NCBI RefSeq assembly: GCF_012184425.1
Contig: NZ_VTOW01000005.1
Location: 248,001-312,000 of the forward strand
Direction of reading: 5' to 3'
Length of the DNA stretch: 64,000 bases
DNA from: Candidatus Manganitrophus noduliformans
GTDB taxonomy: Bacteria; Nitrospirota; Nitrospiria; SBBL01; Manganitrophaceae
Below, piece after piece: positions 1 through 64,000 of this stretch. The translations under genes were made by a program, and so were the position numbers. The notes beneath the pieces were generated by a model. That model was not told where the DNA came from. It searched no databases and saw only the letters and a program-made list of their open reading frames with translations. Each line of letters opens with the position of its first letter. The first letter of the stretch is position 1.

Positions 1-1684
1 CCCCTTTCCACCGTTTCCCCTCAACGCCTCCCTCCATCCGAAGGAAGATCCTTTGATCGCGTGTGCGGGCATCGGCCTGGAGGGCATGGCTCGAAAGGAG
101 GCCCTTTCCTTCCACCTCGATCCGGGTGATCGTCTCCCCGGCCGCTTCGACCCCTTCAACGTCGATGTCGATAGAAGAGGGCATTTCACCTTGAAGATCG
201 ACCGATCCTTTCAACCGCAGCTGCTTTATCTTCGTCTCCGCCCATCGCAATCCTTCTCCGCGGACCTCGGCCGAAATGGCCGGAAGGGATCGCGCTCCGC
301 GAATCCGTCCGCTGCCGGCGAGTCTTCCGCCGGCGTCGGGGAGAAGGGCGGCGAGATCGGGGGCCTGAATTTTCCAGCGAAGGTCCCAGCGATCGGACAC
401 TTCCCCGGCGGCCGTCAGACGGGCCGATCCGGAGTGAAGTTCGAGCGCTTCAATTTCGTAGGCTTCCCCATCGACCTTTAGATCGGCCTGCGCGCGGACC
501 GGGTAGCCGCGAAGTTCTCCCTGAAGCGCGTCGAGTTGAAACGTTCCAACCGGACCGGCGTCGGTCAATTTTCCTTCGGTGTTGAGATGAAAGGTGATCC
601 GTCCGTTCCATTCGGGCCAGCGCGCTCCCGGATTGAGGGTTGACCCGTCGAGGGCGAGCGCCCAACGGACCTCCGGCGCCCACGCGATCTCTCCTTTGCC
701 GGTAATCTCTCCGTCGAGCGTCCGGACCGCCACTTCACGGACGGTCGCCATTTTTTGAGATCCGGTCCCTTCGATTTCCCATAGGGTCTCGGGAAATTGC
801 GGCCCGCGCAGGTCGGCTTGAAGGCGGAAACGATAATCGTCAATCGGCCCGCTGAACTGATAGGTTCCCTGATGGCTTTCGATCATCGCCTCTTCCGTAA
901 GAGGCCACTGCGCCTTGCTCCAGGAGCCGGTTAGGTCGACCACCGGTGTTCCCTCTTCCAGCCGGACCGTCCCTTGTGTGTCGATAGAGAAAGGCGCGGT
1001 CAGTTGGTGGCGAAGGGCAAATTTTCCCAATGTCCCCTTCGCCTCGCCCTTTCCTCGAAGCGAAGCGTCCGGAAGGAGATCGGCGGACCAGTCGGCCGAG
1101 AGGTCAAATGGATAGGCTCCGCGCGGATCGACCTTTCCGGAGAGCGAGACGGCGAATTGGGGCGCTTCGACTCGGAGCGATTCGATCCGAAGACCCTGTT
1201 CATCCATCCGTCCGGCGAGCGCGACATGGTCGACCGTGACGGTCTGATCGCCCGAGGTAAAGGTGATGTCGTCCAGGGTCGCCTTCGAGACGACGACCCG
1301 GATCGGAAGGTCGATCGACGGGAGAGCGCTCCCGCCCGTTTCAGGGGGAGGGGTTTCCTCGGCGTCCTGTTCGTAATCGACCCCCTCGATCGACAGGAGT
1401 TCGATCGAAAGTTCCCCGCCGAGCAGGTGCGCTGGACGCCAGGCGAGCCGGGCTGCTCCGATCGAGAGCCGGCGGGTCTCGTCTACATACGCGACCCCTT
1501 TTAAAGTAAGGGGGCCGAGAAGCGTTCCATCGACCTGCTCGATCTCAAGCTTTCCCGGAACAAATCGGCCGGCCTGGGCAAGGAGCCATCGGGCGCCCAG
1601 CTCGGTGGCGACGAGGAGCACGGCTCCGAGTCCGAGAAAGAGAATCAGGAGTAGCGGGATGAACCAGAGCCATCGGTACCTCAT
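1..1684 (-). CDS. tamB: TamB, translocation/assembly module inner-membrane subunit (3' part beyond window)
   Basis: The minus-strand frame starting at ATG 1684 is open to the left edge, so about 561 N-terminal residues are visible and the C-terminal DUF490/TamB domain is missing. Residues 1-25 form an N-terminal transmembrane anchor (RYRWLWFIPLLLILFLGLG). What follows is long, beta-rich, repetitive sequence of the AsmA/TamB type. TamB spans the periplasm and works with TamA in outer-membrane protein insertion or lipid transport. Its ATG overlaps the TGA of the upstream tamA gene by 4 bp, so the two are translationally coupled. The identification rests on the anchor, the beta-rich character and the tamA neighbour, since the diagnostic C-terminal domain is not visible. 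Confidence 0.82.
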   Translation of the reverse strand, partial: MRYRWLWFIPLLLILFLGLGAVLLVATELGARWLLAQAGRFVPGKLEIEQVDGTLLGPLTLKGVAYVDETRRLSIGAARLAWRPAHLLGGELSIELLSIEGVDYEQDAEETPPPETGGSALPSIDLPIRVVVSKATLDDITFTSGDQTVTVDHVALAGRMDEQGLRIESLRVEAPQFAVSLSGKVDPRGAYPFDLSADWSADLLPDASLRGKGEAKGTLGKFALRHQLTAPFSIDTQGTVRLEEGTPVVDLTGSWSKAQWPLTEEAMIESHQGTYQFSGPIDDYRFRLQADLRGPQFPETLWEIEGTGSQKMATVREVAVRTLDGEITGKGEIAWAPEVRWALALDGSTLNPGARWPEWNGRITFHLNTEGKLTDAGPVGTFQLDALQGELRGYPVRAQADLKVDGEAYEIEALELHSGSARLTAAGEVSDRWDLRWKIQAPDLAALLPDAGGRLAGSGRIRGARSLPAISAEVRGEGLRWAETKIKQLRLKGSVDLQGEMPSSIDIDVEGVEAAGETITRIEVEGKGLLSSHALQADARTRDQRIFLRMEGGVEGKRWKG

Positions 1685-3462
1685 AGATCGGGCCCCATGT
1701 TGATGTGGACCCGCAAGGCGAAGCCCGGCCGATCGAGGGCATAGGCGAGATCGACCCGGATCGGTCCGACCGGCGAATACCACCGGCCCCCGACGCCGAC
1801 GCTGTCTTGAGGATTGAGATCCCAATCGTTCGCGGCGTTGCCGATATCGTAAAAAAGAGCGACCCCCCACTGCTCCGCGATTCGATAGTCATACTCCACG
1901 CTTCCGGTCGCGAGGTAACGTCCTCCGATCACCTCGCCCGATTCGTTTTCGGGCCCCAAGGTGTTGTAGCCGTAGCCGCGGACGCTCCGGTCTCCTCCGG
2001 CGAAGAAGCGAAGGGAGACGGGGAGATCGTTGAAATTGGAAACCGAAGTCCATCCGAACTCTCCCCGAAGGAGGATTCGGCCAGACGACCGGACGGGACG
2101 GATGATCTTCGCGCGCACTTCCGATTGAAGCAGGCGGATGTCGGAAAAGAGGACCTCGTCGGTCCCCCGGACGGTGAAGGAGACGCGGCTCCCGCGGCGG
2201 GGATTCAGGCTGCCGTCGGCGAGGGTGCGGGTCCAGGTGACCCCCGGCAGAATGAGCCGTGAGTGTCCCACCTCCCCGCCGACTTCGAATGTTTCCGACT
2301 GGTAATTGAGGAAGAGGGTCTCGATCCAACGGCTTCCCCGCAGAACGCTGCGGCTCACCCCGATTTTCGCAAGGCGGGACTCGGCTGTCTCGGTCTCCTC
2401 CCGTTGGATGCCGGCCTGGAGATCGACCTTGTCGGTCGCCGGCCGCCGGAGCGGAATTTGATAATCGGCGGTCAGGCTTTGTCGGAGAACGGAGAGCTCC
2501 AACTCCGAGCTGAAGCGGTGGCCCCATTCGTTGACCCGGTGGTTATCCCAGCCCAGGATCGCGCGGGGACCGGTGTCGGTGCCGTAGCCGAGCCCGATCG
2601 AGAGCGCATATTGTTTCCGCGCGATCGCGGTCACTTCGATAGGCACCGTGTGATCGGCCGCCTCTTCTCGAAGCGGCCGCAGATCGACCCGGGCAAAATA
2701 GGCGCTGTTGACCAGAAGGCTGTTGAGGGCGAGGATCTGATCGGCATGGTAGGGCTCTCCCGGCTCGAAGGGGACGAAACGGGCGAGAAAGCGGGGATCG
2801 AATGCCGGCTCCTCTTGTTTAAAACGGACCTCGCCGAGCCGGTAGCGCGATCCGGTGTCGAAACCGATCTCCACGGCGGCCTCGTTTTTCACGAGATCGA
2901 CGGCCGCCCGGTGGGTCATGAAGCGCGCGTCGAAGTAGCCCCGCTCCGCCGCGAGATTTTGGAGCATCTCTTTGGTCCGTTCGTATTCTCCGTGGTGAAA
3001 GGTCTCTCCTTCCCGGAGCGGAATCTCCGCCAGAAGCTCGTCGAAGGCGGAATCGCCCCTCCCTTCGCCGGTGACGGTGAGATCGATTCGAGCGACGCGG
3101 ACCGGCGGGCCGGGATCGATCTTGAACCGGGCGACCCAGCGCTCTTCGGCGCGGGTCAGCTCGGAGTCGATCCGGGGTTGATAGTAGCCGAGCGCCTGAA
3201 GCGCTTGATGGATCTCCTCCGGCGCCTGGCGGTAGAAGCGGCGGAGGGTCGATTCGGTGAGGGGGGAAGGGGGTTCTTCAAGGCTCAAATAGGCTTGGAC
3301 ATTCTCAAGTAGCGCCCCTTCAACCCCTTCGATCTCGACCGTGATCTTCTCTTCACCCCATGCAGCCGGGGGAAGCCAGAAGAAAGAAATGAGGAGAATG
3401 ACGGCGATGCGAAGGCGCCGTTCGGTCTCGACCCGCGCCGGGCGGGGGAGTATAGGGTTCAA
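1681..3462 (-). CDS. tamA: TamA, Omp85-family outer-membrane translocation/assembly protein
   Basis: A 593-residue protein with an N-terminal signal peptide (hydrophobic ILLISFFWLPPAAWG, residues about 20-36). Several POTRA-like segments follow in the first 270 residues (for example PPVRVARIDLTVTGEG and YRLGEVRFKQEE). The C-terminal half is a 16-strand-type Omp85 barrel. The barrel carries the diagnostic VRGY motif at residues 494-497 and ends in alternating hydrophobic strands (VGVGGRWYSPVGPIRVDLAY). TamA sits in the outer membrane and helps insert barrel proteins together with TamB. Length matches TamA (about 580) rather than BamA (about 800). The overlap with tamB supports TamA over other Omp85 members. 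Confidence 0.9.
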   Translation of the reverse strand: MNPILPRPARVETERRLRIAVILLISFFWLPPAAWGEEKITVEIEGVEGALLENVQAYLSLEEPPSPLTESTLRRFYRQAPEEIHQALQALGYYQPRIDSELTRAEERWVARFKIDPGPPVRVARIDLTVTGEGRGDSAFDELLAEIPLREGETFHHGEYERTKEMLQNLAAERGYFDARFMTHRAAVDLVKNEAAVEIGFDTGSRYRLGEVRFKQEEPAFDPRFLARFVPFEPGEPYHADQILALNSLLVNSAYFARVDLRPLREEAADHTVPIEVTAIARKQYALSIGLGYGTDTGPRAILGWDNHRVNEWGHRFSSELELSVLRQSLTADYQIPLRRPATDKVDLQAGIQREETETAESRLAKIGVSRSVLRGSRWIETLFLNYQSETFEVGGEVGHSRLILPGVTWTRTLADGSLNPRRGSRVSFTVRGTDEVLFSDIRLLQSEVRAKIIRPVRSSGRILLRGEFGWTSVSNFNDLPVSLRFFAGGDRSVRGYGYNTLGPENESGEVIGGRYLATGSVEYDYRIAEQWGVALFYDIGNAANDWDLNPQDSVGVGGRWYSPVGPIRVDLAYALDRPGFALRVHINMGPDL

Positions 3463-3693
3463 CGACTGATCCGTCCGAGAGAGAAGGTTAAAGGAAAATG
3501 GCGATCATGGGTGAAGCCGGTAGGCTGCAATCGTCTCGTCTCCCAAAGTTCGGTCGCCTCTTTGGAGGACACTCTTATCGTACTATAGTTCGGGTGGTCG
3601 GTTCAAAGGGGGAATGTTTAAGGGGTCGCTTTTAAACCGGACGGAACACGGGAACGGTCAAAACGGATTCTTATCAGTACGGAAAATTGATGA

Positions 3694-3721
3694 TTGACAT
3701 AGTTCTAATTAGAACTATACT
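3694..3721 (+). promoter_or_regulatory. Sigma-70 promoter of the marR-doxX operon
   Basis: TTGACA at 3694-3699 is a perfect -35 box and TATACT at 3716-3721 a near-perfect -10 box, with a 16-bp spacer. The marR start codon lies 33 bp further on. Nearly the whole spacer is occupied by the palindrome at 3699-3718, so a bound repressor would block RNA polymerase. Confidence 0.75.
3699..3718. promoter_or_regulatory. Perfect 20-bp palindromic operator, probably for MarR
   Basis: The sequence from 3699 to 3718 is a perfect inverted repeat with half-site ATAGTTCTAA and no central gap. It overlaps the last base of the -35 box and the first bases of the -10 box of the marR promoter. MarR-family repressors bind palindromes of 16-20 bp and usually repress their own operon. 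Assigning this site to the adjacent MarR is inference from position. Confidence 0.72.
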
Positions 3722-3754
3722 GATTAGGACAGTTATTCATCGACGGAGCCGAAC

Positions 3755-4240
3755 ATGAGCCCTGCGCCGAAAGATCCCGGAGATGAGCCTTATCTGAAAG
3801 TGCTGCGGCCGTTGGTCGAGGCGTTTTACGCCTTTCTCTCGAAGGATGATCGCCATATCCGCTCCCTGGGACTCACCCTTTCCCAGTTCGACGTGATCGC
3901 CACATTGGGGGACACCCGAGGCATGACCTGCAAACAGCTGTCGGAGGAGACGCTGGTCACCAAGGGGACGTTGACCGGGGTCTTGGACCGGCTGGAAGAG
4001 AAAGGCCTGATCGAGCGGGTTTTCTCCGAAGAAGACCGCCGCGTGACGATAATCCGCCTGACCCGAAAAGGGGAAAAGAAATTCAAAGAGGTCTTTCCAA
4101 ACCATATTTATTACATCAAACCGTTCTTCGAACGGGCCCTCTCTCCCGCCGAAATGAAGACGCTGCGGGGGCTTCTGCTCCGTCTGAAAGATAGCTTCGA
4201 GCGGGATGAGGGAAATACCATCAAAGGAGGAAAAAAATGA
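3755..4240 (+). CDS. MarR-family transcriptional regulator
   Basis: 161 residues with the MarR winged-helix layout: a helical N-terminus and a helix-turn-helix around residues 65-95 (MTCKQLSEETLVTKGTLTGV). The wing follows with the typical DxRxxxIxLT signature (EEDRRVTIIRLTRKG). Start ATG 3755 has a GGAG a few bases upstream. The gene overlaps doxX by 4 bp (ATGA), so both are made from one message. MarR proteins respond to small phenolic, oxidant or drug ligands. With a DoxX partner, repression relieved by a quinone-like or electrophilic compound is plausible, but the ligand cannot be read from sequence. Autoregulation through the palindrome at 3699-3718 is likely. Confidence 0.9.
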   Translation: MSPAPKDPGDEPYLKVLRPLVEAFYAFLSKDDRHIRSLGLTLSQFDVIATLGDTRGMTCKQLSEETLVTKGTLTGVLDRLEEKGLIERVFSEEDRRVTIIRLTRKGEKKFKEVFPNHIYYIKPFFERALSPAEMKTLRGLLLRLKDSFERDEGNTIKGGKK

Positions 4241-4686
4241 AAGGACTCTTTCAAACCGATGATTCTTGGTCGAACTTCATCCTGCGGGTCATGATGGGCC
4301 TCATCATGTTTCCGCACGGGGCTCAGAAGCTGCTGGGATGGTACGGCGGATTCGGATTTTCCGGAACGATGGGTTTCTTTACGGAGAAGATGGGGCTTCC
4401 GTGGATCATCGCTTTTCTCGTCATCATGGGAGAATCGATCGGCGCCCTGATGTTGATCGGCGGCGTCCTGACCCGCTTTGTGGCGGCGAGCCTCGCGGTG
4501 ATCATGGTCGGGGCGATTTGGTTGGTTCATTTGCCGACCGGCTTCTTCATGAATTGGTTCGGGAAGCAATCGGGGGAAGGATACGAATTCCATCTCCTCG
4601 TCATTACCATCTGCGCCGCGTTGGTCCTCTGCGGCGGGGGAAAGTGGTCGGCGGATAGAGTGATCGCCAAGAAGCTGGCAAGATAA
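4237..4686 (+). CDS. DoxX-family integral membrane protein
   Basis: 149 residues with four predicted membrane helices and the DoxX-family N-terminus (LRVMMGLIMFPHGAQKLLGWYGG). The HGxQK segment is the family hallmark. The protein has the usual family length (about 130-150) and lies in the cytoplasmic membrane. DoxX was first named as a subunit of archaeal thiosulfate:quinone oxidoreductase. Most bacterial members, like this one, are of uncertain function and are often linked to redox or electrophile stress and to MarR/HxlR regulators. It overlaps the preceding marR by 4 bp and is followed by convergent genes. Confidence 0.88.
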   Translation: MKGLFQTDDSWSNFILRVMMGLIMFPHGAQKLLGWYGGFGFSGTMGFFTEKMGLPWIIAFLVIMGESIGALMLIGGVLTRFVAASLAVIMVGAIWLVHLPTGFFMNWFGKQSGEGYEFHLLVITICAALVLCGGGKWSADRVIAKKLAR

Positions 4687-4727
4687 GGACTCTCCGACGG
4701 CAGCGCACCGGGTCGGTCCGCTTCTTC

Positions 4728-5396
4728 TTAGAAGAGGTATCCCAATCCGAACAGTCCATGGAGCGCCATGTTCGCTCCCTCCGCGCTTCCGCCGCGAATC
4801 GGGACGTCGAAGTAGGACGCGGTGACTTTTCCCTCGAGTGAGGCGAAGAGTTTTTCGGTCAGCGCGAATCGTCTGGCGACGGCGGCCTGAAGCGCCGGGC
4901 CGGCGAGATCGTATCCTTCGTCCAAAAGCCCTCTCTCCTCGGGAAGCCTCCTCCCCCGGACCGTGATCTCCGGATGCGCAATGACCACGCCTGCTCCGAT
5001 GCGGTAAATCCACTTTGATTTTTCCCAGGCCCGATTCAGCATGAAGAGATTGTACCCATGTGAAATCGAGAAGTTCTCCACCTCGGGCGGTTTATTTGCC
5101 AAAAACAGCTTTACATGGATCATCTCCAACTCCCAGGCCCGGTCTTCCTTCCATCGGCCCAGACGGATGGAATAGTAAGGGGGGGCCTCAAAGCCGCGGG
5201 TGTGGTATTTTGCGTCGAGGTCGATTTCCGCCTCGCCCTGTTGCTCGATGGTCAGGGGTGTCCGCGCATGGTAAGCCGATCCTCCCAGTACCTCCAGACG
5301 CCAGTTCTCCGCAGCGCTTGTCAGAGGAATGAGAAGGAGAACAAGGAGAGGCGGGAGCCAGGGAACCCGCTTCTTTTGAGCGCTATTCGGTTTCAC
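4728..5396 (-). CDS. Predicted outer-membrane beta-barrel protein, unrecognised family
   Basis: 222 residues with a clear signal peptide (LPPLLVLLLIPLTSAAENW, residues about 14-32). The rest is alternating beta strands ending in an aromatic C-terminal residue (HGLFGLGYLF), typical of a protein folded by the BAM complex. Motifs such as YYSIRLGRW and KWIYRIGAGVVIAHPE resemble small 8-strand barrels of the OmpW/PagL size class, but I cannot assign a family. The start overlaps the 3' end of the aldehyde dehydrogenase gene by 14 bp, so it is probably the second gene of that operon. No catalytic motif is recognised. Confidence 0.7.
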   Translation of the reverse strand: MKPNSAQKKRVPWLPPLLVLLLIPLTSAAENWRLEVLGGSAYHARTPLTIEQQGEAEIDLDAKYHTRGFEAPPYYSIRLGRWKEDRAWELEMIHVKLFLANKPPEVENFSISHGYNLFMLNRAWEKSKWIYRIGAGVVIAHPEITVRGRRLPEERGLLDEGYDLAGPALQAAVARRFALTEKLFASLEGKVTASYFDVPIRGGSAEGANMALHGLFGLGYLF

Positions 5397-6780
5397 TCCG
5401 ATTCCCTTCGCCCCCTTCTTTGATACAGACGGTTTTGATGTTGACGAATTCCCGGATTCCGAAGTCGCTCAGCTCCCTTCCATAACCGGACTGCTTCACC
5501 CCGCCGAAGGGAAGACGGGGGTCGGAAGCGACCATTGCATTGACAAAGACCATTCCCGCCTCCATCTCTTCGATGAAGCGGGCCCGTTCCTCGCGATCGT
5601 TCGTCCAGACGCTGCTGCCGAGGCCGAAGATGGTATTGTTCGCGAGATCAATCGCTTCGTCGATATTCGCGACACGGAAAAGCGAAGCGACCGGACCGAA
5701 CATTTCTTCGCGATAAGCCGGTGTTTCTTTCGGAATGTCGGTGAGAACCGTCGGCGGATAATAAAATCCGGGACGATCGACCGGTTTCCCTCCAGTCAGA
5801 AGCCGGGCGCCCCCGGACACACTTCTTCGTACCTGCTCATCCAATATCTTTACCTGATCGGCCGTGGCGAGCGGACCGATGTCGGTCTTCTCATCCATCG
5901 GATCGCCGATCTTTAGATTTTTCATCGCCTCAACAAATTGGCGCTCGAATGGTTCCGCGACCGATTCCGCCACGATGAATCGCTTTGCGGCGATGCACGA
6001 TTGGCCGTTGTTGATCGTCCTGGCCTGGACGGCCGTCTTGACCGCCACATTTAGGTCGGCGCTCGGCATGATGATGAAGGGATCGCTTCCGCCCAATTCG
6101 AGGACCGTTTTCTTAATGCGCCTTCCGGCTTCTCCTCCGATCGCCTTTCCCGCGCCGATGCTCCCTGTCAATGTCGCGGCGCGGACCCTCGGATCATCGA
6201 TCACATGTTCCACCTCTTCGGATCCGATCAAAAGGGTTTGAAAGACCTCCGCCGGAAATCCGGCGCGCGTGAAGATTTCCTCAATCGCGAGAGCGCATTG
6301 CGGCACATTGGAGGCATGTTTGAGGAGGGCAACGTTCCCCGCCATCAGGGCAGGGACGGCAAATCGGAAGACCTGCCAAAAGGGAAAGTTCCACGGCATG
6401 ACGGCGAGAATCGGACCGAGCGGCTGGAAGTGAACATCGCTCCGTGTCGCATCGGTCTTGATCTCGATGTCGGCTAAAAATCGCTCCCCATTTTCGACAT
6501 AATAACGGCAGGCCCAGGCGCACTTGAGCGCTTCGGCTTTGGCGGCCTTGATCGGTTTTCCCATCTCGAGGGTCATCATCCGCCCGAACCGATCTTGTTC
6601 CTCTTCGAGGATTCGGGCGGCCTGAAGCATCCATTTTCCCCGGTCGGCGAAGGAACTCCAGCGATAGGATCGGAAGGTCTCTTCGGCCTTTCCGATCTTT
6701 TCATCGATCTGCGGATCGGTCAGCGGGGCAAAGGTTTTGATGATTTCTCCTGTCGCCGGATTGATCGTTGCGATGGCCAT
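5383..6780 (-). CDS. gabD: NAD(P)-dependent succinate-semialdehyde dehydrogenase
   Basis: 465-residue aldehyde dehydrogenase. Catalytic residues are in place: Asn131 (PWNFPFW), Glu228 (VLELGGSDPF) and nucleophile Cys262 (NNGQSCIAAKRF). The N-terminus (ATINPATGEIIKTFAPL), the GRELSDFGIREFVNIKTV-type C-terminus and the length fit the short succinate-semialdehyde dehydrogenase group. These enzymes oxidise succinic semialdehyde to succinate in the cytoplasm, in GABA breakdown or variant TCA cycles. No GABA transaminase is nearby, so other short aldehydes remain possible substrates. The gene is followed by a predicted outer-membrane protein gene overlapping by 14 bp. Confidence 0.85.
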   Translation of the reverse strand: MAIATINPATGEIIKTFAPLTDPQIDEKIGKAEETFRSYRWSSFADRGKWMLQAARILEEEQDRFGRMMTLEMGKPIKAAKAEALKCAWACRYYVENGERFLADIEIKTDATRSDVHFQPLGPILAVMPWNFPFWQVFRFAVPALMAGNVALLKHASNVPQCALAIEEIFTRAGFPAEVFQTLLIGSEEVEHVIDDPRVRAATLTGSIGAGKAIGGEAGRRIKKTVLELGGSDPFIIMPSADLNVAVKTAVQARTINNGQSCIAAKRFIVAESVAEPFERQFVEAMKNLKIGDPMDEKTDIGPLATADQVKILDEQVRRSVSGGARLLTGGKPVDRPGFYYPPTVLTDIPKETPAYREEMFGPVASLFRVANIDEAIDLANNTIFGLGSSVWTNDREERARFIEEMEAGMVFVNAMVASDPRLPFGGVKQSGYGRELSDFGIREFVNIKTVCIKEGGEGNRSETE

Positions 6781-6921
6781 GGTTGACCTCTCTAAATTGT
6801 CAAAGCGATTTCTTCTATTCTAAGAAGTAGTAAGGAATGGAAACAATCCGCTGAGAAGATGATGTCGATTCGGGTGATTGGTGTGATAGTCAACAAAGGG
6901 GGAGCTTAAAAAAGGGCCGGC

Positions 6922-8661
6922 TCATGCGGCGCGCCGATGATTTCTTCGTCCGTCTTTCAGCGATTCGAGGAATTCATTGCGTCCGAGGGTATTGAGAATA
7001 TCGGAGCGCTCGGCCCATCCGCGGCGGGCCATGCCGATTCCGAAGTGAAGGTGAGAGAGGTGGCGGATGTGGTGGGCGTCGGAGTCGATCACCAGCTTCA
7101 CCCCCGCTTCGACCGCTTTCCGGATATGCTCATCCTTCAAATCCAACCGATCGGGATAGGCGTCGATCTCCAGCACCGTTCCGGTTTCTTTCGCGGTCTG
7201 GATCACCGCATCGATGTCGATATCGACCGGCTCGCGCCGCTGAATTCTCCGTCCGGTCGGATGAAAAAGGATATCGGCATGGGGGTTTTTCATGGCGCGG
7301 ATGACCCGGCGGGTCATCTCCTCCCGCGGCAGGCCGAAATGGGAATGGACGGAAATCCCGACGACGTCGAGCTGGGCGAGGGTCTCATTGGAGATATCGA
7401 GGCGGCCGTCTTTCAGGATATTCACCTCAGCTCCTTTCAGGAGTGTGATGCCGCTTCGTTTTTTGTTCAATGCATCGATGGCGGCCATCTGCCGGCGGAG
7501 CTTCTCTTCGTCCGCCCCTTTCGTTACGGTGAGGCTCTTCGTGTGATCGGTGATGGCGATATATTCCCGCCCCAAGCGCTTCGCCTCCGCCGCCATCTCT
7601 TCGATCGAATGGGCCCCGTCGGTCCAGTTCGTTTGGATCTGAAGATCGCCGCGCAGACTATGATAGTCGATCAACTCCGGGAGGGCCCCCACTAAGGCGG
7701 CGCCGATCTCTCCGGCATCTTCCCGAAGCTCGGGTGGGATGAAGGGGAGGCCGAGGGCGGCATAGACCTCCTCTTCGGTTCGTCCCGCAATCGGCCGGTC
7801 CTCACGAAAGACGCCATATTCGTTTAATTTGAGCTGCTTCGCAATCGCGATTTCTCGAAGCGCGATGTTGTGGGCCTTGCTGCCGGTGAAATAGCAAAGG
7901 GCGGCGCCGAAGCTCTCCTCAGAAACGACGCGCAGATCGACATTCATCCTGTTGCTCAGCTTGATACGCGATTGGGTCGGTCCTTTGGCATGGATATAAA
8001 TCGCCTCCGGCATGCCGACAAAATAGTCCATCACTCGATCGGGGTCGTTTGAGATCACGAGTAAATCGGCGTTGCCGACCGTCTCCATCCGGCGGCGAAT
8101 CGATCCGGCGACCGCCACCTGTTTCACCCCCGGCACCATTTCCAGGCGGGCCTGAATGTCGTTGGCCAACGGGAGGACCGCCCCAAGCAGATGCCGGCCT
8201 CCGCTTTTGAGGAAGGCGATCCCTTTGAGGATCTTCTGCTCGCTCTTCTCTCCGAAGCGAGGAAGTTCCCGGATCTTTCCGGCCAATGCGGCCCGCTCTA
8301 GATCTTCGACCGTTCGAATACCGATCTGTGCGTGGAGGGTGTTGATCGTTTTCGGCCCCAGTCCCTCGATGAGGGAAAGACGGGCGAGATCGACCGGGCT
8401 CTTCTCACGCAGCGCCTCGAGGTAAGGGAGTCTCCCAGTTTGGATCAAGGTCGCTATCTTCTCGGCGATGCCGGCTCCGACGCCGGAAATTTCTGTCAAT
8501 CCCTTGAGGCCGTCCCGCCGGTAGATCTCTTCAACGGAGAGGTCGGTGATTTTGACGGCATGGGCCGCCTTTTCATAGGCGCGCGGCTTGAAAGGAACCC
8601 CTTGCATGTCGAGCAGGGAGGCGATTTCCCGAAGGGTCTTGGCGATTTCGGCGTTCGTCAT
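6922..8661 (-). CDS. polX: DNA polymerase/3'-5' exonuclease PolX
   Basis: 579 residues. The N-terminal region has paired helix-hairpin-helix segments (LTEISGVGAGIAEKIATL and LIEGLGPKTINTL) and a polymerase-X palm with GSIRRR and the metal-binding NADLLV and NVDLRVV acidic residues. From about residue 335 a C-terminal PHP phosphoesterase domain follows (DLQIQTNWTDGAHSIEEM, AITDHTKS, LKGAEVNI, DSDAHH), which supplies the 3'-5' exonuclease. Length and domain order match bacterial PolX, a base-excision and gap-filling repair enzyme. The gene stands alone, with 141 bp between it and the start of gabD downstream. Confidence 0.95.
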   Translation of the reverse strand: MTNAEIAKTLREIASLLDMQGVPFKPRAYEKAAHAVKITDLSVEEIYRRDGLKGLTEISGVGAGIAEKIATLIQTGRLPYLEALREKSPVDLARLSLIEGLGPKTINTLHAQIGIRTVEDLERAALAGKIRELPRFGEKSEQKILKGIAFLKSGGRHLLGAVLPLANDIQARLEMVPGVKQVAVAGSIRRRMETVGNADLLVISNDPDRVMDYFVGMPEAIYIHAKGPTQSRIKLSNRMNVDLRVVSEESFGAALCYFTGSKAHNIALREIAIAKQLKLNEYGVFREDRPIAGRTEEEVYAALGLPFIPPELREDAGEIGAALVGALPELIDYHSLRGDLQIQTNWTDGAHSIEEMAAEAKRLGREYIAITDHTKSLTVTKGADEEKLRRQMAAIDALNKKRSGITLLKGAEVNILKDGRLDISNETLAQLDVVGISVHSHFGLPREEMTRRVIRAMKNPHADILFHPTGRRIQRREPVDIDIDAVIQTAKETGTVLEIDAYPDRLDLKDEHIRKAVEAGVKLVIDSDAHHIRHLSHLHFGIGMARRGWAERSDILNTLGRNEFLESLKDGRRNHRRAA

Positions 8662-8918
8662 GACTTCACCTGTGATTAAGCTTCCTTTCCTTATAGAAAG
8701 CGTAATCCGTTTTCAGGTGAAACTTCAAGAGAGGACTCGGCAAGGACTCTGAAATGCGATAAGAAACGATTTGTGCAAAAGATATCATAAGATGAAAAGT
8801 GGGAAGACGGCGCGCACCACCCCATGTCGGATTACTAACCCCGTTCGCCGTCACCCAAGAGGGGCTGTTTTCTTTGCGATGTCTGATCTGACGCGGCGCA
8901 TTTCCTGTCGCACTCGGC

Positions 8919-9683
8919 TCACCCGGCGAGTTCGCCGAGAAGGATGAGGGCTGAGAAGCCCGAAGCGGCGAGAACGCCGGAATAGCGGGGTCCATTGTGG
9001 AAGGCCTCCGGGATCATCGTTTCAGCCGCCATCGCGATGAGCGCCCCGGCTCCGGATGCCTTGAGGATTGCCGTCACCTGAGGGCCAAGATCGCTCAGGA
9101 GGTAGAAGGCAAGCGTCGTCGTCGCCGCAGTCCCGAGCGCAATACCGCTCCATAAGCTCAGCACGTAAGTAGATGAGCGCGAGGCGAGGCGCATCCCGGC
9201 CGTCCCGGAAAGCGCCTCCGGCAAGTTCGAGAGCGCGAGCGCCATGACCAGTGCCAGATCGGGTCCATGGGCCCGCAGGGTGACGCCGAGGACCAGCGCC
9301 TCCGGCACAGCATCCAGCGCGGTGCCGAGCGCAATCGAGGTGCCGCTGCCCGGCGCCTCGGCTTCCGAGGGCTGCGGCTTGCATTCTCCGCAGCGCTTGC
9401 GGTCCTTGGCGGTTGAGAGCGCTGCGTTCGCGATGCTGAACGTGGCGGCACCGGCAATCATTCCGCCGACCGTGGATGCCGCGCCGGCCAGCTTGAGCGC
9501 CTCGGCCGCGATCTCGATCGAGGCGACTGAAAGCAGCACCCCCGCGCCGAGCGACATGACGGCGGCGATGGCCCGGTGCGGGAGGCGCGTTATCAGCCCG
9601 AGTACTGCCCCTCCAAGGACGCCGGACGCCGCAGCCAACCCCCAACAGAAGGCCCACACTCCTCCCATGCTCCCTTCGGACAT
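8919..9683 (-). CDS. ZIP-family metal transporter (divergent motif)
   Basis: A membrane protein of 254 residues if started at the Met of MSEGSMGGVW (9683); an upstream ATG at 9761 would add 26 poorly hydrophobic residues. About seven to eight membrane helices are visible, with a cytoplasmic loop between helices 3 and 4 that contains CGEC. Helix 4 carries GTALDAVPEALVLG and helix 5 LALSNLPEALSG, the places where classical ZIPs have HNFPEG and HE residues. The PEA/PEAL motif is kept while the histidines are replaced, so metal selectivity may differ. The gene lies between an epoxide hydrolase gene and a 257-bp gap. Confidence 0.72.
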   Translation of the reverse strand: MSEGSMGGVWAFCWGLAAASGVLGGAVLGLITRLPHRAIAAVMSLGAGVLLSVASIEIAAEALKLAGAASTVGGMIAGAATFSIANAALSTAKDRKRCGECKPQPSEAEAPGSGTSIALGTALDAVPEALVLGVTLRAHGPDLALVMALALSNLPEALSGTAGMRLASRSSTYVLSLWSGIALGTAATTTLAFYLLSDLGPQVTAILKASGAGALIAMAAETMIPEAFHNGPRYSGVLAASGFSALILLGELAG

Positions 9684-9789
9684 TGCATGCTCATCGGACG
9701 TGTATGAAGTGAATATCGAGCGCGTGGATGTTGCCGTGTGTGATGTGGGAAAAGCGGCCACGAACTGCGCACCGTCCCCCTGGTTCCAA

Positions 9790-11013
9790 TCAGCGCAGCG
9801 GCCTGAACGCCGCTCTCACCTCTTCTGAAAAGAGCTGCGGCTGCTCCCACGCCGCAAAATGCCCGCCTTTGTCGAGCTTGTTGTAATGGATGAGGTTGGG
9901 AAACACGCGCGCCGCCCAACTCCGCGGGGCTTGATAGAGCTCGTCCGGAAAGGCGCTCACGGCCACCGGAATTGAAACTCCCATCGGCGCAAAAAAGACC
10001 AACTTGTTTTCCCAGTACAGGCGCGCCGAAGAGATCGCCGTGTTCGTCAACCAATAGAGCGTGATGTTGTCGAGGACATCGTCTCGCGTAAGGCCCTCAC
10101 GCTGACCGTCAAAAACGCGTGCGATGAGCGCGTAACTACGTGCGTCGTGGTCGAGTATCCAGGCGGCGAGGCCGACGGGTGAATCCGCAATCCCGTACAG
10201 CGTCTGTGGGCGGTTCTTCATCTCGATGGCGTAACCGAGGCCGTTCTTATAGAAAAAGTCCAGCTGGTCGTACGCGTGTCTTTCGTCGGCGGAGAGACCG
10301 GACGGCGGCGGATCGCCGAATTGGAGTGCCCTCGCAACGTCGGGGGGTACGGCGGCAGGCATGTTGGAATGAATGCCGAGCAACTCCGGGGGGGCCTGCA
10401 CCGCCATCTGCTCCGATACGGGATCCCCCCAATCGCCTCCCTGGGCCACAAATCGCGTGTATCCGAGGCGTTTCATCAGCGCGATCCAGGCGCGTGCGAT
10501 CCGAATGGGATCCCAACCCGGAGTCGTCGGCTTTCCTGAAAACCCGTAGCCCGGCAGCGACGGGATCACGACGTCAAAAGCGTCCGATTCACTCCCGCCA
10601 TGGGCCGTGGGATTCGTCAGCGGATCGATGACCTTCAACTGCTCGATGATCGAGCCGGGCCATCCGTGCGTGACGATGAGCGGCAAGGCATTTTTATGTT
10701 TCGATCGAACGTGGATGAAATGAATGTCGAGCCCATCGATCTCGGTGATGAATTGCGGCCGGGCGTTCAGCTTCGCCTCGCACTTGCGCCAATCGTATTC
10801 GGTCGCCCAATAGCGTGCGAGCTGCTGCATCGTCGCGAGCTGCACCCCTTGCGAGGCATCGGCGACTGTTTCCCGCTCAGGCCACTTTGTCGCTTTGATG
10901 CGCTTGCGCAATTCGGCAAGCTCCGTATCCGAAAAAGTCACACGAAACGGGTGAATCGCATCCTTGTCAGCGACTCGCTCGCTGCTCTGTCGTCTCGGAC
11001 TGGTCTGGGCCAT
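9790..11013 (-). CDS. Epoxide hydrolase (microsomal-type, EHN domain plus alpha/beta hydrolase)
   Basis: 407 residues. The N-terminal EHN domain ([25 protein letters not shown]) is the lid region of microsomal-type epoxide hydrolases. The alpha/beta-hydrolase core has the oxyanion motif HGWPG (116-120), nucleophile Asp194 in GGDWGDPV, a YGFSGKP stretch, and catalytic His385 in GGHFAAWE. These features predict cofactor-free hydrolysis of epoxides to diols in the cytoplasm. No signal peptide or membrane anchor is present, unlike the mammalian enzyme. It is followed on the same strand by the ZIP transporter gene. A role in detoxification is inference; the substrate is unknown. Confidence 0.88.
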
Positions 11014-11100
11014 GGTCTCCTCCTTTTGAGTCGGTTTGGATTTTTAGTGTGTGCGTGCCCAGGCGTTGAGTCGGTAGCGCATTGCGCAAAAGGGTTGGCC

Positions 11101-11361
11101 TTATCCTTCTTTCATTTGAAGGACACTTACACCTCGCATATCGAGCAAGTAGTGACCCCTGATATGCGCGACGCGGATGAGCGCCGCATCACATCTGTTA
11201 CAGCGGATGATCGTCCCCATCCCGTGCATGTAGGCGCCGGCCGCGCCGATCACATCGTGGGCGCCGCAGCCCGCGCAGGTGGCCTGGGCGAGGGTCATTT
11301 CAAAGGGGAAAATCTCTTCCAAGTTGCCCGCGGCGGCGTTGCCGTCGAGTTTATTCTCCAT
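11101..11361 (-). CDS. DUF6510-family small zinc-ribbon protein
   Basis: 86 residues from the second Met of MMENKLDGNAAAGN. The start overlaps the end of the reductase gene by 11 bp. The protein has the family pattern LDGNAxAGxLEEIF followed by CAGCGAHD and a second pair CNRCDAAL, which together form a likely zinc ribbon, then LDMRGVSVLQM at the end. DUF6510 proteins occur as third gene behind a sulfite-oxidase-like enzyme and a ferredoxin reductase, exactly as here. Their biochemical role is not known to me. A longer in-frame start at 11475 would lie inside the reductase gene and adds sequence without family likeness. Confidence 0.78.
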   Translation of the reverse strand: MENKLDGNAAAGNLEEIFPFEMTLAQATCAGCGAHDVIGAAGAYMHGMGTIIRCNRCDAALIRVAHIRGHYLLDMRGVSVLQMKEG

Positions 11362-12121
11362 CATGCTTTTCTCCTGTCGGTCCGAATCGTTCCGTCTTGA
11401 TGCGGGCCGGTTCATGTCCAAGCTCCACGAGAATGGCCGCGGCCGTTTCGACGAAGGGGGTCGGGCCGCAGACAAACGTCAGCGGACGCTGCGCCACCGG
11501 CCAGGCGACCTCGCGCAGCATCTGAAGATCGATCCGCCGGGAGTAGCCGGTCCATCCGGGCGGCTGCGCGCGCGTCAGCGTTTGCGCCACCGCCAGCATC
11601 GCGCTGCGCTTCACTAACCGGTCGAGTTCGTCCCGGTAGATCACCTCCTCCAGGGAGCGCGACGAGTAGAGCAGGCGGGTCGCCACCGTGCTCTCCGCAG
11701 CGGCCCGGTGGCGCAGCATCGCCATCAACGGCACGATCCCCGATCCTCCCGCTACCAGCAGGAGCGGCCCCCCCATCTCGGCCTCCCAGACGAAGTAGCC
11801 TCCGATCGGGCCGCGCAGCTCCAATTTGTCGCCGACGCGCAGCTCCTCGGTGAGGTAGGGGGAGACCTCGCCGTCATCGAGCCGTTCGACGGTGAGGGTC
11901 ACCCGCGGCGCCTCCTCGGGCGGAGAGGCGATGGAGTAGCTGCGCTCGGCCCGGTAGCCGTCTTCCGCCGTGAGCCGCACGTCGACGTGCTGCCCCGCTC
12001 GATGCCCCCTCCAGCCGGGGAGATCGAGTGTGATGCTCTTCGTCCTGGCGGTTTCCGGCCGCGTGGCCACCACCTCGCCGAGTTGCCAGCTCAGTCGCCC
12101 CAGTAGCGTTCTTCTTTCCAT
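11351..12121 (-). CDS. FAD-binding ferredoxin/flavodoxin-type oxidoreductase
   Basis: 256 residues with the ferredoxin-NADP+ reductase fold. The FAD motif RSYSIAS lies at about residues 56-62. The pyridine-nucleotide part shows GGSGIVPLMAML and the C-terminal FVCGPTPFVE. There is no 2Fe-2S domain, so electrons must pass to a partner. The start lies 31 bp inside the upstream sulfite-oxidase-like gene and the end overlaps the DUF6510 gene, so the three are one operon. The likely job is electron transfer between NAD(P)H and the molybdenum enzyme, inferred from the gene order. Confidence 0.88.
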   Translation of the reverse strand: MERRTLLGRLSWQLGEVVATRPETARTKSITLDLPGWRGHRAGQHVDVRLTAEDGYRAERSYSIASPPEEAPRVTLTVERLDDGEVSPYLTEELRVGDKLELRGPIGGYFVWEAEMGGPLLLVAGGSGIVPLMAMLRHRAAAESTVATRLLYSSRSLEEVIYRDELDRLVKRSAMLAVAQTLTRAQPPGWTGYSRRIDLQMLREVAWPVAQRPLTFVCGPTPFVETAAAILVELGHEPARIKTERFGPTGEKHDGE

Positions 12122-12702
12122 GGGTCACCGTGATTGTTGTAGCCCAACGACTCCCAGAAACCGGGCTCATCCTCGTCGAGCAGACGCAGGCCGCGCACCC
12201 ACTTGGCGCTCTTCCAAAAGTAGAGGTGGGGAACCAGTAAACGGGCCGGACCGCCATGCTCGGGCGCCAGCGGCTCTCCTTCATAGGTATCGACAATCCA
12301 AGCTTTCCCTCCCGTCACTTCTTCCAGCGGCAGATTGGTGGTATAGCCCCCGTCACAGAAGGCGATCACGTAATCGGCCGCCGTGGCGACCTGCGCGAGC
12401 AGGGTATCTAGGGAGACCCCTTCCCAGTGGGTATCGAACTTCGACCACTTGGTCACACAGTGAATGTCCCGGGTGATCGTCTCGCGGGGGAGCGTATGAA
12501 ATTCATCCCAGCTCCAGCGTTTTGGCTGATCGACCTCCCCGACAATGGAGAAATCCCAGTTCGCGAGAGGCGTCTGCGGTGTCGGCCCTGCCGAAAGGAC
12601 GGGAAAGTCCCGCTCAAGATATTGTCCCGGCGGGAGTCTTTCGCTGAGCTCACTCTTCCGGCGGCGACCGCGAAACCCGCGTGAGAAGAACTCTCCACTC
12701 AT
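12091..12702 (-). CDS. Sulfite-oxidase-like molybdopterin-dependent oxidoreductase
   Basis: 203 residues carrying only the molybdopterin (oxidored_molyb) domain. Cys82 in RDIHCVTKWSKFD is the expected molybdenum ligand. The motifs GVSLDTLL, AFCDGGYTTNLPLEE and HGGPARLLVPHLYFWKSAKWVRGL are standard for the YuiH-like subgroup. It has no dimerisation domain, haem domain or Tat signal, so it is probably a cytoplasmic enzyme that relies on the adjacent flavoprotein. The gene heads the three-gene operon with the reductase and the DUF6510 gene. The substrate is unknown; sulfite is only the founding family substrate. Confidence 0.87.
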   Translation of the reverse strand: MSGEFFSRGFRGRRRKSELSERLPPGQYLERDFPVLSAGPTPQTPLANWDFSIVGEVDQPKRWSWDEFHTLPRETITRDIHCVTKWSKFDTHWEGVSLDTLLAQVATAADYVIAFCDGGYTTNLPLEEVTGGKAWIVDTYEGEPLAPEHGGPARLLVPHLYFWKSAKWVRGLRLLDEDEPGFWESLGYNNHGDPWKEERYWGD

Positions 12703-13211
12703 CTCTTCACCTCCTGTTCTTTCTCGCGTCCACTATAGGGGGCGGATCGTGAGCAAGCCGATGACCTTGAGAAGCTCGAAGACCGAGCCCGGCCTGCTGT
12801 ACATCATCCCTTCTTCGTTGATCGGTCAACCAGTGCCGCTTCCGGAACGTTGATGTGATAGGGACGCAACGCAAATCGAATGCCAATCGTAAGTTATTGG
12901 AAATTATTAAGGGCGCAAATAATAACGTCGTGAGCCTTCGAGATTGATGATAACGATTCGTCAAAAAAGTATCAGAGTGTATCGTAAGCAGAGAAAACCC
13001 CGTCTGCCGATCAGGACAGATTACATCCATTCTGGAGCTTCAGTCTAGAAAGATTCAAAATCCGAATCCTTCTCCTTTAATCTTAATTCGACCAGTATTT
13101 CAGAAGAGAAAATCTAAGAGGTAGACATGTAGGTGTCGCGCCGGCTCTTTCCGGAGGAGGCCAGAGGAATCGGCCTGACCTGATAGAAGGCGGATCGCAT
13201 CGCGCCCGATT
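12703..13211. other. 509-bp intergenic region with a possible gene remnant
   Basis: No gene of normal length is convincing here. On the minus strand, 12733-12807 encodes a short open stretch (MMYSRPGSVFELLKVIGLL) ending in TAG. It resembles the tail of STAS-domain anti-anti-sigma proteins, but the upstream frame is closed by a stop, so it is at best a remnant. The remainder (about 12860-13130) is AT-richer than its surroundings and probably holds promoter sequence for the operon starting at 12702. I see no RNA gene. Confidence 0.35.
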
Positions 13212-16040
13212 TTATTCTTTCGCAATCCCCGCGGCGACCAGGTCGATCGACGGTTCCCCGGCGTGGCGGACGATCTCGGCTTTGGCAAGATCCCTCAGTC
13301 GGACGATCTGCCGCCAGTCCTTTCCCTCGGGATGGATCGGCTTGCCGATGGTCACCCGGATCGGTCCGCGGCGGGGGATCCAACGGCCGGGCCAAAGAAC
13401 TTCGCGGGCGCCCCGGATGGCGACCGGGCAGATCGGCCGTCCGGTTTCCGCGGCGACTTTGAACGCCCCCAATCGGAACGGACGGATCCCCCGGAATCGC
13501 GAGAAGGTCCCTTCCGGAAAGATCAAAATGGAGTGGCCCTGCCGGAGCGCCTCCTCGATTCGGCGGGTGGTCGTGACGCTTTCGGTAAAGTCGAGCCGAT
13601 CGACCGTCAAATGGTCCGCCTTTTTAATGACGGTCCGAATGATCGGCGCCTGCATCAATTCCCGCTTGGCCACAAAGCGAAAACCGGGGGGAAGCGCCGC
13701 CATCAAGACGACCGCATCGAGGTAGCCGGAGTGATTGGCGACCAGAACGGACGGGCCGGCCTGCGAGAGATGCGCGCTTCCCTCCACCGTCACGGGACAA
13801 CCGATCCAGGAGAAGAATCGGCGCGACCAGGCATGAGAAAGCCGCGCCGGCATCTTCCCCTCCGGGAGAAGGAGCATCGCCGCCCAGACGGGGGGAATGG
13901 TCAGAAGCGCGATCGATCCGACATAAACGGTATAGACCAGACGGCCGAACGAGGAGAAAGCCTGCTTCAAACGGGCGCCGAGACCGGAGAACCATATCCG
14001 GGCGATCTGAAACGCGGCGGGACGGCGCGGCGGACCCATCTCTCCTTTCAGGTAGGCGCTCCGCAATGCGGCGCGGCGAAGTTTGCCGCTGGAGGTCTTC
14101 GGGATCGTGTCCGGGGGAACCAGCGAGACAATATCGGGACGGATATCGGTGACGGCGGCCACCTTCTCCATGACCTCGCCAATCAACCGGCGCCGCGCTT
14201 CTTCTTTCTCCACCCTTGTCTCCGCAACGACGACCAGCTTTTCCGTTCCGATTTCCGGATCGGTGATGCCGAAGGCGGCCACCCGTCCGCGGCGGATTCC
14301 GGGAATCTCTCCTACCGTTTCTTCCACCTCTTGGGGGTAAAGATTGCGGCCCGCCTTGATAATCATGTCTTTGCGGCGGCCGGTCACGAAGAGCTCTCCC
14401 TCCGCGAGATAGGCGAAATCACCCGAGTCGCACCAGCCGTCTTGGAAGGTTTTCTCGGTCGCTTCCGGATCACGATAATATTCTCTCATTGTCGACGGTC
14501 CGCGAAATTGCAGCGCCCCTTCGGTCCGTTCCCCCACCTCATGACCCGACGCATCGACAATGCGAACCGCATGGCCCGGAAGGGGAGCGCCGCAGGAGAC
14601 GAATCGAAGCGGAGACGGCTCGGTGGGAGTGGCCGCTACCGCTTTTCGTTCTCGCTCGAAGGTTTCGCGGGTGATCAGATCGATCCGCGGCGGCCGGCCG
14701 ACGGGGGGGAAGGTCAGCGCGACCGACGACTCGGCCAGCCCGTAAACCGGAAAAAAAGTTTCCTTCCGGAAGCCGTATGGAGCAAACCGCTTCGTAAATC
14801 GCTCGAGTGTCTCGGGGCTGACCGGCTCGGCCCCGTTGAAGGCGACCCGCCAGGAGCTCAGATCGAGTCCTTCGATCGCGCGCTCGTCGATCTTACGGAC
14901 GCAAAGTTCATAGGCAAAATTCGGCGCGGCGGAGTGGGTCCCCCGATGATAGTGGATCGCCCAGAGCCATCGCTCCGGCCGGGTCAGAAAGGTCAGCGGC
15001 GAGAGGATCGTGATCGGGATGCCGAAGTAGAGGGCGCCGAGCCAGGAGCCGATCAGACCCATGTCGTGATAGAGCGGAAGCCAGCTGACCCCGACATCGC
15101 CCGGTCCAATCTGGGCGGCCTGCCCGATGGCGCGGATGTTGGCGAGGATATTCTCGTGGGCGAGCAGCACCCCTTTGGGAAGGCCGGTGCTTCCGGAGGT
15201 GAATTGAATCAACGCCGGATCCTCCGCCCGGAGATCGACTTTCGGCCGCTCCGAAGCGGCGCGGCGCAACGCTTCAAACGTCGTCACATCGGTTAAACCC
15301 GGAACCATCGGCTGGAGAAGATGCCCCAATCCCTCCACCCGGCCGGAGGCGATCAGGAATCGGGCACCGGCCTTCTGCAGGATGGCGATCTGACGGCGGG
15401 CATACTCCTCGATCTGGTCCATCCGAACGGGAGGATAAAGCGGAACGGGGATCCCTCCGGCGAAGAGGACGCCGAAGAAGGTGAAGAAGAAGTCGGAGCC
15501 GGTCGGGAGCATCAGCGCCACCGTCTCATGGCGGCGGAGCCCTTGCTCCAAAAGTCCCTGCGCCACGGCGCCGGCGGCGTCGACGAGCTGGCCGTAGGTG
15601 ATCTTCTGTTCGGTTCCGTCTTCCTGCGGAAGGTAGATATGGGGGCGATCGGCCTCTCTCTCCGCCCGGCTCAGAAGGACTTCCGGAAGCGAGGCGGCGG
15701 AGGCGGGGGGGGGCGTGGCGGCGCCGATCGTTTGGATCCTTTCCAAGGAGAGGGGGCGGCCGGGGGCCTCGGAACGGAGAACGGCGCCAGCCAGATCGCG
15801 CGGGCTCCTCGCCTCCGCAACCAGATGCTCCGGAATCCGGACCGAGAACGCTTTTTCGATCCGAAGAATGAGCTCGACCCGCTCCAAACTTCCCAGACCG
15901 AGATCCCGATCGAGGGAGGCGTCTAACGAAACAGCGTGAGCGGCCTGTTCCATCCCAAGCTCGGCGACAAACGCGCGGAGGATTGAAAGGACTTTTTGTC
16001 TGACGGTCTCACTTGGATCGGGATGGCGCTCAGTGGCCAT
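13212..16040 (-). CDS. ACP - fatty acyl-AMP ligase - PlsC acyltransferase fusion protein
   Basis: 942 residues from ATG 16040, which has GGAG 8 bases upstream; a TTG at 16064 would add 8 residues. Three domains follow in order. An acyl carrier protein domain (about 10-85) has its phosphopantetheine Ser in DLGLGSLERVEL. A FAAL-type AMP-binding domain (about 120-620) has FTSGSTGLPKGV, PLYHDMGLIG and FFPVYGLAESSVALTFPP. A PlsC/LPLAT domain (about 715-900) has NHSGYLD (HX4D) and FPEGTFSRFRG. FAALs activate fatty acids as adenylates and pass them to ACP, and PlsC-type enzymes transfer acyl groups to an alcohol. One chain could therefore activate, carry and transfer a fatty acid, for example onto a lysolipid, as membrane-associated Aas proteins do. 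Hydrophobic stretches near 690-720 suggest membrane attachment. Confidence 0.88.
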   Translation of the reverse strand: MATERHPDPSETVRQKVLSILRAFVAELGMEQAAHAVSLDASLDRDLGLGSLERVELILRIEKAFSVRIPEHLVAEARSPRDLAGAVLRSEAPGRPLSLERIQTIGAATPPPASAASLPEVLLSRAEREADRPHIYLPQEDGTEQKITYGQLVDAAGAVAQGLLEQGLRRHETVALMLPTGSDFFFTFFGVLFAGGIPVPLYPPVRMDQIEEYARRQIAILQKAGARFLIASGRVEGLGHLLQPMVPGLTDVTTFEALRRAASERPKVDLRAEDPALIQFTSGSTGLPKGVLLAHENILANIRAIGQAAQIGPGDVGVSWLPLYHDMGLIGSWLGALYFGIPITILSPLTFLTRPERWLWAIHYHRGTHSAAPNFAYELCVRKIDERAIEGLDLSSWRVAFNGAEPVSPETLERFTKRFAPYGFRKETFFPVYGLAESSVALTFPPVGRPPRIDLITRETFERERKAVAATPTEPSPLRFVSCGAPLPGHAVRIVDASGHEVGERTEGALQFRGPSTMREYYRDPEATEKTFQDGWCDSGDFAYLAEGELFVTGRRKDMIIKAGRNLYPQEVEETVGEIPGIRRGRVAAFGITDPEIGTEKLVVVAETRVEKEEARRRLIGEVMEKVAAVTDIRPDIVSLVPPDTIPKTSSGKLRRAALRSAYLKGEMGPPRRPAAFQIARIWFSGLGARLKQAFSSFGRLVYTVYVGSIALLTIPPVWAAMLLLPEGKMPARLSHAWSRRFFSWIGCPVTVEGSAHLSQAGPSVLVANHSGYLDAVVLMAALPPGFRFVAKRELMQAPIIRTVIKKADHLTVDRLDFTESVTTTRRIEEALRQGHSILIFPEGTFSRFRGIRPFRLGAFKVAAETGRPICPVAIRGAREVLWPGRWIPRRGPIRVTIGKPIHPEGKDWRQIVRLRDLAKAEIVRHAGEPSIDLVAAGIAKE

Positions 16041-16179
16041 GTGAATAACTCCATTGCGGAACAAGCTTCAATGGTCGGATCATCTAAAGCAATAAAGGGT
16101 TCCCCTCCTTATATAAGGAAAGATCGCCCCTATCATGAGACAATTCTAAAAAAAGGACAATAGCTCGAAGGGAGTAGGG

Positions 16180-16941
16180 TCAAGAGAGCGCTTTCACGCC
16201 GATTCCCTCTTTTTCCAACCTCCCGCGAAGCGCAAGCAGGATCGATGCGGCCTGCGGGGTATCGCTGTGAACGGAGAGGGTCTTCGCATCGACCGGCACC
16301 TCGACCCCTTCCGTGGAGAGGACGAAGCGTTGCCGGACGATCCGAAGGGCTTGCCGGCAGGCCTGCGCCGGATCGGTGATGAGGGCGTTTTCCTTTTTCC
16401 GGGAGCGGAGGGTTCCGTCCGATTCATACGCTCGATCGGCGAAGGCCTCTCCGGCGGTTCGAAATCCCATCTCGGTCCAGACCGTCAACATCAACGATCC
16501 GGCCAGACCGACCAGCGTGAGATCGTCCCGCCATCGCGCCGCCCCTTTCGCGATCGCTTCCGCCGTCGCGCGATCATGCGCCGCGGTATTGTAGAGGGCG
16601 CCGTGCGGTTTGACATGGCGCACCCCGGTTCCGAGGGAGGCCGCCTTCTCTCCCAGTGTTTTAACCTGTTCGAAGACAAAGGCTTGAATCGCTTCGGGCG
16701 ACGACGACAAGCGTTCCCGGCCGAAGCGGGCGCGGTCCGGATAGCCGGGATGGGCGCCGACCGCCACGCCGTATTTCATGCAGAGCCGGATCACCTGCGC
16801 CATCGTCTCGGCATCACCCGCATGGCCGCCGCAGGCGATGTTGGCGCTCGAAACCAACCGGAGGATCGCCTCTTCGCTCCCATCCGCAAGGGCTTCCGGC
16901 CGCTCGCCCACATCCGCATTCAGATCGATTGTCCGGGCCAT
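16180..16941 (-). CDS. pxpA: 5-oxoprolinase subunit PxpA (LamB/YcsF family)
   Basis: 253 residues with the family N-terminus (IDLNADVGE), SANIACGGHAGD, GAHPGYPDR and VKPHGALYN, all conserved in LamB/YcsF proteins. PxpA acts with PxpB and PxpC as the prokaryotic ATP-dependent 5-oxoprolinase, opening 5-oxo-L-proline to glutamate in the cytoplasm. Its ATG overlaps the TGA of pxpC by one base. It is the last gene of the operon pxpB-pxpC-pxpA. Confidence 0.93.
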   Translation of the reverse strand: MARTIDLNADVGERPEALADGSEEAILRLVSSANIACGGHAGDAETMAQVIRLCMKYGVAVGAHPGYPDRARFGRERLSSSPEAIQAFVFEQVKTLGEKAASLGTGVRHVKPHGALYNTAAHDRATAEAIAKGAARWRDDLTLVGLAGSLMLTVWTEMGFRTAGEAFADRAYESDGTLRSRKKENALITDPAQACRQALRIVRQRFVLSTEGVEVPVDAKTLSVHSDTPQAASILLALRGRLEKEGIGVKALS

Positions 16942-17891
16942 CAGAAATTCAGCTCCCTTTGAAGAGGGGTGTCGGTTAAGAGGCGATCTTGTTTTCGGTA
17001 AAGCCGGATCGCTTCGTCAACGTCGACAAATTGAAAGTGGACTTCATCCCGCGGCTTCAGCTGTCCCACTTTGCAGAGATCGGCGGAGATGACATTCGCG
17101 ATTTTCGGATACCCTCCGGCGGTCGGATGCTCCACGAACAGGAGGATCGGCTGACCGTCGGCCGGAACCTGGATCGCCCCGAGCGAAATTCCCTCTGTGA
17201 TCAACTCCTCTTTCTTTTCCCGGTCGATCGGTTTTCCCGTAAGACGCAGGCCGACGCGGTTCGACGATTCGGAGACGACATAGGATGCGGTCGTCAGGAC
17301 CTTCAACGATGAGTCAGGAAAAAGATCGGTCTGCGGGGCCCGTGTGATTTTGATCTTTGTCCTTTCTTGCAAATATCGTTGCAGTGTGTTCGGAACCGAT
17401 TGAAGACGAAACGCGCTCGGATGGAATGACCCGTCCAGGGGAAGCCGCTCTCCTTTTTGAATCGCCCGGCCGTGCCATCCGCCGAGGCCGGTCTGGAGAT
17501 GCGTCGCTGCGCTCTCCATGACCTTCTGAACGGAAATTCCTCCCTGGATAGAAAGATACGTTCGGGCCCCCTCTTGCATCGCGCGGCATTCTAATCTCTG
17601 TCCGGCGCGGATCGGGATCGTGGTCCACATCGGGATCGACTGTTGACCGAGCGTCGGACCGCAATCGGCGCCGGTGAGGGCGATGAGACGATCCTCTTCG
17701 AATTCGAACGTTCCTCCGAGGAGGGTCATCTCCAGTGAAGGGGTATTTTCCTGATTTTCGACCAACCGATTTCCGAGCCGAAAGGCGACCGGATCGGCCG
17801 CCCCGGACTGGGAGACCCCCAGGTGGGCGAAGTGAAACCGGCCGGCGTCTTGAACGGAGGTTTGAAATCCGGGTGAAATCACTCTCAGCAT
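16941..17891 (-). CDS. pxpC: 5-oxoprolinase subunit PxpC (biotin-dependent carboxyltransferase-like)
   Basis: 316 residues from the ATG at 17891 (MLRVISPGFQTSVQDAGR), the normal start of this family. An upstream in-frame start at 18002 would run inside pxpB and adds sequence without likeness. Motifs include GVSQSGAADPVAFRLGN, LEMTLLGGTFEF, LTGADCGP and SNRVGLRLTGKPI. PxpC is homologous to the C-terminal half of allophanate-type carboxyltransferase domains and forms the catalytic pair with PxpB. The start is 10 bp after the pxpB stop. Confidence 0.92.
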   Translation of the reverse strand: MLRVISPGFQTSVQDAGRFHFAHLGVSQSGAADPVAFRLGNRLVENQENTPSLEMTLLGGTFEFEEDRLIALTGADCGPTLGQQSIPMWTTIPIRAGQRLECRAMQEGARTYLSIQGGISVQKVMESAATHLQTGLGGWHGRAIQKGERLPLDGSFHPSAFRLQSVPNTLQRYLQERTKIKITRAPQTDLFPDSSLKVLTTASYVVSESSNRVGLRLTGKPIDREKKEELITEGISLGAIQVPADGQPILLFVEHPTAGGYPKIANVISADLCKVGQLKPRDEVHFQFVDVDEAIRLYRKQDRLLTDTPLQRELNF

Positions 17892-17901
17892 CGATCTCTT
17901 T

Positions 17902-18615
17902 TCAAGGTGGGTGGATCTCATCGAATTCCGCGCGGGAGATTCTCCTGAACCGGACCTCCCTTCCGAGCGCGAGCAGGGAGGGAGGGTCTCTGTCGGGAAC
18001 AAAAAGTCGAAGCGGGGTCCTCCCGATGATCCGCCACCCGCCGGGGGTGGCGGTCGGGTAAATTCCCGTTTGATTCCCCCCGATCGCCACGCTTCCGGCC
18101 GGCACGCGTCTCCGCGGCGTCGCCAGGCGCGGCGCTGCGATTCGTGGCGACATCCCGCCGAGATAACCGAATCCGGGTGTGAACCCGATGAAGGAGACGT
18201 AATACTCTCCGGAGAGGTGAATGCGAATCACTTCCTCCGTCGATAGTCCGTTCAGTGAGGCCACATCGGAGAGATCGGGTCCGAATGCTTCGTCATAGCA
18301 GACGGGGATTTCAATCCGGCGGGGGGAAGCCGGCGGCTCCGCCGTCGTATCGATCAGGAAATTCCGGACGGACGACTCGATCTCTTGAAATGTGGCGCGG
18401 AGCGGATCGAAAGTGATGAGGAGGGAGCTGTAGGCCGGATGAATGTTGAGGATGGCGTCAGGGGGCTGCCTCAGCAAGCGTTCGGTGAGCGCCCGCACAC
18501 GTTGATGAAACGCCAAAGAGATCTCCTCTCCAAAAGAGATCAAAAGAGAGCGATCGCTCGCTGGGATGGTACGGTAGAGGAGGGGATCACGCTCCACGGT
18601 TCGGCTCCTTCTCAT
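17902..18615 (-). CDS. pxpB: 5-oxoprolinase subunit PxpB (KipI family)
   Basis: 237 residues matching KipI/PxpB: SDRSLLISFGEEIS at the N-terminus, then NIHPAYSSLLITFDP, IPVCYDEAFGPDL, GFTPGFGYLGGM and the conserved RVPAGSVAIGGNQTGIYP and TPGGWRIIGRTPLRLF. It is the first gene of the pxpBCA operon. A kinase-inhibitor role like Bacillus KipI is possible in principle, but the presence of pxpC and pxpA directly downstream argues for 5-oxoprolinase. Confidence 0.92.
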   Translation of the reverse strand: MRRSRTVERDPLLYRTIPASDRSLLISFGEEISLAFHQRVRALTERLLRQPPDAILNIHPAYSSLLITFDPLRATFQEIESSVRNFLIDTTAEPPASPRRIEIPVCYDEAFGPDLSDVASLNGLSTEEVIRIHLSGEYYVSFIGFTPGFGYLGGMSPRIAAPRLATPRRRVPAGSVAIGGNQTGIYPTATPGGWRIIGRTPLRLFVPDRDPPSLLALGREVRFRRISRAEFDEIHPP

Positions 18616-18726
18616 TGGGGATCGATCGTGCCGACATTATAATCCATCTCGTCGTTTCATTCCAGAGAGGGGTCGAACCGGAGATTGATTTGACTCGGAG
18701 ACCGGTTCAATGGCAGAATGGGGACC

Positions 18727-19449
18727 ATGTCGCATCTACAAGATCAAGTCGCCATCATTACCGGGGGAAGCAGCGGAATCGGTTACGCCGTCGCCCAAGC
18801 GGCGTTGTCCGAAGGAATGCGGGTGACGATTTCCGCCCGGAACAAAAACAAACTTTCCCGCGCTCTGACGGAGTTGAAGAAAGAAGTGAAAGGGGAGGAT
18901 CGCCTGATCGCCGTCCCGGCCGACGTCTCGGTGGCGGCTCAGGTCGATGAGATGGTCCGGGAGACGATCGATAAATGGGGCCAGGTCGATCTCCTGGTGA
19001 ACAACGCCGGCGTCGGCCAATGGGGCGCCATCGAAGAGATCAGTGAAGAAGATTGGGATCGGGTTCAGGCGATCAATCTGAAGGGGACCTTCCTCTGCAC
19101 GAAGGCGGTCCTGCCGGTGATGAAGCGGCAACGCTCCGGTTATATCGTCAATATCTCCTCGTTGGCCGGGAAGCAGGGGATGGGAGGGGCATCCGCCTAC
19201 TCCGCGTCCAAATTTGGCGTCATCGGATTTACCGAGAGTCTCTTGGAAGAGGGGATCGCGCATCAAATCCGGGCGACGGCGATCTGCCCCGGTTTTGTGG
19301 CGACGCCGATGGTGGCCAGCGCCTCGGTGCCGCCGGAAGAGATGATCCCGCCGGCCGACATCGGGAAGATCATCATTGATCTCCTCCATCTCGCGCCGGT
19401 GACCGTGATCAAAGAGATCGTCGTCCAACGCCGCGGCGCAATCGATTAA
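18727..19449 (+). CDS. Short-chain dehydrogenase/reductase (SDR)
   Basis: 240 residues from the ATG at 18727 (MSHLQDQVAIITGGSSGIG); an ATG three codons earlier is equally possible. It is a classical SDR: nucleotide motif TGGSSGIG, then NNAGVG, and the active site Ser with YSASKFG (Tyr and Lys four apart) preceded by IVNISSLAGKQG. The enzyme reduces or oxidises a carbonyl/alcohol with NAD(P)H in the cytoplasm; the substrate is not predictable. It is followed after one base by uridine phosphorylase, so the two are co-transcribed. The pxp operon runs divergently upstream. Confidence 0.88.
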   Translation: MSHLQDQVAIITGGSSGIGYAVAQAALSEGMRVTISARNKNKLSRALTELKKEVKGEDRLIAVPADVSVAAQVDEMVRETIDKWGQVDLLVNNAGVGQWGAIEEISEEDWDRVQAINLKGTFLCTKAVLPVMKRQRSGYIVNISSLAGKQGMGGASAYSASKFGVIGFTESLLEEGIAHQIRATAICPGFVATPMVASASVPPEEMIPPADIGKIIIDLLHLAPVTVIKEIVVQRRGAID

Positions 19450-19450
19450 A

Positions 19451-20251
19451 ATGGCCAACGTCTACCATCTCGATCTTTCCCGGAGCATGTTGAAGGGGGC
19501 GGCGCTGGCCCTCCTTCCGGGAGATCCGTTTCGCGTCCCCAAAATCGCCGCGCAGATTGAAGCGCGGAGCGGGGAGAAAGCGGTGGAGCTCGCCTGGAAG
19601 CGGGAGTATCGAAGCTTCTTGGGAACGCTGGCCGGGGAAAAGGTTCTCGTCACCTCCACCGGGATTGGCGGGCCGTCGACCTCTATCGCCGTCGAAGAGC
19701 TGGCCAAGCTCGGCGTTCGAATTTTTCTCCGCGTCGGGACCGCCGGCGCGATCCAGCCCGGCATGAACATCGGCGATCTCGTCGTCACCACCGCGTCGGT
19801 TCGCCTCGACGGCGCCTCCACCCATTATGCCCCGATCGAGTATCCGGCGGTCTCTCACCCGGAAGTTCTCATCGCCCTGATCGATGCGGCGCGGCGACAC
19901 GAACGGGAGGGGATCTCCACCCATGTCGGGATCACCGCCTCTTCAGATACCTTTTATGCCGGGGAGGAGCGGACTGACGGCTTTTCCCATTACCTGCTGC
20001 GGCGGCTGCGGGGGTTGACCGAGGAGATGAAGCGGCTGCACGTTCTCAACTTCGAAATGGAGTCGGCGACGCTGCTGACGATGTGCGCCGCGCTCGGCCT
20101 GAAGGGGGGGGTGATCACGGGGGTGGTGAATCGAAGGAGGAAGAAAGAAGAAAAGATCACGCCGGAGCGGCTGCGGGCGGGCGAAGAGAATGTCATCCGG
20201 GTGGCGCTCACCGCCGCCGAACGGCTTTTGGCGCTTCGAAAAAAAGAGTGA
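19451..20251 (+). CDS. udp: Uridine phosphorylase-like nucleoside phosphorylase
   Basis: 266 residues with the NP-I family fold: LLPGDPFRVPKIA (phosphate site), VTSTGIGGPSTSIAVEEL, RVGTAGAIQPGMNIGDLVV and the purine/pyrimidine site LNFEMESATLLTMCAALGLKGG. The FEMES motif and TGIGGPS fit uridine phosphorylase, which cleaves uridine with phosphate to uracil and ribose-1-phosphate. It is co-transcribed with the preceding SDR gene. Related nucleoside phosphorylases cannot be excluded, but the overall match to Udp is good. Confidence 0.85.
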   Translation: MANVYHLDLSRSMLKGAALALLPGDPFRVPKIAAQIEARSGEKAVELAWKREYRSFLGTLAGEKVLVTSTGIGGPSTSIAVEELAKLGVRIFLRVGTAGAIQPGMNIGDLVVTTASVRLDGASTHYAPIEYPAVSHPEVLIALIDAARRHEREGISTHVGITASSDTFYAGEERTDGFSHYLLRRLRGLTEEMKRLHVLNFEMESATLLTMCAALGLKGGVITGVVNRRRKKEEKITPERLRAGEENVIRVALTAAERLLALRKKE

Positions 20252-20265
20252 CGATCACCCCGGTT

Positions 20266-21039
20266 CTAAGAAAGGGGGGGTGAGTTCATCTCTTCATGAT
20301 GCTTGATGTACTCAAGCAGTCTCGGATTTTCCTTCCCGATCCGATCAAAGCGGATGTGGATCGCATAGGTGATTCCATTTTGCAAAGGGCTTGTCCAAGC
20401 CACCTCTCCCACGATCGATTCGGTTGTTGTCTTTCCTCGATCGGTTCCAAAAATGACCTCGACACGGACGAACTCCCCTTTTTGGAATTTCTCCGGACAA
20501 AGGATTCCGATCCCGTGGGTACAGATGTCCTGGACCAAAATGTCGCTCGTCGGATGTATCCCGAGCCGGGTGAGGCTCGAAATCGAAATCATTGGGATTC
20601 GGAAGCGGCTCCTTCGATTGTACAAAGCGCTTTCGATCGATGGGATTCTGGAGCGATCGAGCTTTTTCTTGCTGTCGATGGCTTGAGCGATTTCGACCAT
20701 CAATTGTGGAACATTGAACGGCTTGGTGTAATAGCTTCTTGCTCCGAGCCGGACCAAATCGGCGGCGCTCCCCTGATTTCCGGCGCCGTACCCGGTGATA
20801 ATCATGACCTCGATATGAGGGTTATACTCTTTGATCGACTTCAATACGGCGACCCCGTCCATCCCCGGCATCCTTAAGTCCAGCGTGACCAGATCGACCG
20901 TCCTCTTTCGAATGATTTGCATCGCCCGAAGACCGCCGTCCGCTTCCTCCACTCTGTAGTGGGACTTGAGAAGCAACTTCAGCGACTCACGCGGGCCGGT
21001 TTCATCATCGACGATTAAAACGGTACTCTTGGAATTCAT
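20266..21039 (-). CDS. Response regulator with C-terminal PilZ domain
   Basis: 257 residues. Residues 1-125 form a receiver domain with phospho-acceptor Asp54 (LVTLDLRMPG) and conserved Lys in YYTKPF. A short linker is followed from about residue 140 by a PilZ-type domain (RRSRFRIPM, then DICTHGIGILCPEKFQKGEFVRVE), in which RxxxR and DxSxxG-like motifs are recognisable though altered (D-I-C-T-H-G). PilZ domains bind cyclic di-GMP or serve as effector platforms, so phosphorylation could control motility, secretion or exopolysaccharide. No kinase lies on the same strand next to it. It is convergent with udp and runs away from the gene at 21296. Confidence 0.82.
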   Translation of the reverse strand: MNSKSTVLIVDDETGPRESLKLLLKSHYRVEEADGGLRAMQIIRKRTVDLVTLDLRMPGMDGVAVLKSIKEYNPHIEVMIITGYGAGNQGSAADLVRLGARSYYTKPFNVPQLMVEIAQAIDSKKKLDRSRIPSIESALYNRRSRFRIPMISISSLTRLGIHPTSDILVQDICTHGIGILCPEKFQKGEFVRVEVIFGTDRGKTTTESIVGEVAWTSPLQNGITYAIHIRFDRIGKENPRLLEYIKHHEEMNSPPLS

Positions 21040-21295
21040 CCCAGGTCTCCTTTTTCTTGGTCGTTACTTCAAGGTTTGTTGTTGCATGTTTTCACACTGG
21101 AAGAGGCTTTCCCGTTCGTGATTTCCCTAGGTGGAAAGGTATCAGAGATTCGTAATTCGTCAATAAAGAATACTCGGTATAGGGTCAAATCGATGTGATC
21201 CATCCGTCCCTTTTTATAGGGATTGAGAGCTCCAAAAGGGTTCTGTTATGTTAAGTAAGGTGAATGCAGCGCCGCGATAGGGAAAGGAGAATGAG

Positions 21296-21799
21296 ATGAA
21301 GTTTTCATTTTTGGTGATATGGACCTTCCTGCTCTTGAGCGTTGACCCCCCTGCAACGCATGCCCAAGGCAACCCAATTCAACAGTACGACGGAAACATC
21401 ATTCTTCCGAGCACCTTTGAAGATCTCATCTGTTTGGGAAATTGGAATGCGGAGCTGGAGCGGTGTGAGGGGTCTGCCGTGAGTTCCGGCGCTTTGGCCG
21501 CGATTTCCGCCGCGAAATCGGCCGACCGGCTGGAGCAGATCCGCCTGCTTCTGAATTCCATCAACAACAAACTTTCGGAGAACACGCAAGCGTTGATCGA
21601 TCTTCGGAACGCGTTCGATCTGCAAGGCGCTCCGACGACGCAGTCGCTGCGCGAAGCGATCATTACCCGATTCGAGGCGGTTCCCTCGGGGATCTTGACC
21701 GAGGATTCAGTTAAAGAAGAGCTTGATCGGTTGAGGAATGACATCCTCGGAGAGGTGGAGCGGAGAAATTTGACGCCGCCTCGATCCTCCGGAGAGTGA
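21296..21799 (+). CDS. Secreted hypothetical protein
   Basis: 167 residues with a signal peptide (FSFLVIWTFLLLSVDPPATHAQ, residues about 3-24). A short conserved-looking segment with two Cys (FEDLICLGNWNAELERCEG) could form a disulfide. The remainder is mostly alpha-helical and probably coiled-coil (SADRLEQIRLLLNSINNKLSENTQALIDLRNAF). I do not recognise the family. The gene is single, preceded by 256 bp of non-coding DNA and followed by a response-regulator/kinase gene on the same strand. GGAG is placed well before the start at 21296. Confidence 0.65.
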   Translation: MKFSFLVIWTFLLLSVDPPATHAQGNPIQQYDGNIILPSTFEDLICLGNWNAELERCEGSAVSSGALAAISAAKSADRLEQIRLLLNSINNKLSENTQALIDLRNAFDLQGAPTTQSLREAIITRFEAVPSGILTEDSVKEELDRLRNDILGEVERRNLTPPRSSGE

Positions 21800-21953
21800 G
21801 GGGCCGGGAGAGCATAAAAGCGGCGCTTTCCGTAGACCCCAGTTTTAATCGAGTAGAAGCGTAATCCCCGCTCCAGACAGCCCTTCCAGAGTTCCCCCTT
21901 GTATACGATAAAAACAATTCTGTAGAATAGAAAAAGTCTTTAATCGAGAGAGA

Positions 21954-23609
21954 ATGCCACAGGTGAAAGAGGGAATGAATATATTATTGGTCGATGATCA
22001 TCCGGAGAATCTTCTGGCTCTGGAAGCGGTCCTGGATGTTCCTGAATATCGCCTGGTCCGGGCACAGTCAGGGATGGAAGCGCTCAGACTTCTCCTTAAA
22101 GAGTCATTCTCCCTCATTCTGCTCGATGTCCATATGCCGGGGCTGAATGGCTATGAGACGGCCGCCCTCATCCGCGAGCGCCCAAAGACGCGCGACATTC
22201 CGATTATCTTCATTACGGCCGTCAATAAATCCGAAGAAGATGTGGAGAAAGGGTATTCGGTCGGGGCAGTCGATTACATCATCAAGCCGTTTGATCCGGA
22301 ATCCCTCAAGGCGAAAGTGGCAATCCTAACAGGATTGCACAAAAAAGAGGAACTCTCCCGACCCGCTGAGAACCTTCCTTTAGAGAATACAGCGCTCTCC
22401 CCCCAGCCTTACCGAAATCTAACCCACGCCATCCCACAGATTGTCTGGATCGCCCAGCCGGACGGGGCCGTGGATTTCTTCAATCAGCCTTGGTTTAACT
22501 ATACCGGTCTGAGTTTTGAACAGAGCGAAGGGTGGGGATGGACCAAGGTGATCCATCCGGAAGATCATCCGTCGGCGATCGATCAGTGGACGGAAGCCCT
22601 CAGAGGAGAAAAAGAGTATCAGATGGAGTGCCGGCTCAAGCGGGCCGACGGCGCCTATCGCTGGCATCTCTATCGCGCTTCTCCGGAGCGAGATTCCCAA
22701 GGGCGGGTTCTTGCCTGGTTAGGGACGGCAACCGATGTCAACGATCAGAAGCAGGGACAGGAGAAATTACAGGGAATCATTGAGGAGTTGGAACAAAAAA
22801 AGAAAGAGGCGGAGGCGGCAACCCGTCTGAAATCAGAATTCGTCTCCAACGTCTCCCATGAGCTGCGAACCCCGCTGAATGCCATCCTCGGCTACGCTTC
22901 TCTCGTATTGGAAGGGACTTACGGCGAAGTCCCCGAGTCTCTGAAGGGTCCGGTGGACGGAATCCAACGAAACGCCTTCGAGTTGCTTGAGTTGATCAAT
23001 AACCTCCTCGATCTCTCTAAAATGGAATCGGGCCAGATGCCGATCGCGATCGCGCCAGTGGACTTAAGACGCCTTCTTCCGGAAGCGGCTCAGAAGGTGG
23101 CGCCGCTGTTAAGCGGAAAGAAGGTTGCGGTGAAGTGGAGAATCGCGGACAACCTAAAGAATATTCAAAGTGATCCGCTGAAGATCCGGCAGATTTTCAT
23201 GAATCTTCTCAGCAATGCGATTAAGTTCACAGAGGAAGGATCGATTGCCATCTCTGCGGTCGATTCAGATGGAGGAATTCTTTTGTCAATTGAGGATACC
23301 GGTATCGGAATCAGAGAAGAAGACCTTCCGGTCATTTTCGATGCCTTCCGGCAAATCGATGGCTCCGCGACACGAGAAGCAGGCGGGAGCGGCTTAGGAT
23401 TGACCATCGTCAAAAAAATACTTGAAGTGCTTCAGGGAAGAATCGAAGTTCGAAGTAAGCCCGGGAAGGGATCGACCTTTACGATTTTTCTGCCCGAGGA
23501 TCTGCCCAATCTTCCCAAACCGATCAGTACCCCAAGTGGGGCTCCATCGGCGAATCCTGATCCGGCTTCGTTAGAGAAATCTAACTCCGCGTCAGAAGAG
23601 ACGGTTTGA
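21954..23609 (+). CDS. Hybrid sensor kinase: receiver-PAS-HisKA-HATPase
   Basis: 551 residues; an in-frame ATG at 21975 is an alternative start. An N-terminal receiver domain has Asp58 (LILLDVHMPG) and KPFDPE. A PAS domain (about 150-275) begins IPQIVWIAQPDGAVDFFNQPWF and has a PAC-like end. A coiled-coil linker leads to HisKA with phospho-His302 (NVSHELRTPLNAI), and the catalytic domain shows NLLSNAIKFT, DTGIGI and GGSGLGLTIVKKI. The receiver at the N-terminus marks a kinase that takes part in a phosphorelay. No membrane segment is present, so it senses a cytoplasmic signal. It ends 30 bp from the convergent PhoB-type regulator. Confidence 0.92.
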   Translation: MPQVKEGMNILLVDDHPENLLALEAVLDVPEYRLVRAQSGMEALRLLLKESFSLILLDVHMPGLNGYETAALIRERPKTRDIPIIFITAVNKSEEDVEKGYSVGAVDYIIKPFDPESLKAKVAILTGLHKKEELSRPAENLPLENTALSPQPYRNLTHAIPQIVWIAQPDGAVDFFNQPWFNYTGLSFEQSEGWGWTKVIHPEDHPSAIDQWTEALRGEKEYQMECRLKRADGAYRWHLYRASPERDSQGRVLAWLGTATDVNDQKQGQEKLQGIIEELEQKKKEAEAATRLKSEFVSNVSHELRTPLNAILGYASLVLEGTYGEVPESLKGPVDGIQRNAFELLELINNLLDLSKMESGQMPIAIAPVDLRRLLPEAAQKVAPLLSGKKVAVKWRIADNLKNIQSDPLKIRQIFMNLLSNAIKFTEEGSIAISAVDSDGGILLSIEDTGIGIREEDLPVIFDAFRQIDGSATREAGGSGLGLTIVKKILEVLQGRIEVRSKPGKGSTFTIFLPEDLPNLPKPISTPSGAPSANPDPASLEKSNSASEETV

Positions 23610-23639
23610 AGCGTACCTCCTCCCCACCATCGATACCGG

Positions 23640-24323
23640 TTATTCTTCATCAACGAGCTTGTAACCCAAAGACGGGACTGTCTCGATGGCATCGGTCAAC
23701 AATGGAATCTTCTCCCTCAGCCTTCGGACATGCACATCGACCGTCCGTGTGGTCCCGAAGTAGTCGTACCCCCAGACGGTGTTCAACAGATGGTCGCGCG
23801 TCAGGACCTTCCCTTTATTCTTCAGCAGATGTTCGAGCAGGGCAAATTCCTTGGCAGTGAGGGTCACCCGGTTCTCCGAGGCGCTCACCTCATGGCGGGG
23901 GACATCCATCACCAGATCGCGATACGCGTAGCTTGAGGCGCTCTCCTTGCGCTCGGTTCTCCGGAGCAGCGCTTTCACACGCGCCATCAGCTCTTTGGGG
24001 GAGAAGGGCTTGGTGACATAATCGTCGGCCCCCAGCTCCAGCCCCACGACTTTATCACTTTCCTCATCTTTGGCGGTGAGGAAGAGAATCGGAATCGAGG
24101 CGGTCTCCTCTTTGTTCCGCAGCTTCCGGCAAACCTGGAGCCCGTCTTCCCCCGGCATCATGATATCGAGGATCACCAACGAGAAAGGCTGCTTGGCCAG
24201 CGCCTTGAGCGCGTCCGAGCCGTTGGAGACGCAAAGCGGCTCGAACCCTTCTTTCTGCAAATGGTGCGCGACCAGCTTGCTTAAATCGGCCTCATCGTCC
24301 ACCATCAATATTTTCTGCGACAT
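23640..24323 (-). CDS. OmpR/PhoB-family response regulator
   Basis: 227 residues. The receiver domain has Asp53 (LVILDIMMPGEDG) and TKPFSPKEL. A winged-helix DNA-binding domain follows with LTAKEFALLEHLLKNKGKVLTRDHLL and VDVHVRRLREKI, the recognition-helix region of the OmpR/PhoB class. The end (IETVPSLGYKLV) is typical. It is the last gene of the set regulator-arsC-regulator. No dedicated kinase is adjacent on the same strand. A phosphate or metal-stress role is possible but not shown. Confidence 0.92.
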   Translation of the reverse strand: MSQKILMVDDEADLSKLVAHHLQKEGFEPLCVSNGSDALKALAKQPFSLVILDIMMPGEDGLQVCRKLRNKEETASIPILFLTAKDEESDKVVGLELGADDYVTKPFSPKELMARVKALLRRTERKESASSYAYRDLVMDVPRHEVSASENRVTLTAKEFALLEHLLKNKGKVLTRDHLLNTVWGYDYFGTTRTVDVHVRRLREKIPLLTDAIETVPSLGYKLVDEE

Positions 24324-24333
24324 CGGTTCTCCT

Positions 24334-24741
24334 TCATAACGGCGAAGTGATTTTTAAACTTTCAAGTAAACCTTGAACTTTCTGCTCGATCCTGTTTCGT
24401 ACCTCTCGGAACTGATCGATGGGCCAATGTTTCGGATCGGGGATCGCCCAATCCTCGCGGTGTTTCGCCTTCACCATCGGGCACTCGTCTCCGCAGCCCA
24501 TCGTGATAACCGCGTCGTATTCAATATCCGGGATCTCACGGAGCGATTTGGAGGTATGCTTCGTCAGGTCGTAACCGACTTCCCACATCGCTTCAACCGT
24601 TTTCGGATCGATCTTTCCCGACGGGCGCGATCCGGCGCTGTAAACCGCGACCGCTTCTCTTCCATAGCGCCGCGCGAATGCTTCGGCCATTTGGCTGCGG
24701 CATGCGTTTTCGATGCAGACAAAGAGAATCCGTTTCATCAT
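24334..24741 (-). CDS. arsC: Arsenate reductase, low-molecular-weight phosphatase type
   Basis: 135 residues with the LMW-PTP P-loop C9-IENAC-R15-S near the N-terminus (ILFVCIENACRSQM), the invariant DP pair in IPDPKHW, and Cys residues in MGCGDECPM that could serve as the resolving thiols of thioredoxin-linked ArsC. This class reduces arsenate to arsenite in the cytoplasm. The start overlaps the upstream response regulator gene, and the next regulator gene starts 10 bp after its stop. No arsenite pump (arsB/acr3) or ArsR lies in the window. A tyrosine-phosphatase function acting on the signalling pathway is an alternative. Confidence 0.83.
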   Translation of the reverse strand: MMKRILFVCIENACRSQMAEAFARRYGREAVAVYSAGSRPSGKIDPKTVEAMWEVGYDLTKHTSKSLREIPDIEYDAVITMGCGDECPMVKAKHREDWAIPDPKHWPIDQFREVRNRIEQKVQGLLESLKITSPL

Positions 24742-25484
24742 CAGCCGGTCTCCTCCGGCGGACGGAATTTATAACCGATGCCCCGAACCGTCAAAATGAA
24801 TTGAGGATGAGAGGGGTCGGGCTCCAGGTGTTGCCGGATGGAGTGAATATGAACGTCGAGGTTATGCTCTTCGACGAACTGGTTTTCTCCCCACAAGGTC
24901 GTGATCAATTCATCCCGCTTGAACACCTTTCCGGGGTTCTGCGCCAGGAACTTTAAAAGTCCGAATTCGGTGCGGGTCAGCCGAATCAATCGCCCGGCCA
25001 TCCTAATTTCGTGACGCTCGGTGTCGATTACCAGCGCGCCGGCGCGGTACGCGCCGCCCGGTTTCTGCTCGGCGGCCATCCGCTTGCGACGGAGGAGCGC
25101 CTTGATCCGGGCGATCAGCTCCCGAAGGCTCACCGGTTTGGGGAGGTAATCGTCCGCCCCCGACTCCAGACCGAGAATGCGGTTGGCTTCTTCTCCCAGC
25201 GCAGTAAGAATAAGAAGGGGAATCGCCTTGGTTTTTAAGTTTTTTCTAAGCAACCGGCAGACCTCCCAGCCGCTTAAGCCGGGGAGCATCAAATCGAGGA
25301 TAATCAGATCAGGCGGCCGGCGCTGCGCTTCGGAGAGCCCCGTTTCCCCTTCGGCGGCGACCCGGACGTGATAATGATGTCGGGTCAGCTCTTTTTTGAG
25401 GATATCGATCATGTCCGGATGATCCTCGATAATGAGGATCTCTTCAGGCTTTGGAGACGTGACGCGAAGACGACTTTGCACCAT
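24741..25484 (-). CDS. OmpR/PhoB-family response regulator
   Basis: 247 residues. After about 15 extra N-terminal residues comes a receiver domain with Asp64 (LIILDLMLPGLSG) and LPKPVSLREL. The DNA-binding winged helix follows (LTRTEFGLLKFLAQNPGKVFKRDELI, LDVHIHSIRQHLE, ending ILTVRGIGYKF). It is the first of a three-gene run with arsC and a second PhoB-type regulator; its TGA overlaps the arsC start. Two regulators with one phosphatase-like protein between them and no kinase is an unusual arrangement. Confidence 0.92.
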   Translation of the reverse strand: MVQSRLRVTSPKPEEILIIEDHPDMIDILKKELTRHHYHVRVAAEGETGLSEAQRRPPDLIILDLMLPGLSGWEVCRLLRKNLKTKAIPLLILTALGEEANRILGLESGADDYLPKPVSLRELIARIKALLRRKRMAAEQKPGGAYRAGALVIDTERHEIRMAGRLIRLTRTEFGLLKFLAQNPGKVFKRDELITTLWGENQFVEEHNLDVHIHSIRQHLEPDPSHPQFILTVRGIGYKFRPPEETG

Positions 25485-25577
25485 GTAACCGATGTTACCC
25501 GAGCGGTGTTTTATGAGGATTACGCCGATGTTAAATTTCTGTTTCTTGACCGGGCGTTGAAAGCATCGGGTCCGGGA

Positions 25578-27116
25578 TCACCAGGCTTCTCTCTTGACCC
25601 CGTTTTTCGTTCCTCTGAGCGCTTGATGAAGCCGGCCTGCGGCGGCGAAAATCTGTTCTCGAACGGAAAGGGGAAGCAGCGGGGTCCAGAGAAGAAACAC
25701 CCCATAGACGGTCCAGTAAAAGAGGGTGTCAAAGATTAAAGCCGTGAAGGGAGCGATCGAAAGTGTTTGACGGAGAAATACGGCGGGGAGGAAAACGGAA
25801 ACAGCCAGGAAAAGCGTTCCGGCGAGTTTCCCCCAGGGGAGGAATTTTCTCCAGGAGGTGTCCATTATTCTTCGTATCTTCCAGAGCATCATCCCTTTTC
25901 CGAGATACATCACCAAAACGGTGGTGAGGACCGCTCCGGTGAGGCCGGCGATGTGGATGAGGGGGATGATCAGGAGGAGGGTCAGAACGATTTTTGCGGA
26001 GGTCGTTAAAAGAATAAATGGGATTCGGGCGTAACATCGGAGCATCCCGTCGGTTAGAAAGACCGCCGGCAGAATTCCGAGCGCGGAAATCTGAAAAAGA
26101 GGGATACTTTCCCGATAGGCGTCCGTAAAGAGAAGCGCGATCATGTCGGGGGCGATCAAGACGAAGAAAATTCCGACCGGGAAGAAAAAAAGGGCGAGGC
26201 GGGCGGTGACATCATGCCACAGGGCGAGCCGTTCTTGATTCGAGCCGTTCTTCAGAAGCGACGACATTCGTACCATCAGAACCTGGGTGGTCGGCGTGTA
26301 GATGAAATCGATGATCGGAATTTGCATGATGCCGACCGAGTAGACGGCAAAGGTCGCGACATCGAACAGGGAAGCGACGGCATACTGGTGAAGATTCTGT
26401 TGAAGGACATCAACCACCACGGCGGCGCCGAAAGGGAGGGCATAGGCGAGCTGTGTTTTAAGACCCTCCGTCCGGATCAACGACATTCGATTTTTACCAC
26501 GAAGGAGGATTCGGACCGTATAGGCCGCCGTCATCGCCAGCCGCAACGCCGCAAAAGAAAGCAATCCGATGATGACGGCTGAGAGGGAGCGGCCGATCAG
26601 AAGGGGGAGAATAATAAAGAGGGCGCGGATCATTTCCGATAGAAAAAGGACCGTTGAACCGGCTGCGATCCGCTCCTGAGCAACCAGCATCGTCTCCAGA
26701 TGACATGAGGCGAGCATCAAGACGAGAAAGAGGGCCAACTTGGGAAGATAGGGAACAAGGGATGGGTTGGAAAACCAGTCGGCGAGCGGTTCTCCCCCCA
26801 AGAGAAGGCCGACGCCGGCAAGCACGCCTGCGGCGGTCACAAAAAAAATCGCCTGAAAGATCCAGGACGTTCTGCGGTTTGGATCGTGGGGAATAAAGTA
26901 ATAAAGGCTCTGAACCATCCCTCCCTGTAAGATCAGATAGAGGGTTGTAAAGATTAAAAAGATCTGCTTGAAAGTTCCATATTCGGCCGGGTCCAACCCG
27001 CGTGCCAAAAAAATAGGGATAAAAAAGGTGAGGGTAAAGGAAGCGATCCGTCCGATGATCAGAATGAGCGCCTGCGAGTGAACCGACTTGGGTTTGACTT
27101 CGGATGCGATCTCCAT
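25578..27116 (-). CDS. Oligosaccharide flippase family membrane protein (Wzx-like)
   Basis: 512 residues with about 12-14 membrane helices. The N-terminal part (FTLTFFIPIFLARGLDPAEYGTFKQIFLI) is the typical start of polysaccharide-biosynthesis/flippase proteins of the MOP superfamily. These move lipid-linked saccharides across the cytoplasmic membrane. The gene lies just downstream of a membrane acyltransferase gene on the same strand, which suggests a small surface-carbohydrate unit, although no glycosyltransferase is present in the window. The substrate is unknown. Confidence 0.82.
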   Translation of the reverse strand: MEIASEVKPKSVHSQALILIIGRIASFTLTFFIPIFLARGLDPAEYGTFKQIFLIFTTLYLILQGGMVQSLYYFIPHDPNRRTSWIFQAIFFVTAAGVLAGVGLLLGGEPLADWFSNPSLVPYLPKLALFLVLMLASCHLETMLVAQERIAAGSTVLFLSEMIRALFIILPLLIGRSLSAVIIGLLSFAALRLAMTAAYTVRILLRGKNRMSLIRTEGLKTQLAYALPFGAAVVVDVLQQNLHQYAVASLFDVATFAVYSVGIMQIPIIDFIYTPTTQVLMVRMSSLLKNGSNQERLALWHDVTARLALFFFPVGIFFVLIAPDMIALLFTDAYRESIPLFQISALGILPAVFLTDGMLRCYARIPFILLTTSAKIVLTLLLIIPLIHIAGLTGAVLTTVLVMYLGKGMMLWKIRRIMDTSWRKFLPWGKLAGTLFLAVSVFLPAVFLRQTLSIAPFTALIFDTLFYWTVYGVFLLWTPLLPLSVREQIFAAAGRLHQALRGTKNGVKREAW

Positions 27117-27173
27117 CGAGCCATTTCTCCTGCCAATTCAGAAAGTGAAGGGAACACCCGGTTTATTGTCACT

Positions 27174-28424
27174 TCACCAGAGGTCTTTTTTCAGGTTAAG
27201 GAGCTCCGGGGAGATGTCGGGCGAGGTGAGCGCATTTTCTCTTTTCATTTCACTCGGCCTCCGTTTTGCTTTGCCCGACCGGTTCCATCCTTTTAGAAAG
27301 GAATCGTTGTAGATGCGAGCCAGGTAAAAGAGAATCATGAAGGTGCCTCCTAAATAGAGGGTCCACTCTGCGATGTTTAGCTGATTGCGCCATCCGATGA
27401 GAGCGGGAATGGTCTGCACAAGAAAATATTGGACGACATAAGTGAATAACGATGTTTTACCGAAGAGGGCGAGCGCCTTTTCGAACCGCCCGAAGTTCTT
27501 TTCCATTTCGATCTTCCGAACAAAATAAGCCAGAATCAGAAAGAGAACGCCGATATAAAACGGAAGCAGAGAGGAGAGTTTTTCAGGGTAGAAGAGCGTT
27601 TTCAGCGTGTTTCCAAAGAAGCCCTCCGAGAAGAATTTTCCCGCTCCCCAGAGTCCGACGAGGAATCCGGATAAAAGAATCAACGGGACGATGCTTCTTC
27701 GGAGTGTTCCGACGAATTGACCGAGTGTTGCACCGACAATCGACCGGGCGAAGCTGTTTCCGAGGACCGTTCCGATCATAAAGAGGCCGGCCAGAGGAAC
27801 AATCGGGTAGGTATCTCCCAGAAGAGGGTTGTCGCGGAGGGAGACCCCGAAAGTGAACTCTTTGACAACGAGCAAGATCGGCGAAGAGATCGAAGGGAAG
27901 AACGAGAAGAGCTTCCATGAAAGGAGACAGGTTATCCCGAGGACGATCCGAGCGGGTCGGTCCAACCGTGGAACCAAGGTCGGGAGAAGCATGAAAAGGA
28001 CCGCCAGCGCGTCGGTGATGTACCAGTAGCGGAGGCAGGCCTCGATCAATGAGGTTTCCTGACGGAGCGGATAGGTCGCCAAGGAAATGAGCAGATGGGC
28101 AAGGGTGAGAAGCTGGATGCCCCGGATGAAGTATTTCCATCGAATGCGTTGAAAGTGTGAATAAGTCGACTCGAAATAACCGAGCAACATGCCGCTGATC
28201 ATTGTGAAGCCGGGGGTTCCGAGGTTGGTGACTTTCGTGATCAGAAGGCCCAACCATTTATTCGATTCCGAGTCGTTTAAGAGAATGAGGCCGTGACCGA
28301 CGGTGATCACACACATCAGCAGGCCGCGAACGACATCGACGGCATCGACACGGTTTCGAGGCGACGGGGTCGGAGGGTTGAGAAGATCTTGATGGGGCGA
28401 GTCGGGGAGCGCTAATACAGCCAT
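27174..28424 (-). CDS. Membrane protein of the DUF1624/acyltransferase type
   Basis: 416 residues with about ten membrane helices. The opening RVDAVDVVRGLLMCVITVGHGLILLND resembles the DxxRGxxxxxMxxxH signature of heparan-glucosaminide N-acetyltransferase-like (DUF1624) and OpgC-type proteins. These transfer acyl groups to sugars at the membrane. Later segments (GTPGFTMISGMLLGYF, LFGKTSLFTYVVQYFLVQTIP) also fit. It precedes the flippase gene by 57 bp on the same strand, so co-transcription is likely. The exact family is uncertain. Confidence 0.7.
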   Translation of the reverse strand: MAVLALPDSPHQDLLNPPTPSPRNRVDAVDVVRGLLMCVITVGHGLILLNDSESNKWLGLLITKVTNLGTPGFTMISGMLLGYFESTYSHFQRIRWKYFIRGIQLLTLAHLLISLATYPLRQETSLIEACLRYWYITDALAVLFMLLPTLVPRLDRPARIVLGITCLLSWKLFSFFPSISSPILLVVKEFTFGVSLRDNPLLGDTYPIVPLAGLFMIGTVLGNSFARSIVGATLGQFVGTLRRSIVPLILLSGFLVGLWGAGKFFSEGFFGNTLKTLFYPEKLSSLLPFYIGVLFLILAYFVRKIEMEKNFGRFEKALALFGKTSLFTYVVQYFLVQTIPALIGWRNQLNIAEWTLYLGGTFMILFYLARIYNDSFLKGWNRSGKAKRRPSEMKRENALTSPDISPELLNLKKDLW

Positions 28425-28475
28425 CGTGCCAATTTATCAGGATGAACGCCGGGAATCCGCGGATCGAGCGAGCGT

Positions 28476-28673
28476 CTATACAGACCAGAGAACCGTGCGA
28501 CGGACGTACGATTTTTTCTTAGACGGAGAAAAGTTCGCGCGATTGATCAGGATGATCGGATCGATGATATCGCCGCAGAGGATACAGCGCCAGATAAAAT
28601 GCTCCGCGCGTCCGATCTCATCCAGGGCTCGATCTTTTATCATCATCCCGCTACAACGTCTGCAAGGCATCAT
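28476..28673 (-). CDS. Small zinc-ribbon protein
   Basis: 65 residues (64 if the second ATG is used). Two Cys pairs, CRRCSGMM near the N-terminus and CILCGDIIDPIIL about 25 residues later, fit a small zinc ribbon with the consensus WRCxxCG. AAGGATGGG lies just upstream as a ribosome binding site. Such stand-alone mini zinc fingers are frequent in environmental genomes, but their role is unknown to me; nucleic-acid binding or regulation is only a guess. It lies about 51 bp upstream of the start of the acyltransferase gene on the same strand. Confidence 0.62.
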   Translation of the reverse strand: MMPCRRCSGMMIKDRALDEIGRAEHFIWRCILCGDIIDPIILINRANFSPSKKKSYVRRTVLWSV

Positions 28674-28859
28674 CCCATCCTTATTTTAATTTTTTTATCG
28701 GAGCGCCGTTTCTTTTATCTTCTTTCATCATAAAGGAAGGATATTTCTTCGCGATCAAAGAGATGTTAACGGGTTGTTAAATGTGACGGGGCCGGAGGAG
28801 CGAGAGAGAAAGACGGGGTCGTTCTCCCATAAGGAGGCAGGGTTTCGTCTCTACTTGTT

Positions 28860-29075
28860 TTAACCGATTGCTTTTTGCGGCTCGCGGCGCATCTTTCCCG
28901 ATCGGTAAACCGTCGGCGTCGACATCAACGCGCGATAGAGGGGACACCAGCGATGCAAGCGGGTCGTACAATATTGGTCCAGCTCGAGAGAGCTCGGTTC
29001 GAAGACCCACTCCCGCGCGCGGCACTCCGCTTCCCCTTCCGTGCTTTCGGCTTTTCCGAGACAAGGACAATGCAT
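28860..29075 (-). CDS. Small Cys-rich protein
   Basis: 71 residues from the ATG at 29075, chosen because AAAGGAG lies 7 bases upstream. An ATG at 29081 is too close to this site. The protein begins MHCPCLGK and has CRAREWVFEPSS and then YCTTRLHRWCPLYRAL. The spaced Cys pattern with the CPLYR ending recurs in small unassigned proteins I associate with Nitrospirota and delta-class bacteria. It may bind a metal or iron-sulfur cluster. The coding sequence is flanked by non-coding DNA (28690-28859 and 29082-29375) in which I see nothing definite. Confidence 0.6.
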   Translation of the reverse strand: MHCPCLGKAESTEGEAECRAREWVFEPSSLELDQYCTTRLHRWCPLYRALMSTPTVYRSGKMRREPQKAIG

Positions 29076-29375
29076 CGTCATTCTCCTTTGTTTTGATCTT
29101 CCTCTCCGTATTTTGGGATCGATTATCCCTGTATATCTGAATCGCATCCTACCCTCTGCTTGTTCATGATGAGTTATATTTCTGTTAAAAGGGTGTTAAT
29201 TCCACCGTCGGATAGACGGGGATCTCGATCAAGAAAGATTCGGGGAGCTTTAATCCAGCATTCATCCGCTTTAACCGCTCCGCCCAAGAAAGCGGAGACC
29301 TGGTATACTATATCGAAATATCAGCATGGATGGATCTTTCAAAGCGGCAGTGCCGCATTTAAACGGAGAAGAAAA

Positions 29376-29759
29376 ATGATTCCGAGAGTGCCCGTCGAAA
29401 GAGTCATGTGCGAGAAGCTCCTCACCCTCGATCAGACGGAATCGGCCCTGCGGGCCGCCGGGGTGATGACGGAGCACGGGATCGGCTCCGTCCTGGTCTC
29501 TCGTGACGGAGAGATCATCGGCATCGTCACAGAAAGCGATCTGGTACGAAAGGTCCTTGGACAAGGGATCGATCCGAAAGGGGTCAAACTCGAAACGATT
29601 ATGAGCTATCCGCCGATTACGATCGATGTAAAGGGGATGCTGGAGCAGGCGTACAAATTGATGGGGGAGAATCAGATCCGCCATTTTGTGGTCACGCGGG
29701 AGGGAGCGCCCTGCGGCATCGTTTCCGCCCGCAGCTTCATGGAGTCGATCTATCCGTGA
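29376..29759 (+). CDS. CBS-domain protein
   Basis: 127 residues from the ATG at 29376, preceded by GGAGAAG. The frame stays open upstream to 29160, but that part is basic and not family-like. Two CBS motifs form one Bateman module (AAGVMTEHGIGSVLVSRDGEIIGIVTESDLVRK and AYKLMGENQIRHFVVTREGAPCGIVSARSFM). Stand-alone CBS proteins bind adenine nucleotides and act as energy or redox sensors for partner proteins. The partner is not evident here. A hairpin terminator at 29849 lies between this gene and the convergent merR-type gene. Confidence 0.88.
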   Translation: MIPRVPVERVMCEKLLTLDQTESALRAAGVMTEHGIGSVLVSRDGEIIGIVTESDLVRKVLGQGIDPKGVKLETIMSYPPITIDVKGMLEQAYKLMGENQIRHFVVTREGAPCGIVSARSFMESIYP

Positions 29760-29848
29760 CGGCATTCCATTTATCGTACCGCCGGTATTCCTTGCAGCTT
29801 CATTGAAAAATCCCTCCGACCTTCGAAAAACCCGCCTTTAAAATGTAA

Positions 29849-29871
29849 AAGGGCTGTCCTGAACAGCCCTT
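29849..29871. terminator. Bidirectional intrinsic terminator
   Basis: A 9-bp perfect stem (AAGGGCTGT at 29849-29857 with ACAGCCCTT at 29863-29871) and a 5-base loop lie between the convergent CBS and MerR-type genes. On the minus strand the stem runs into TTTTACATTTT, so it terminates best for the merR-type gene. On the plus strand it ends in TTCGG and is weaker. Confidence 0.75.
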
Positions 29872-29903
29872 CGGAAAAACATCGGTTCCGTCCTCCGTCA
29901 TTT

Positions 29904-30155
29904 TTATCGCTTGCCGCGTCCGAGATCCTTCATCGTCTTCTCATAGGCGAGCTCGTGATTAAAACCTTCCTTAAGGTACTTCCAAAGGAGCGTAATTTTC
30001 TGGAGATCTTCCTGGGTAAAGAGCCGCAATTCTACGTTGCCGATCGGTTTCAGGCGGGGAGTGATATATCCCATTTCCTCCAGGTAATAAAGCTTGTGGC
30101 GCGGAATGCCGACCTTTCGCAAAATATCCGCTGTCGTGAGTGGAAGCCGCTTCAT
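29904..30155 (-). CDS. MerR-family transcriptional regulator, DNA-binding domain only
   Basis: 83 residues from ATG 30155 (a GTG two codons earlier is possible). It consists of the MerR helix-turn-helix and wing alone (TTADILRKVGIPRHKLYYLEEMGYITPRLK, then LRLFTQEDLQKI). There is no C-terminal effector or metal-binding domain. Small MerR proteins of this kind regulate housekeeping or stress genes in several phyla. Genes controlled are unknown. About 250 bp of non-coding DNA lies upstream before the end of the redoxin gene. Confidence 0.82.
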   Translation of the reverse strand: MKRLPLTTADILRKVGIPRHKLYYLEEMGYITPRLKPIGNVELRLFTQEDLQKITLLWKYLKEGFNHELAYEKTMKDLGRGKR

Positions 30156-30405
30156 CTGCACCGCTGAAGAAGGTTTCTATCTGATTTCTAAAGGTAATGG
30201 CAGACTTAAGATTACCAGAACAACGGAAGCTGTCAAGAAACGCATTTATCTCAAACGTGGCGGAGATCCTTTCTCCAATCGAATGCGAAAGCCTGTACAA
30301 CATTTTTTTGTCGTGCCGATGGAGCGGATAGAAAATTAAAGGAAAAGTTTATCTCTTTCCGAAGAGACTCAATCGATCGGGATTGGAGCTCTCCCTTCAT
30401 CGGTC

Positions 30406-30984
30406 TTATGCGGCATCAGTTTCTCCTCTTGCCTCCGACGGAATCAGAGAGAGTGATTCGATCGCCTTTAAAAAATCCTCTTCCTTGATGGCCGAGAGGT
30501 GGCTCCGGAGGCGGACCGTTCCGGACCGGTCGAAGAGGAGGAGATTGTAGAGGGGGCAGGCCCCTTGTGGGTGGGGGAATCCGAGGATGGTGCCGACCCA
30601 GTCGTTGGGATCGAGGAGGAGGGGAAAGTCGATCTGGTGCGTTTGAAGAATCCGCTCCGGCGTCGTGCGATCTTCTCCCAGTGTTGAGACGGCAAAGATC
30701 TCAAGATGATCGTGACGGGTTTGATAAACCTCTTGAAGCAGGGCGATCCGCTCCTCGCAGGTCGGGCAGAGATTGGTGAGCCAGAGGACCGCCCCTTTTT
30801 TGGGGAAGGTCTTAGAGAGGGTGAACGGCCGGCCGGAGAGATCGCGCAGGGTAAAATCGGGTATCCTCCCTCCAATGACATCCCTTTCTCTGCGCCCCCG
30901 AGGGAGACGCCAGCGGGTCTTGATTACAATCTTCCAGAAGAGTCCCTTCATTTGAGAAAGGATATTCCGCGTGGATCTCCTCAT
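30406..30984 (-). CDS. Redoxin/AhpC-TSA family thiol protein
   Basis: 192 residues of thioredoxin-like fold with GGRIPDFTLRDLSGRPFTLS, the redox motif C73-PT-C76 (LTNLCPTCEERI) and SxxGEDR. The N-terminus is basic with one weak hydrophobic segment and no clear cleavable signal, so location is uncertain. It is the seventh and last gene of the operon that starts with acetate-CoA ligase, and overlaps the Rieske gene by 4 bp (ATGA). CPTC suggests a disulfide reductase or peroxiredoxin-like role. What its partner in the operon is remains inference. Confidence 0.82.
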   Translation of the reverse strand: MRRSTRNILSQMKGLFWKIVIKTRWRLPRGRRERDVIGGRIPDFTLRDLSGRPFTLSKTFPKKGAVLWLTNLCPTCEERIALLQEVYQTRHDHLEIFAVSTLGEDRTTPERILQTHQIDFPLLLDPNDWVGTILGFPHPQGACPLYNLLLFDRSGTVRLRSHLSAIKEEDFLKAIESLSLIPSEARGETDAA

Positions 30985-31298
30985 GGCTCATGCTCCATTT
31001 CGACCCAAATTTCCTCTCCCCGCACTTCAACCGGATAGGTCCGCACCTCCTCCTCCGGATTGGCGAGGCAGCGCCCGGTGGCGACGTCGAACGTATTCCC
31101 ATGCCAGGGGCAGAGCAATTGTCCGTCGATCACCTCTCCCTGTACGAGCGGGGCGGCCCGGTGAGCGCAGAAACGATCGAGGGCATAGAAGCGGCCGTCG
31201 ATATTCATCAGGAGGATCTGTCGCCGCCCCACCTTCACCACCTTTCCCTTCCCCTCGGGGAGATCGGCGGTTTTTGCAATCGGTTGATACGCGGTCAT
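30981..31298 (-). CDS. Rieske [2Fe-2S] ferredoxin-like protein
   Basis: 105 residues consisting of a single Rieske domain. Cluster ligands are C44/H46 (FCAHRAAPL) and C63/H66 (LLCPWHGNTFD). It lacks a membrane anchor and the disulfide cysteines of cytochrome bc1 Rieske proteins, so it is a soluble ferredoxin like those of dioxygenase systems. No oxygenase is nearby. It lies between an acyl carrier protein gene and a redoxin gene, overlapping both by 4 bp, inside the acetate-CoA ligase/PDH operon. A role as electron carrier for this pathway is suggested by position only. Confidence 0.92.
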   Translation of the reverse strand: MTAYQPIAKTADLPEGKGKVVKVGRRQILLMNIDGRFYALDRFCAHRAAPLVQGEVIDGQLLCPWHGNTFDVATGRCLANPEEEVRTYPVEVRGEEIWVEMEHEP

Positions 31299-31564
31299 GT
31301 CGTCTCGTTTTCAATGCGCGATGCCAGATATTCGATCGCGCCGTTCAACGTCGTCAGCTGGGGATAATCCGCCTCAGGAATTTCCACTTCGAATGTCTGA
31401 TGCAGCGCGATCATGATGTTGAGGAGATCCATCGAATCGATGTCGAGCTGCTCCCGGAAATTGAGATCGGGCTTCAGCTGCGTCAGATCGGCCTCCGGCG
31501 CAATTCCGCCGAGCGCTTTGAGAATGATTTCCTTGATTTCTTCTCTCGTTCGTTTCGCAGTCAT
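31295..31564 (-). CDS. Acyl carrier protein
   Basis: 89 residues, all ACP, starting [18 protein letters not shown]. The phosphopantetheine attachment site is Ser44 in [13 protein letters not shown], followed by the usual acidic helix and [18 protein letters not shown]. Start and stop each overlap the neighbours by 4 bp (ATGA): the E2 gene upstream and the Rieske gene downstream. The genes expected around a housekeeping acpP (fabD, fabG, fabF) are absent, so this is a dedicated carrier protein of the acetate-CoA ligase/PDH operon. The longer reading through 32119 in the same frame belongs to the antisense of coding E2 sequence and is not real. Confidence 0.92.
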
Positions 31565-32778
31565 AACCGTCTCGGCCCCTGTAGCAGGCGATCGACGGCG
31601 GCAAGGAAGAGGCCGCCGCGATGGCCGTCGGTGACCCGGTGGTCCCCCGCGAGGCTGGCGGTGATCACCGGCCGCGGGATCACTTTTCCCTCGACCACCC
31701 AGGGGCGCTCGACGATCTTCCCGAATCCGACGATCGCGACCTGCGGGGGGTAGATGATCGGATAGATCCCTTCCACCCCTTGCTCGCCGAGACTGGTGAT
31801 CGTGATCGTCGGATCGGAGAACTCGGAGCTTCGGAGCGACCCGGCCCTCGCCCGTTGAACGAGGTCGCGAAACTGCCGCATCAGGGTATCGAGGTCGAGG
31901 CGGTCGGCATTGTGAAGGGCCGGGGCGACGAGCCCGCCTTGTCGCAGAGAGATTGCGACACCGATATGGATCGCCTCGCTTTGAACGACCTTTCCCTCCT
32001 TCCAGACGGCGTTCAACTCGGGGACCTCGCGCAGGGCGACCGCCACCGCCTTGATCAGCAGGACGCCGTAGAGGAGCCGGTCGGGGACCGAGCGCTTTTG
32101 GTTCTCTTCGGTCAGCCAAGTCATCGCCCGGTGCAGGTCGACCGTGGTCTGAAGATAGTAGTGGGGGATTTCCCGCTTGGAGCGGGCCATCGCCGCCGCG
32201 ATCGCTTGGCGCATCCGGGCGGTCCGATCAAGAGGCGGCAGGCCGAACGTCCGATCGAGAGGCGGCAAGCCGAACGTCCCATCGACGGGGGCTTTCTCCA
32301 CGGCCGGTTTGCCGGCCGCCGCTTGTTCAACGTCTTCCCGGGTAATCGCGCCGCCGGGTCCGGTCCCTTTCACCTTCGTCAGATCAACACCGAGCGACTC
32401 GGCCCGCTTTCGCGCGAGAGGGGAGATCCGAATCCGGCCCGTTTCGGACAATCGGATCGTCGGCGGTATCACGGGGGAGATGATCTTGGGTCGGGGAGGG
32501 ACCGGTCGGGGGATCTCCGTCGAGATCGGCGCCGCAGGCGCACCCGCTTCTCGAATGATCGCCAGCGGTGTGCCGACCGGGACCTCGGTTCCGGTATCGA
32601 CCAAAATCTTTTCGAGGACGCCGTCGGTGAAATTCTCAACTTCGATCACCCCTTTGTCGGTCTCCACCTCGGCGAGGATCTCCCCCTTCTCCACTGGATC
32701 GCCCGGTTTCTTCTTCCACTCCACCAGCGTGGCGGAGAGCATGTCGGCGCCGAGGATCGGCATCAGAAATTCAGCCAT
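31561..32778 (-). CDS. pdhC: Dihydrolipoamide acyltransferase (E2) of a 2-oxoacid dehydrogenase complex
   Basis: 405 residues with an N-terminal lipoyl domain (lipoyl-Lys42 in [11 protein letters not shown]), a linker, and an E1/E3-binding domain (about 118-155, [34 protein letters not shown]). A second linker is followed by the catalytic domain with His380 in GDHRVTDG. It transfers the acyl group from the E1-bound intermediate to CoA. One lipoyl domain is fewer than in some bacterial E2 proteins. The second linker contains an exact-length tandem duplication (see 32222-32275). The start overlaps the E1-beta gene by 8 bp. No E3 gene is in the operon. Confidence 0.92.
32222..32275 (-). repeat. 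27-bp tandem duplication in the E2 linker
   Basis: Two adjacent 27-bp units (32222-32248 and 32249-32275) differ at only two positions. They encode GTFGLPPLD and RTFGLPPLD side by side in the linker between the E3-binding and catalytic domains. The duplication keeps the frame. It looks recent, because even silent positions are nearly identical. Confidence 0.9.
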
Positions 32779-33757
32779 GGCGTTGAACCATCTCCTGAGC
32801 GGTTTTTACGATCGTATTGACCTGCGGCAGCGCCGCCTCTTCCAGATGTTTCGCATAGGGAATCGGGACCTCCGCGCTGCAGACGCGTGCCACCGGACGG
32901 TCGAGATCGTAGAAGGCCCCCTCCATGATCTGGGCGCTGATCTCGGCGGCGAAGCTTCCGGTCCGCCACATTTCATCCACGATGACGGCCCGGTGGGTTT
33001 TTGCCACCGAGGCGAAGATCGTCTCTGTATCGAGGGGGCGCAGCACGCGCAGGTCGAGGACCTCCGCGTCGATCCCGATCGAGGCGAGCCGGCCGGCCGC
33101 TTCGATGCACTTCCAAAGTGAGCCGCCGTAGGTGATGAGGGAGAGGTCGCTTCCCCGCCTTCGGACGGCGGCCTTCTCCAGATCGACCGGGTCGATCGTC
33201 TCGTCGAGCTCCCCCTCCATCGGATAAAGGAAGGCGTGCTCGAAAATGATCACCGGGTCGGGCTCGCGAAACGCGGCGGAGAGAAGCATCCCTTTGGCAT
33301 CGGTCACCGTCGCGGGGGCGAGGACACGGATGCCGGGGACGTGCGCGTACCATCCCTCCAGACTGTGCGAGTGCTGCGCCGCCACTTGACGCCCCGCCCC
33401 GGTCGCCATCCGGATGACGAGGGGAACGCTGAACTGTCCCCCCGACATGTGGCGCAGCGTCGCCGCGTTGTTCACGATCTGATCGAGCGCCAGGAGGTTG
33501 AAGTTGACCGTCATTACCTCGACAATCGGCCGCATTCCGCCGAGGGCGGCGCCGATTCCCGCGCCGACGAAGGTCCCCTCCGAGAGGGGGGTGTCGCGGA
33601 CCCGCTCCGGGCCGAACTCTTCCAACAATCCCTTGCTGCACGCGTAGGCGCCGCCGTATCGGCCGACATCTTCTCCCATCAGGAAGACCCGCCGATCTTT
33701 CTGCATCGCTTCCCGGAGGCCCTCACGGACCGCTTCACGATAGGTTATTTTTTTCAT
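32771..33757 (-). CDS. pdhB: Pyruvate dehydrogenase-type E1 component, beta subunit
   Basis: 328 residues of the transketolase pyrimidine-binding and C-terminal fold. Motifs include [54 protein letters not shown], GVRxxxx-like [18 protein letters not shown], and the C-terminal [20 protein letters not shown]. With E1-alpha it decarboxylates the 2-oxo acid using thiamine diphosphate and passes the acyl group to lipoyl-E2. The gene begins 2 bp after the alpha gene and overlaps E2 by 8 bp. Pyruvate is the most likely substrate; acetoin dehydrogenase is a close alternative. Confidence 0.92.
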
Positions 33758-33759
33758 CT

Positions 33760-34725
33760 TTACCTCGGTGAGGTGACATCCTTCGTCAAATCTTCAACCG
33801 GCTCCCATGGACCGGCTTCGGCAAAGGCGACCGCCTCGGCCACTTCAGTGTCTACGACGGTTTCCATCTTCGCAAGATCCCCCTCGGCGAGCAGCCCCTC
33901 TTTTTGGAGACGCGCGGTGAATGTGACGATCGGGTCTTTTTGTTTCCAAGCCTCGACCTCTCCCTTGTCGCGATAGAGCTCCGGGTCGTACATCGAGTGG
34001 GCGCGGAACCGGTAGGTCCGCGCCTCCAGAAGAAAGGGCCCCCCTCCGACACGGATAAACTCCACCGCGCGCCGCGTCGCCTCTTTGACCGCGAGCAGGT
34101 CCATTCCATCGACCGCGGTATTGGCAATGCCGTACCCTTCCGCTTTCCGGGCGATGTCGGTCTGGGACTGATGCCGATGGAGCGCCGTCCCCATTGCATA
34201 AAGATTGTTCTCGCATATAAAAAGGACCGGCAATCTCCAAAGGGCGGCGAGGTTGAGCGATTCGTGAAACTCCCCCTCGGCGACCGCTCCGTCGCCAAAG
34301 AAACAGGCAGTGATTGCGGATCGTTTCCGCATTTGATCGGCGAGCGCGAGGCCGACGGCGACCGGGAGTCCCTCGCCGACAATGGCATAGCCGCCGTAGA
34401 ACCGCCGGCCGGCGTCGTAGAAATGCATCGAGCCGCCCCGCCCCCGGCTACAGCCGTTTGCTTTCCCGTAGAGTTCCGCCATCAGCGGCCCCATCGTCAT
34501 CCCGCGCGCCAGGGCATGGCCATGCTCCCGGTAGGTCGCGACGACGGCGTCTTCCGCCGTCAGCGCCTGCATGGCGCCGACGGCGACCGCCTCTTCGCCG
34601 ATGTAGAGGTGGAGGAAGCCGCGGATCTTCCCCTTTGTATAAAGCTCGGCCGATTTTTCTTCGAACCGGCGAATCCGAAGCATCTGGTGCAACAGCGCCA
34701 CCGCATGGTCTCGACCGCTATTCAT
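33760..34725 (-). CDS. pdhA: Pyruvate dehydrogenase-type E1 component, alpha subunit
   Basis: 321 residues with a complete thiamine-diphosphate motif ([31 protein letters not shown], shown by GDG...NN). The [11 protein letters not shown] and [10 protein letters not shown] stretches and the E1-alpha loop [15 protein letters not shown] are also present. HSMxDP is the phosphorylation-loop equivalent of PDH E1. The start overlaps the acetate-CoA ligase stop by 4 bp. Acetoin dehydrogenase alpha subunits are similar, but the HSMYDP loop and the acetyl-CoA-related neighbour favour pyruvate. Confidence 0.92.
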
Positions 34726-36494
34726 GACTCCATTCCCTCCAATGTCGATGTATCCCCGATCGGGAGACCCAGCTCCTGTGCCTTCAGTAAGCGCCGCATG
34801 ATTTTCCCGCTGCGGGTTCTTGGGAGCGACGGACGGAAGTCGATCTCCTTCGGCGCCACCGCCGCCCCGAGGCGGGTCCGGGCGAAGGCGAGCAGATCGC
34901 GCCGGAGCGCCTCGGACGGCTCATGTCCGGATTTCAACGAGACAAACGCCTTCACCACCTCCATCGCGACCGGATCGGGTTTTCCGATCACGCCGGCTTC
35001 GGCGACCGCCGGATGCTCCATCAGAACGCTCTCCACCTCAAACGGCCCGATCAGATGTCCCGAGGTCTTGATGACATCGTCGGCCCGGCCGACGAACCAG
35101 AAGGTGCCGTTTTTCTCCCGCTTCGCCAAATCGCCGGTGAGGTACCATCCGCCTGCGAAACATTTTCGATACCGCTCCGGCTCGTTCCAGTAGCCTCGAA
35201 ACATCGACGGCCATCCGGGCCGAAGCGCCAGCTCCCCCTGCACCCCCGGCGCTTCGATGACTGCGATCTCTCCCGTTTCGGTTTTTCCGACGATCGCCGC
35301 CTCGATTCCCGGAAGGGGACGCCCCATCGCGCCGGGATGGATCTCCAGTGCGGCGAAGTTCGCGATCATGATCCCGCCGGTTTCGGTCTGCCACCAGTTG
35401 TCATGGAAGGGGAGGCCGAAAGCCCGCTCTCCCCAGACGACCGCCTCGGGATTGAGCGGCTCGCCGACGCTGGCGAGAAAGCGCAGCGCGCTGAAGTCAT
35501 ATTTGCTGAGCGGTTCCAAACCGATCTTCATCATCATCCGGATCGCCGTCGGCGCGGTGTACCAAACCGTCACCTTTTGGTCTTGTAGAATCCCGTACCA
35601 TCGCTCGGCGTCGAACTCCGCCTCGTCGATAATGCTCGTCACCCCGTTCGTCAGCGGCGCGATGATTCCGTAGGAGGTTCCGGTCACCCAGCCGGGATCG
35701 GCGGTGCACCAGAAGATGTCGTCGGGATGAAGATCGAGCGCCAGCTTCCCGGTGATGTGATGGGCGACGACCGCCTCGTGGACATGGACGGCCCCCTTCG
35801 GCGTTCCGGTCGTTCCGCTGGTGAAGTGAAGCAAGGCGGGATCTTCCGGTTCGGTCGGGCCGATGGTGAAGTCCTCACCCGCCTCCTGCATCAACTGATG
35901 AAAATCGTGGGTGTCGTGAACGTCGGTCGGTTTTCCCTCCTCTCCGACGAGGAGAACCTGTTCGAGTTTGGGGAGCAAGGGGCGAAGACCGGCCACTTTT
36001 TTCCGATAGAGCGCTTCGGTGGTGACGAGAAGCTTTGCCTCGCCGATCGCCATCCGCGCCCGGATCGGCTCGGGGCCGAATGCCGAAAAGAGGGGACAAA
36101 AGACAGAGCGATTTTTAAAAATTCCGAGCGCGGCGACGTAGAGCTCCGGAATCCGGCCGGCCAGAAGATAGACCCGGTCGCCCGGACCGATGCCGAGCCG
36201 CTTGAGGACATTTGCGAACCGATTGGAAAGGTTTTTAAGGTCGGCGTAGGTGAACTCGCGAACCTCTCCCTTCTTTCCGAGCCAACGAAGGGCGGTCTGA
36301 TTCCGTCTCGGTCCATCGGCATGACGATCGACCGCCTCGTGGGCGATGTTCAGTCCCTTCCCCTCGGGCAGGCCGTCCAACTCGCGCCGGGCCGCCTCCC
36401 AGGTGAAAGCGGACTTCGCCGTTTCATAGTCGATGAGATTCGGGGGCGAGCCCGGCCGAGGTCTCTTCAGAATCGGTTCGAGTCTTCCCTCCAT
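34722..36494 (-). CDS. acsA: Acetate-CoA ligase (AMP-forming)
   Basis: 590 residues, the short type without a long N-terminal extension. The AMP-binding motif is [17 protein letters not shown]. It is followed by [16 protein letters not shown], the acetate-pocket residue Trp in [29 protein letters not shown], and the regulatory Lys in [11 protein letters not shown] that is acetylated in Acs enzymes. It activates acetate (or a close short acid) to acyl-CoA. AAGGAAG precedes ATG 36494. This is the first gene of the seven-gene operon, so acetate activation and pyruvate decarboxylation feed acetyl-CoA from one transcript. Confidence 0.92.
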
Positions 36495-36583
36495 CGGTCT
36501 CTTCCTTCTCAGTGAATTGTTCCGATCGGCGCCGGCGGCTTTGTGAACTTGATTTTATTTTGAGCCGATTTAACCGGAGAGAC

Positions 36584-36607
36584 AACCCCACGAAAGAGGG
36601 GTTTTTT
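36584..36607 (+). terminator. Terminator-like hairpin upstream of acsA
   Basis: AACCCC (36584-36589) pairs with GGGGTT (36598-36603) around an 8-base loop, followed by a run of six T on the plus strand. It lies 90 bp upstream of the acsA start, in a 361-bp gap between divergent units. No plus-strand gene precedes it, so it may stop antisense transcription or belong to the leader of the minus-strand operon. Function is uncertain. The rest of the gap probably holds the two divergent promoters; no clear consensus is seen apart from TTGACA at 36656. Confidence 0.5.
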
Positions 36608-36855
36608 AGAAACGTGCGGCCATCGCTTGGAGTATTCCCCACTAGTAACAAATGATTGACAAGCCGTTTTGCCTATAGGAAAATACAAACACACGAGGGC
36701 GATCCACACACCAAGATGAGACCGTTTCTATCCATTTCCACCCCCAGCCCATACCCTCTTTTCTGCAGAAATCAATCTGTCTATCAGGCATATTTTTTAA
36801 AAGTACAAGCAAGCTTCAGGAGATGCCCCGAAAACAAAAGAGAGAGTGAACAGCG

Positions 36856-38148
36856 ATGAGATCCTATGATGCGATGACCAAATCGGAACTGATCAAGGCC
36901 ATCCGATCGCTCGAAAAAAAGCAGGGAAAGACGGCGGAGCAGCAGAAGAAAGCAACGCGGCGCAAGGGGACGGAGGAGGCGTTCGAAGTCCGCGTGCAAG
37001 AGCGGACCGCGGAGCTTGAGACGATCAACCAAGCGCTGCGAAAAGAGATGACGGCGCGCCAGCGGGCGGAGGAGCAGTTTCGCGAGATGATCGAGTCGGC
37101 TCCCGATGCGATTGTGATCGTCAACGATCAAGGGCGGATTCTGCGTGTGAATAGTGAAATGGTAAAAATGTTCGGATATCGACGCGAGGAAATACTTCAA
37201 CAGCCGGTTGAGGTATTGCTTCCGGAGCGCTTTCGAAGGGGGCATATCGGCCATCGGGAGGCCTATGTCATGCATCCGCAAACCCGGCCGATGGGGGTGG
37301 GGCCCGATCTCTTCGGTTTGCGCAAGGGTGGGAGCGAATTTCCGGTTGAGATCCGCTTGAGCCCGATGAAAACCGACGAAGGCATTCTGGTCATCAGCGT
37401 GATTCGGGACATCACCGAGCGTAGAGCGGTGGAAGATTCCCTTCGTCTTCAGAAAAAGCTTCTGGAAGAAAAGGTCCGGGAGATGGATGATTTTGTCCAT
37501 GTCGTCTCTCATGATCTGAAGGAGCCGCTTCGCGGGATCGACGCCTACGCCGGGTTCATCCTCGAAGATTATGCGGACCGTCTGGATGACGAGGGAAAGC
37601 GCTATTTAAATGCGCTTCGGGCTTCCGCATTGCGGATGAATTACCTCATCCGCGACCTGCTCACCCTCGCCTCCATTTCCCGGAAGGGCTCCACCCGTGC
37701 GAGTGTTGACCTTAAGAAAGTCGTCGCCGATGTGCAGCATGATCTGGACTTTGCGATCCAACAGAAGGGAGCCGAAATCCGGGTCGGTTCAAACTTACCG
37801 ACCGTCTACTGCGATCCGACGCAGATCCGCGAGGTGTTCAAGAACCTCCTGTCGAACGCCATCAAGTTCAATGACAAGACTCCCAGTGTGGAAATCTCCT
37901 CCCGAGAGGAGGGAGACTTTCATCACCTCTCGATCAAAGACAACGGGATCGGAATTGAGTCCCGCTACACGGAGCAGATCTTCGGTCTCTTTGAGCGGCT
38001 CCACAATCAGGAAGACTTTGAGGGGACCGGCGCGGGATTGGCGATTTGCAAAAAGATGGTCGAGGGCAACGGCGGGACGATCTGGGTGGAGTCGCAGCCG
38101 GGAGAGGGGAGCACCTTCTTTTTTACTCTTCCGAAGAGAGAGGGGTAG
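36856..38148 (+). CDS. PAS-domain sensor histidine kinase
   Basis: 430 residues, cytoplasmic (no membrane segment). An N-terminal coiled coil (RSLEKKQGKTAEQQKKATRR...ERTAELETINQ) is followed by a PAS/PAC domain (about 75-195; MIESAPDAIVIVNDQGRILRVNSE, then SVIRDITERR). Next come HisKA with phospho-His219 (VVSHDLKEPLRGID) and an HATPase domain (NLLSNAIKFND, DNGIGI, GTGAGLAICKKM). It belongs to the phytochrome-like HDLKEPLR subgroup. No response regulator is adjacent, so the partner is elsewhere. Its position just upstream of katG does not prove a link. Confidence 0.92.
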   Translation: MRSYDAMTKSELIKAIRSLEKKQGKTAEQQKKATRRKGTEEAFEVRVQERTAELETINQALRKEMTARQRAEEQFREMIESAPDAIVIVNDQGRILRVNSEMVKMFGYRREEILQQPVEVLLPERFRRGHIGHREAYVMHPQTRPMGVGPDLFGLRKGGSEFPVEIRLSPMKTDEGILVISVIRDITERRAVEDSLRLQKKLLEEKVREMDDFVHVVSHDLKEPLRGIDAYAGFILEDYADRLDDEGKRYLNALRASALRMNYLIRDLLTLASISRKGSTRASVDLKKVVADVQHDLDFAIQQKGAEIRVGSNLPTVYCDPTQIREVFKNLLSNAIKFNDKTPSVEISSREEGDFHHLSIKDNGIGIESRYTEQIFGLFERLHNQEDFEGTGAGLAICKKMVEGNGGTIWVESQPGEGSTFFFTLPKREG

Positions 38149-38195
38149 CACTCAGCCGGCCGTTTTGGGTCTAAATGGAAAATCAGAACCTTACT

Positions 38196-38232
38196 TTTCA
38201 GACATTGTAGGATCAATTCTTCCTTCCTGAAA
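38196..38232 (+). repeat. 37-bp dispersed repeat, copy 1 (TTTCAG...CTGAAA)
   Basis: The element begins TTTCAGACATT and ends CTTCCTGAAA, so its ends are inverted complements (TTTCAG/CTGAAA). A copy of exactly the same length, similar at most positions, lies at 40838. The two bracket katG. The rest of the 38149-38550 gap holds the probable katG promoter and leader. Confidence 0.6.
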
Positions 38233-38273
38233 TCAAAAGCATCGAGTATCCACACAGAATAGCGGTTTTATCA

Positions 38274-38304
38274 TTGGAAATCGTTCGCCCATTCTCGCTA
38301 TAAT
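38274..38304 (+). promoter_or_regulatory. Possible katG promoter
   Basis: A perfect TATAAT at 38299-38304 is preceded by TTGGAA at 38274-38279 with a 19-bp spacer, longer than ideal. It would give a leader of about 240 nt before the katG start. No OxyR, PerR or Fur site is obvious. Confidence 0.35.
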
Positions 38305-38439
38305 CGTCCCAGTATTGAGTCCGCCAAATGTCTGCCTCATCATTAGGCAATGGTGAATCCTGGATGAACTCTCCCATTACGGAGAATAAGGATCATTCCT
38401 CTCTTCACCCTGCAGGAGGAATGGAAGGCCTTCATTTGA

Positions 38440-40782
<2,343 letters not shown>

Positions 40783-40837
40783 TCATTGCATCAATGTCTT
40801 CGAGGTCTTCTAACGGGGTGGCGAAAAAACAGCTACC

Positions 40838-40874
40838 TTTCAGACATTCTAAGGCTAAACTGTTCTTCCTGAAA
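40838..40874 (+). repeat. 37-bp dispersed repeat, copy 2 (TTTCAG...CTGAAA)
   Basis: Begins TTTCAGACATT and ends CTTCCTGAAA, the same length as the copy at 38196. It lies 55 bp after the katG stop. A more divergent third copy may exist at 41342-41373. Confidence 0.6.
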
Positions 40875-40939
40875 CTTACTTTTTGGTATACTAAACGTAG
40901 CTGAAGAATCCAACCGGAAATTATTTATGTGATCTGAGA

Positions 40940-41260
40940 ATGAAATCAAAATGTCCACGCTGTAAAGGTGTTTTTCGTTACCGAGATTTCTATTGGATCC
41001 TTCCTCCTGTTTACCTTCTAAAGTGTCACAAATGTGGCTTGATTACCCATGTTAGATGGTATCAGCATCTACTTACTCAAATAATTGGGACATTGGCTGG
41101 AATAATGATTTGGCTCAGTTTAGTCCAAATATTTTTCTCGTTCCACTGGCCGGAATATTTGAGAATCATTTTTCTGACAGCTGGAGTGTTTTTGGGAACT
41201 GCGATCGGGTTTTTTACTCACTGTGAATTGTTTTCTTTGGTTAAGGAAAAGTCTCTCTGA
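40940..41260 (+). CDS. Small zinc-ribbon membrane protein
   Basis: 106 residues. An N-terminal zinc-ribbon has CPRC (KSKCPRCKGVF) and CHKCG about 25 residues later. Two membrane helices follow (IIGTLAGIMIWLSLVQIFF and IIFLTAGVFLGTAIGFF). I do not recognise the family. The gene is markedly AT-richer than katG and the copper genes around it, which suggests a separate origin. It is a single gene between katG and the convergent copper operon. No ribosome site is strong; the start at 40940 was taken because the Cys motif follows directly. Confidence 0.6.
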   Translation: MKSKCPRCKGVFRYRDFYWILPPVYLLKCHKCGLITHVRWYQHLLTQIIGTLAGIMIWLSLVQIFFSFHWPEYLRIIFLTAGVFLGTAIGFFTHCELFSLVKEKSL

Positions 41261-41341
41261 AGAGGCTGAGAACAATATACTGTAATTTCGGTGTAGTTAT
41301 CTCTAATACCTATTTTTTTTACTTCTTGCTGACTTGTAGGT

Positions 41342-41373
41342 GTAGACATCCCGCTGAGATATTCTTCCTGAAA
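41342..41373 (+). repeat. Possible third, degenerate copy of the 37-bp repeat
   Basis: TAGACAT at 41342 and TTCTTCCTGAAA ending at 41373 match the start and end of the repeat copies at 38196 and 40838, but the middle is shorter and differs. It lies just after the small membrane-protein gene. Confidence 0.35.
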
Positions 41374-41455
41374 TCGAGTTTCATGAACGTTGCCCATTCA
41401 CAGCGTATTTTAAGCGGTAATCACTAAACACAAGACGCCCTGATTCTCCGCCCTC

Positions 41456-41493
41456 GATCCTGGCCGGCATTCGGAAGAATGCCGGCCAGGATC
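41456..41493. repeat. Strong hairpin, 17-bp perfect arms
   Basis: GATCCTGGCCGGCATTC (41456-41472) and its exact complement (41477-41493) enclose a GGAA loop. It lies 9 bp after the stop of the copZ-like gene at the end of the copper operon. No T-run follows on either strand, so it is not a standard intrinsic terminator. It could protect the 3' end of the mRNA or be a small inverted-repeat element. Confidence 0.8.
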
Positions 41494-41502
41494 CGTGCGC
41501 TG

Positions 41503-41778
41503 TTATGCGCCGCAGCAGGATCGACCGGCAACCCGGCTGCTTAAAGAATTCTCTCGGGGTCCTGGCTGTACCGATATGGCAGGATAATCCGCCCCGGTGA
41601 GGACCTCCTTCATACGCTCAACCGTAATGCGTGTATCGTCGTAGTCGACCTCTGCCTGCTTCGACGGAATATCGACGGTGACCTTTCGCACTCCGTCCAG
41701 CGGTTGGAGCGCTTTGATGATCGTCTGCTCGCAATGTCCGCAGGAGATATCTGGAATATTGAAGGTTACTTTCGCCAT
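41503..41778 (-). CDS. CopZ-like heavy-metal-associated protein with Cys tail
   Basis: 91 residues from ATG 41778 (AAAGGAG 8 bases upstream; a longer start at 41808 has no such site). It is a ferredoxin-like HMA domain with metal ligands Cys13 and Cys16 (DISCGHCEQTI). About 20 extra residues follow and end in SCCGA, which could form a second thiol site. It probably shuttles Cu(I) to the CopA ATPase in the cytoplasm. Third gene of the copB-copA-copZ unit, 59 bp after copA. Confidence 0.86.
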   Translation of the reverse strand: MAKVTFNIPDISCGHCEQTIIKALQPLDGVRKVTVDIPSKQAEVDYDDTRITVERMKEVLTGADYPAISVQPGPRENSLSSRVAGRSCCGA

Positions 41779-41837
41779 GTTGTTTCTCCTTTCGTTTTTA
41801 ATCGACACGGGCCCATTGCCCGACGTCTGTCTCTTTT

Positions 41838-44279
41838 TCAGAGGCCTGGGTGAATCGTGTGATCTGCCGGGGCGAAATAGAAGGCCGCCGCGCCGATCAG
41901 CAGGGCCGCCAGGATGAGGCCCGCAAGAAAGGCATATTCACCGAGCGAATCCCTAAGAGAGGGATGAAGAATCTCCTCTGCGGTTTGAGGCGGCCGGAAA
42001 CGGCGCAGCCTCAAAGCATTGGCGACCACGCTCACGCTGCTCATTGCCATTGCCGCCGCGGCCAATACCGGATTGAGCAAGACACCCAAGAGAGGATAGA
42101 TCGCCCCCATGGCGACCGGGATGAGCGCGATGTTGTACGCGAATGCCCAGAAAAGCCCCTGTTTGATCTTGCCGACCGTTTTTCGGGAGAGCGCGATTGC
42201 CGTTACGATATTTCTCAGATCTCCCCCTATCAGCGTAATGTCCGAGGCCGCCATCGCCACGTCGGTGCCGGTGCCGACTGCGATGCCAAGATCGGCCTGG
42301 GCCAGCGCCGGCGCGTCGTTGATGCCGTCCCCCACCATCGCAACGATTTTTCCCTGAGCCTGAAGGGCTTTCACTTTCGCTGCTTTCTCTTCCGGCCGAA
42401 CCTCTGCAAGGACATGCTCGATTCCGACCTGTCGTGCGATAGCCCCCGCGGTCGCCCGGTGATCACCGGTCAGCATCCAGACATTCAGACCCAGCGCCTT
42501 GAGCTGAGCAACGGCCTCCTGAGATTCGGGTTTCAAGGTATCGGCTACAGCTAACAGACCCGCCGCCTCACCGTCGACCGCAACATAGACCGGTGTGGCT
42601 CCTCTTCCAGCAAGCTCTTCGGCCTTTAGGTCGAGGTCCTCTGTGAATATGGTCCGTTCTCTCATCCATGCACGGTTTCCGAGAAGAATCTGTCGTCCTT
42701 GCACTTCCGCCCGGATTCCTTTGCCTGGAGCGGCTTCAAACGCATCGACTGAAGGAAGGTTGAGTCCTTCTTCCTCGGCTTTGTTGACAACGGCCTCTCC
42801 GAGCGGGTGTTCCGAGCCGACCTCTGCGGCCGCTGCGAGGCGGAGCAGCGCTTCCTTCGTCATCCCATTTCGGACCACGATCTCGGTCACCGTCGGTCTT
42901 CCGTGGGTGAGCGTACCGGTCTTATCGAGCACAAGTGTATCGATCCTCCGCGCCTGTTCTAAAGCCTCACCCCCTTTCACCAGAATGCCGTGTTCCGCCG
43001 CCTTTCCGATGCCGACCATCATGGCCGTCGGAGTTGCCAGTCCGAGCGCGCAGGGGCAGGCGATAATTAAGACTGCAATTGCAGCTGTCAGCGCAAAGAT
43101 CAATGATGGCCCAAAAGCGAGCCAGATGACGAACGTCAGCGCCGCCAGAACGAGAACGATTGGAACAAAGTATCCGGAAATCGTATCAGCGAGTCGCTGG
43201 ATCGGTGCCTTGGAGCCCTGCGCTTCCTCCACGAGTCGGATGATGTGAGCCAGCGCCGTCTCCTGGCCAACCTGCGTTGCCTTAAAGAGAAAACTTCCCG
43301 TCTTATTCAGCGTGGCCCCGATCACAGGGTCCTTCGGCCCTTTCTCCACCGGCAGGCTCTCGCCAGTCAGCATGCTTTCATCTAACGTGGAGCGGCCTTC
43401 GATGATGACTCCATCAACTGGAACTTTCTCACCGGGGCGGACCCGAATGAGATCTCCGACCTGAACCTGCTCGATTGGAACATCCTGTTCTATTCCGTCC
43501 CGAAGGCGTCTGGCCGTTTTCGCCCGGAGTCCCATTAACGCCTGGATTGCGGCCCCTGTTCGACTTTTTGCCCTTGCCTCCAGCCAACGCCCTAACAAGA
43601 TCAAGGCAACAATGAGAACAGCCGTCTCGTAATAGAGATGAAAGGGGAGCCCCCAACGCGCGGCAAGGTCTGGCCAAAGGGTGACGAAGGCGCTGTAGCC
43701 GTAGGCGGCGCTGGTGCCGACTGCTACTAACGTATTCATGTTGGTGGTGCCATGTTTGGCCGCGGCCCAAGCAGCCCGATAGAAATCTCCCCCCGCCCAA
43801 AACTGGACGACTGAGGCTGCGATTAGAAACAGCGGGGCCAAGAGGCGAATATCGAGTAGCAGAGGAAGATACATCAACGCCATCATCAGAATACCGATCG
43901 GAAGACTGATCTGCCACTTCCGCCGCAGATCGTCTATTTGCTGCTGACGCTCCCGGTCCTGGGACCTGCCTCTCTCATGATCCAAGTCCGTAGGATTGAT
44001 CGCGGGAGTCTGTTTAGAGGGTGCATCCGGCCCGTCCCGAACTTCGTAGCCCGCTTTCTCCACCGCCGCGCGAAGTTGATCCGTTTCGGCTTCGGTGGCG
44101 TCATAAAAGACGTGCGCCTTTTCGGTCACCAGGTTCACAGTGGCCTCTTTTACTCCGGGGACCTTCATGAGTGCCTTTTCAATCCGCCGAACGCAGCTCG
44201 CACAGGTCATGCCGCTGATACGGAGCGTCTGTTCTTGGCGGTTCGGTTCAGTCGTTGTTGCCAGGTTCGATTTTTCCAT
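41838..44279 (-). CDS. copA: Cu(I)-exporting P1B-type ATPase CopA
   Basis: 813 residues from ATG 44279, which has GGGAGA just upstream; an earlier in-frame start would overlap copB and lacks family sequence. One N-terminal HMA domain has Cys26 and Cys29 (GMTCASC). The transport motif is C408-P-C410 ([12 protein letters not shown]). The phosphorylation loop is DKTGTLTHG and the hinge [10 protein letters not shown]. Helix 8 carries [15 protein letters not shown], the Cu(I) signature of CopA (P1B-1). After it a further hydrophobic segment and a short His-containing tail ([14 protein letters not shown]) extend beyond the normal C-terminus. It exports Cu(I) from the cytoplasm. Confidence 0.95.
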
Positions 44280-44337
44280 TTGTCGAGTCTCCCTGATCCT
44301 TTGCGATGAGATTGTTCTGTCGTTTATCGTTGCTAAT

Positions 44338-46497
44338 TCATGCAGCCTTGGTATGGTGATGGGCATGATGTCCTGCAGCACCGGGTTGTTTCTGAGCAGC
44401 CGCAAGGATTCTTCCCTTCTCCGCTTCATTTTGATCCGAGGAGATCTTGGCTCGTCGCAACAGTTGAGCGTTCATCGCCACCACGATCGTGCTCAACGAC
44501 ATCAGGAGGGCGCCGACCGCCGGCGAGAGGACGATGCCGTAGGGTGCCAAGATCCCCGCCGCCAGCGGCAGGGCAACAATGTTGTAACCGGCCGCCCACC
44601 AGAGGTTTTGATACATTTTGCGGTAGCTCGCCCGGCTGAGCCGGATGATCTTCACGATATCGAGCGGGTTGCTCCTCACCAAAATGATCCCAGCCGATTC
44701 AATCGCCACATCGGTGCCGCTTCCGATCGCGATCCCGACCTCCGCTCGGGTCAGCGCCGGCGCATCGTTCACTCCATCGCCGACCATCGCGACCCTCTTC
44801 CCCTGGCGCTGTAGCTCGGCGATCTTCTGATCTTTGTGCTCGGGGAGTACCTCCGCAAAATAGCGGTCGATCTTGAGTTCCTCGGCCACTGTTCTGGCCA
44901 CCGCATTGCTGTCGCCGGTGAGCATCGCGACCTCCACTCCCATTGCATGGAGTTCCTCGACGGCGCGTTTACTCTCCGGTCGGATGACATCCGCCAGAGA
45001 CACTCCGCCGATGACCTGCTTGTTTTCGATGACGTAGACCGCTGTCTCTCCTTTTTGGTTTGCCTCCCGCTGAAAGGTCATCAACTCCTCCGGGAGATCA
45101 AGCCGGATCATCTCCAACAATCGGGGCCCCCCCAGGAAGATCGCTTTGCCGTCATGATTCGCCCTCACACCCCGCCCCTTGATCGCCTCAAAATCAACGA
45201 CCTCTGGTACGATAAGGTTTCGATTCTCAGCGGCCTTCCGAATCCCTTGGGCGATGGGGTGCTCTGAATCTCTTTCCAATGCCGCAGCAAGGGTGAGGAT
45301 TTCCGCGTCACTCCTTCCGGCAACAGCGGCGATCGTTACGACGCCGAAGGCTCCTTCGGTGAGGGTTCCCGTTTTATCAAACACCACCATGTTTATTTCG
45401 CGGGCTTTCTCCAACGCCATCCGATCCCGCACGAGAATGCCGTTTCGAGCGCCCATCGCTGTGGTGATCGCCACCACCAATGGAACAGCCAGGCCTAACG
45501 CGTGGGGGCAGGCGATGACTAAAACCGTGGCGACCCGAGCGATGACGTCCACATTGAGCCCCACCGCAATCGTCCAAAGGAGGGCGGTCAATGCCGCAAC
45601 ACCAAGCGCTACATAGAAAAGAAGATTCGCCGCTTTATCAGCGAGAACCTGGCTCTTTGACTTGCTCTCCTGGGCCTGCTTTACCAGCCGCATAATCCCC
45701 GCAAGCGCCGTCTCTTGCCCGGTGGCGGTGACCCGAATACGAAGGCTGCCGTCGGCATTGATTGTGCCTGCGATGACGCGATCTCCAGGACGCTTGAAGA
45801 CCGGCTTTGACTCTCCGGTGATCATCGATTCATTGACTTCCGATTCTCCCTGTTCCACCTCGCCGTCGGCGGGAATGCCGGTTCCGGGGCGAATCAGGAG
45901 GCGATCCCCGCCCCGCAGATCAGTCGCCGGGATCTGAGCGATACTTCCGTCTTCCTCGATCCGCTCTGCCGTATCGGGCAATAGCCGGGCGAGTTCATCC
46001 AGAGCGCCGGATGCCTGACGGACACTTCTCATTTCGATCCAATGGCCCAGCAGCATCATGTCAATTAAAGTAACCAGTTCCCAGAAGAAGCCCATCTGCC
46101 CCGGCATGAACAACGCTGCCACGCTGTAGCCGAAAGCGACCGTGATGGCGAGCGAGATGAGCATCATCATCCCAGGCCGACGCCGGCGCCATTCGGGAAT
46201 CGCCATCCTGAGAAATGGAAGACCGCCATAGAAGAAGATGAAGACGGCCAAAAGGGGAGTCATCCATCGGCTTCCAGGAAAATAAGGCATTGTAAATCCG
46301 AGCCACTCTTGGATCATCGGATCGTACAGAACGGTTGGGATAGAGAGAAGCAATGAAATCCAGAACCGTTTTCTGAAAGTCTCCTCGTGACCGGTGTGAT
46401 CGATGTGAGTTGCGTGGTTCTCCTCCGTTTTTCCATGGGACATATTCATATCGCTTCCGTGTTGATGAGATTCATGATGGTGTGCGTGCTCTTTCAT
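44338..46497 (-). CDS. copB: CopB-type P1B ATPase with His-rich ends
   Basis: 719 residues. The N-terminus is His/Met-rich ([20 protein letters not shown]) and the C-terminus ends in [11 protein letters not shown]; there is no HMA Cys domain. The transport motif is C330-P-H332 ([12 protein letters not shown]), the P1B-3/CopB class usually linked to copper or silver, with DKTGTLTEG and [16 protein letters not shown]. First gene of the copper unit. Two ECF-type promoters lie directly upstream (46547-46631), and the CorE-like sigma gene is next. It ends 58 bp before copA. Confidence 0.93.
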
Positions 46498-46546
46498 CGC
46501 CTTCTCCTTTGTGGATAAAATGTACTGATTTGTTCCCGCCGTCTCT

Positions 46547-46575
46547 ATAGACGTGCAACTGATATTTCGGTTACA
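46547..46575 (-). promoter_or_regulatory. ECF sigma promoter in front of copB, proximal
   Basis: Read on the minus strand: TGTAACC (46575-46569), a 15-bp spacer, then CGTCTAT (46553-46547). TGTAACC and CGTC are the classic -35 and -10 elements recognised by ECF sigma factors. The site ends about 50 bp before the copB start. The same two elements with the same spacing recur 56 bp upstream. Confidence 0.72.
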
Positions 46576-46602
46576 TCATTTTGATCAAGTCCTGTTGTCT
46601 CC

Positions 46603-46631
46603 ATAGACGGAAGAGGTGCCTCGCGGTTACA
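46603..46631 (-). promoter_or_regulatory. ECF sigma promoter in front of copB, distal
   Basis: Read on the minus strand: TGTAACC (46631-46625), a 15-bp spacer, then CGTCTAT (46609-46603). Both elements match the proximal copy exactly, while the spacer sequence differs, which is what shared selection on promoter elements predicts. The 46632-46804 stretch further upstream holds no convincing gene. Confidence 0.72.
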
Positions 46632-46804
46632 CCTTGGGAGGCTGTATTGTAAGTTTCTGAGATTAAAAGGAAATCAGCAAGGCGCTCAAAGTGCTTACGA
46701 CAAAAGGATAGTAATAAGGGGCATCCGGAATCAAAAAATGGAAGGCGAGAAAAATTATCCTCAGCGGCAAATCTGCTGAATTTGGTAGGAAGTTGGACGA
46801 CCTC

Positions 46805-47338
46805 TTAATTGTGCTTGCAGGTGCAGTCGAGGCAGCCGTGCTTCGCACACGAGCGGCAGGTCTCCTCCAAGCGTTCGCGTAACGCTTGGCGGGCCCGGTG
46901 TCGGCGAACCTTCAGATTATTGAGGGTGATTCCGAGCCCTTCGGCTACTTTCTTTGGATCCCGCTCGTTCAGATCGAGTGCTTCAATCAGTTCGCCATAT
47001 TCTGGCTTCAATGTAGGGATGAGCTCTCGAAAACAGTTACAGAGGTTCTCCTCATCCTCAGGGGTAATGGCAAGATCCTTCTCTTCAGAATAGGGCTCAA
47101 GATGTTCTGTTTCAATGTGTTTCCGTCGGTAAACGTCGATGATTGCATTGTTCAGGATTCGGTAAAACCATGGAAGGAGCTTCTCCTCATCTCGTAAATC
47201 TGGCGCTGCTCGGAGCGCCTTGATTAGGCTCTCCTGGAGCACATCTTCCGCTAACTCGGGGCTTGAGAGTCGCTTCCTTACGTAGCCGAGCAGCTTTTCC
47301 CGATGGTTAAGCAGTTTAGAAACGACTTCGTCGTTCAT
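46805..47338 (-). CDS. CorE-like copper-responsive ECF sigma factor
   Basis: 177 residues. Region sigma-2 (ELAEDVLQESLIKALRAAPDL, LPWFYRILNNAIIDVYRR) and sigma-4 (EALDLNERDPKKVAEGLGITLNNLKVRRHRARQALRERL) are complete. The last 19 residues form a Cys-rich tail with Cys161, 164, 169, 172 and 174 (CRSCAKHGCLDCTC). This tail is the hallmark of the CorE/ECF44 group, whose members sense copper directly and need no anti-sigma factor. None is present here. The gene lies upstream of copB-copA-copZ on the same strand, so these are its likely targets through the two ECF promoters. Confidence 0.9.
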   Translation of the reverse strand: MNDEVVSKLLNHREKLLGYVRKRLSSPELAEDVLQESLIKALRAAPDLRDEEKLLPWFYRILNNAIIDVYRRKHIETEHLEPYSEEKDLAITPEDEENLCNCFRELIPTLKPEYGELIEALDLNERDPKKVAEGLGITLNNLKVRRHRARQALRERLEETCRSCAKHGCLDCTCKHN

Positions 47339-47423
47339 CCGAAAATCCTACAGGTTCCGCTTACTGCTATATAACACTGGCATTGAGACAGAGAGCGAGG
47401 TGATCTTAACATATGACTATGTT

Positions 47424-47450
47424 TTAGATCTATTAGATCTGTTAGATCTG
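47424..47450. repeat. Triple 9-bp tandem repeat upstream of the sigma gene
   Basis: Three adjacent units TTAGATCTA, TTAGATCTG, TTAGATCTG, each containing the palindrome AGATCT. They lie 86-112 bp upstream of the corE-like start codon. Position suggests operator sites for an unknown regulator, or slippage-generated repeats. No TGTAACC-type promoter is seen before the sigma gene. Confidence 0.7.
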
Positions 47451-47469
47451 TCGGGAGCAAGCTTAAAGA

Positions 47470-47580
47470 TCAGTCACAACATAATTTTTCTTCTTTCAAA
47501 GCCTCGTATCCCTCTTTAGCGGCAAAAAAGACGATGATCAAACCATCCACCGGGTCCGCCCACCTTTTTCGGGGAAAGGT
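47470..47580 (-). pseudogene. C-terminal remnant of a cation diffusion facilitator-type transporter
   Basis: On the minus strand a frame ending in TGA at 47470 encodes RWADPVDGLIIVFFAAKEG followed by YEALKEEKLCCD. This matches the end of small CDF-type cation transporters (WWADPxxAxxxVxFxxKEGxEA...CCD). No membrane-spanning sequence of such a transporter lies upstream. The frame continues to about 47690 without likeness, and the HlyD gene of the exporter operon follows. It is probably what is left after a deletion; it may not be expressed. Confidence 0.45.
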
Positions 47581-47695
47581 CAAGGTGTAGCCGCGGTTGC
47601 CTTTGACATCGCTTGAAAGTTCAAGTTCTGTTTTCAATGGCAAATTGAATCTCCCATTCGTCGCAAAGTGAAGGGCTGCTGCCCATTCCTGCTTA

Positions 47696-48889
47696 TTAAC
47701 CCGGTTTCACCTTCACCCCCTCCTTCACCGCATCACTCGGATAGACAATCACCTGTTCTCCAACTGAAAGCCCCCCCTCGATCATCGCCTCGGCCCCGCT
47801 TCGCCGTTCCACTTCGACCGTCCGTTTCCGCGCCCGTCCATCCGAGAGGGTAAAGGCGGCCCAGCGATCTCCTTCCCTGAAGAGCGCGCCGGAAGGAACC
47901 TTTAGAGCGTCCTCTTTGGTAAAGACGAAAATCTGCGCCTCCACCCGGTATCCGTCTCCCAACGTCTCCCATCGCTCCCGGGGGGAGGTCAGGTCGATCA
48001 CCACGTTGACCCGTTGCTCTTCCACACCGAGGGCCGAGATCTTCGTGAAGGCGGAGGGCTCCACCCGGCGGACGCGCCCTTCCAGCGGGGCTTCCCCGCC
48101 GTACCGGACGATCCGCGCCGGCATTCCGGGCCGGATGTCGACGGCATCGGTCGTGAGAACATCGACGACGACTTCCAGATCGGACGGATCGGCGATTTCC
48201 AGCAACGGGGTTCCGAGGGGGACGACCCGCTCGCTTTCTTGCAGAATGCGCAGCACCTTTCCATTCACCGGCGAACGAATTTCCAAGCGCTCCCCCGCGC
48301 CGGCCCCTTGTTTGGCGCGGATCAGCGCCGCGCGCGCCAGGTCGACCTGATGCTCGGCGACTTGAGATTCGAATTGCGCCGCCTCCAACTCCCGCGTCCG
48401 GAGGGTGACCGTCAGCTCTCTCTGCTCTCGTTCGGCGGCCGAAACCAGTCCTTCCTCCGCCAACTGGCGGGCCCGTTCAAGATCGCTTTGCGCTTGCGCG
48501 AGGGCCGCTTTCGCCCGCTCGACGGAGGCGCGCGCCCGCATCCGCTCCGCCTCCGCCGCGCCGAGCCGCTCCTGCAGTTCCCGTTCCGTCCGGACATCGA
48601 GCAGGGGAGGGGCCGCCGGAATCATCGCCGCCAGGACATCGCCTCGTTTCACCGAATCGCCCGCTTCAAGTTGAATCCGCAGGAGCTGTCCCGCCAGCGG
48701 TGCGGAGATCAGATAGCGCTCCCGGACGCGTGTCATTCCCTCCTCTTCCACCGACTGCGCAAAGGGGCCTTGAGCCACCGGGGCGGTCTCCACCTCCACC
48801 GGCTTCGGCAAGAAGGCGACGATCAGGAGAGCAAGGAGGCCGAAGAAGATCGCCGCCGAGATTCCTCTTTTGATCCATCTTCGCATCAT
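47696..48889 (-). CDS. HlyD-family membrane fusion protein of an ABC exporter
   Basis: 397 residues. One N-terminal membrane helix (GISAAIFFGLLALLIVAFLP, residues about 9-28) is followed by a split biotinyl-lipoyl domain (SAPLAGQLLRIQLEAGDSVKRGD and RSPVNGKVLRI). Between them is a long coiled-coil hairpin (about 90-190). Beta-barrel and membrane-proximal domains follow, ending in SVGEQVIVYPSDAVKEGVKV. It is periplasmic and bridges the inner-membrane transporter to an outer channel. The start overlaps the permease stop by 4 bp. No outer-membrane TolC gene is in the window. Confidence 0.9.
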   Translation of the reverse strand: MMRRWIKRGISAAIFFGLLALLIVAFLPKPVEVETAPVAQGPFAQSVEEEGMTRVRERYLISAPLAGQLLRIQLEAGDSVKRGDVLAAMIPAAPPLLDVRTERELQERLGAAEAERMRARASVERAKAALAQAQSDLERARQLAEEGLVSAAEREQRELTVTLRTRELEAAQFESQVAEHQVDLARAALIRAKQGAGAGERLEIRSPVNGKVLRILQESERVVPLGTPLLEIADPSDLEVVVDVLTTDAVDIRPGMPARIVRYGGEAPLEGRVRRVEPSAFTKISALGVEEQRVNVVIDLTSPRERWETLGDGYRVEAQIFVFTKEDALKVPSGALFREGDRWAAFTLSDGRARKRTVEVERRSGAEAMIEGGLSVGEQVIVYPSDAVKEGVKVKPG

Positions 48890-51246
48890 TCCCTCGTTTT
48901 CAAAACCCCGACCAGATCGAGATGATCAATCCGATTCCGCACGATCAGCGCGCTGACGACCCCGGCGATCAGAATCGCTAGAACCGCATAGGCGTAGGTT
49001 CGCGGGGCAATTACCATCGGAATGATAAAGTTCTCGGAGTGGGCCGACCGAACCAGTCCCAGGGCGAGGAGATACCCAAGCCAGAGGCCGAATGGGATTG
49101 CCAGAATCAGCTCCGCCGCCAGCTCGCCGAGTAAAAGGGCCGAGACCTCTCCTCGCGTGAAGCCGAGGATCCTCAGACTGGCGAGCTCCCACGCCCGCTC
49201 CGCCAGCGCGATCCGGGCGCTGTTGTAGACGACCCCCACCGCAATCGCGCCGGCGAAGATCGTCACGATTGTCGTGAAGAAAAAGATGTTCCGGGCCGAT
49301 TCCTTCTCAAACGTCTCCAGCGCGGTTCGCTTCATCCCCACCGTCGCGACGGCGGGAATCTCCTTCAGGCGGGCGTTGAATGCATCGACCCCGGCGCGAT
49401 CGACCCGGACCGCGACCGAAGAGATCAAGTTTCCTTCTCCCATTGCCCGATTCAACGCGCCGATTTCCATATAACCGACCATGCCGACGAGGTCATTCAC
49501 CAGGCCGGCAACGAGAAGCGTCCGCCGGGTCCGCTTCCCCTCCAGCGATTCCACCTCGATCCGGTCGCCCGGTTTTACGCCGAGACGCGCCGCCAGGCGA
49601 TCGGTCAAGAGCAGCCCGTCGTGGGGGAGCGGGATGGGGTTTCGATCGGCATCGAGGAGCTGCCTCAGCTTCCCCTTTTCGGGAAGTCCCATGACGGCGG
49701 TTCGATAGCTCCGGTGTCCGGCGCGCAGTTGGACCGGAACGCTGCGCGAGGGCTCCGCGTAGAGAACGCCGGGAATTTCGTCGATCTCATAGCGGACCGC
49801 TTCGGAGAGCGGCTCGATGAAGTTGATGTCGGCGTCTTCCCGCTGAATTTCGTCGAACTGGACTCGGATCAAATAGTCCACGGCGTCGCCCCAGAAGGTC
49901 CCGCCGATGATGATGGCGATCGACGAAGCGATCCCGAACGTCGTCAAGGCGGCTCGCAAGGGGCGGCGCTCCAGTGTCCGGACGACCATGCGGGTTTGTG
50001 AAGAGAGAAGATGCGCCCATCCGAGCCGTTCCAGAATCATTCTCCGGAAAGTCGCCGGCGCCGGCGGGCGCATCGCCTCGGCCGGAGGGAGGGACGCGAC
50101 GCGCCGGACCGTCTGAAGCGCCGCCGCGACCCCGGCCGTGAGGCTGATCGCGGCGGCCAAAAGCGGAATCCAAGGTTGAATCCGGTAGGTCAGCTGAGGA
50201 AAATGAAAGAAGCGGGTGTACATTCCGGTCATGTAATATCCGAGCCAAGCGCCGATCCCGATCCCCCCCGCGATTCCGGCCGAGACGATCACCAGAACGA
50301 ACTTCAGGTAGTGAAGCGCAATCGTCCGGTCGGCATAGCCGAGCGCTTTGAGAGCGGCGATCTGCTCCCGCTGCGTGCTGATCTGGCGGGCCAAGACGAC
50401 GTTCAGCAGAAAGGCGGCGACCCCGAGGAAGATCGTCGGAAAGACGGTGGCGTTCACCTTCAACTGATTGAGCTCCTGGTCCAGAATCCGATGCGAGATC
50501 TGATCCTCGCGGCCATAGGCGCCGAGCCCGCCGTAAGGGGCCAGCAGCCGGTCGAGAGCGCTGATCACGGCGGGGGCGTGGGCATGCGGCGCCAGCCGCA
50601 GCGTCACGAAATTAAAGGCCCCCTCCATATTGAAGGCCGCCTCGACTCCGTCCCGCTCCATCCAGAAGATGCCGAATCCCTTGTCGTCCGGGAAAGCGCC
50701 TCCCCGGTTCGCGTAGATATACTCCGGGGAGAGAGCCACCCCGACGATGCGAAGTTCCTCTCTTTTTCCGTTCAAGAGCGCCGCCAGGCGATCCCCCGGC
50801 TGAAGCCCCCGGGCGATCGCAAAGCCTTCGGAGACGAGGACTTCGTTCCGCTCCCCCGGCTCGATCCATCTTCCTCTTCGGAGGGTCAGCCGGTTCAAAC
50901 GGGGCGGGCGGCCGTCGGTGAGACCGATCATCCGTCCGGTCACCGGTTCGGCGACATTCGGAATGTCGAGGGTGACATCGAAGAGGGTCGTTGTCTCGGC
51001 GTCCGAAACGCCGGGAAGCTGCACGATCGGGTCGGCGAGCGATTCGGGGGCCCGTTTCACGCCGGAGAAGAGGTCGGCGAAGCGGGTGCTTTCATAGTAG
51101 GATTGGCGCGACCCGTTGAGCGAATCGTAGGCGGTCAGCATCCCGATGAATCCGCCGATGCCGGAAGCGACCACCAGCGCGATCGTCACCGCCTGGCCCT
51201 TCATCCGGGAGAGGTCCCGGAGCAGCTTGACGTTGAGCATCTTCAC
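48886..51246 (-). CDS. FtsX/MacB-type ABC transporter permease
   Basis: 786 residues with two FtsX domains: a first helix near the N-terminus ([25 protein letters not shown]), a large periplasmic domain (about 45-260), three helices, a second periplasmic domain and final helices ([50 protein letters not shown]). This duplicated layout is typical of YknZ/DevC-like or lipoprotein-export permeases. It is flanked with 4-bp overlaps by the ATPase and the HlyD protein, so it forms a tripartite exporter. Substrate unknown; lipids, peptides or macrolides are all possible for this class. Confidence 0.9.
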
Positions 51247-51962
51247 CAGCGAAGCTCCCCCGGGGTGAGTTTGCGCGCGTTTTTCTCGATCGACGCGATC
51301 TGGCCGTCGGCGAGATGCATCACCCGGTCGGCCATCCCGGCGATCGCGGCGTTGTGGGTGATCACGACGGCGGTCGTTCCGAATTCCTGATTGATCCGCG
51401 CGATCACCTCCAGCACGACCTTCCCGGTTTCATAATCGAGCGCCCCCGTCGGCTCGTCGCAGAGAAGGACTTCCGGGCGCTTGGCGATGGCGCGGGCGAT
51501 CGCGACCCGCTGTTGCTCTCCTCCCGAGAGCTGGGAGGGGAAATGGTCGAGCCGATGCTCCAGCCCCACCCGCCGCAGCGCCTCCTCCGGTTTCAACGGG
51601 CGCTCGGCGATTTCGGTCACCAAGGTCACGTTCTCCCGCACCGTCAGGCTGGGGATCAGGTTGTAGAACTGGAAGACAAAGCCGACATGCTCCCGGCGAT
51701 ATTGGGTGAGGCCCCGCTCGTCGGCCCGCCCGAGGTCGTGGTTGCGCCAACGGGCTTCTCCGCTCGTCGGCGTGTCGAGACCGCCGAGAATGTTCAAGAG
51801 GGTCGACTTGCCGCTTCCGGAGGGGCCGAGCAGGACGATGAATTCACCTTCGTAAATATCGAGATCGACCCCGCGAAGCGCATGAACCTCCACCTCACCC
51901 ATCCGGTAGATTTTTGCGAGTCCCCGGGCATAAAAAACGGTTGTCTGTGTCAGCTCATTCAA
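51243..51962 (-). CDS. LolD/MacB-type ABC transporter ATP-binding protein
   Basis: 239 residues if started at the TTG at 51962, which has AGGAA upstream. An earlier TTG at 52055 would add 31 unconserved residues. The usual motifs are present: Walker [11 protein letters not shown]-loop [13 protein letters not shown], signature [15 protein letters not shown], Walker [13 protein letters not shown] and the H-loop VITHN. The [17 protein letters not shown] opening is characteristic of LolD-like ATPases that power FtsX-type permeases. First gene of the three-gene exporter operon. Confidence 0.9.
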
Positions 51963-52127
51963 TGGCGTTCCTAATGGAGGGACCGAGGCCGCCGCGCGGA
52001 CGGCGGAAAATGGCCTTGTCGATTCTATTTTGAGGGAGGACTGAAATAGGGGCAATCCCCCGAAGGGGGTGTTCGATGCGCCGATGGGATTAGAGAGAAT
52101 TCGTTGATAGGAGGTTTATCGCTTCGG

Positions 52128-54590
52128 CTAAAGTTTTTCCCGAGAACCTTTGAATTCTCCGTTCGTTTCGACAAAAAGAGGGGGTGTTGGAAGATCCGCC
52201 GGGTGTTCCCTGCCGGCGATGATACGCATTCTCTCCTCCATCTCATGCAGACGCTTCATCACCGCCGCATTTAGCGTCCCCTCCGGATAGGTTCCGTCCG
52301 GCTGCAGGGTCCCGGCCGGTTGTCCCGTCAGAATTTCGATCGCCTCATCGACGTTCGAAACCGCATAGATATGAAACCGTCCGGCCGCGGCCGCTTCGAC
52401 CACTTCCTCTTTGAGCATCAAATGTTTTATATTTTGTCGCGGGATGATCACCCCTTGCTCCCCCGTCAGGCCCAAGATCGTGCAGGTGTCGTAGAAGCCT
52501 TCGATCTTTTCATTCACCCCGCCGATCGCCTGGATCTCTCCGCGCTGGTTCATCGAGCCGGTCATCGCGATTCCCTGCCGGAGGGGGATCTCCGTCAGCG
52601 CCGAAAGAAGGACGGCCAGCTCTGCGGCCGAGGCGCTGTCTCCTTCCACTTCAGCATAACTCTGCTCAAAGCAGAGGGTGGCCGAAAGCGAGATCGGGTT
52701 GTCGCGACCGTAGCGCCCGCCGAGGTAGCCGGAGAGGATCATCACCCCTTTGTTGTGTGTCTTCCCGCTCAGATGCGCCTCCCGCTCGATGTTGACGATG
52801 CCCGATTCTCCCATGAACACCCGGGCGGTGATTCGAGAGGGACGGCCGAATGAGAAATCTCCCAGATCGATCACCGAGAGCCCATTGACTTGACCCACCG
52901 CGGTCCCGCCGACATCAATCATCAAGGTTCCCTCCGCAATCCACTCTTGGATTTTTTCTTCATAGAGATTGGACCGGTAGGTTTGCTCTTTCACCGCCCT
53001 GCGCACGTCGCTGCAAGAGACCGTCGCTTTTCCCTCTTTGTGCGCCCAGTGGCTCGCCTCCCGGATCAGGTCGGCGATCGGGCTGAATTGCAGGGAGAGT
53101 TTTTTCTGATGTCCGACCATTCGGGCGGCCTGCTCCAAGAGGGCGGCGACGGCGGTTCGATCGAGGTGGAGAAGTCCTTCCTTCCGGCAGAGCCATGCGG
53201 CGAAGCGGCCATATTGGAGGGGGGCTTCGTCGGTCCACTCCTGCTCCAGATCAAAATCGACTTTGACCTTAAAGAGCTTCGCGAAGTCTTCATCGAACGT
53301 TCGCAACAGGTGGTAGATCAAAGGGCTTCCCACCAGAATCACACGGAGACGGACCGGGATCGGGTCGGGCTTGAGCACCGTGGTGGCGCTGATGCCGTAG
53401 AGGTCTCCGAGATCTTCGATCTTCACCTCCCGGTTTTTGATGGCCCGTTTGAGCGCCTCCCAGGAAAAGGGATTGCGCAGAAGGTCGACAATGTTCAACA
53501 GCAGATAGCCGCCGTTGGCCTGAAGGAGAGAGCCTGCTTTGATGAATGTGAAATGGGTGAAGAGGGTTCCGAAGCGCCCCCTTTTCTCGATCCGGCCGAT
53601 CAGGTTGTTATAGGTCGGATTAACCTCTTCGACCCAGGGGGCTCCTTGGGCGCCGCTGTTATCGACCACCACGTTGACGGCATAGCGGGTCATCAACGCC
53701 TGGGCCGGCGCGGCGTCGATTCCGGTGAACGGGAGAGGGGTCTCCGGTTGGGGAAGAAAATCGGCGAAGTTCGCCACGATATTTTGCTGCAATGAAGCGA
53801 TATATTCCGCCACATGGGGGAGGTCGTGATATTTTTCTTGGAGGCGCTCGAAGGCGTCCTCCGAGGCGTAGCGGACCACCCGGCGATTGAGCTCATCCAG
53901 CTTCCGGTTCACCTCTTCCCGAATCACACGGACTTGTTGGACGAAGCGGTGGACCCGCTCATGAACCTCCTTCTCCTTTTTCTCGATTTCCACGCGGGTC
54001 TCGGGGTCTAAATTTTTGATCTCCTCCGGCTCCAACGGTTTTCCTTTGAGGAGGGGGGTCATCATCACCCCCAGAACCGAGAAGTTGATTGCAAAACCTT
54101 CTTCTTCGGCCTGTCTGTTCAACTCCTCCGCCGCCTTCGAAAACGCTTCCTCGATCAGGCGGCGCTGATCTTCATACTCTTTGCTTTGGAACGCCTTCTG
54201 AAACGCTCCTTTCAGAACGCCGATCAGTTGGTCGACATCTCTCTGAAAGAGTCGTCCCCGGCCGGCGGGGAGGTTCAGCGCCTTTGGGCGATCTGGGTCG
54301 TGGAAGTTGTTGACGAAACACCAATCGTCGGGGGTCGGCTGCGTCATTGCCAGGCGAGCGATCATCGACTTGATGATCGTGCTCTTCCCCGTTCCGGGCG
54401 TTCCCGAGAGATAGATATTGTAACCCTGATCCTGAATGGAGAGACCAAAGTCGATCGCCCTGAGGGCGCGCTTCTGGCCGATAATGGTCTCCTCGGGAGG
54501 AAGCTCCTCCGTGGTTTCGAAAGGAATTTGCAGGGGGTCAAAACGATGCGTGAGCTCTTTCTCCGCCACCTTCCAGCGATGATCAGCCAT
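52128..54590 (-). CDS. Lon-like ATP-dependent protease (AAA plus Lon-C domain)
   Basis: 820 residues from ATG 54590, chosen because GGAGGG lies 7 bases upstream; the frame is open to 54686 but without family sequence. The N-terminal AAA part has Walker A at about 63-71 (SGTPGTGKST), with a long inserted coiled-coil region (about 160-270). The C-terminal Lon protease domain has the Ser-containing GDSASAAEL at about 650 and Lys694 in GGVNEKIEG. There is no LAN domain, so it is the YcbZ/LonB-like group rather than classical Lon. It is divergent from ftsH. A cytoplasmic quality-control role is expected. Confidence 0.9.
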   Translation of the reverse strand: MADHRWKVAEKELTHRFDPLQIPFETTEELPPEETIIGQKRALRAIDFGLSIQDQGYNIYLSGTPGTGKSTIIKSMIARLAMTQPTPDDWCFVNNFHDPDRPKALNLPAGRGRLFQRDVDQLIGVLKGAFQKAFQSKEYEDQRRLIEEAFSKAAEELNRQAEEEGFAINFSVLGVMMTPLLKGKPLEPEEIKNLDPETRVEIEKKEKEVHERVHRFVQQVRVIREEVNRKLDELNRRVVRYASEDAFERLQEKYHDLPHVAEYIASLQQNIVANFADFLPQPETPLPFTGIDAAPAQALMTRYAVNVVVDNSGAQGAPWVEEVNPTYNNLIGRIEKRGRFGTLFTHFTFIKAGSLLQANGGYLLLNIVDLLRNPFSWEALKRAIKNREVKIEDLGDLYGISATTVLKPDPIPVRLRVILVGSPLIYHLLRTFDEDFAKLFKVKVDFDLEQEWTDEAPLQYGRFAAWLCRKEGLLHLDRTAVAALLEQAARMVGHQKKLSLQFSPIADLIREASHWAHKEGKATVSCSDVRRAVKEQTYRSNLYEEKIQEWIAEGTLMIDVGGTAVGQVNGLSVIDLGDFSFGRPSRITARVFMGESGIVNIEREAHLSGKTHNKGVMILSGYLGGRYGRDNPISLSATLCFEQSYAEVEGDSASAAELAVLLSALTEIPLRQGIAMTGSMNQRGEIQAIGGVNEKIEGFYDTCTILGLTGEQGVIIPRQNIKHLMLKEEVVEAAAAGRFHIYAVSNVDEAIEILTGQPAGTLQPDGTYPEGTLNAAVMKRLHEMEERMRIIAGREHPADLPTPPLFVETNGEFKGSREKL

Positions 54591-54778
54591 GGATTCACCC
54601 TCCCGTTCGATCACATTCGCATCTATCCCGCACAACATTAAACACGCCACGCTAGTATCAATATGAAGAGATGAGGGGAAGATCACAATACCCCCTTTGG
54701 GGGGTTGCTCCTTTCTCGGGTTCTGCGTGAGAATGAGACAGAAATTCCGATCATCTCAACGTTGAGATAAGGCAGCCG
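54591..54778. promoter_or_regulatory. Divergent lon-ftsH control region with two inverted repeats
   Basis: This 188-bp region separates the two protease genes. At 54753-54768 lies a perfect 16-bp palindrome (ATCTCAAC and its complement) that ends 10 bp before the ftsH start, next to the AAGG ribosome site. At 54691-54704 CCCCC-TTT-GGGGGG forms a second short hairpin; a similar CCCCC-GAA-GGGGG lies just beyond the lon-like gene end at 52057-52069. No clear sigma-32 or CIRCE element is seen. Confidence 0.6.
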
Positions 54779-56707
54779 ATGTCGATGGAAAGCAAACAGC
54801 AGACCTTCTCATTCTGGTATTTCATCATCGCCATGATTGCCCTTTTGGCGGTGGAGAGCTATTTCGTTTCACCCCACGCGGAGACCCTTTCCTACAGCGA
54901 ATTCAAGGTCCTTCTGAAAGCGGGGAAAGTGTCGAACCTGACACTGGGTGAACGCGACATTTCCGGTCAGTTTCATTCGGAGGGGGTGCAAGGGCTTTTC
55001 CCCGAAGAGAGGGGAAAGGAGCTGGAAGAGCTCGAAGGGAGCGAACATCGTTTTATAACGACACGCGTTGACGATCCGTCTTTGATCGAGGAGCTGGACC
55101 GGATGAAGGTGCAATACGCCGGCAAGGTGGAGACGACCTGGATCGTGACCCTTCTCTCCTGGATCATCCCGGCCTTGCTTTTCTTCGGTCTCTGGGCGTT
55201 TTTCTTCCGAAGGATGGGAGCCGCCGGCGGGATGATGGAGATCGGCAAGAGCAAGGCGAAGGTCTACATGGAAAAGGAGACAAAAGTCACCTTCGACGAT
55301 GTCGCCGGCATCGACGAGGCCAAAGCGGAGCTAATGGAAGTCGTTGAATTTCTCAGAAGCCCCGAAAAGTATCGCCGGTTGGGTGGGAAGATCCCGAAGG
55401 GGGTGCTGATCGTCGGGGCCCCCGGCACCGGCAAGACGCTGCTCGCCAAAGCGGTGGCGGGGGAGGCGAAGGTCCCTTTTTTCTCGATGAGCGGGTCGGA
55501 GTTCGTCGAGATGTTCGTCGGGGTCGGCGCCGCGCGGGTGCGCGATCTCTTCGCCCAGGCGCAGGAGAAGGCCCCCTGCATCATCTTCATCGACGAGCTC
55601 GATGCCTTGGGCAAGGCCCGCGGGATCAGCCCGATGATCAGCCATGACGAACGGGAGCAGACCCTCAACCAGCTTCTGGTGGAGATGGACGGCTTCGACA
55701 CCGCCAAAGGGGTCATTATCATGGCGGCGACGAACCGGCCGGAGATTCTCGACCCTGCGCTGCTTCGTCCGGGACGGTTCGACCGGCATGTCGCCCTCGA
55801 CCGGCCCGATCTCAACGGCCGGGAGAAGATCCTCAACGTCCATGCGAAGCAGATCACCCTGGCGCCGGAGGTTGATCTTCGCGCCATCGCCGCCAAAGTC
55901 CCCGGATTCGTCGGGGCCGATCTGGCGAACCTGGTCAACGAGGCGGCGCTGCTGGCGGCCCGGAAGGGAAAAGAAGCGGTGGAGACGGCCGACTTTGACG
56001 AAGCGATCGACCGGATCGTCGCCGGCCTTGAGAAGAAAAACCGGGTGATGAATGCGAAGGAGAAAGAGACGGTCGCCTACCATGAGGCCGGGCACGCTTT
56101 GATCGCAGAGTGCCGTCCCCATGCCGATCGGGTTTCCAAGATCTCGATCATTCCGCGGGGGGTGGCCGCCCTCGGGTATACGCAGCAGCAGCCGACCGAA
56201 GACCGGTATCTGCTCAAGAAAACCGAACTGCTCGATCGGCTCGATGTGCTTCTCGGGGGACGGGTGGCGGAGGAGATCATCTTCGGCGATATCTCGACCG
56301 GGGCGCAGGATGACCTGCAGCGGGCGACCGATCTGGCCCGTCACATGGTCACCCGGTTCGGAATGAGCGAACGGCTCGGCCTGGCCGCTTTTGCGTCGCC
56401 CGCCGGAAATTCTTTTCTCCGCCTTCCAACCTTTTCGGAGGGGAGAGAATACAGCGAGCGGACCGCCCAGGCGATCGACGAAGAGATCGGAAGGCTCCTG
56501 GAGGAGGCGCATGCCAGGGTCAAAGAAACGCTCGTCATGCAGCGGGGGAAGCTTGAAGCGTTGGCGAAACTTCTCCTTGAAAAGGAGGTCATCGATCGAC
56601 CGACCCTGGAACAGGCGCTCGAGATCGGGGAAGAAACGGTCGGCGCGGCGGTGACGGAGGGCAGGCCATCCAACGAAGAGGGAGGGAATCATCATGCCGC
56701 TTTATGA
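54779..56707 (+). CDS. ftsH: ATP-dependent zinc metalloprotease FtsH
   Basis: 642 residues. Two N-terminal membrane helices (about 11-28 and 115-140) enclose a periplasmic domain of about 85 residues. The AAA domain has Walker A G213-APGTGKT220, Walker B FIDELDAL and the SRH ([13 protein letters not shown]). The zinc site HEAGH is at 435-439. It degrades membrane and short-lived cytoplasmic proteins at the inner membrane. First gene of a long plus-strand stress cluster; the fmdB-type gene overlaps its end by 14 bp. Confidence 0.95.
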
Positions 56708-56864
56708 ATACAAATGTCTTAACTGCGATAAGGAGTTCATAGTCGCCCTTACCCTTTCGGAAAGGCAGCGGGGCGTGATCGTCCAGTGTCCCGGCTGCGA
56801 CAGCAAGAAGGTGAGGCAGATGATCAGCCCCTTTATCGCGAAGACCGCCAGCAAGACGGCTTAA
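56694..56864 (+). CDS. FmdB-family zinc-ribbon protein
   Basis: 56 residues, starting [15 protein letters not shown], the standard opening of FmdB/CxxC-CxxC-SSSS proteins. Zinc ligands are Cys8/Cys11 and Cys32/Cys35 (VQCPGCDSKKVRQM). GGAGGGAATC lies before the ATG at 56694. It starts inside the last codons of ftsH. The family was named as a regulator of amidase genes, but most members are of unknown role. Confidence 0.85.
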   Translation: MPLYEYKCLNCDKEFIVALTLSERQRGVIVQCPGCDSKKVRQMISPFIAKTASKTA

Positions 56865-56922
56865 GAGGAAAAGGGTGTCCCTGTCCACCTTTACGGAGGT
56901 GGCATTATCCAAGGAGGATCAT

Positions 56923-57486
56923 ATGAAGCTGACTCCGAACACAAAATGGGACGGGTTAAAAAAGTGGTTTTTTAATCTGTTCGAGAAGGAAAAATACCCC
57001 GCCGTGATGGTACGCGTTGAGGCGTTCTTACGCGAGAACGAAATCCCATACCGAATTCTGCAACATCCGGAGGCATCGAGCGCTTCGGAACTGGCCGAGT
57101 CGCTCCATGTTTCCGGAAAACGGGTGGCGAAAGTGGTCATTGTCCGCGCCAAGGGGCGTTACGCGATGGTGGTATTGCCTTCGCATCTGCAGATCAATCT
57201 TCAACGTTTGGCGCGTTTGCTGAAGGTAAATCATCTGCGTCTGGCCGCCGAAGGGGAGTTAAAAGCGCTCTTCCCGGACTGCGAGGTCGGGGCGATGCCC
57301 CCTTTCGGCAATTTGTACGGGATTCCCGTCTATGTCGACGTCTCGATGAGGCTCGATCCCCTTTTTGTTTTTGCGGTCGGGACGCGCCATGACGCCATCG
57401 AAATCTTCTATCGGGATTTCGAGAAATCGGTCAAGCCGAAGGTTGGAATTTTCGCGGCGGTTCCGATCGAGCGGCTTGCGGTTTGA
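56923..57486 (+). CDS. YbaK/EbsC-type aminoacyl-tRNA deacylase-like protein
   Basis: 187 residues from ATG 56923, which has AAGGAGG 6 bases upstream. After about 30 N-terminal residues comes the YbaK domain: VEAFLRENEIPYRILQHPEASSASELAES, the Lys in GKRVAKVVIV, and the GAMPPFG loop. YbaK-type enzymes hydrolyse mischarged tRNAs, such as Ala- or Cys-tRNA(Pro). The longer N-terminus (WFFNLFEKEKYP) is not usual. Second or third gene in the ftsH cluster. A non-enzymatic binding role cannot be excluded. Confidence 0.83.
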   Translation: MKLTPNTKWDGLKKWFFNLFEKEKYPAVMVRVEAFLRENEIPYRILQHPEASSASELAESLHVSGKRVAKVVIVRAKGRYAMVVLPSHLQINLQRLARLLKVNHLRLAAEGELKALFPDCEVGAMPPFGNLYGIPVYVDVSMRLDPLFVFAVGTRHDAIEIFYRDFEKSVKPKVGIFAAVPIERLAV

Positions 57487-57506
57487 TCGTCTCACAGGAG
57501 AAAAGA

Positions 57507-58019
57507 ATGAAGCAAAACAAAAGAGGGAAGAGCGACGTCTCCCGGATTTTGGTCCCGACCGATTTCTCCGAGTGCTCATCCGATGCGCTTGATTATGCAA
57601 TGGCCCTGGCCAAGCCGCTTAACGCGGAACTTATTTTGGCCCATGTGATCGAGCCGTTCCCGTATACGGCGGTGAATGCGATCGCTTTCATCAATTATGA
57701 GGAGCGCCTGATTCCTGAAGCCCGGTCGCTGCTCGATGAGCTGTCGAAGCGGCCTCTCAGAGAAAAGCTTTCGGTGGAAACACACCTGAGCACCGGGATC
57801 GCTTCTCGGGAGATCATCAGACTGGCTGAACGTGAAGAGGCCGACCTGATCGTGATGGGAACCCACGGCCGCACCGGAATCGATCATCTCTTCACCGGAA
57901 GCGTCGCGGAAAAGGTGGTCCGTCTTTCGCCCTGTCCCGTCCTGACCGTTCACTTCCGGTCGTCGGGCTCCAAGCGAAAGACGGCCGCACCGAAACGAAA
58001 GAGCGCAACGAAGTTATAA
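57507..58019 (+). CDS. Universal stress protein, UspA family
   Basis: 170 residues from ATG 57507, with AGGAG upstream. The Usp fold begins SRILVPTDFSECSSDALDYAM and ends with the ATP-binding motif MGTHGRTGIDHLFTGSVAEKVV (G-2x-G-9x-G-S), so it belongs to the ATP-binding class. A basic tail of about 20 residues (SKRKTAAPKRKSATK) follows and may bind nucleic acid or membrane. It sits between the YbaK-type gene and a cytochrome gene in the stress cluster. Confidence 0.92.
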   Translation: MKQNKRGKSDVSRILVPTDFSECSSDALDYAMALAKPLNAELILAHVIEPFPYTAVNAIAFINYEERLIPEARSLLDELSKRPLREKLSVETHLSTGIASREIIRLAEREEADLIVMGTHGRTGIDHLFTGSVAEKVVRLSPCPVLTVHFRSSGSKRKTAAPKRKSATKL

Positions 58020-58051
58020 ATCGCCCCCTGCGAAAGCAATGGGTTATCTTG

Positions 58052-58663
58052 ATGAAAAAAAGCGATCGTTTCATCCTGAAATTTTCGAAACGCCGGCTGG
58101 CGATGACGGCCGGGGCGCTCTTTGCCGTTTTTGTATTGTCGGAGGCGCTCCCCCAGGAGCGCGACCCGATCACCGGCCGAGACTATACGGGGGTTTGCGC
58201 CAGCTGCCATGGATCGAAGGGGATCAGCACCAACCCGATGGTTCCCAGTTTGGCGGGTCAAGACCGCTCCTATCTGATCGGGCAGCTTCAGGCCTTGCGG
58301 GATAAGCGCCGTCGGCATGCGGCGATGGAAGGAATCATCGCGGAGATGGCCGACGGAGACATCGCGTATATGGCGACTTACTATTCGAAACGGATTCCGA
58401 TGACCGGCAAGAAGCAGCTTATTTTTAAAAAGCGGGAGAAAGGGGAGCCCTTTTACAAGAAATGCCGGGGGTGCCATGGCGATCGCGCCGAAGGTCGTGA
58501 CGGGATTCCTCGCCTGGCCGGTCAGCAAGCGGTTTATCTTGAAAAGACGCTGTTGGCCTATCGGGCAGGAGAGCGGTCAGCAGCCGGAATGAATGAGTCG
58601 GTTTTTGCCCTAAGCCCTGAAGAGATCAAATCGCTCTCACGCTTTCTTTCAACCCTGAGATAA
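58052..58663 (+). CDS. Dihaem cytochrome c (c4-like)
   Basis: 203 residues with a signal peptide (RRLAMTAGALFAVFVLSEALPQ, about 14-35) and two haem sites, C49-AS-C52-H53 and C138-RG-C141-H142. The spacing of about 90 residues and the paired PSLAGQDRSYLIGQLQAL and PRLAGQQAVYLEKTLLAY segments match cytochrome c4 (two fused class I domains). It is periplasmic and carries electrons, typically towards a terminal oxidase. Such a gene inside a stress cluster is unexpected. Confidence 0.9.
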   Translation: MKKSDRFILKFSKRRLAMTAGALFAVFVLSEALPQERDPITGRDYTGVCASCHGSKGISTNPMVPSLAGQDRSYLIGQLQALRDKRRRHAAMEGIIAEMADGDIAYMATYYSKRIPMTGKKQLIFKKREKGEPFYKKCRGCHGDRAEGRDGIPRLAGQQAVYLEKTLLAYRAGERSAAGMNESVFALSPEEIKSLSRFLSTLR

Positions 58664-58770
58664 AAGGCCGGACTGATCATCAAAACACCACGTTCGAGGG
58701 ATTGAGATGAGGAAGGGATCTCTGCAAGATAGAAACAAGGATACAGTTTTAAACCAAGGAGGGAGCCGTG

Positions 58771-59310
58771 ATGATAAGGCGCAATAATCGATGGATCGGC
58801 ATGGGTTTGATCCTTATTTTTCTCGTCGCGGGGTCGGCTTCGGCTTTGGTCGAGATCTCCAAGAAGGCGGAGGTGCGGGCCGATCAGGACGACATCGATG
58901 CGATCCTGGATACCTTCGATCAGGCGGAGGAGTCACTGCAAGCGGAGAATCTTTCCGTGATCATGTCGGTCTATTCCGACGGCTACCTCAATCGGGGTCT
59001 CCGAAAAGAGGAGACCTCTCGAATCTGGCAGGATATCTTCAAGCGATATGATCGGCTCTCTTCCCGTCATCTCTTTTCTCGGATCGTCGTAGACCCGAAC
59101 GGCAAGACGGCGAAAGTGACCTGCACCGGATCGCTGTTCGGCGTCTCGGTCTTCAAAGGTGGAGCCCGTTCGGAGGCGGTCCAAATCGACACCTGGTTCG
59201 AAGCGATCCATCATCTGGCGTTCGAAGAGGGAGAGTGGCGGATTATCGGCCATGACCCTTCAGAAAAAGAACGGGATCTCTTCGGGTCGGCGATTCACCT
59301 ATTGTTCTGA
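58771..59310 (+). CDS. Exported NTF2-like (SnoaL/DUF4440-type) protein
   Basis: 179 residues with a signal peptide (WIGMGLILIFLVAGSASAL, residues about 7-26). The mature part has the cone fold pattern: a helix (IDAILDTFDQAEESLQAENLSVIMSVYSDGYLNRG), then strands with VVDPNGKTAKVTCTGSLFG and FEEGEWRIIGHDP. Such proteins bind small ligands or act as scaffolds; no catalytic residue is evident. It starts 107 bp after the cytochrome gene with GGAGGG upstream. Function unknown. Confidence 0.75.
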   Translation: MIRRNNRWIGMGLILIFLVAGSASALVEISKKAEVRADQDDIDAILDTFDQAEESLQAENLSVIMSVYSDGYLNRGLRKEETSRIWQDIFKRYDRLSSRHLFSRIVVDPNGKTAKVTCTGSLFGVSVFKGGARSEAVQIDTWFEAIHHLAFEEGEWRIIGHDPSEKERDLFGSAIHLLF

Positions 59311-59323
59311 AAGGAGGGAGAGA

Positions 59324-59854
59324 ATGCAGCTTCCATTAAAAATCACGGATCGGAGCATGGATCTTTCAGAGGCAGCGAGAGAGGAAATTCGGGAGAAATC
59401 GGAGCTGCTCAATAAATATTATGACCGGATCATCCGGTGTGAAGTGATTGTTGATGCGCCACATCGTCATCATTCGAAAGGGCTGCTTTATGAGGTGCGG
59501 ATCAATATTACCGCCCCCGACGCGGAAATGATCATCAAACGTGAGACCGATGAAGATATTTATGTCGCCATCCGAGATGCTTTCGATGCGGCGCGACGCC
59601 GCTTGGAGGATCTTGCACAGCGGCAGAGGGGAGACGTCAAGAGACATGAGCCTCCTCCCTATGGTCGGGTTGTTCAGCTTTTTCCCGAAGAAGGGTACGG
59701 TTTTCTGGAAACGCCGGACGGCCGGGAGATCTACTTTCACCGAAACAGCGTATTAAACGGCGGCTTCAAGCAGCTGACGATCGGATCGGAGGTCCGCTTT
59801 GCCGAGGAGGAGGGAGAGAAGGGACCCCAGGCGAGCACCGTGGTAAGCATATAA
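59324..59854 (+). CDS. Ribosome hibernation factor (HPF/RaiA) fused to a cold-shock domain
   Basis: 176 residues from ATG 59324 with AAGGAGGG upstream. Residues 1-100 are an HPF/RaiA-type domain (LKITDRSMDLSEAAREEIREKSELLNKYYDRII, ending in IYVAIRDAFDAARRRLED). Residues 113-176 form a cold-shock OB-fold (YGRVVQLFPEEGYGFLETPDG...IYFHRNSV...GSEVRF). HPF-type proteins silence ribosomes under stress, and the cold-shock domain binds RNA. The C-terminal dimerisation domain of long HPF is replaced by the cold-shock domain. It lies 13 bp after the NTF2-like gene. Confidence 0.9.
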   Translation: MQLPLKITDRSMDLSEAAREEIREKSELLNKYYDRIIRCEVIVDAPHRHHSKGLLYEVRINITAPDAEMIIKRETDEDIYVAIRDAFDAARRRLEDLAQRQRGDVKRHEPPPYGRVVQLFPEEGYGFLETPDGREIYFHRNSVLNGGFKQLTIGSEVRFAEEEGEKGPQASTVVSI

Positions 59855-59877
59855 AATTCCGGAAGAGGAGAACGATG

Positions 59878-60549
59878 ATGTATTTTAGAAATCGCCGGCA
59901 TGCGGCGGCACTTCTCGCTGAAAAGTTAGCCCGATACAAAGGGCAACGTCCATTGGTGCTCGCCATCCCGCGCGGTGCGGTCCCGATGGCAAAGATCATT
60001 GCCGAGCAGCTTGAGGGGGAGATGGATGTGGTGCTGGTTCACAAACTGGGAATGCCGGGCAATCCGGAGTTGGCCATCGGGTCGGTTGATGAATCAGGTC
60101 ACGTTTATCTTCTTGAATACGCTCACACCATCGACTTTCCCGATCGCTATATTTCAGCCGAGCGAGAGCGCCAGGTAAAGACGCTGCGGGAGCGGCGCGC
60201 CCGCTACACCCCGGTCCACCCGCCGATCGATCCGGCCGGACGGATCGTGATTGTGGTGGACGACGGAATCGCGACGGGAGCGAGCATGATGGCGGCCCTT
60301 CTTTCAATCCGCACAAAGCGGCCGAAGAAGATCATCGTTGCCACGGCGGTGGCGCCGTATGACAGTCTCCAAAAGATTCAAGGGCTGACAGACGAGGTCG
60401 TCTGCCTGGACGTGCCCCGTAATTTTTATGCGGTGGGAGATTTCTTTCAGGAGTTTTCTCAGGTGACCGACGAGGAGGTGATCGACCTTCTCCGGCAAGG
60501 CCGATCCGAATCGGAGAAGACAAAATCGATGAGCGAGGTGTCGCCATGA
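59878..60549 (+). CDS. Phosphoribosyltransferase-domain protein
   Basis: 223 residues (an adjacent ATG at 59875 is possible). It is a PRTase of the type LAIPRGAVPMAKIIAEQL with the PRPP motif IVVDDGIATGASM. Members of this stand-alone group are common in stress or lateral clusters and their substrate is not known. It overlaps the BCAM0308 gene by 4 bp (ATGA), so the two proteins may act together. Confidence 0.85.
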   Translation: MYFRNRRHAAALLAEKLARYKGQRPLVLAIPRGAVPMAKIIAEQLEGEMDVVLVHKLGMPGNPELAIGSVDESGHVYLLEYAHTIDFPDRYISAERERQVKTLRERRARYTPVHPPIDPAGRIVIVVDDGIATGASMMAALLSIRTKRPKKIIVATAVAPYDSLQKIQGLTDEVVCLDVPRNFYAVGDFFQEFSQVTDEEVIDLLRQGRSESEKTKSMSEVSP

Positions 60550-61064
60550 CAACAAAAACAAGAGGGAGCGGAATTCGAAAACCGGGCGGAGAGCGGATTA
60601 CCCACTGGCTGGGGCTGCAGAAAGAATATCTGCACGATACTTACAAGGCACGCGGCAAACCGGCGTCGCCGACCGTTTGCCCCGAGTGCGGGGCGATCTT
60701 CCGCAGGGGCCGCTGGAGCTGGGGGGTGCGACCCGCCGGTGCTAATGAAGAGAGCTGCCCCGCCTGCCATCGGATCCGGGATCGTTATCCCGCCGGGATC
60801 CTTCATCTGAGCGGGCCGTTTTTCAAGGCTCACAAGGAAGAAATATTAAACCTGGTCCGCCATAAGGAAGCCGAAGCGAAGCGGGAGCATCCTCTTTGCC
60901 GGATCATGACAGTGGCGGAAGATGAATTCGGCGTGATTGTCACGACGACCGACACCCATCTTCCCCGCCGGATCGGCGAGGCGCTCTGGCATGCCTATCA
61001 TGGGGAGCTCGATCTCCATTATGGGCAGGATCCGAGGTTGATCCGGATGAATTGGAAGGCTTAG
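60546..61064 (+). CDS. BCAM0308-family protein with two zinc-ligand pairs
   Basis: 172 residues. A zinc-ribbon has CPECGAIFRRGRW (Cys45/48) and ESCPACHRIRDRYPAG, with motifs KAHKEEILNLVRHKE and DTHLPRRIGEALWHAYHGEL that identify the BCAM0308 group, distantly similar to the ribosome-export protein NMD3. Its function is unknown, though an RNA or ribosome link is suggested by that resemblance and by the neighbouring HPF-CSD gene. Last gene of the plus-strand cluster; the next gene (hypE) is convergent. Confidence 0.8.
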   Translation: MTTKTRGSGIRKPGGERITHWLGLQKEYLHDTYKARGKPASPTVCPECGAIFRRGRWSWGVRPAGANEESCPACHRIRDRYPAGILHLSGPFFKAHKEEILNLVRHKEAEAKREHPLCRIMTVAEDEFGVIVTTTDTHLPRRIGEALWHAYHGELDLHYGQDPRLIRMNWKA

Positions 61065-61083
61065 ACGATCGCGGTCCTATTCG

Positions 61084-62121
61084 TCAGCAGATCCGTGGGA
61101 GTTGATTGCCGGCCAACATGTCGACCCTTCGGTCGGTCCCGATCGTGCTTTTCATGACGACGGAGACGCCGCCGTCCTCGGTGACGCGGCCGATGAGGGA
61201 GGCGTGGATCCCTAAAGGATCGGCGCGCAGAATCGATAAGGCGCGCTCGGCATCGCGCGGCGCGACAAAGGCGACAAACCTCCCCTCATTCGCGACGTAG
61301 AGCGGATCGAGGCCCAATATTTCACACGCCCCCCGGACCGCTTCTTGGATCGGAATTCGATCCTCCTCGATTCGGATCGTCACCCCTGCCGCTTCCGCAA
61401 TTTCGTTCAAGGCGCTCGCCAAGCCCCCGCGGGTGAGATCGCGCAGGCAGTGAAGCTCGATCCCCCGGGAGAGGAGCGCTTCAATCAAATCGGCCAGCGG
61501 GGCCGAGTCGCTCTCAATCGCCGTCTCGAACGCCAAGCCCTCTCGGGCCGCCATGATGGCGATGCCGTGCCGTCCGAGATCGCCGTTGACGAGGAGAAGA
61601 TCTCCCGGCCGCACTTCTCCAGGCCCGATCTTTTGAGAATGCCGCTTGATCCCGATCCCGGCGGTGTTGATGAAGATCCCGTCCCCTTTTCCGCGATCGA
61701 CGACTTTGGTGTCTCCGGTGACGATCCGGACGCCCGATTGCTCGGCCGCCCGCTGTATCGAGACGACCACCCGCCAGAGTGTTTCCATCGGAAGCCCTTC
61801 TTCCAGAATAAACCCGACGCTGAGATAAAGCGGCTTCGCCCCGGCCATCGCCAGGTCGTTGACCGTTCCATGGACTGCGAGCGATCCGATATCTCCCCCC
61901 GGGAAGAAGAGGGGGTGAACAACGTAAGAGTCGGTGGTAAAGGCGGTCTCGCCGTTTAAGGAGAGCAAGGCGGCATCATGAAGAAGAGAGGGGGAGGCCG
62001 GACCGAAGACCGGTAGGAACATCTTCTCGATCAGCTGCTTCATCAATCGCCCTCCCCCGCCGTGGGCGAGGAGGATCTGCGGGTACTCTTGGATCGGAAT
62101 GGGGCAGAAGGGGGATTCCAT
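61084..62121 (-). CDS. hypE: Hydrogenase expression/formation protein HypE
   Basis: 345 residues from the ATG at 62121; an upstream ATG at 62142 is possible. The AIR-synthase fold shows [88 protein letters not shown] and the C-terminal PRIC. The terminal Cys is the residue carbamoylated by HypF and dehydrated to thiocyanate for the NiFe hydrogenase CN ligand. No other hyp gene or hydrogenase is in the window. The upstream region has lost its continuity at the low-GC island. Confidence 0.92.
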
Positions 62122-62188
62122 TTGCCATTTTCCATTGATCATTTTTCATTTTCCATGAACTTACGGACAAGATCGGGGCGGGGCAATT

Positions 62189-62314
62189 TTATGCGGTCGG
62201 CTCCGGCGACGGGTCTGGGTTGGCATCGAGTTCGGCAACCCTCTTGGACAGCTTATCGATCAAAGATCGGCCCCCTGTCTGACCGGCTAACGATGAAGCT
62301 AACACACCGCGCAA
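62189..62314 (-). pseudogene. 3' remnant of an unrecognised gene at the island border
   Basis: A minus-strand frame ending in TAA at 62189 reads VLASSLAGQTGGRSLIDKLS, then KRVAELDANPDPSPEPTA, with normal GC-rich codon use for this genome. Just upstream of it (from about 62315) the sequence switches to AT-rich DNA and the frame closes. This looks like the tail of a gene cut by insertion of the low-GC segment. The family is not recognised. Confidence 0.45.
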
Positions 62315-62327
62315 TTATTCTAGATTT

Positions 62328-63095
62328 TCAATCTGAAAAGTTAAGCTTTTTTTGCCAGTCTAAGAAAAATGGGATTTTAGTTTCCCAAATATTGCCTTGT
62401 GACTCAACCTCGATCGTTTGTAACTTCAATTTGTCTTTAACTTTTCCCAGAAATTCTTCCGATAAGGTGATCATACAGTCACCACTAAATGTTACAAACC
62501 ATCCACTAACTTGAGTTAAATCTTGAAAAACATCAAACATGGCGTCCTGAAGAGTTGTATCTTTACTTTTGACCTGATTTAGCATGAGATTCGAGATGAC
62601 TTCTTCCGACATATAGTAATTTGTATTTGCATTGCACTCACCAAGGAAAAACTGGAAATTTGTATCATTTGGAATTGCTTTCAATTGTTTATTTATTTCG
62701 TCAAAAGATGGATAGTGGAAAGAAAAATTATTACGAATTGATTTTATAAGATTCTTTTTGCCGAAGTACTTTTTCAGATTTCTCAAAGCTTGTTGCCCAT
62801 CGTTTGTAAGTTTTGACTCATATTGCTTAGATAATTTAGATTTAAAAAAGTTCATTTCTAGAAGGACCCAACTCTCGTATAACTTTCCAATAATAATCCT
62901 GGCTATTATTGATGCTTGCATTGAGTATGCTTTTCTTACAACTTCGGTCTCTGATCTATTTTCAGAAAGGATCATCAATTTTGTAAGAACACTTATTTCA
63001 TTTGCGAGATGGCCCAAGAGTATGAAGAAAACTCTCTCTTTTTCAGGAAATAGACTAAGGTGATCTTTGGTCAGATAAAGTTTTTGAATAATCAT
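62328..63095 (-). CDS. Low-GC hypothetical protein with HEPN-like RX5H motif
   Basis: 255 residues, encoded in DNA much richer in AT than everything else in the window. Predicted all-helical N-terminal half, with R121-NNFSF-H127 (RNNFSFH) following a helix, the RX4-6H signature of HEPN ribonuclease-type domains. The RNNFSFHYP form recurs in HEPN-like hypothetical proteins. The C-terminal third (TFSGDCMITLSEEFLGKVKDKL) has no likeness I know. No antitoxin gene of the MNT type is adjacent. Likely acquired by transfer; a toxin or defence role is inference. Confidence 0.6.
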   Translation of the reverse strand: MIIQKLYLTKDHLSLFPEKERVFFILLGHLANEISVLTKLMILSENRSETEVVRKAYSMQASIIARIIIGKLYESWVLLEMNFFKSKLSKQYESKLTNDGQQALRNLKKYFGKKNLIKSIRNNFSFHYPSFDEINKQLKAIPNDTNFQFFLGECNANTNYYMSEEVISNLMLNQVKSKDTTLQDAMFDVFQDLTQVSGWFVTFSGDCMITLSEEFLGKVKDKLKLQTIEVESQGNIWETKIPFFLDWQKKLNFSD

Positions 63096-63140
63096 TTAGT
63101 CTCGTAGTAATAATCAGTCGGGGCCAGGTCTACAGAGGCC

Positions 63141-63224
63141 GAAAAGGGGACAGGCTAGTTTTCTCTCAGTCATTCTTAAGATTCACTGCCAGTGATTTCA
63201 GAAAAATCAGCCTGTCCCCTTTTC
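63141..63224. repeat. 84-bp element with 16-bp perfect terminal inverted repeats
   Basis: GAAAAGGGGACAGGCT (63141-63156) and its exact complement (63209-63224) enclose 52 bp. The pairing continues imperfectly inward (AGTTTTC with GAAAAAT). The sequence type (AAAAGGGGACAG) resembles arms found next to RAYT/IS200-like transposases. No transposase is seen here. It lies between the low-GC gene and the next gene. Confidence 0.8.
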
Positions 63225-63230
63225 TCTTTT

Positions 63231-63758
63231 CTAGCCGTGCGTAGCTTTGTCAGCTTCATCTTGGTGTTGGGCGTCGTTCTGCGGCTCGCATCGCACACCC
63301 GCGAGCTCATATCGAGTCCACGGTTTTTCCGCGTTCCCCTCCTTCGGAAGAAGCCGGTGCTCCGCCTCGGTAACCACTACCCCAATGTTCAGTTCCTGCA
63401 AGCGGCCTTGAACGACTTCCACTGAAGGATTACTGAGCGCGAACAACGCAGCGATCTGCGATGCCCGTGGGTACAGGTGCTCGTGGCGTAGCGCCTCCCC
63501 CTCATATTTAAGCTTGCTGGTTACGATGCGACCGTGTTTCTTCTTGCTTGCGAGGGCGCCCACGCTCCAGTAGCGGCACCCCTGGTACTTACCGGACGCC
63601 TCCGAATACTTCCACAACAAGAGAGAGCACAGTTCACGGAAGTGGCGATCCATCGTGGGCGTCAGCGCATCCGCCGCTTCTCGCCGCTTTCGTTCCTGTA
63701 GGAGCACTACCAGGAGATCGGCTGCTGACGAGCGTTCCTGGTCAGGTATCCGATGCAT
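63231..63758 (-). CDS. Hypothetical protein, unrecognised
   Basis: 175 residues of GC-rich coding sequence, in contrast with the low-GC gene next to it. It reads as soluble and mixed alpha/beta: MDRHFRELCSLLLWKYSEASGKY, then a basic central part (SKKKHGRIVTSKLKYEGEALRHEHLYPR), then a segment that looks like a winged-helix-type end. I do not recognise it. The start at 63758 was chosen as the first ATG; it lies just right of the inverted-repeat element. Confidence 0.5.
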   Translation of the reverse strand: MHRIPDQERSSAADLLVVLLQERKRREAADALTPTMDRHFRELCSLLLWKYSEASGKYQGCRYWSVGALASKKKHGRIVTSKLKYEGEALRHEHLYPRASQIAALFALSNPSVEVVQGRLQELNIGVVVTEAEHRLLPKEGNAEKPWTRYELAGVRCEPQNDAQHQDEADKATHG

Positions 63759-63856
63759 CGTTCACCGAGGCTCTTTCCTACGCATGCCCAACCAATGATT
63801 AGACAGTTAGGGAACGGTAGCAAAAAGTTTTTGCCGCGTCAATATCCCGGAAGGAA

Positions 63857-64000
63857 TTATTGACATATCTCTTCAATATCATCATTATGCTTTGCAACCG
63901 ACCAATACGCGATTTTGGATATTCCATCTAGGCAGATATCGATGCTTCCTATCCCTGACGATATTTTGAAATATGAAACCGTTCTTAAAAACGGGCGATT
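63857..64000 (-). CDS. Partial hypothetical protein running off the right edge
   Basis: The minus-strand frame ending in TAA at 63857 is open to 64000, giving 47 C-terminal residues (FKISSGIGSIDICLDGISK in the middle, then AYWSVAKHNDDIEEICQ). Codon use is AT-rich like the gene at 62328, so it probably belongs to the same acquired DNA. The N-terminus is outside the window and the family is not recognised. The gap 63759-63856 contains no other gene. Confidence 0.5.
   Translation of the reverse strand, partial: NRPFLRTVSYFKISSGIGSIDICLDGISKIAYWSVAKHNDDIEEICQ

Follow-up and report, generated by a model that had tools for sequence, protein, structure and literature searches.

A conserved operon joining acetate-CoA ligase and pyruvate dehydrogenase genes to an acyl carrier protein

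Described systems and the locus

The pyruvate dehydrogenase (PDH) complex is taken to end in acetyl-CoA. Branched-chain or acetoin dehydrogenase operons also have the 2-oxoacid dehydrogenase layout E1 alpha/beta-E2. Acyl carrier proteins (ACPs) meet PDH in lipoyl assembly, for which octanoyl-ACP is a known donor, and the mitochondrial NDUFAB1-type ACP acts in PDH lipoylation. No description of an acsA-PDH-ACP operon was found in the open-access literature, a scope outside which subscription papers mostly lie. In one report, an E1-beta/E2 pair of Azospirillum goes up with ethylene (PMC11819568); correspondence to the present operon is not implied.

The locus studied here lies in a stretch of 64,000 nucleotides from Candidatus Manganitrophus noduliformans (the window). 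Seven genes ran from 36494 to 30406, all on the minus strand, and a further gene diverged from them upstream:

34722..36494, minus strand: acsA, acetate--CoA ligase of 590 aa, opening the operon (NF003313)
33760..34725, minus strand: pdhA, pyruvate dehydrogenase E1 alpha, 321 aa (TIGR03182)
32771..33757, minus strand: pdhB, E1 beta, 328 aa (NF006667)
31561..32778, minus strand: E2 dihydrolipoyl acyltransferase, 405 aa (Pfam domains)
31295..31564, minus strand: dedicated acyl carrier protein, 89 aa, closing the conserved unit (PF00550)
30981..31298, minus strand: soluble Rieske [2Fe-2S] ferredoxin, 105 aa, a local extension (PF00355)
30406..30984, minus strand: ResA/AhpC-TSA-like redoxin with a CPTC motif, 192 aa (PF00578)
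36856..38148, plus strand: PAS-domain histidine kinase, divergent, upstream of the operon

AcsA and E1 alpha overlapped by 4 bp, E1 alpha and E1 beta were separated by 2 bp, and E1 beta and E2 overlapped by 8 bp. The E2/ACP, ACP/Rieske and Rieske/redoxin junctions were each an overlap of 4 bp. The initial annotation had given this layout exactly (seven genes on the minus strand, joined by overlaps of 4-8 bp or a 2-bp gap), and it was right that E3 is absent from the seven. Its claim of one operon was supported. The divergent histidine kinase is a possible regulator and lies outside the conserved unit.

In profile searches, AcsA scored over the NF003313 cut-off (919.5 bits vs 729), E1 alpha over that of the pyruvate-type TIGR03182 (456 bits vs 393.85) and E1 beta over that of NF006667 (409.4 bits vs 321). 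The E1-beta equivalog NF008854 was not reached (384.7 vs 454 bits). By these curated cut-offs, E1 alpha and beta were like those of the PDH complex with a heterotetrameric E1 (TIGR03182/NF006667) and a single-lipoyl E2. The E2 was like that of the same complex in its Pfam domains, with one lipoyl domain (aa 3-75, including the lipoyl Lys42), an E3-binding domain (aa 116-151) and a catalytic domain (aa 187-404) with His380 and Asp384. Among distinct E2s, Lys42 was kept in 68/69, and His380 and Asp384 in 69/69; identical protein sequences were merged in these counts, as in those given below for Ser44 and position 49 of the ACP.

On the other hand, the E2 scored under the cut-off with each of the NCBIfam E2 models listed (the best was TIGR01349, 258.8 vs 445 bits). 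Unlike the heterotetrameric-E1 complex, the operon has no E3, carries acsA in front and has an ACP gene overlapping E2 behind, an arrangement conserved across phyla. With branched-chain and acetoin dehydrogenase operons it has the E1 alpha/beta-E2 layout in common, but its E1 alpha lies over the pyruvate dehydrogenase cut-off, AcsA and ACP are added, and E3 is missing.

The five-gene unit across genomes

The order acsA-E1alpha-E1beta-E2-ACP was complete in 52 of the best 80 ACP loci of a genome scan, from at least eight phyla. Another 13 of the 80 were partial, and in 11 of those 13 the ACP lay 3.4 kb or less from a contig end. The loci are not all independent, some being from the same assemblies (e.g. 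L095 and L058, with a common layout). The order was kept in 24/24 Nitrospiria relatives with a close ACP. Plasmid copies were present in genera with cultured strains (Sinorhizobium, Cupriavidus, Methylocystis and Rhodococcus); of 36 plasmid records with a match, six loci were hand-picked and fetched, H3, H11 and H22 having already shown E2 under the match, and all six contained the complete five genes.

Among 246 genomes of the class, E2 (at least 58% identity) was present in 49, and ACP lay within about 0.7 kb of E2 in the same 49. One genome with E2 at 40% and no close ACP (G236) and six genomes of family f11 (ACP at 40-44%, without such an E2) were set aside from this count. The overlap of E2 and ACP was exactly 4 bp in 51/57 measurable loci, and ACP and E2 distances were correlated (r = 0.85 over 53 loci, against a permutation maximum of 0.27). 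The recurrence of the five-gene order across phyla is far beyond chance. The shared 49 genomes and the full order in the scan loci both support the earlier view that the free ACP and the PDH genes belong together, and conservation ruled out the ACP as a chance ORF. Within the window's own genus, three genomes lacked the operon, which is therefore dispensable.

The gene-order counts rest on tblastn. For neighbour, alignment, upstream, distance and overlap counts, a codon-score gene caller trained on core genes was used; longest-ORF calling of neighbours was dropped because it was confounded by antisense ORFs.

The acyl carrier protein and its possible roles

The ACP matched PF00550 (35.4 bits vs cut-off 20.8), and its phosphopantetheine serine (Ser44, in DSMD) was invariant in 94/94 distinct ACPs. 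In family and invariant Ser it resembled housekeeping AcpP (TIGR00517), but it fell under every NCBIfam ACP cut-off listed, including that equivalog (45.2 vs 70.45 bits), and it differed from AcpP at Glu41 and mostly at Glu47. Position 49, which we take to be the Glu41 position (Glu41 and Glu47 in AcpP numbering), was Asn in 78/78 PDH-linked ACPs, a label assigned by exclusion that takes in loci with PDH cut by a contig end, and Asp in 16/16 other ACPs, 16 of the 17 loci listed without PDH having given a row. All five solved ACPs shown in the alignment had Glu there. At the Glu47 position the PDH-linked ACPs mostly had His. The Asn49 signature may be a marker of descent only, as many positions distinguish the PDH-linked ACPs from the others.

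We propose that the dedicated holo-ACP would be an acyl partner of E2 and/or AcsA, and that the output of the operon would be acetyl-ACP beside acetyl-CoA. Judged from sequence, this acetyl-ACP step is possible, and we hold it with considerable doubt. Several observations stand against it. With AcsA over the equivalog cut-off for acetate--CoA ligase, CoA is the acceptor to be expected; the active-site His and Asp of the E2 are the same as in CoA-using E2s; and no E2-ACP fusion was found among the loci read.

Alternatively, the ACP could be a private octanoyl carrier, from which a LipM/LplA-type transferase would lipoylate the operon E2 when its expression rises. Octanoyl-ACP is established as a lipoyl donor, and the closest solved sequence to the ACP was a mitochondrial-type one (NDUAB1-beta, E = 1.6e-10). 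Both the mitochondrial ACP and the present one are tied to PDH, but the mitochondrial link is fatty-acid/lipoyl synthesis, whereas here an operon is shared with E2 and AcsA. In the organism's own genome LipB was unmatched at E 0.001 and one LplA/LipM-like protein (281 aa) was present; these two results neither proved nor excluded lipoylation. Against such a carrier, no lipoyl-assembly family was seen in the part of the neighbours scanned or in the 25 flank families listed. The genome has several E1/E2 sets against a single ACP of the operon type at E 1e-15, and it also has a second, weaker ACP match. We consider the octanoyl carrier unlikely.

The position of the ACP beside E2, in 49/49 class holders and in 65 of the best 80 scan loci, would also fit a non-catalytic or regulatory subunit, or a carrier of acyl groups other than acetyl, that steers or gates PDH under stress. 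Its helix II, unlike those of the solved ACPs shown, would fit a private partner. On the other hand, a Ser44 invariant in 94/94 goes beyond the needs of a purely structural role, and a steering or gating subunit appears quite unlikely.

Genes for ACPs are common, curated cut-offs were passed by AcsA and E1, and the E2 has the usual Pfam domains. These would be expected of an ordinary auxiliary PDH/acetate operon whose extra ACP merely joins the general fatty-acid synthase pool. Such an operon is improbable here: the ACP and the E2 each fell under every NCBIfam cut-off listed, Asn was fixed at the Glu41 position, and the ACP accompanied E2 in 49/49 class genomes.

E3, the Rieske-redoxin tail and the proposed function

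The initial annotation had further proposed a seven-gene module in which dihydrolipoamide is reoxidised by the Rieske protein and the redoxin instead of E3. The Rieske protein matched PF00355 (72.6 bits), with dioxygenase ferredoxins as the closest solved chains; the redoxin was of the AhpC/TSA type (PF00578, 50.7 bits), with its CPTC motif and ResA-type matches. The seven-gene order turned out not to be conserved. Placement of Rieske behind the ACP was limited to Manganitrophus-type loci, those of the window's genus or family: the window itself, L086/L189 and L088/L190. Of the loci seen, the window alone had a full-length redoxin, and neither gene was found next to the operon in loci of other types. 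The redoxin was broken in two siblings, with homology stopping at residue 58 (L086/L189 and L187). The Rieske gene persisted without the operon in a sibling (G306, 88%), and G183, also without the operon, had a Rieske relative at 69%. Rieske and redoxin are a local addition to the five-gene unit.

A search for an ordinary E3 elsewhere in the genome found one (G000:C1:76374-77756; TIGR01350, 560.7 bits vs cut-off 408.8), contrary to an E3-less module. It adjoins another E1/E2 set, the genome holding further such sets besides the operon. E3 was over the family cut-off in 26/26 genomes tested, and the operon E2 retains its E3-binding domain (PF02817, 57.1 bits vs cut-off 23.7). The gene overlaps in the window and the age of the ACP-Rieske overlap within the genus spoke for the replacement of E3, but the normal E3, the retained binding domain, the separable Rieske and the broken redoxin led us to reject it as highly improbable. 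The single operon and the tie of the free ACP to the PDH genes were the parts of the earlier interpretation that stood.

We infer that the E3 encoded elsewhere serves the operon E2 in trans, and a five-gene unit with a borrowed E3 is very probable. E1 would decarboxylate pyruvate and acetylate the lipoyl domain of E2, and the ordinary E3, recruited through the E3-binding domain, would reoxidise the dihydrolipoyl group. The same acetyl unit would be obtained from acetate by AcsA. The Rieske protein and the redoxin would take no catalytic part in the complex.

The operon often adjoined stress genes, most clearly in Nitrospira and in the plasmid copies, and this suggests that it is used under energy or oxygen stress. 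Outside Nitrospirota stress-type neighbours were few: any one Pfam family occurred in at most 5 of the 127 flanking proteins used, a set from 33/34 loci (L143 dropped out) that remained of 150 picked after the exclusion of long proteins, most of those at contig ends and one that was itself an ACP. Upstream of acsA, strict FNR, sigma-54 and DosR-like sites were found in 0, 0 and 0 of 61 distinct upstreams. Loose FNR sites (3/61, shuffle mean 3.7) and loose sigma-54 sites (2/61, shuffle mean 0.7, maximum 3) were not enriched. Regulation by boxes of these three types thus found no support in the 61 upstreams.

Taken whole, our reading is of a five-gene acetyl-supply operon with E3 in trans, a dedicated ACP as the acyl partner of E2/AcsA, and use under stress. 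We offer it as tentative and, as a whole, slightly less likely than not. That a widespread PDH class passes acetyl to a dedicated ACP, with AcsA loading the same carrier, as a CoA-sparing acetyl-ACP route under stress, is a stronger statement and somewhat unlikely.

The plasmid copies in genera with cultured strains make the operon open to testing outside uncultured lineages. In several phyla the operon joins two acetyl sources, acetate and pyruvate, to an acyl carrier protein of its own. That this PDH variant has its own ACP in 49/49 class holders, and is common to many phyla, suggests that acyl groups are handed over, in a so far unstudied way, at a junction central to metabolism. Direct formation of acetyl-ACP, if it occurs, would link pyruvate and acetate to acyl carrier chemistry without CoA.

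Conservation of the gene order

Seven tightly joined minus-strand genes were confirmed at 36494 to 30406 of the window, with overlaps of 4, 8, 4, 4 and 4 bp and a single 2-bp gap. By family scans they encode acetate–CoA ligase (AcsA), both E1 subunits (alpha and beta) of pyruvate dehydrogenase (PDH), an E2 of 2-oxoacid dehydrogenase type, an ACP, a Rieske protein and a redoxin of AhpC/TSA type. The E2 contained one lipoyl, an E3-binding (57.1 bits vs cut-off 23.7) and a catalytic domain. It fell under every NCBIfam E2 cut-off listed, coming nearest with TIGR01349 (258.8 vs 445), and the ACP under all NCBIfam ACP cut-offs listed. The operon was flanked by the following features.

About 29376-29759, plus strand: CBS-domain pair just past the operon end (by eye)
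29904-30161, minus strand: small MerR-like helix-turn-helix protein just past the operon end (by eye)
36856-38148, divergent to acsA: PAS histidine kinase adjoining the operon start
38446-40782: peroxidase-family gene (778 aa) after the PAS histidine kinase

The window lies in a 5.17-Mb assembly of 22 contigs (G000:C5:248001-312000). Close ACP matches (E 2.3e-24 or better) were found in 25 of 295 genomes of the phylum, including its own. The initial annotation had treated all seven genes as one unit. The order acsA-E1 alpha-E1 beta-E2-ACP held in all 24 other close holders, with a 4-bp E2/ACP overlap in 22. The next ACP match was at 4.8e-21 (G284), followed by a fall to 6.5e-13. The search for PDH genes at the G284 locus (L078) was negative, though a Rieske-type protein (36%) lay about 8 kb from the ACP.

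Among 246 genomes of the class, 49 had an E2 of at least 58% identity, and the same 49 had the ACP within about 0.7 kb. One genome (G236) had a 40% E2 without a close ACP, six of one other family had a 40–44% ACP without such an E2, and three of the window's genus (G183, G306 and G310) lacked both. A Manganitrophaceae bin (G309) held two ACP copies (96% and 91%; C183:12-278 and C197:14661-14927), one followed by Rieske; two strains are possible, since the bin has about 5% contamination.

A wider ACP scan, with one genome per species, gave at least 532 confirmed relatives, of which the best 80 were kept. The nearest named loci among these were Candidatus Manganitrophus and Manganitrophaceae (Nitrospirota), 89–97% identical in ACP and Rieske, which suggests that the window is itself from a Manganitrophus. 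The five genes stood in order at 52 of the 80 loci. E2 was accompanied by part or none of the remaining genes at 13, with the ACP at most 3.4 kb from a contig end in 11 of these. No E2 was shown at 15, including L088, which is interrupted by a contig end; L190, apparently from the same bin, holds the E2 tail.

By record titles and labels, the full set among the best 80 occurred in Nitrospirota, Acidobacteriota, Planctomycetota, Rokubacteria, Deltaproteobacteria (including L120, labelled Myxococcota), Chloroflexota, Actinomycetota, Betaproteobacteria and a Gemmatimonadetes MAG. In 57 measurable loci, the E2/ACP overlap was exactly 4 bp in 51 and the E1 beta/E2 overlap exactly 8 bp in 20.

The ACP also matched in 36 plasmid records. 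Six of these were examined (Methylocystis, Sinorhizobium fredii, Leisingera, Cupriavidus, Rhodococcus and Azospirillum), and all six had the five parts in order. On the Leisingera caerulea plasmid (L176, 5854-7851), E1 alpha and E1 beta formed a single ORF. Same-motif ACPs were also seen in Opitutae, beside a ketoacyl synthase (L161:7756-8994) and a flavin amine oxidoreductase (L153:2369-3799); no PDH was found in these two loci.

ACP and E2 distances were correlated over 53 loci (r = 0.85; maximum of 999 permutations, 0.27). In a concatenated E1 beta/E2 tree of 40 rows, the 20 named Nitrospirota rows all fell to the same side of a branch with support 74/98; the row of the window had a long branch and belonged to no starred set.

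The tail and the neighbourhood

Rieske followed ACP in the window, L086/L189 and L088/L190; L087 stopped at ACP. Neither Rieske nor redoxin was found beside the operon in other-phyla or Nitrospira loci, where contigs ending soon after ACP are uninformative. In G306, a single-contig sibling without the operon, the downstream flank was syntenic (92–94% next to the operon site) and Rieske was kept (88%). Next to Rieske, some 25 bp from the 3' end of the ACP gene persisted, ATGA overlap included. This suggested an ACP–Rieske link of long standing in the genus, with loss of the operon in G306. G183, likewise without the operon, had a Rieske relative at 69%. The G306 site (L187 5542-9437; cf. window 30397-31319) also carried a tRNA-editing protein, universal stress protein, cytochrome c, S30AE and a cold-shock protein.

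Redoxin homology stopped at residue 58 in G306 and L086/L189. The L086 redoxin had a stop codon even before this residue; sequencing error may add to the damage, since L086 has frameshifts elsewhere as well. The Rieske protein was closest to dioxygenase ferredoxins and the redoxin to ResA-type proteins. Both look like passengers.

In Nitrospira, recurrent neighbours were identified from representatives as Hsp20, universal stress protein, cytochrome c, phosphoribosyltransferase and a GNAT-fused ADP-forming acyl-CoA synthetase. Beside the last, many Nitrospira clusters had a roughly 400-aa protein with no Pfam/NCBIfam match (L068:14501-15703 and relatives). Three Nitrospira genomes had a pyruvate-kinase-like gene (identified from one representative) between E1 beta and E2.

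Among 127 flank proteins from 33 loci outside Nitrospirota, phosphoribosyltransferase and OsmC came first (5 each), then helix-hairpin-helix and S30AE hibernation factor (4 each), and BON, Usp, cold-shock, polymerase-beta thumb, PHP, PAS and histidine-kinase ATPase (3 each). These low raw counts are suggestive of a stress-type setting. A universal stress protein lay within 9 kb in four of five annotated plasmid loci (Methylocystis, S. fredii, Leisingera and Rhodococcus; not Cupriavidus). The S. fredii locus also had a J-domain protein, CbpM, Hsp20 and FtsH, and the Rhodococcus locus a GAF sensor kinase with response regulator. No enrichment of upstream regulatory boxes was found.

Probable source of E3 and possible role of the ACP

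Rieske and redoxin had been proposed to stand in for an absent E3. This was not borne out: an over-cut-off E3 was present in all 26 genomes tested (25 operon holders and G183), including the window's own (C1:76374-77756; 560.7 bits vs cut-off 408.8). By coordinates, none of the E3s listed for these genomes lay inside the operon. The operon's E3 is therefore most likely borrowed in trans. The own-genome E3 was adjoined by a LipA gene (from reading of the ORF list) and a further E1/E2 set (L081); this genome gave five strong matches to E1, all with E of 6e-64 or below.

The active sites were intact. ACP Ser44 was invariant in 94 distinct ACPs, PDH-linked and other; E2 Lys42 was kept in 68 of 69 distinct E2s, and His380/Asp384 in all 69. 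Position 49 of ACP was Asn in 78/78 PDH-linked proteins, Asp in 16/16 others and Glu in the five solved ACPs aligned. Position 55 was His in 71/78 and Arg in 15/16, respectively. Helix-II acidic residues of AcpP, e.g. Glu41, contact fatty-acid synthase enzymes, so the changes at 49 and 55 would fit a private partner; they may mark descent alone.

An alternative is that the ACP serves E2 lipoylation. This remains live, since no LipB match was found in the own genome, and an LplA/LipM-like protein was present. The initial annotation had proposed that the ACP takes acyl groups from E2. AcsA is by family a CoA enzyme, which weighs against ACP as its acceptor.

The single components are of known kinds; the open-access literature searched yielded no published description of this conserved set joined to a dedicated ACP. 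In the proposed mechanism, pyruvate would be converted to acetyl-lipoyl-E2, the E3-binding domain of E2 would recruit E3, and AcsA would supply acetyl from acetate. In the least certain step, the ACP would be the acyl partner, yielding acetyl-ACP.

Follow-up and report, generated by a model that had tools for sequence, protein, structure and literature searches.

The founding member of the sigma factors with a C-terminal cysteine-rich domain (CRD) is CorE of Myxococcus xanthus (MXAN_3426), which joins the sigma2 and sigma4 regions of an ECF factor to a CRD of the form CX2CX4CX2CXC (PMC3107203). Cys189 is the main activating cysteine of CorE, several members that bear it sit amid copper genes, mutating the sixth cysteine has little effect, copB is a demonstrated target, and the published promoter motif rests on four promoters (PMC3107203). 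A second family member, CorE2, responds to Cd and Zn (PMC8999054), and these two M. xanthus proteins are the only ones that have been studied (PMC8103513). The other mark of what was formerly the ECF44 group is a CxC between sigma2 and sigma4 (PMC8999054). CorE itself is weakly induced by Cd and by Zn. ECF44 now lies within ECF238, and includes CorE2 as well as plasmid-borne Roseovarius, Phenylobacterium and Roseobacter members.

Candidatus Manganitrophus (Nitrospirota) is a manganese-oxidising bacterium. We analyzed a 64,000-nucleotide stretch of the Candidatus Manganitrophus noduliformans genome (hereafter the window), for which an initial annotation had proposed a CorE-type copper sigma factor with two matched promoters in front of copB-copA-copZ. 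The results indicate that a CorE-type sigma factor very probably runs a self-contained copper-resistance module via these twin promoters. Systems of this kind are known; the present analysis contributes a firmer promoter assignment, describes the twin arrangement and derives a promoter rule for the family as a whole.

The Sigma Factor Carries the CorE Cysteine Pattern and a Linker CxC

Pfam searches of the sigma gene (Table 1) gave Sigma70_r2 (PF04542, 3e-14) and Sigma70_r4_2 (PF08281, 3e-7), both above cut-off, and the protein has sigma2 and sigma4 only, as in the ECF type. Its tail reads CRSCAKHGCLDCTC, with cysteines at 161, 164, 169, 172 and 174, all five as initially annotated. Their spacing equals that of C181/C184/C189/C192/C194 in CorE, the latter taken from the published description (PMC3107203), and C169 is the counterpart of the key Cys189, while the sixth cysteine of CorE (C206) is missing. 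In addition, the follow-up found a feature absent from the initial annotation, a CxC formed by C100 and C102 in the linker. Among 47 aligned family members, C100, C102, C161 and C164 are invariant (47/47), and C172 and C174 are retained by ≥90%. C169 is kept in the window's lineage, in Nitrospira and in Verrucomicrobia; in most alphaproteobacterial plasmid members its counterpart is replaced by F, R or W. An AlphaFold model of the sigma factor has a mean pLDDT of 74, with values below 50 in the CRD tail (162-177).

Using tblastn with the window's sigma factor, we found those of a P. zucineum HLK1 plasmid (44% identity), Roseovarius AK1035 (TM1035; 43%) and Roseobacter litoralis (40%); these are members named in the CRD family list or plasmid copies of such members (PMC3107203). 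ECF44 members are homologous to the window's sigma factor over 92-99% of the length, at 34-47% identity, and share the linker CxC, the CRD and a TGTAA-N17-CGTC promoter core. The proposed CorE/ECF44 assignment is thus borne out by the CRD spacing, the linker CxC and the homology to published members. The alphaproteobacterial ECF44 members differ in mostly lacking a C169 counterpart and in using TGTAAYG, whereas the window has C169 and TGTAACC, and many ECF44 members, unlike this one, sit with non-copper genes. The best NCBIfam match was SigZ (TIGR02959); at 110.9 bits it lies far below the curated cut-off of 168.65, and a SigZ identity was rejected. By inspection, neither the interval between the sigma gene and copB nor the stretch immediately upstream of the sigma gene contains an anti-sigma-like ORF. 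None is seen near CorE either, and by analogy with the family the window's sigma factor presumably works without an anti-sigma factor.

Two Exact Predicted Promoter Sites Precede copB-copA-copZ

On the minus strand, the sigma gene is followed, after a gap of 307 bp, by copB, copA and copZ. HMM searches confirmed these three neighbors, which had already been recognized as such, and the genes directly behind the twin promoters are all of copper type. The CPH transmembrane motif of CopB and the CPC motif of CopA were identified by direct reading. Since the copA ORF overlaps copB by 92 bp, translation of copA probably begins at an internal ATG near 44279; the same probably holds for copZ, with an internal ATG near 41778. 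No Rfam match was found at the locus, and scans for sigma-70 promoters and terminators around it stayed at chance level.

Table 1. Features of the copper locus in the window
Feature	Positions	Strand	Evidence
Module of ~6.1 kb (cation-efflux gene end, sigma, twin promoters, copB, copA, copZ)	41443..47565	-	Sequence comparison
CorE-type (ECF44) sigma factor, 177 aa, sigma2 + sigma4 + CRD	46805..47338	-	Pfam, alignment
Codons of linker CxC (C100-N-C102), between sigma2 and sigma4	47033..47041	-	Alignment; PMC8999054
Codons of CRD C161-X2-C164-X4-C169-X2-C172-X-C174	46817..46858	-	CorE-like spacing; alignment
Distal ECF promoter TGTAACC-N15-CGTCTAT	46603..46631	-	Sequence match + family footprint
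Proximal ECF promoter TGTAACC-N15-CGTCTAT	46547..46575	-	Sequence match + family footprint
AAAGGAG, likely copB ribosome-binding site	46504..46510	-	Sequence read directly
copB, copper P1B-ATPase, CPH motif + His-rich ends	44338..46497	-	TIGR01511 604 bits
copA, Cu P1B-1 ATPase, HMA domain + CPC	41838..44429	-	TIGR01511 655 bits, PF00403
copZ-like HMA copper chaperone	41503..41808	-	PF00403 2e-15, CopZ models

Upstream of copB, the initial annotation had described two sites with the same TGTAACC and CGTCTAT elements and differing 15-bp spacers; both sites are exact, and their spacers are unrelated. They are offset by 56 bp from start to start, with predicted transcription starts at about 46595-46597 for the distal promoter and 46539-46541 for the proximal one, ~99 and ~43 nt 5′ of the copB ATG, respectively. 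The distance from the AAC of the -35 to the G of the -10 is 17 nt, compared with 16-18 nt for CorE (PMC3107203). In 100 dinucleotide shuffles of the window, the motif gave 0 matches. The elements had been reported missing in front of the sigma gene, and indeed none was found there even at 3 mismatches, whereas corE is partly autoregulated. We also weighed the inverted GTCT-N3/4-AGAC present at each -10 as a possible operator; other genera do not keep it, and the idea was abandoned.

The region upstream of the sigma gene (47480-47700, minus strand) holds the degenerate end of a cation-efflux (CDF-like) gene, where the plasmid of GAC4, another Manganitrophus, still has a 95-aa “cation transporter” annotated (PF01545). 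A CueR-like dyad picked up by regex at ~47561-47579 lies near this remnant rather than in the copB leader, and was set aside.

The Promoter Motif Follows the Sigma Family Across Phyla

We assembled 91 homologues with CxC and CRD from many phyla, and scored TGTAA with a downstream CGTC at every spacing from 10 to 20, on the sigma strand, from ~300 bp upstream to 350 bp downstream of each gene. The arrangement of the window, a 7-mer and a 15-bp spacer (TGTAA-N17-CGTC), accounts for 57 sites in 50 of the 91 genes and the 14-bp spacer for 5 sites, while every other spacing gave 0-1 site and two control patterns 0-3 sites. TGTAANN-N14/15-CGTC thereby adjoins the sigma gene 62 times, in a set whose rows are related and include some near copies, so that the counts are not independent. 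Footprint-positive rows nevertheless span many phyla as well as several deep tree branches. In comparison, 8 ECF genes that fall outside the family and lack the cysteine features gave 0 sites. By a strict same-strand rule, 36 of 90 family-tree rows have no site, including one of the window's own clade (L008), and this, together with the variation of metal specificity in the family (CorE2, Cd/Zn; PMC8999054), counts against the preferred reading.

Within the window's clade, TGTAACC with CGTCT, mostly CGTCTAT, is found again downstream of the sigma gene in genomes of Calditrichaceae, Caldilineaceae, KSB1, Zixibacteria and Manganitrophus, and the spacers and intergenic lengths differ. The next gene is copB, copA, copZ or one for a DUF4396 membrane protein, except on one KSB1 contig. 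Because the motif accompanies this family of sigma genes from phylum to phylum in otherwise differing sequence, the comparison supports reading the twin sites as promoters matched to the adjacent sigma factor. The footprint yields a rule, TGTAANN-N15-CGTC beside the gene, by which targets can be proposed for the CRD sigma factors of uncultured phyla.

Some of these loci merit separate mention. In KSB1 (L004:1124-2848), a convergent ORF for an FtsX-like permease overlaps the TGTAACC promoter with its 3′ end, and no target is evident behind the promoter. DUF4396 genes adjoin or follow CorE-type sigma genes at four loci (L005:3261-3806, L011:3746-4264, L012:5205-5798 and L016:4297-4884), and at two of these a TGTAACC promoter immediately precedes the DUF4396 gene; as a lead, the footprint suggests that DUF4396 proteins likely belong to metal regulons and have a role related to metals. 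A Caldilineaceae genome has a second perfect TGTAACC-N15-CGTCTAT (L009:12234-12262) ~5.5 kb from the first, and the start of the ORF behind it (118 aa available, no Pfam match) resembles an ECF sigma factor by eye, a possible sigma cascade.

The Twin Arrangement Is Confined to Manganitrophus Within the Family

Two tandem promoters set the locus apart from CorE. Among the family genes, two same-strand sites within 150 bp occur only in Manganitrophus, in 3/3 loci, at offsets of 56 bp in the window, 56 bp in GAC4 and 62 bp in the species G004. The GAC4 sigma factor is 92% identical to the window's. Judging from usual footprints, a polymerase bound at the distal start would extend to roughly the near edge of the proximal -35; at an offset of 56 bp, two polymerases may therefore compete or stack.

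It is conceivable, though we would not favor it, that a single site is active and the other a decaying or redundant duplicate, which would be compatible with the main explanation. The 20 nt from each -10 onward are 80% alike at the 56-bp offset, a pattern as after tandem duplication, and the distal site of G004 reads TGTAATT; yet both -35/-10 pairs are letter-perfect in the window and in GAC4 although the spacers have diverged, and the pair itself is kept at all three Manganitrophus loci.

A Model for Copper-Dependent Activation

With the sigma factor acting on its twin promoters, we propose the following sequence of events. Expression of the sigma factor would be driven by the motif-free region upstream of its gene, and copper would bind the cysteine cluster of the CRD, probably together with the linker CxC. 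The copper-bound form could then become competent for promoter DNA with RNA polymerase, recognize both tandem TGTAACC-N15-CGTCTAT promoters directly and start transcription there, with predicted leaders of ~43 and ~99 nt. Co-transcription of copB-copA-copZ would in turn provide copper export and chaperoning. The first of these genes, copB, is a CorE target in M. xanthus and the predicted target here.

The copper responsiveness of the window's sigma factor is deduced from its family, in which CorE2 is a Cd and Zn responder and the same two metals weakly induce CorE. The same sigma/promoter pair might hence respond mainly to another thiophilic metal (Cd, Zn, Ag) or to oxidation of the cysteine cluster, with copper as a secondary signal, but this is unlikely given that the counterpart of C189, a residue associated with copper-gene synteny (PMC3107203), is kept as C169 and that each of the three targets is a copper-type gene.

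The Predicted Regulon Is Limited to One Promoter Region

Across the genome (5.17 Mb), TGTAACC-N13-18-CGTCT has two matches, both of them the copB-leader sites, and the looser TGTAA-N17-CGTCTA again returned only these two. The sole matches thus precede a copper gene, copB, and the motif does not recur at random genome-wide, in keeping with the initial annotation. No one-mismatch match exists in the genome. Allowing up to 3 mismatches gave 455 matches, below the 1230 of a reversed-pattern control, and a wider regulon at this stringency was rejected; the best 28 mismatch loci hold no CopA, CopB, CopZ or MacA homologue and no relative of the sigma factor. Eight P1B ATPase matches in the genome exceed the model cut-off; two are the copA and copB of the module. 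None of the remaining six genes has the motif nearby, which points to a predicted regulon private to this locus, and the motif was not found at the genome's other MerR loci. A “complete regulon” had been predicted initially; the promoters before copB stand, and the scope shrinks to this one promoter region, whereas the CorE regulon consists of several scattered genes. In viral contigs, searching for the exact motif turned up 63 lone matches but no pair, which serves as background only.

That the twin sites serve a different ECF sigma factor or another copper regulator (CueR/CopR), with the adjacent sigma factor a bystander, is highly improbable: a CueR-like MerR gene (below the CueR cut-off) does exist on contig 7, but it adjoins two other ATPase genes, both without the motif, a simple regex found no CueR-type dyad in the copB leader, and the motif tracks this sigma family across phyla amid differing sequence.

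The ~6.1 kb module matches three Manganitrophus plasmids at ~94%, whereas its flanks have no match there, and the sigma gene occurs in 3/6 Manganitrophus genomes, suggesting an exchangeable module. Small, mobile, single-locus putative copper sensors of this kind offer test cases for metal sensing by a sigma factor without an anti-sigma factor. In the assembly of the GAC4 plasmid (L128, CP114563.1), fragmentation affects the copB, pcoB-like and multicopper oxidase genes, probably an effect of long-read indels rather than a mark of true pseudogenes.

The -35 Element and the Recognition Helix Vary by Lineage

Bases 6-7 of the -35 differ between lineages: CC goes with the helix NNLKVRRHRAR (the window's clade), TA or GA with NNLTVRLHRAR (Nitrospira), and CG or TG with NALGVRLHRAR (Alphaproteobacteria). 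At residues 143/146, K/R accompanies CC, T/L mostly TA, GA or TT (Nitrospira, Verrucomicrobia), and G/L CG or TG. Residues 143 and 146 might thus read the -35 element directly, a lead that is only suggestive because the CC type is nearly one clade; the distal site of G004 has TT at these bases despite its KR helix. More speculatively, and with considerable reserve, CRD sigma factors may form matched sigma/promoter pairs with a constant TGTAA-N17-CGTC core in which -35 bases 6-7 follow residues 143/146, and the 56-bp Manganitrophus twin may be a functional unit that shapes the copper response through two polymerases that touch or exclude one another.

Other lineages place the site differently. 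At four Verrucomicrobia-type loci it is found 42-55 bp upstream of the sigma gene, a position suggestive of autoregulation. A second type of Nitrospira CRD sigma factor, with the helix ENAAVRVHRAR (L025, L028, L031, L041, L168, L170, L171, L175 and L177), has TGTAAGG-N15-CGTCAGC 61 bp upstream of the sigma gene and in the opposite orientation, probably serving a divergent target gene. On alphaproteobacterial plasmids (L131, L132, L134, L136, L137, L144 and L145), several TGTAAYG-N15-CGTC sites per 10 kb lie near CRD sigma genes, with petA, DMT transporters, DUF3141 and others around them, perhaps reflecting a wider plasmid-borne regulon.
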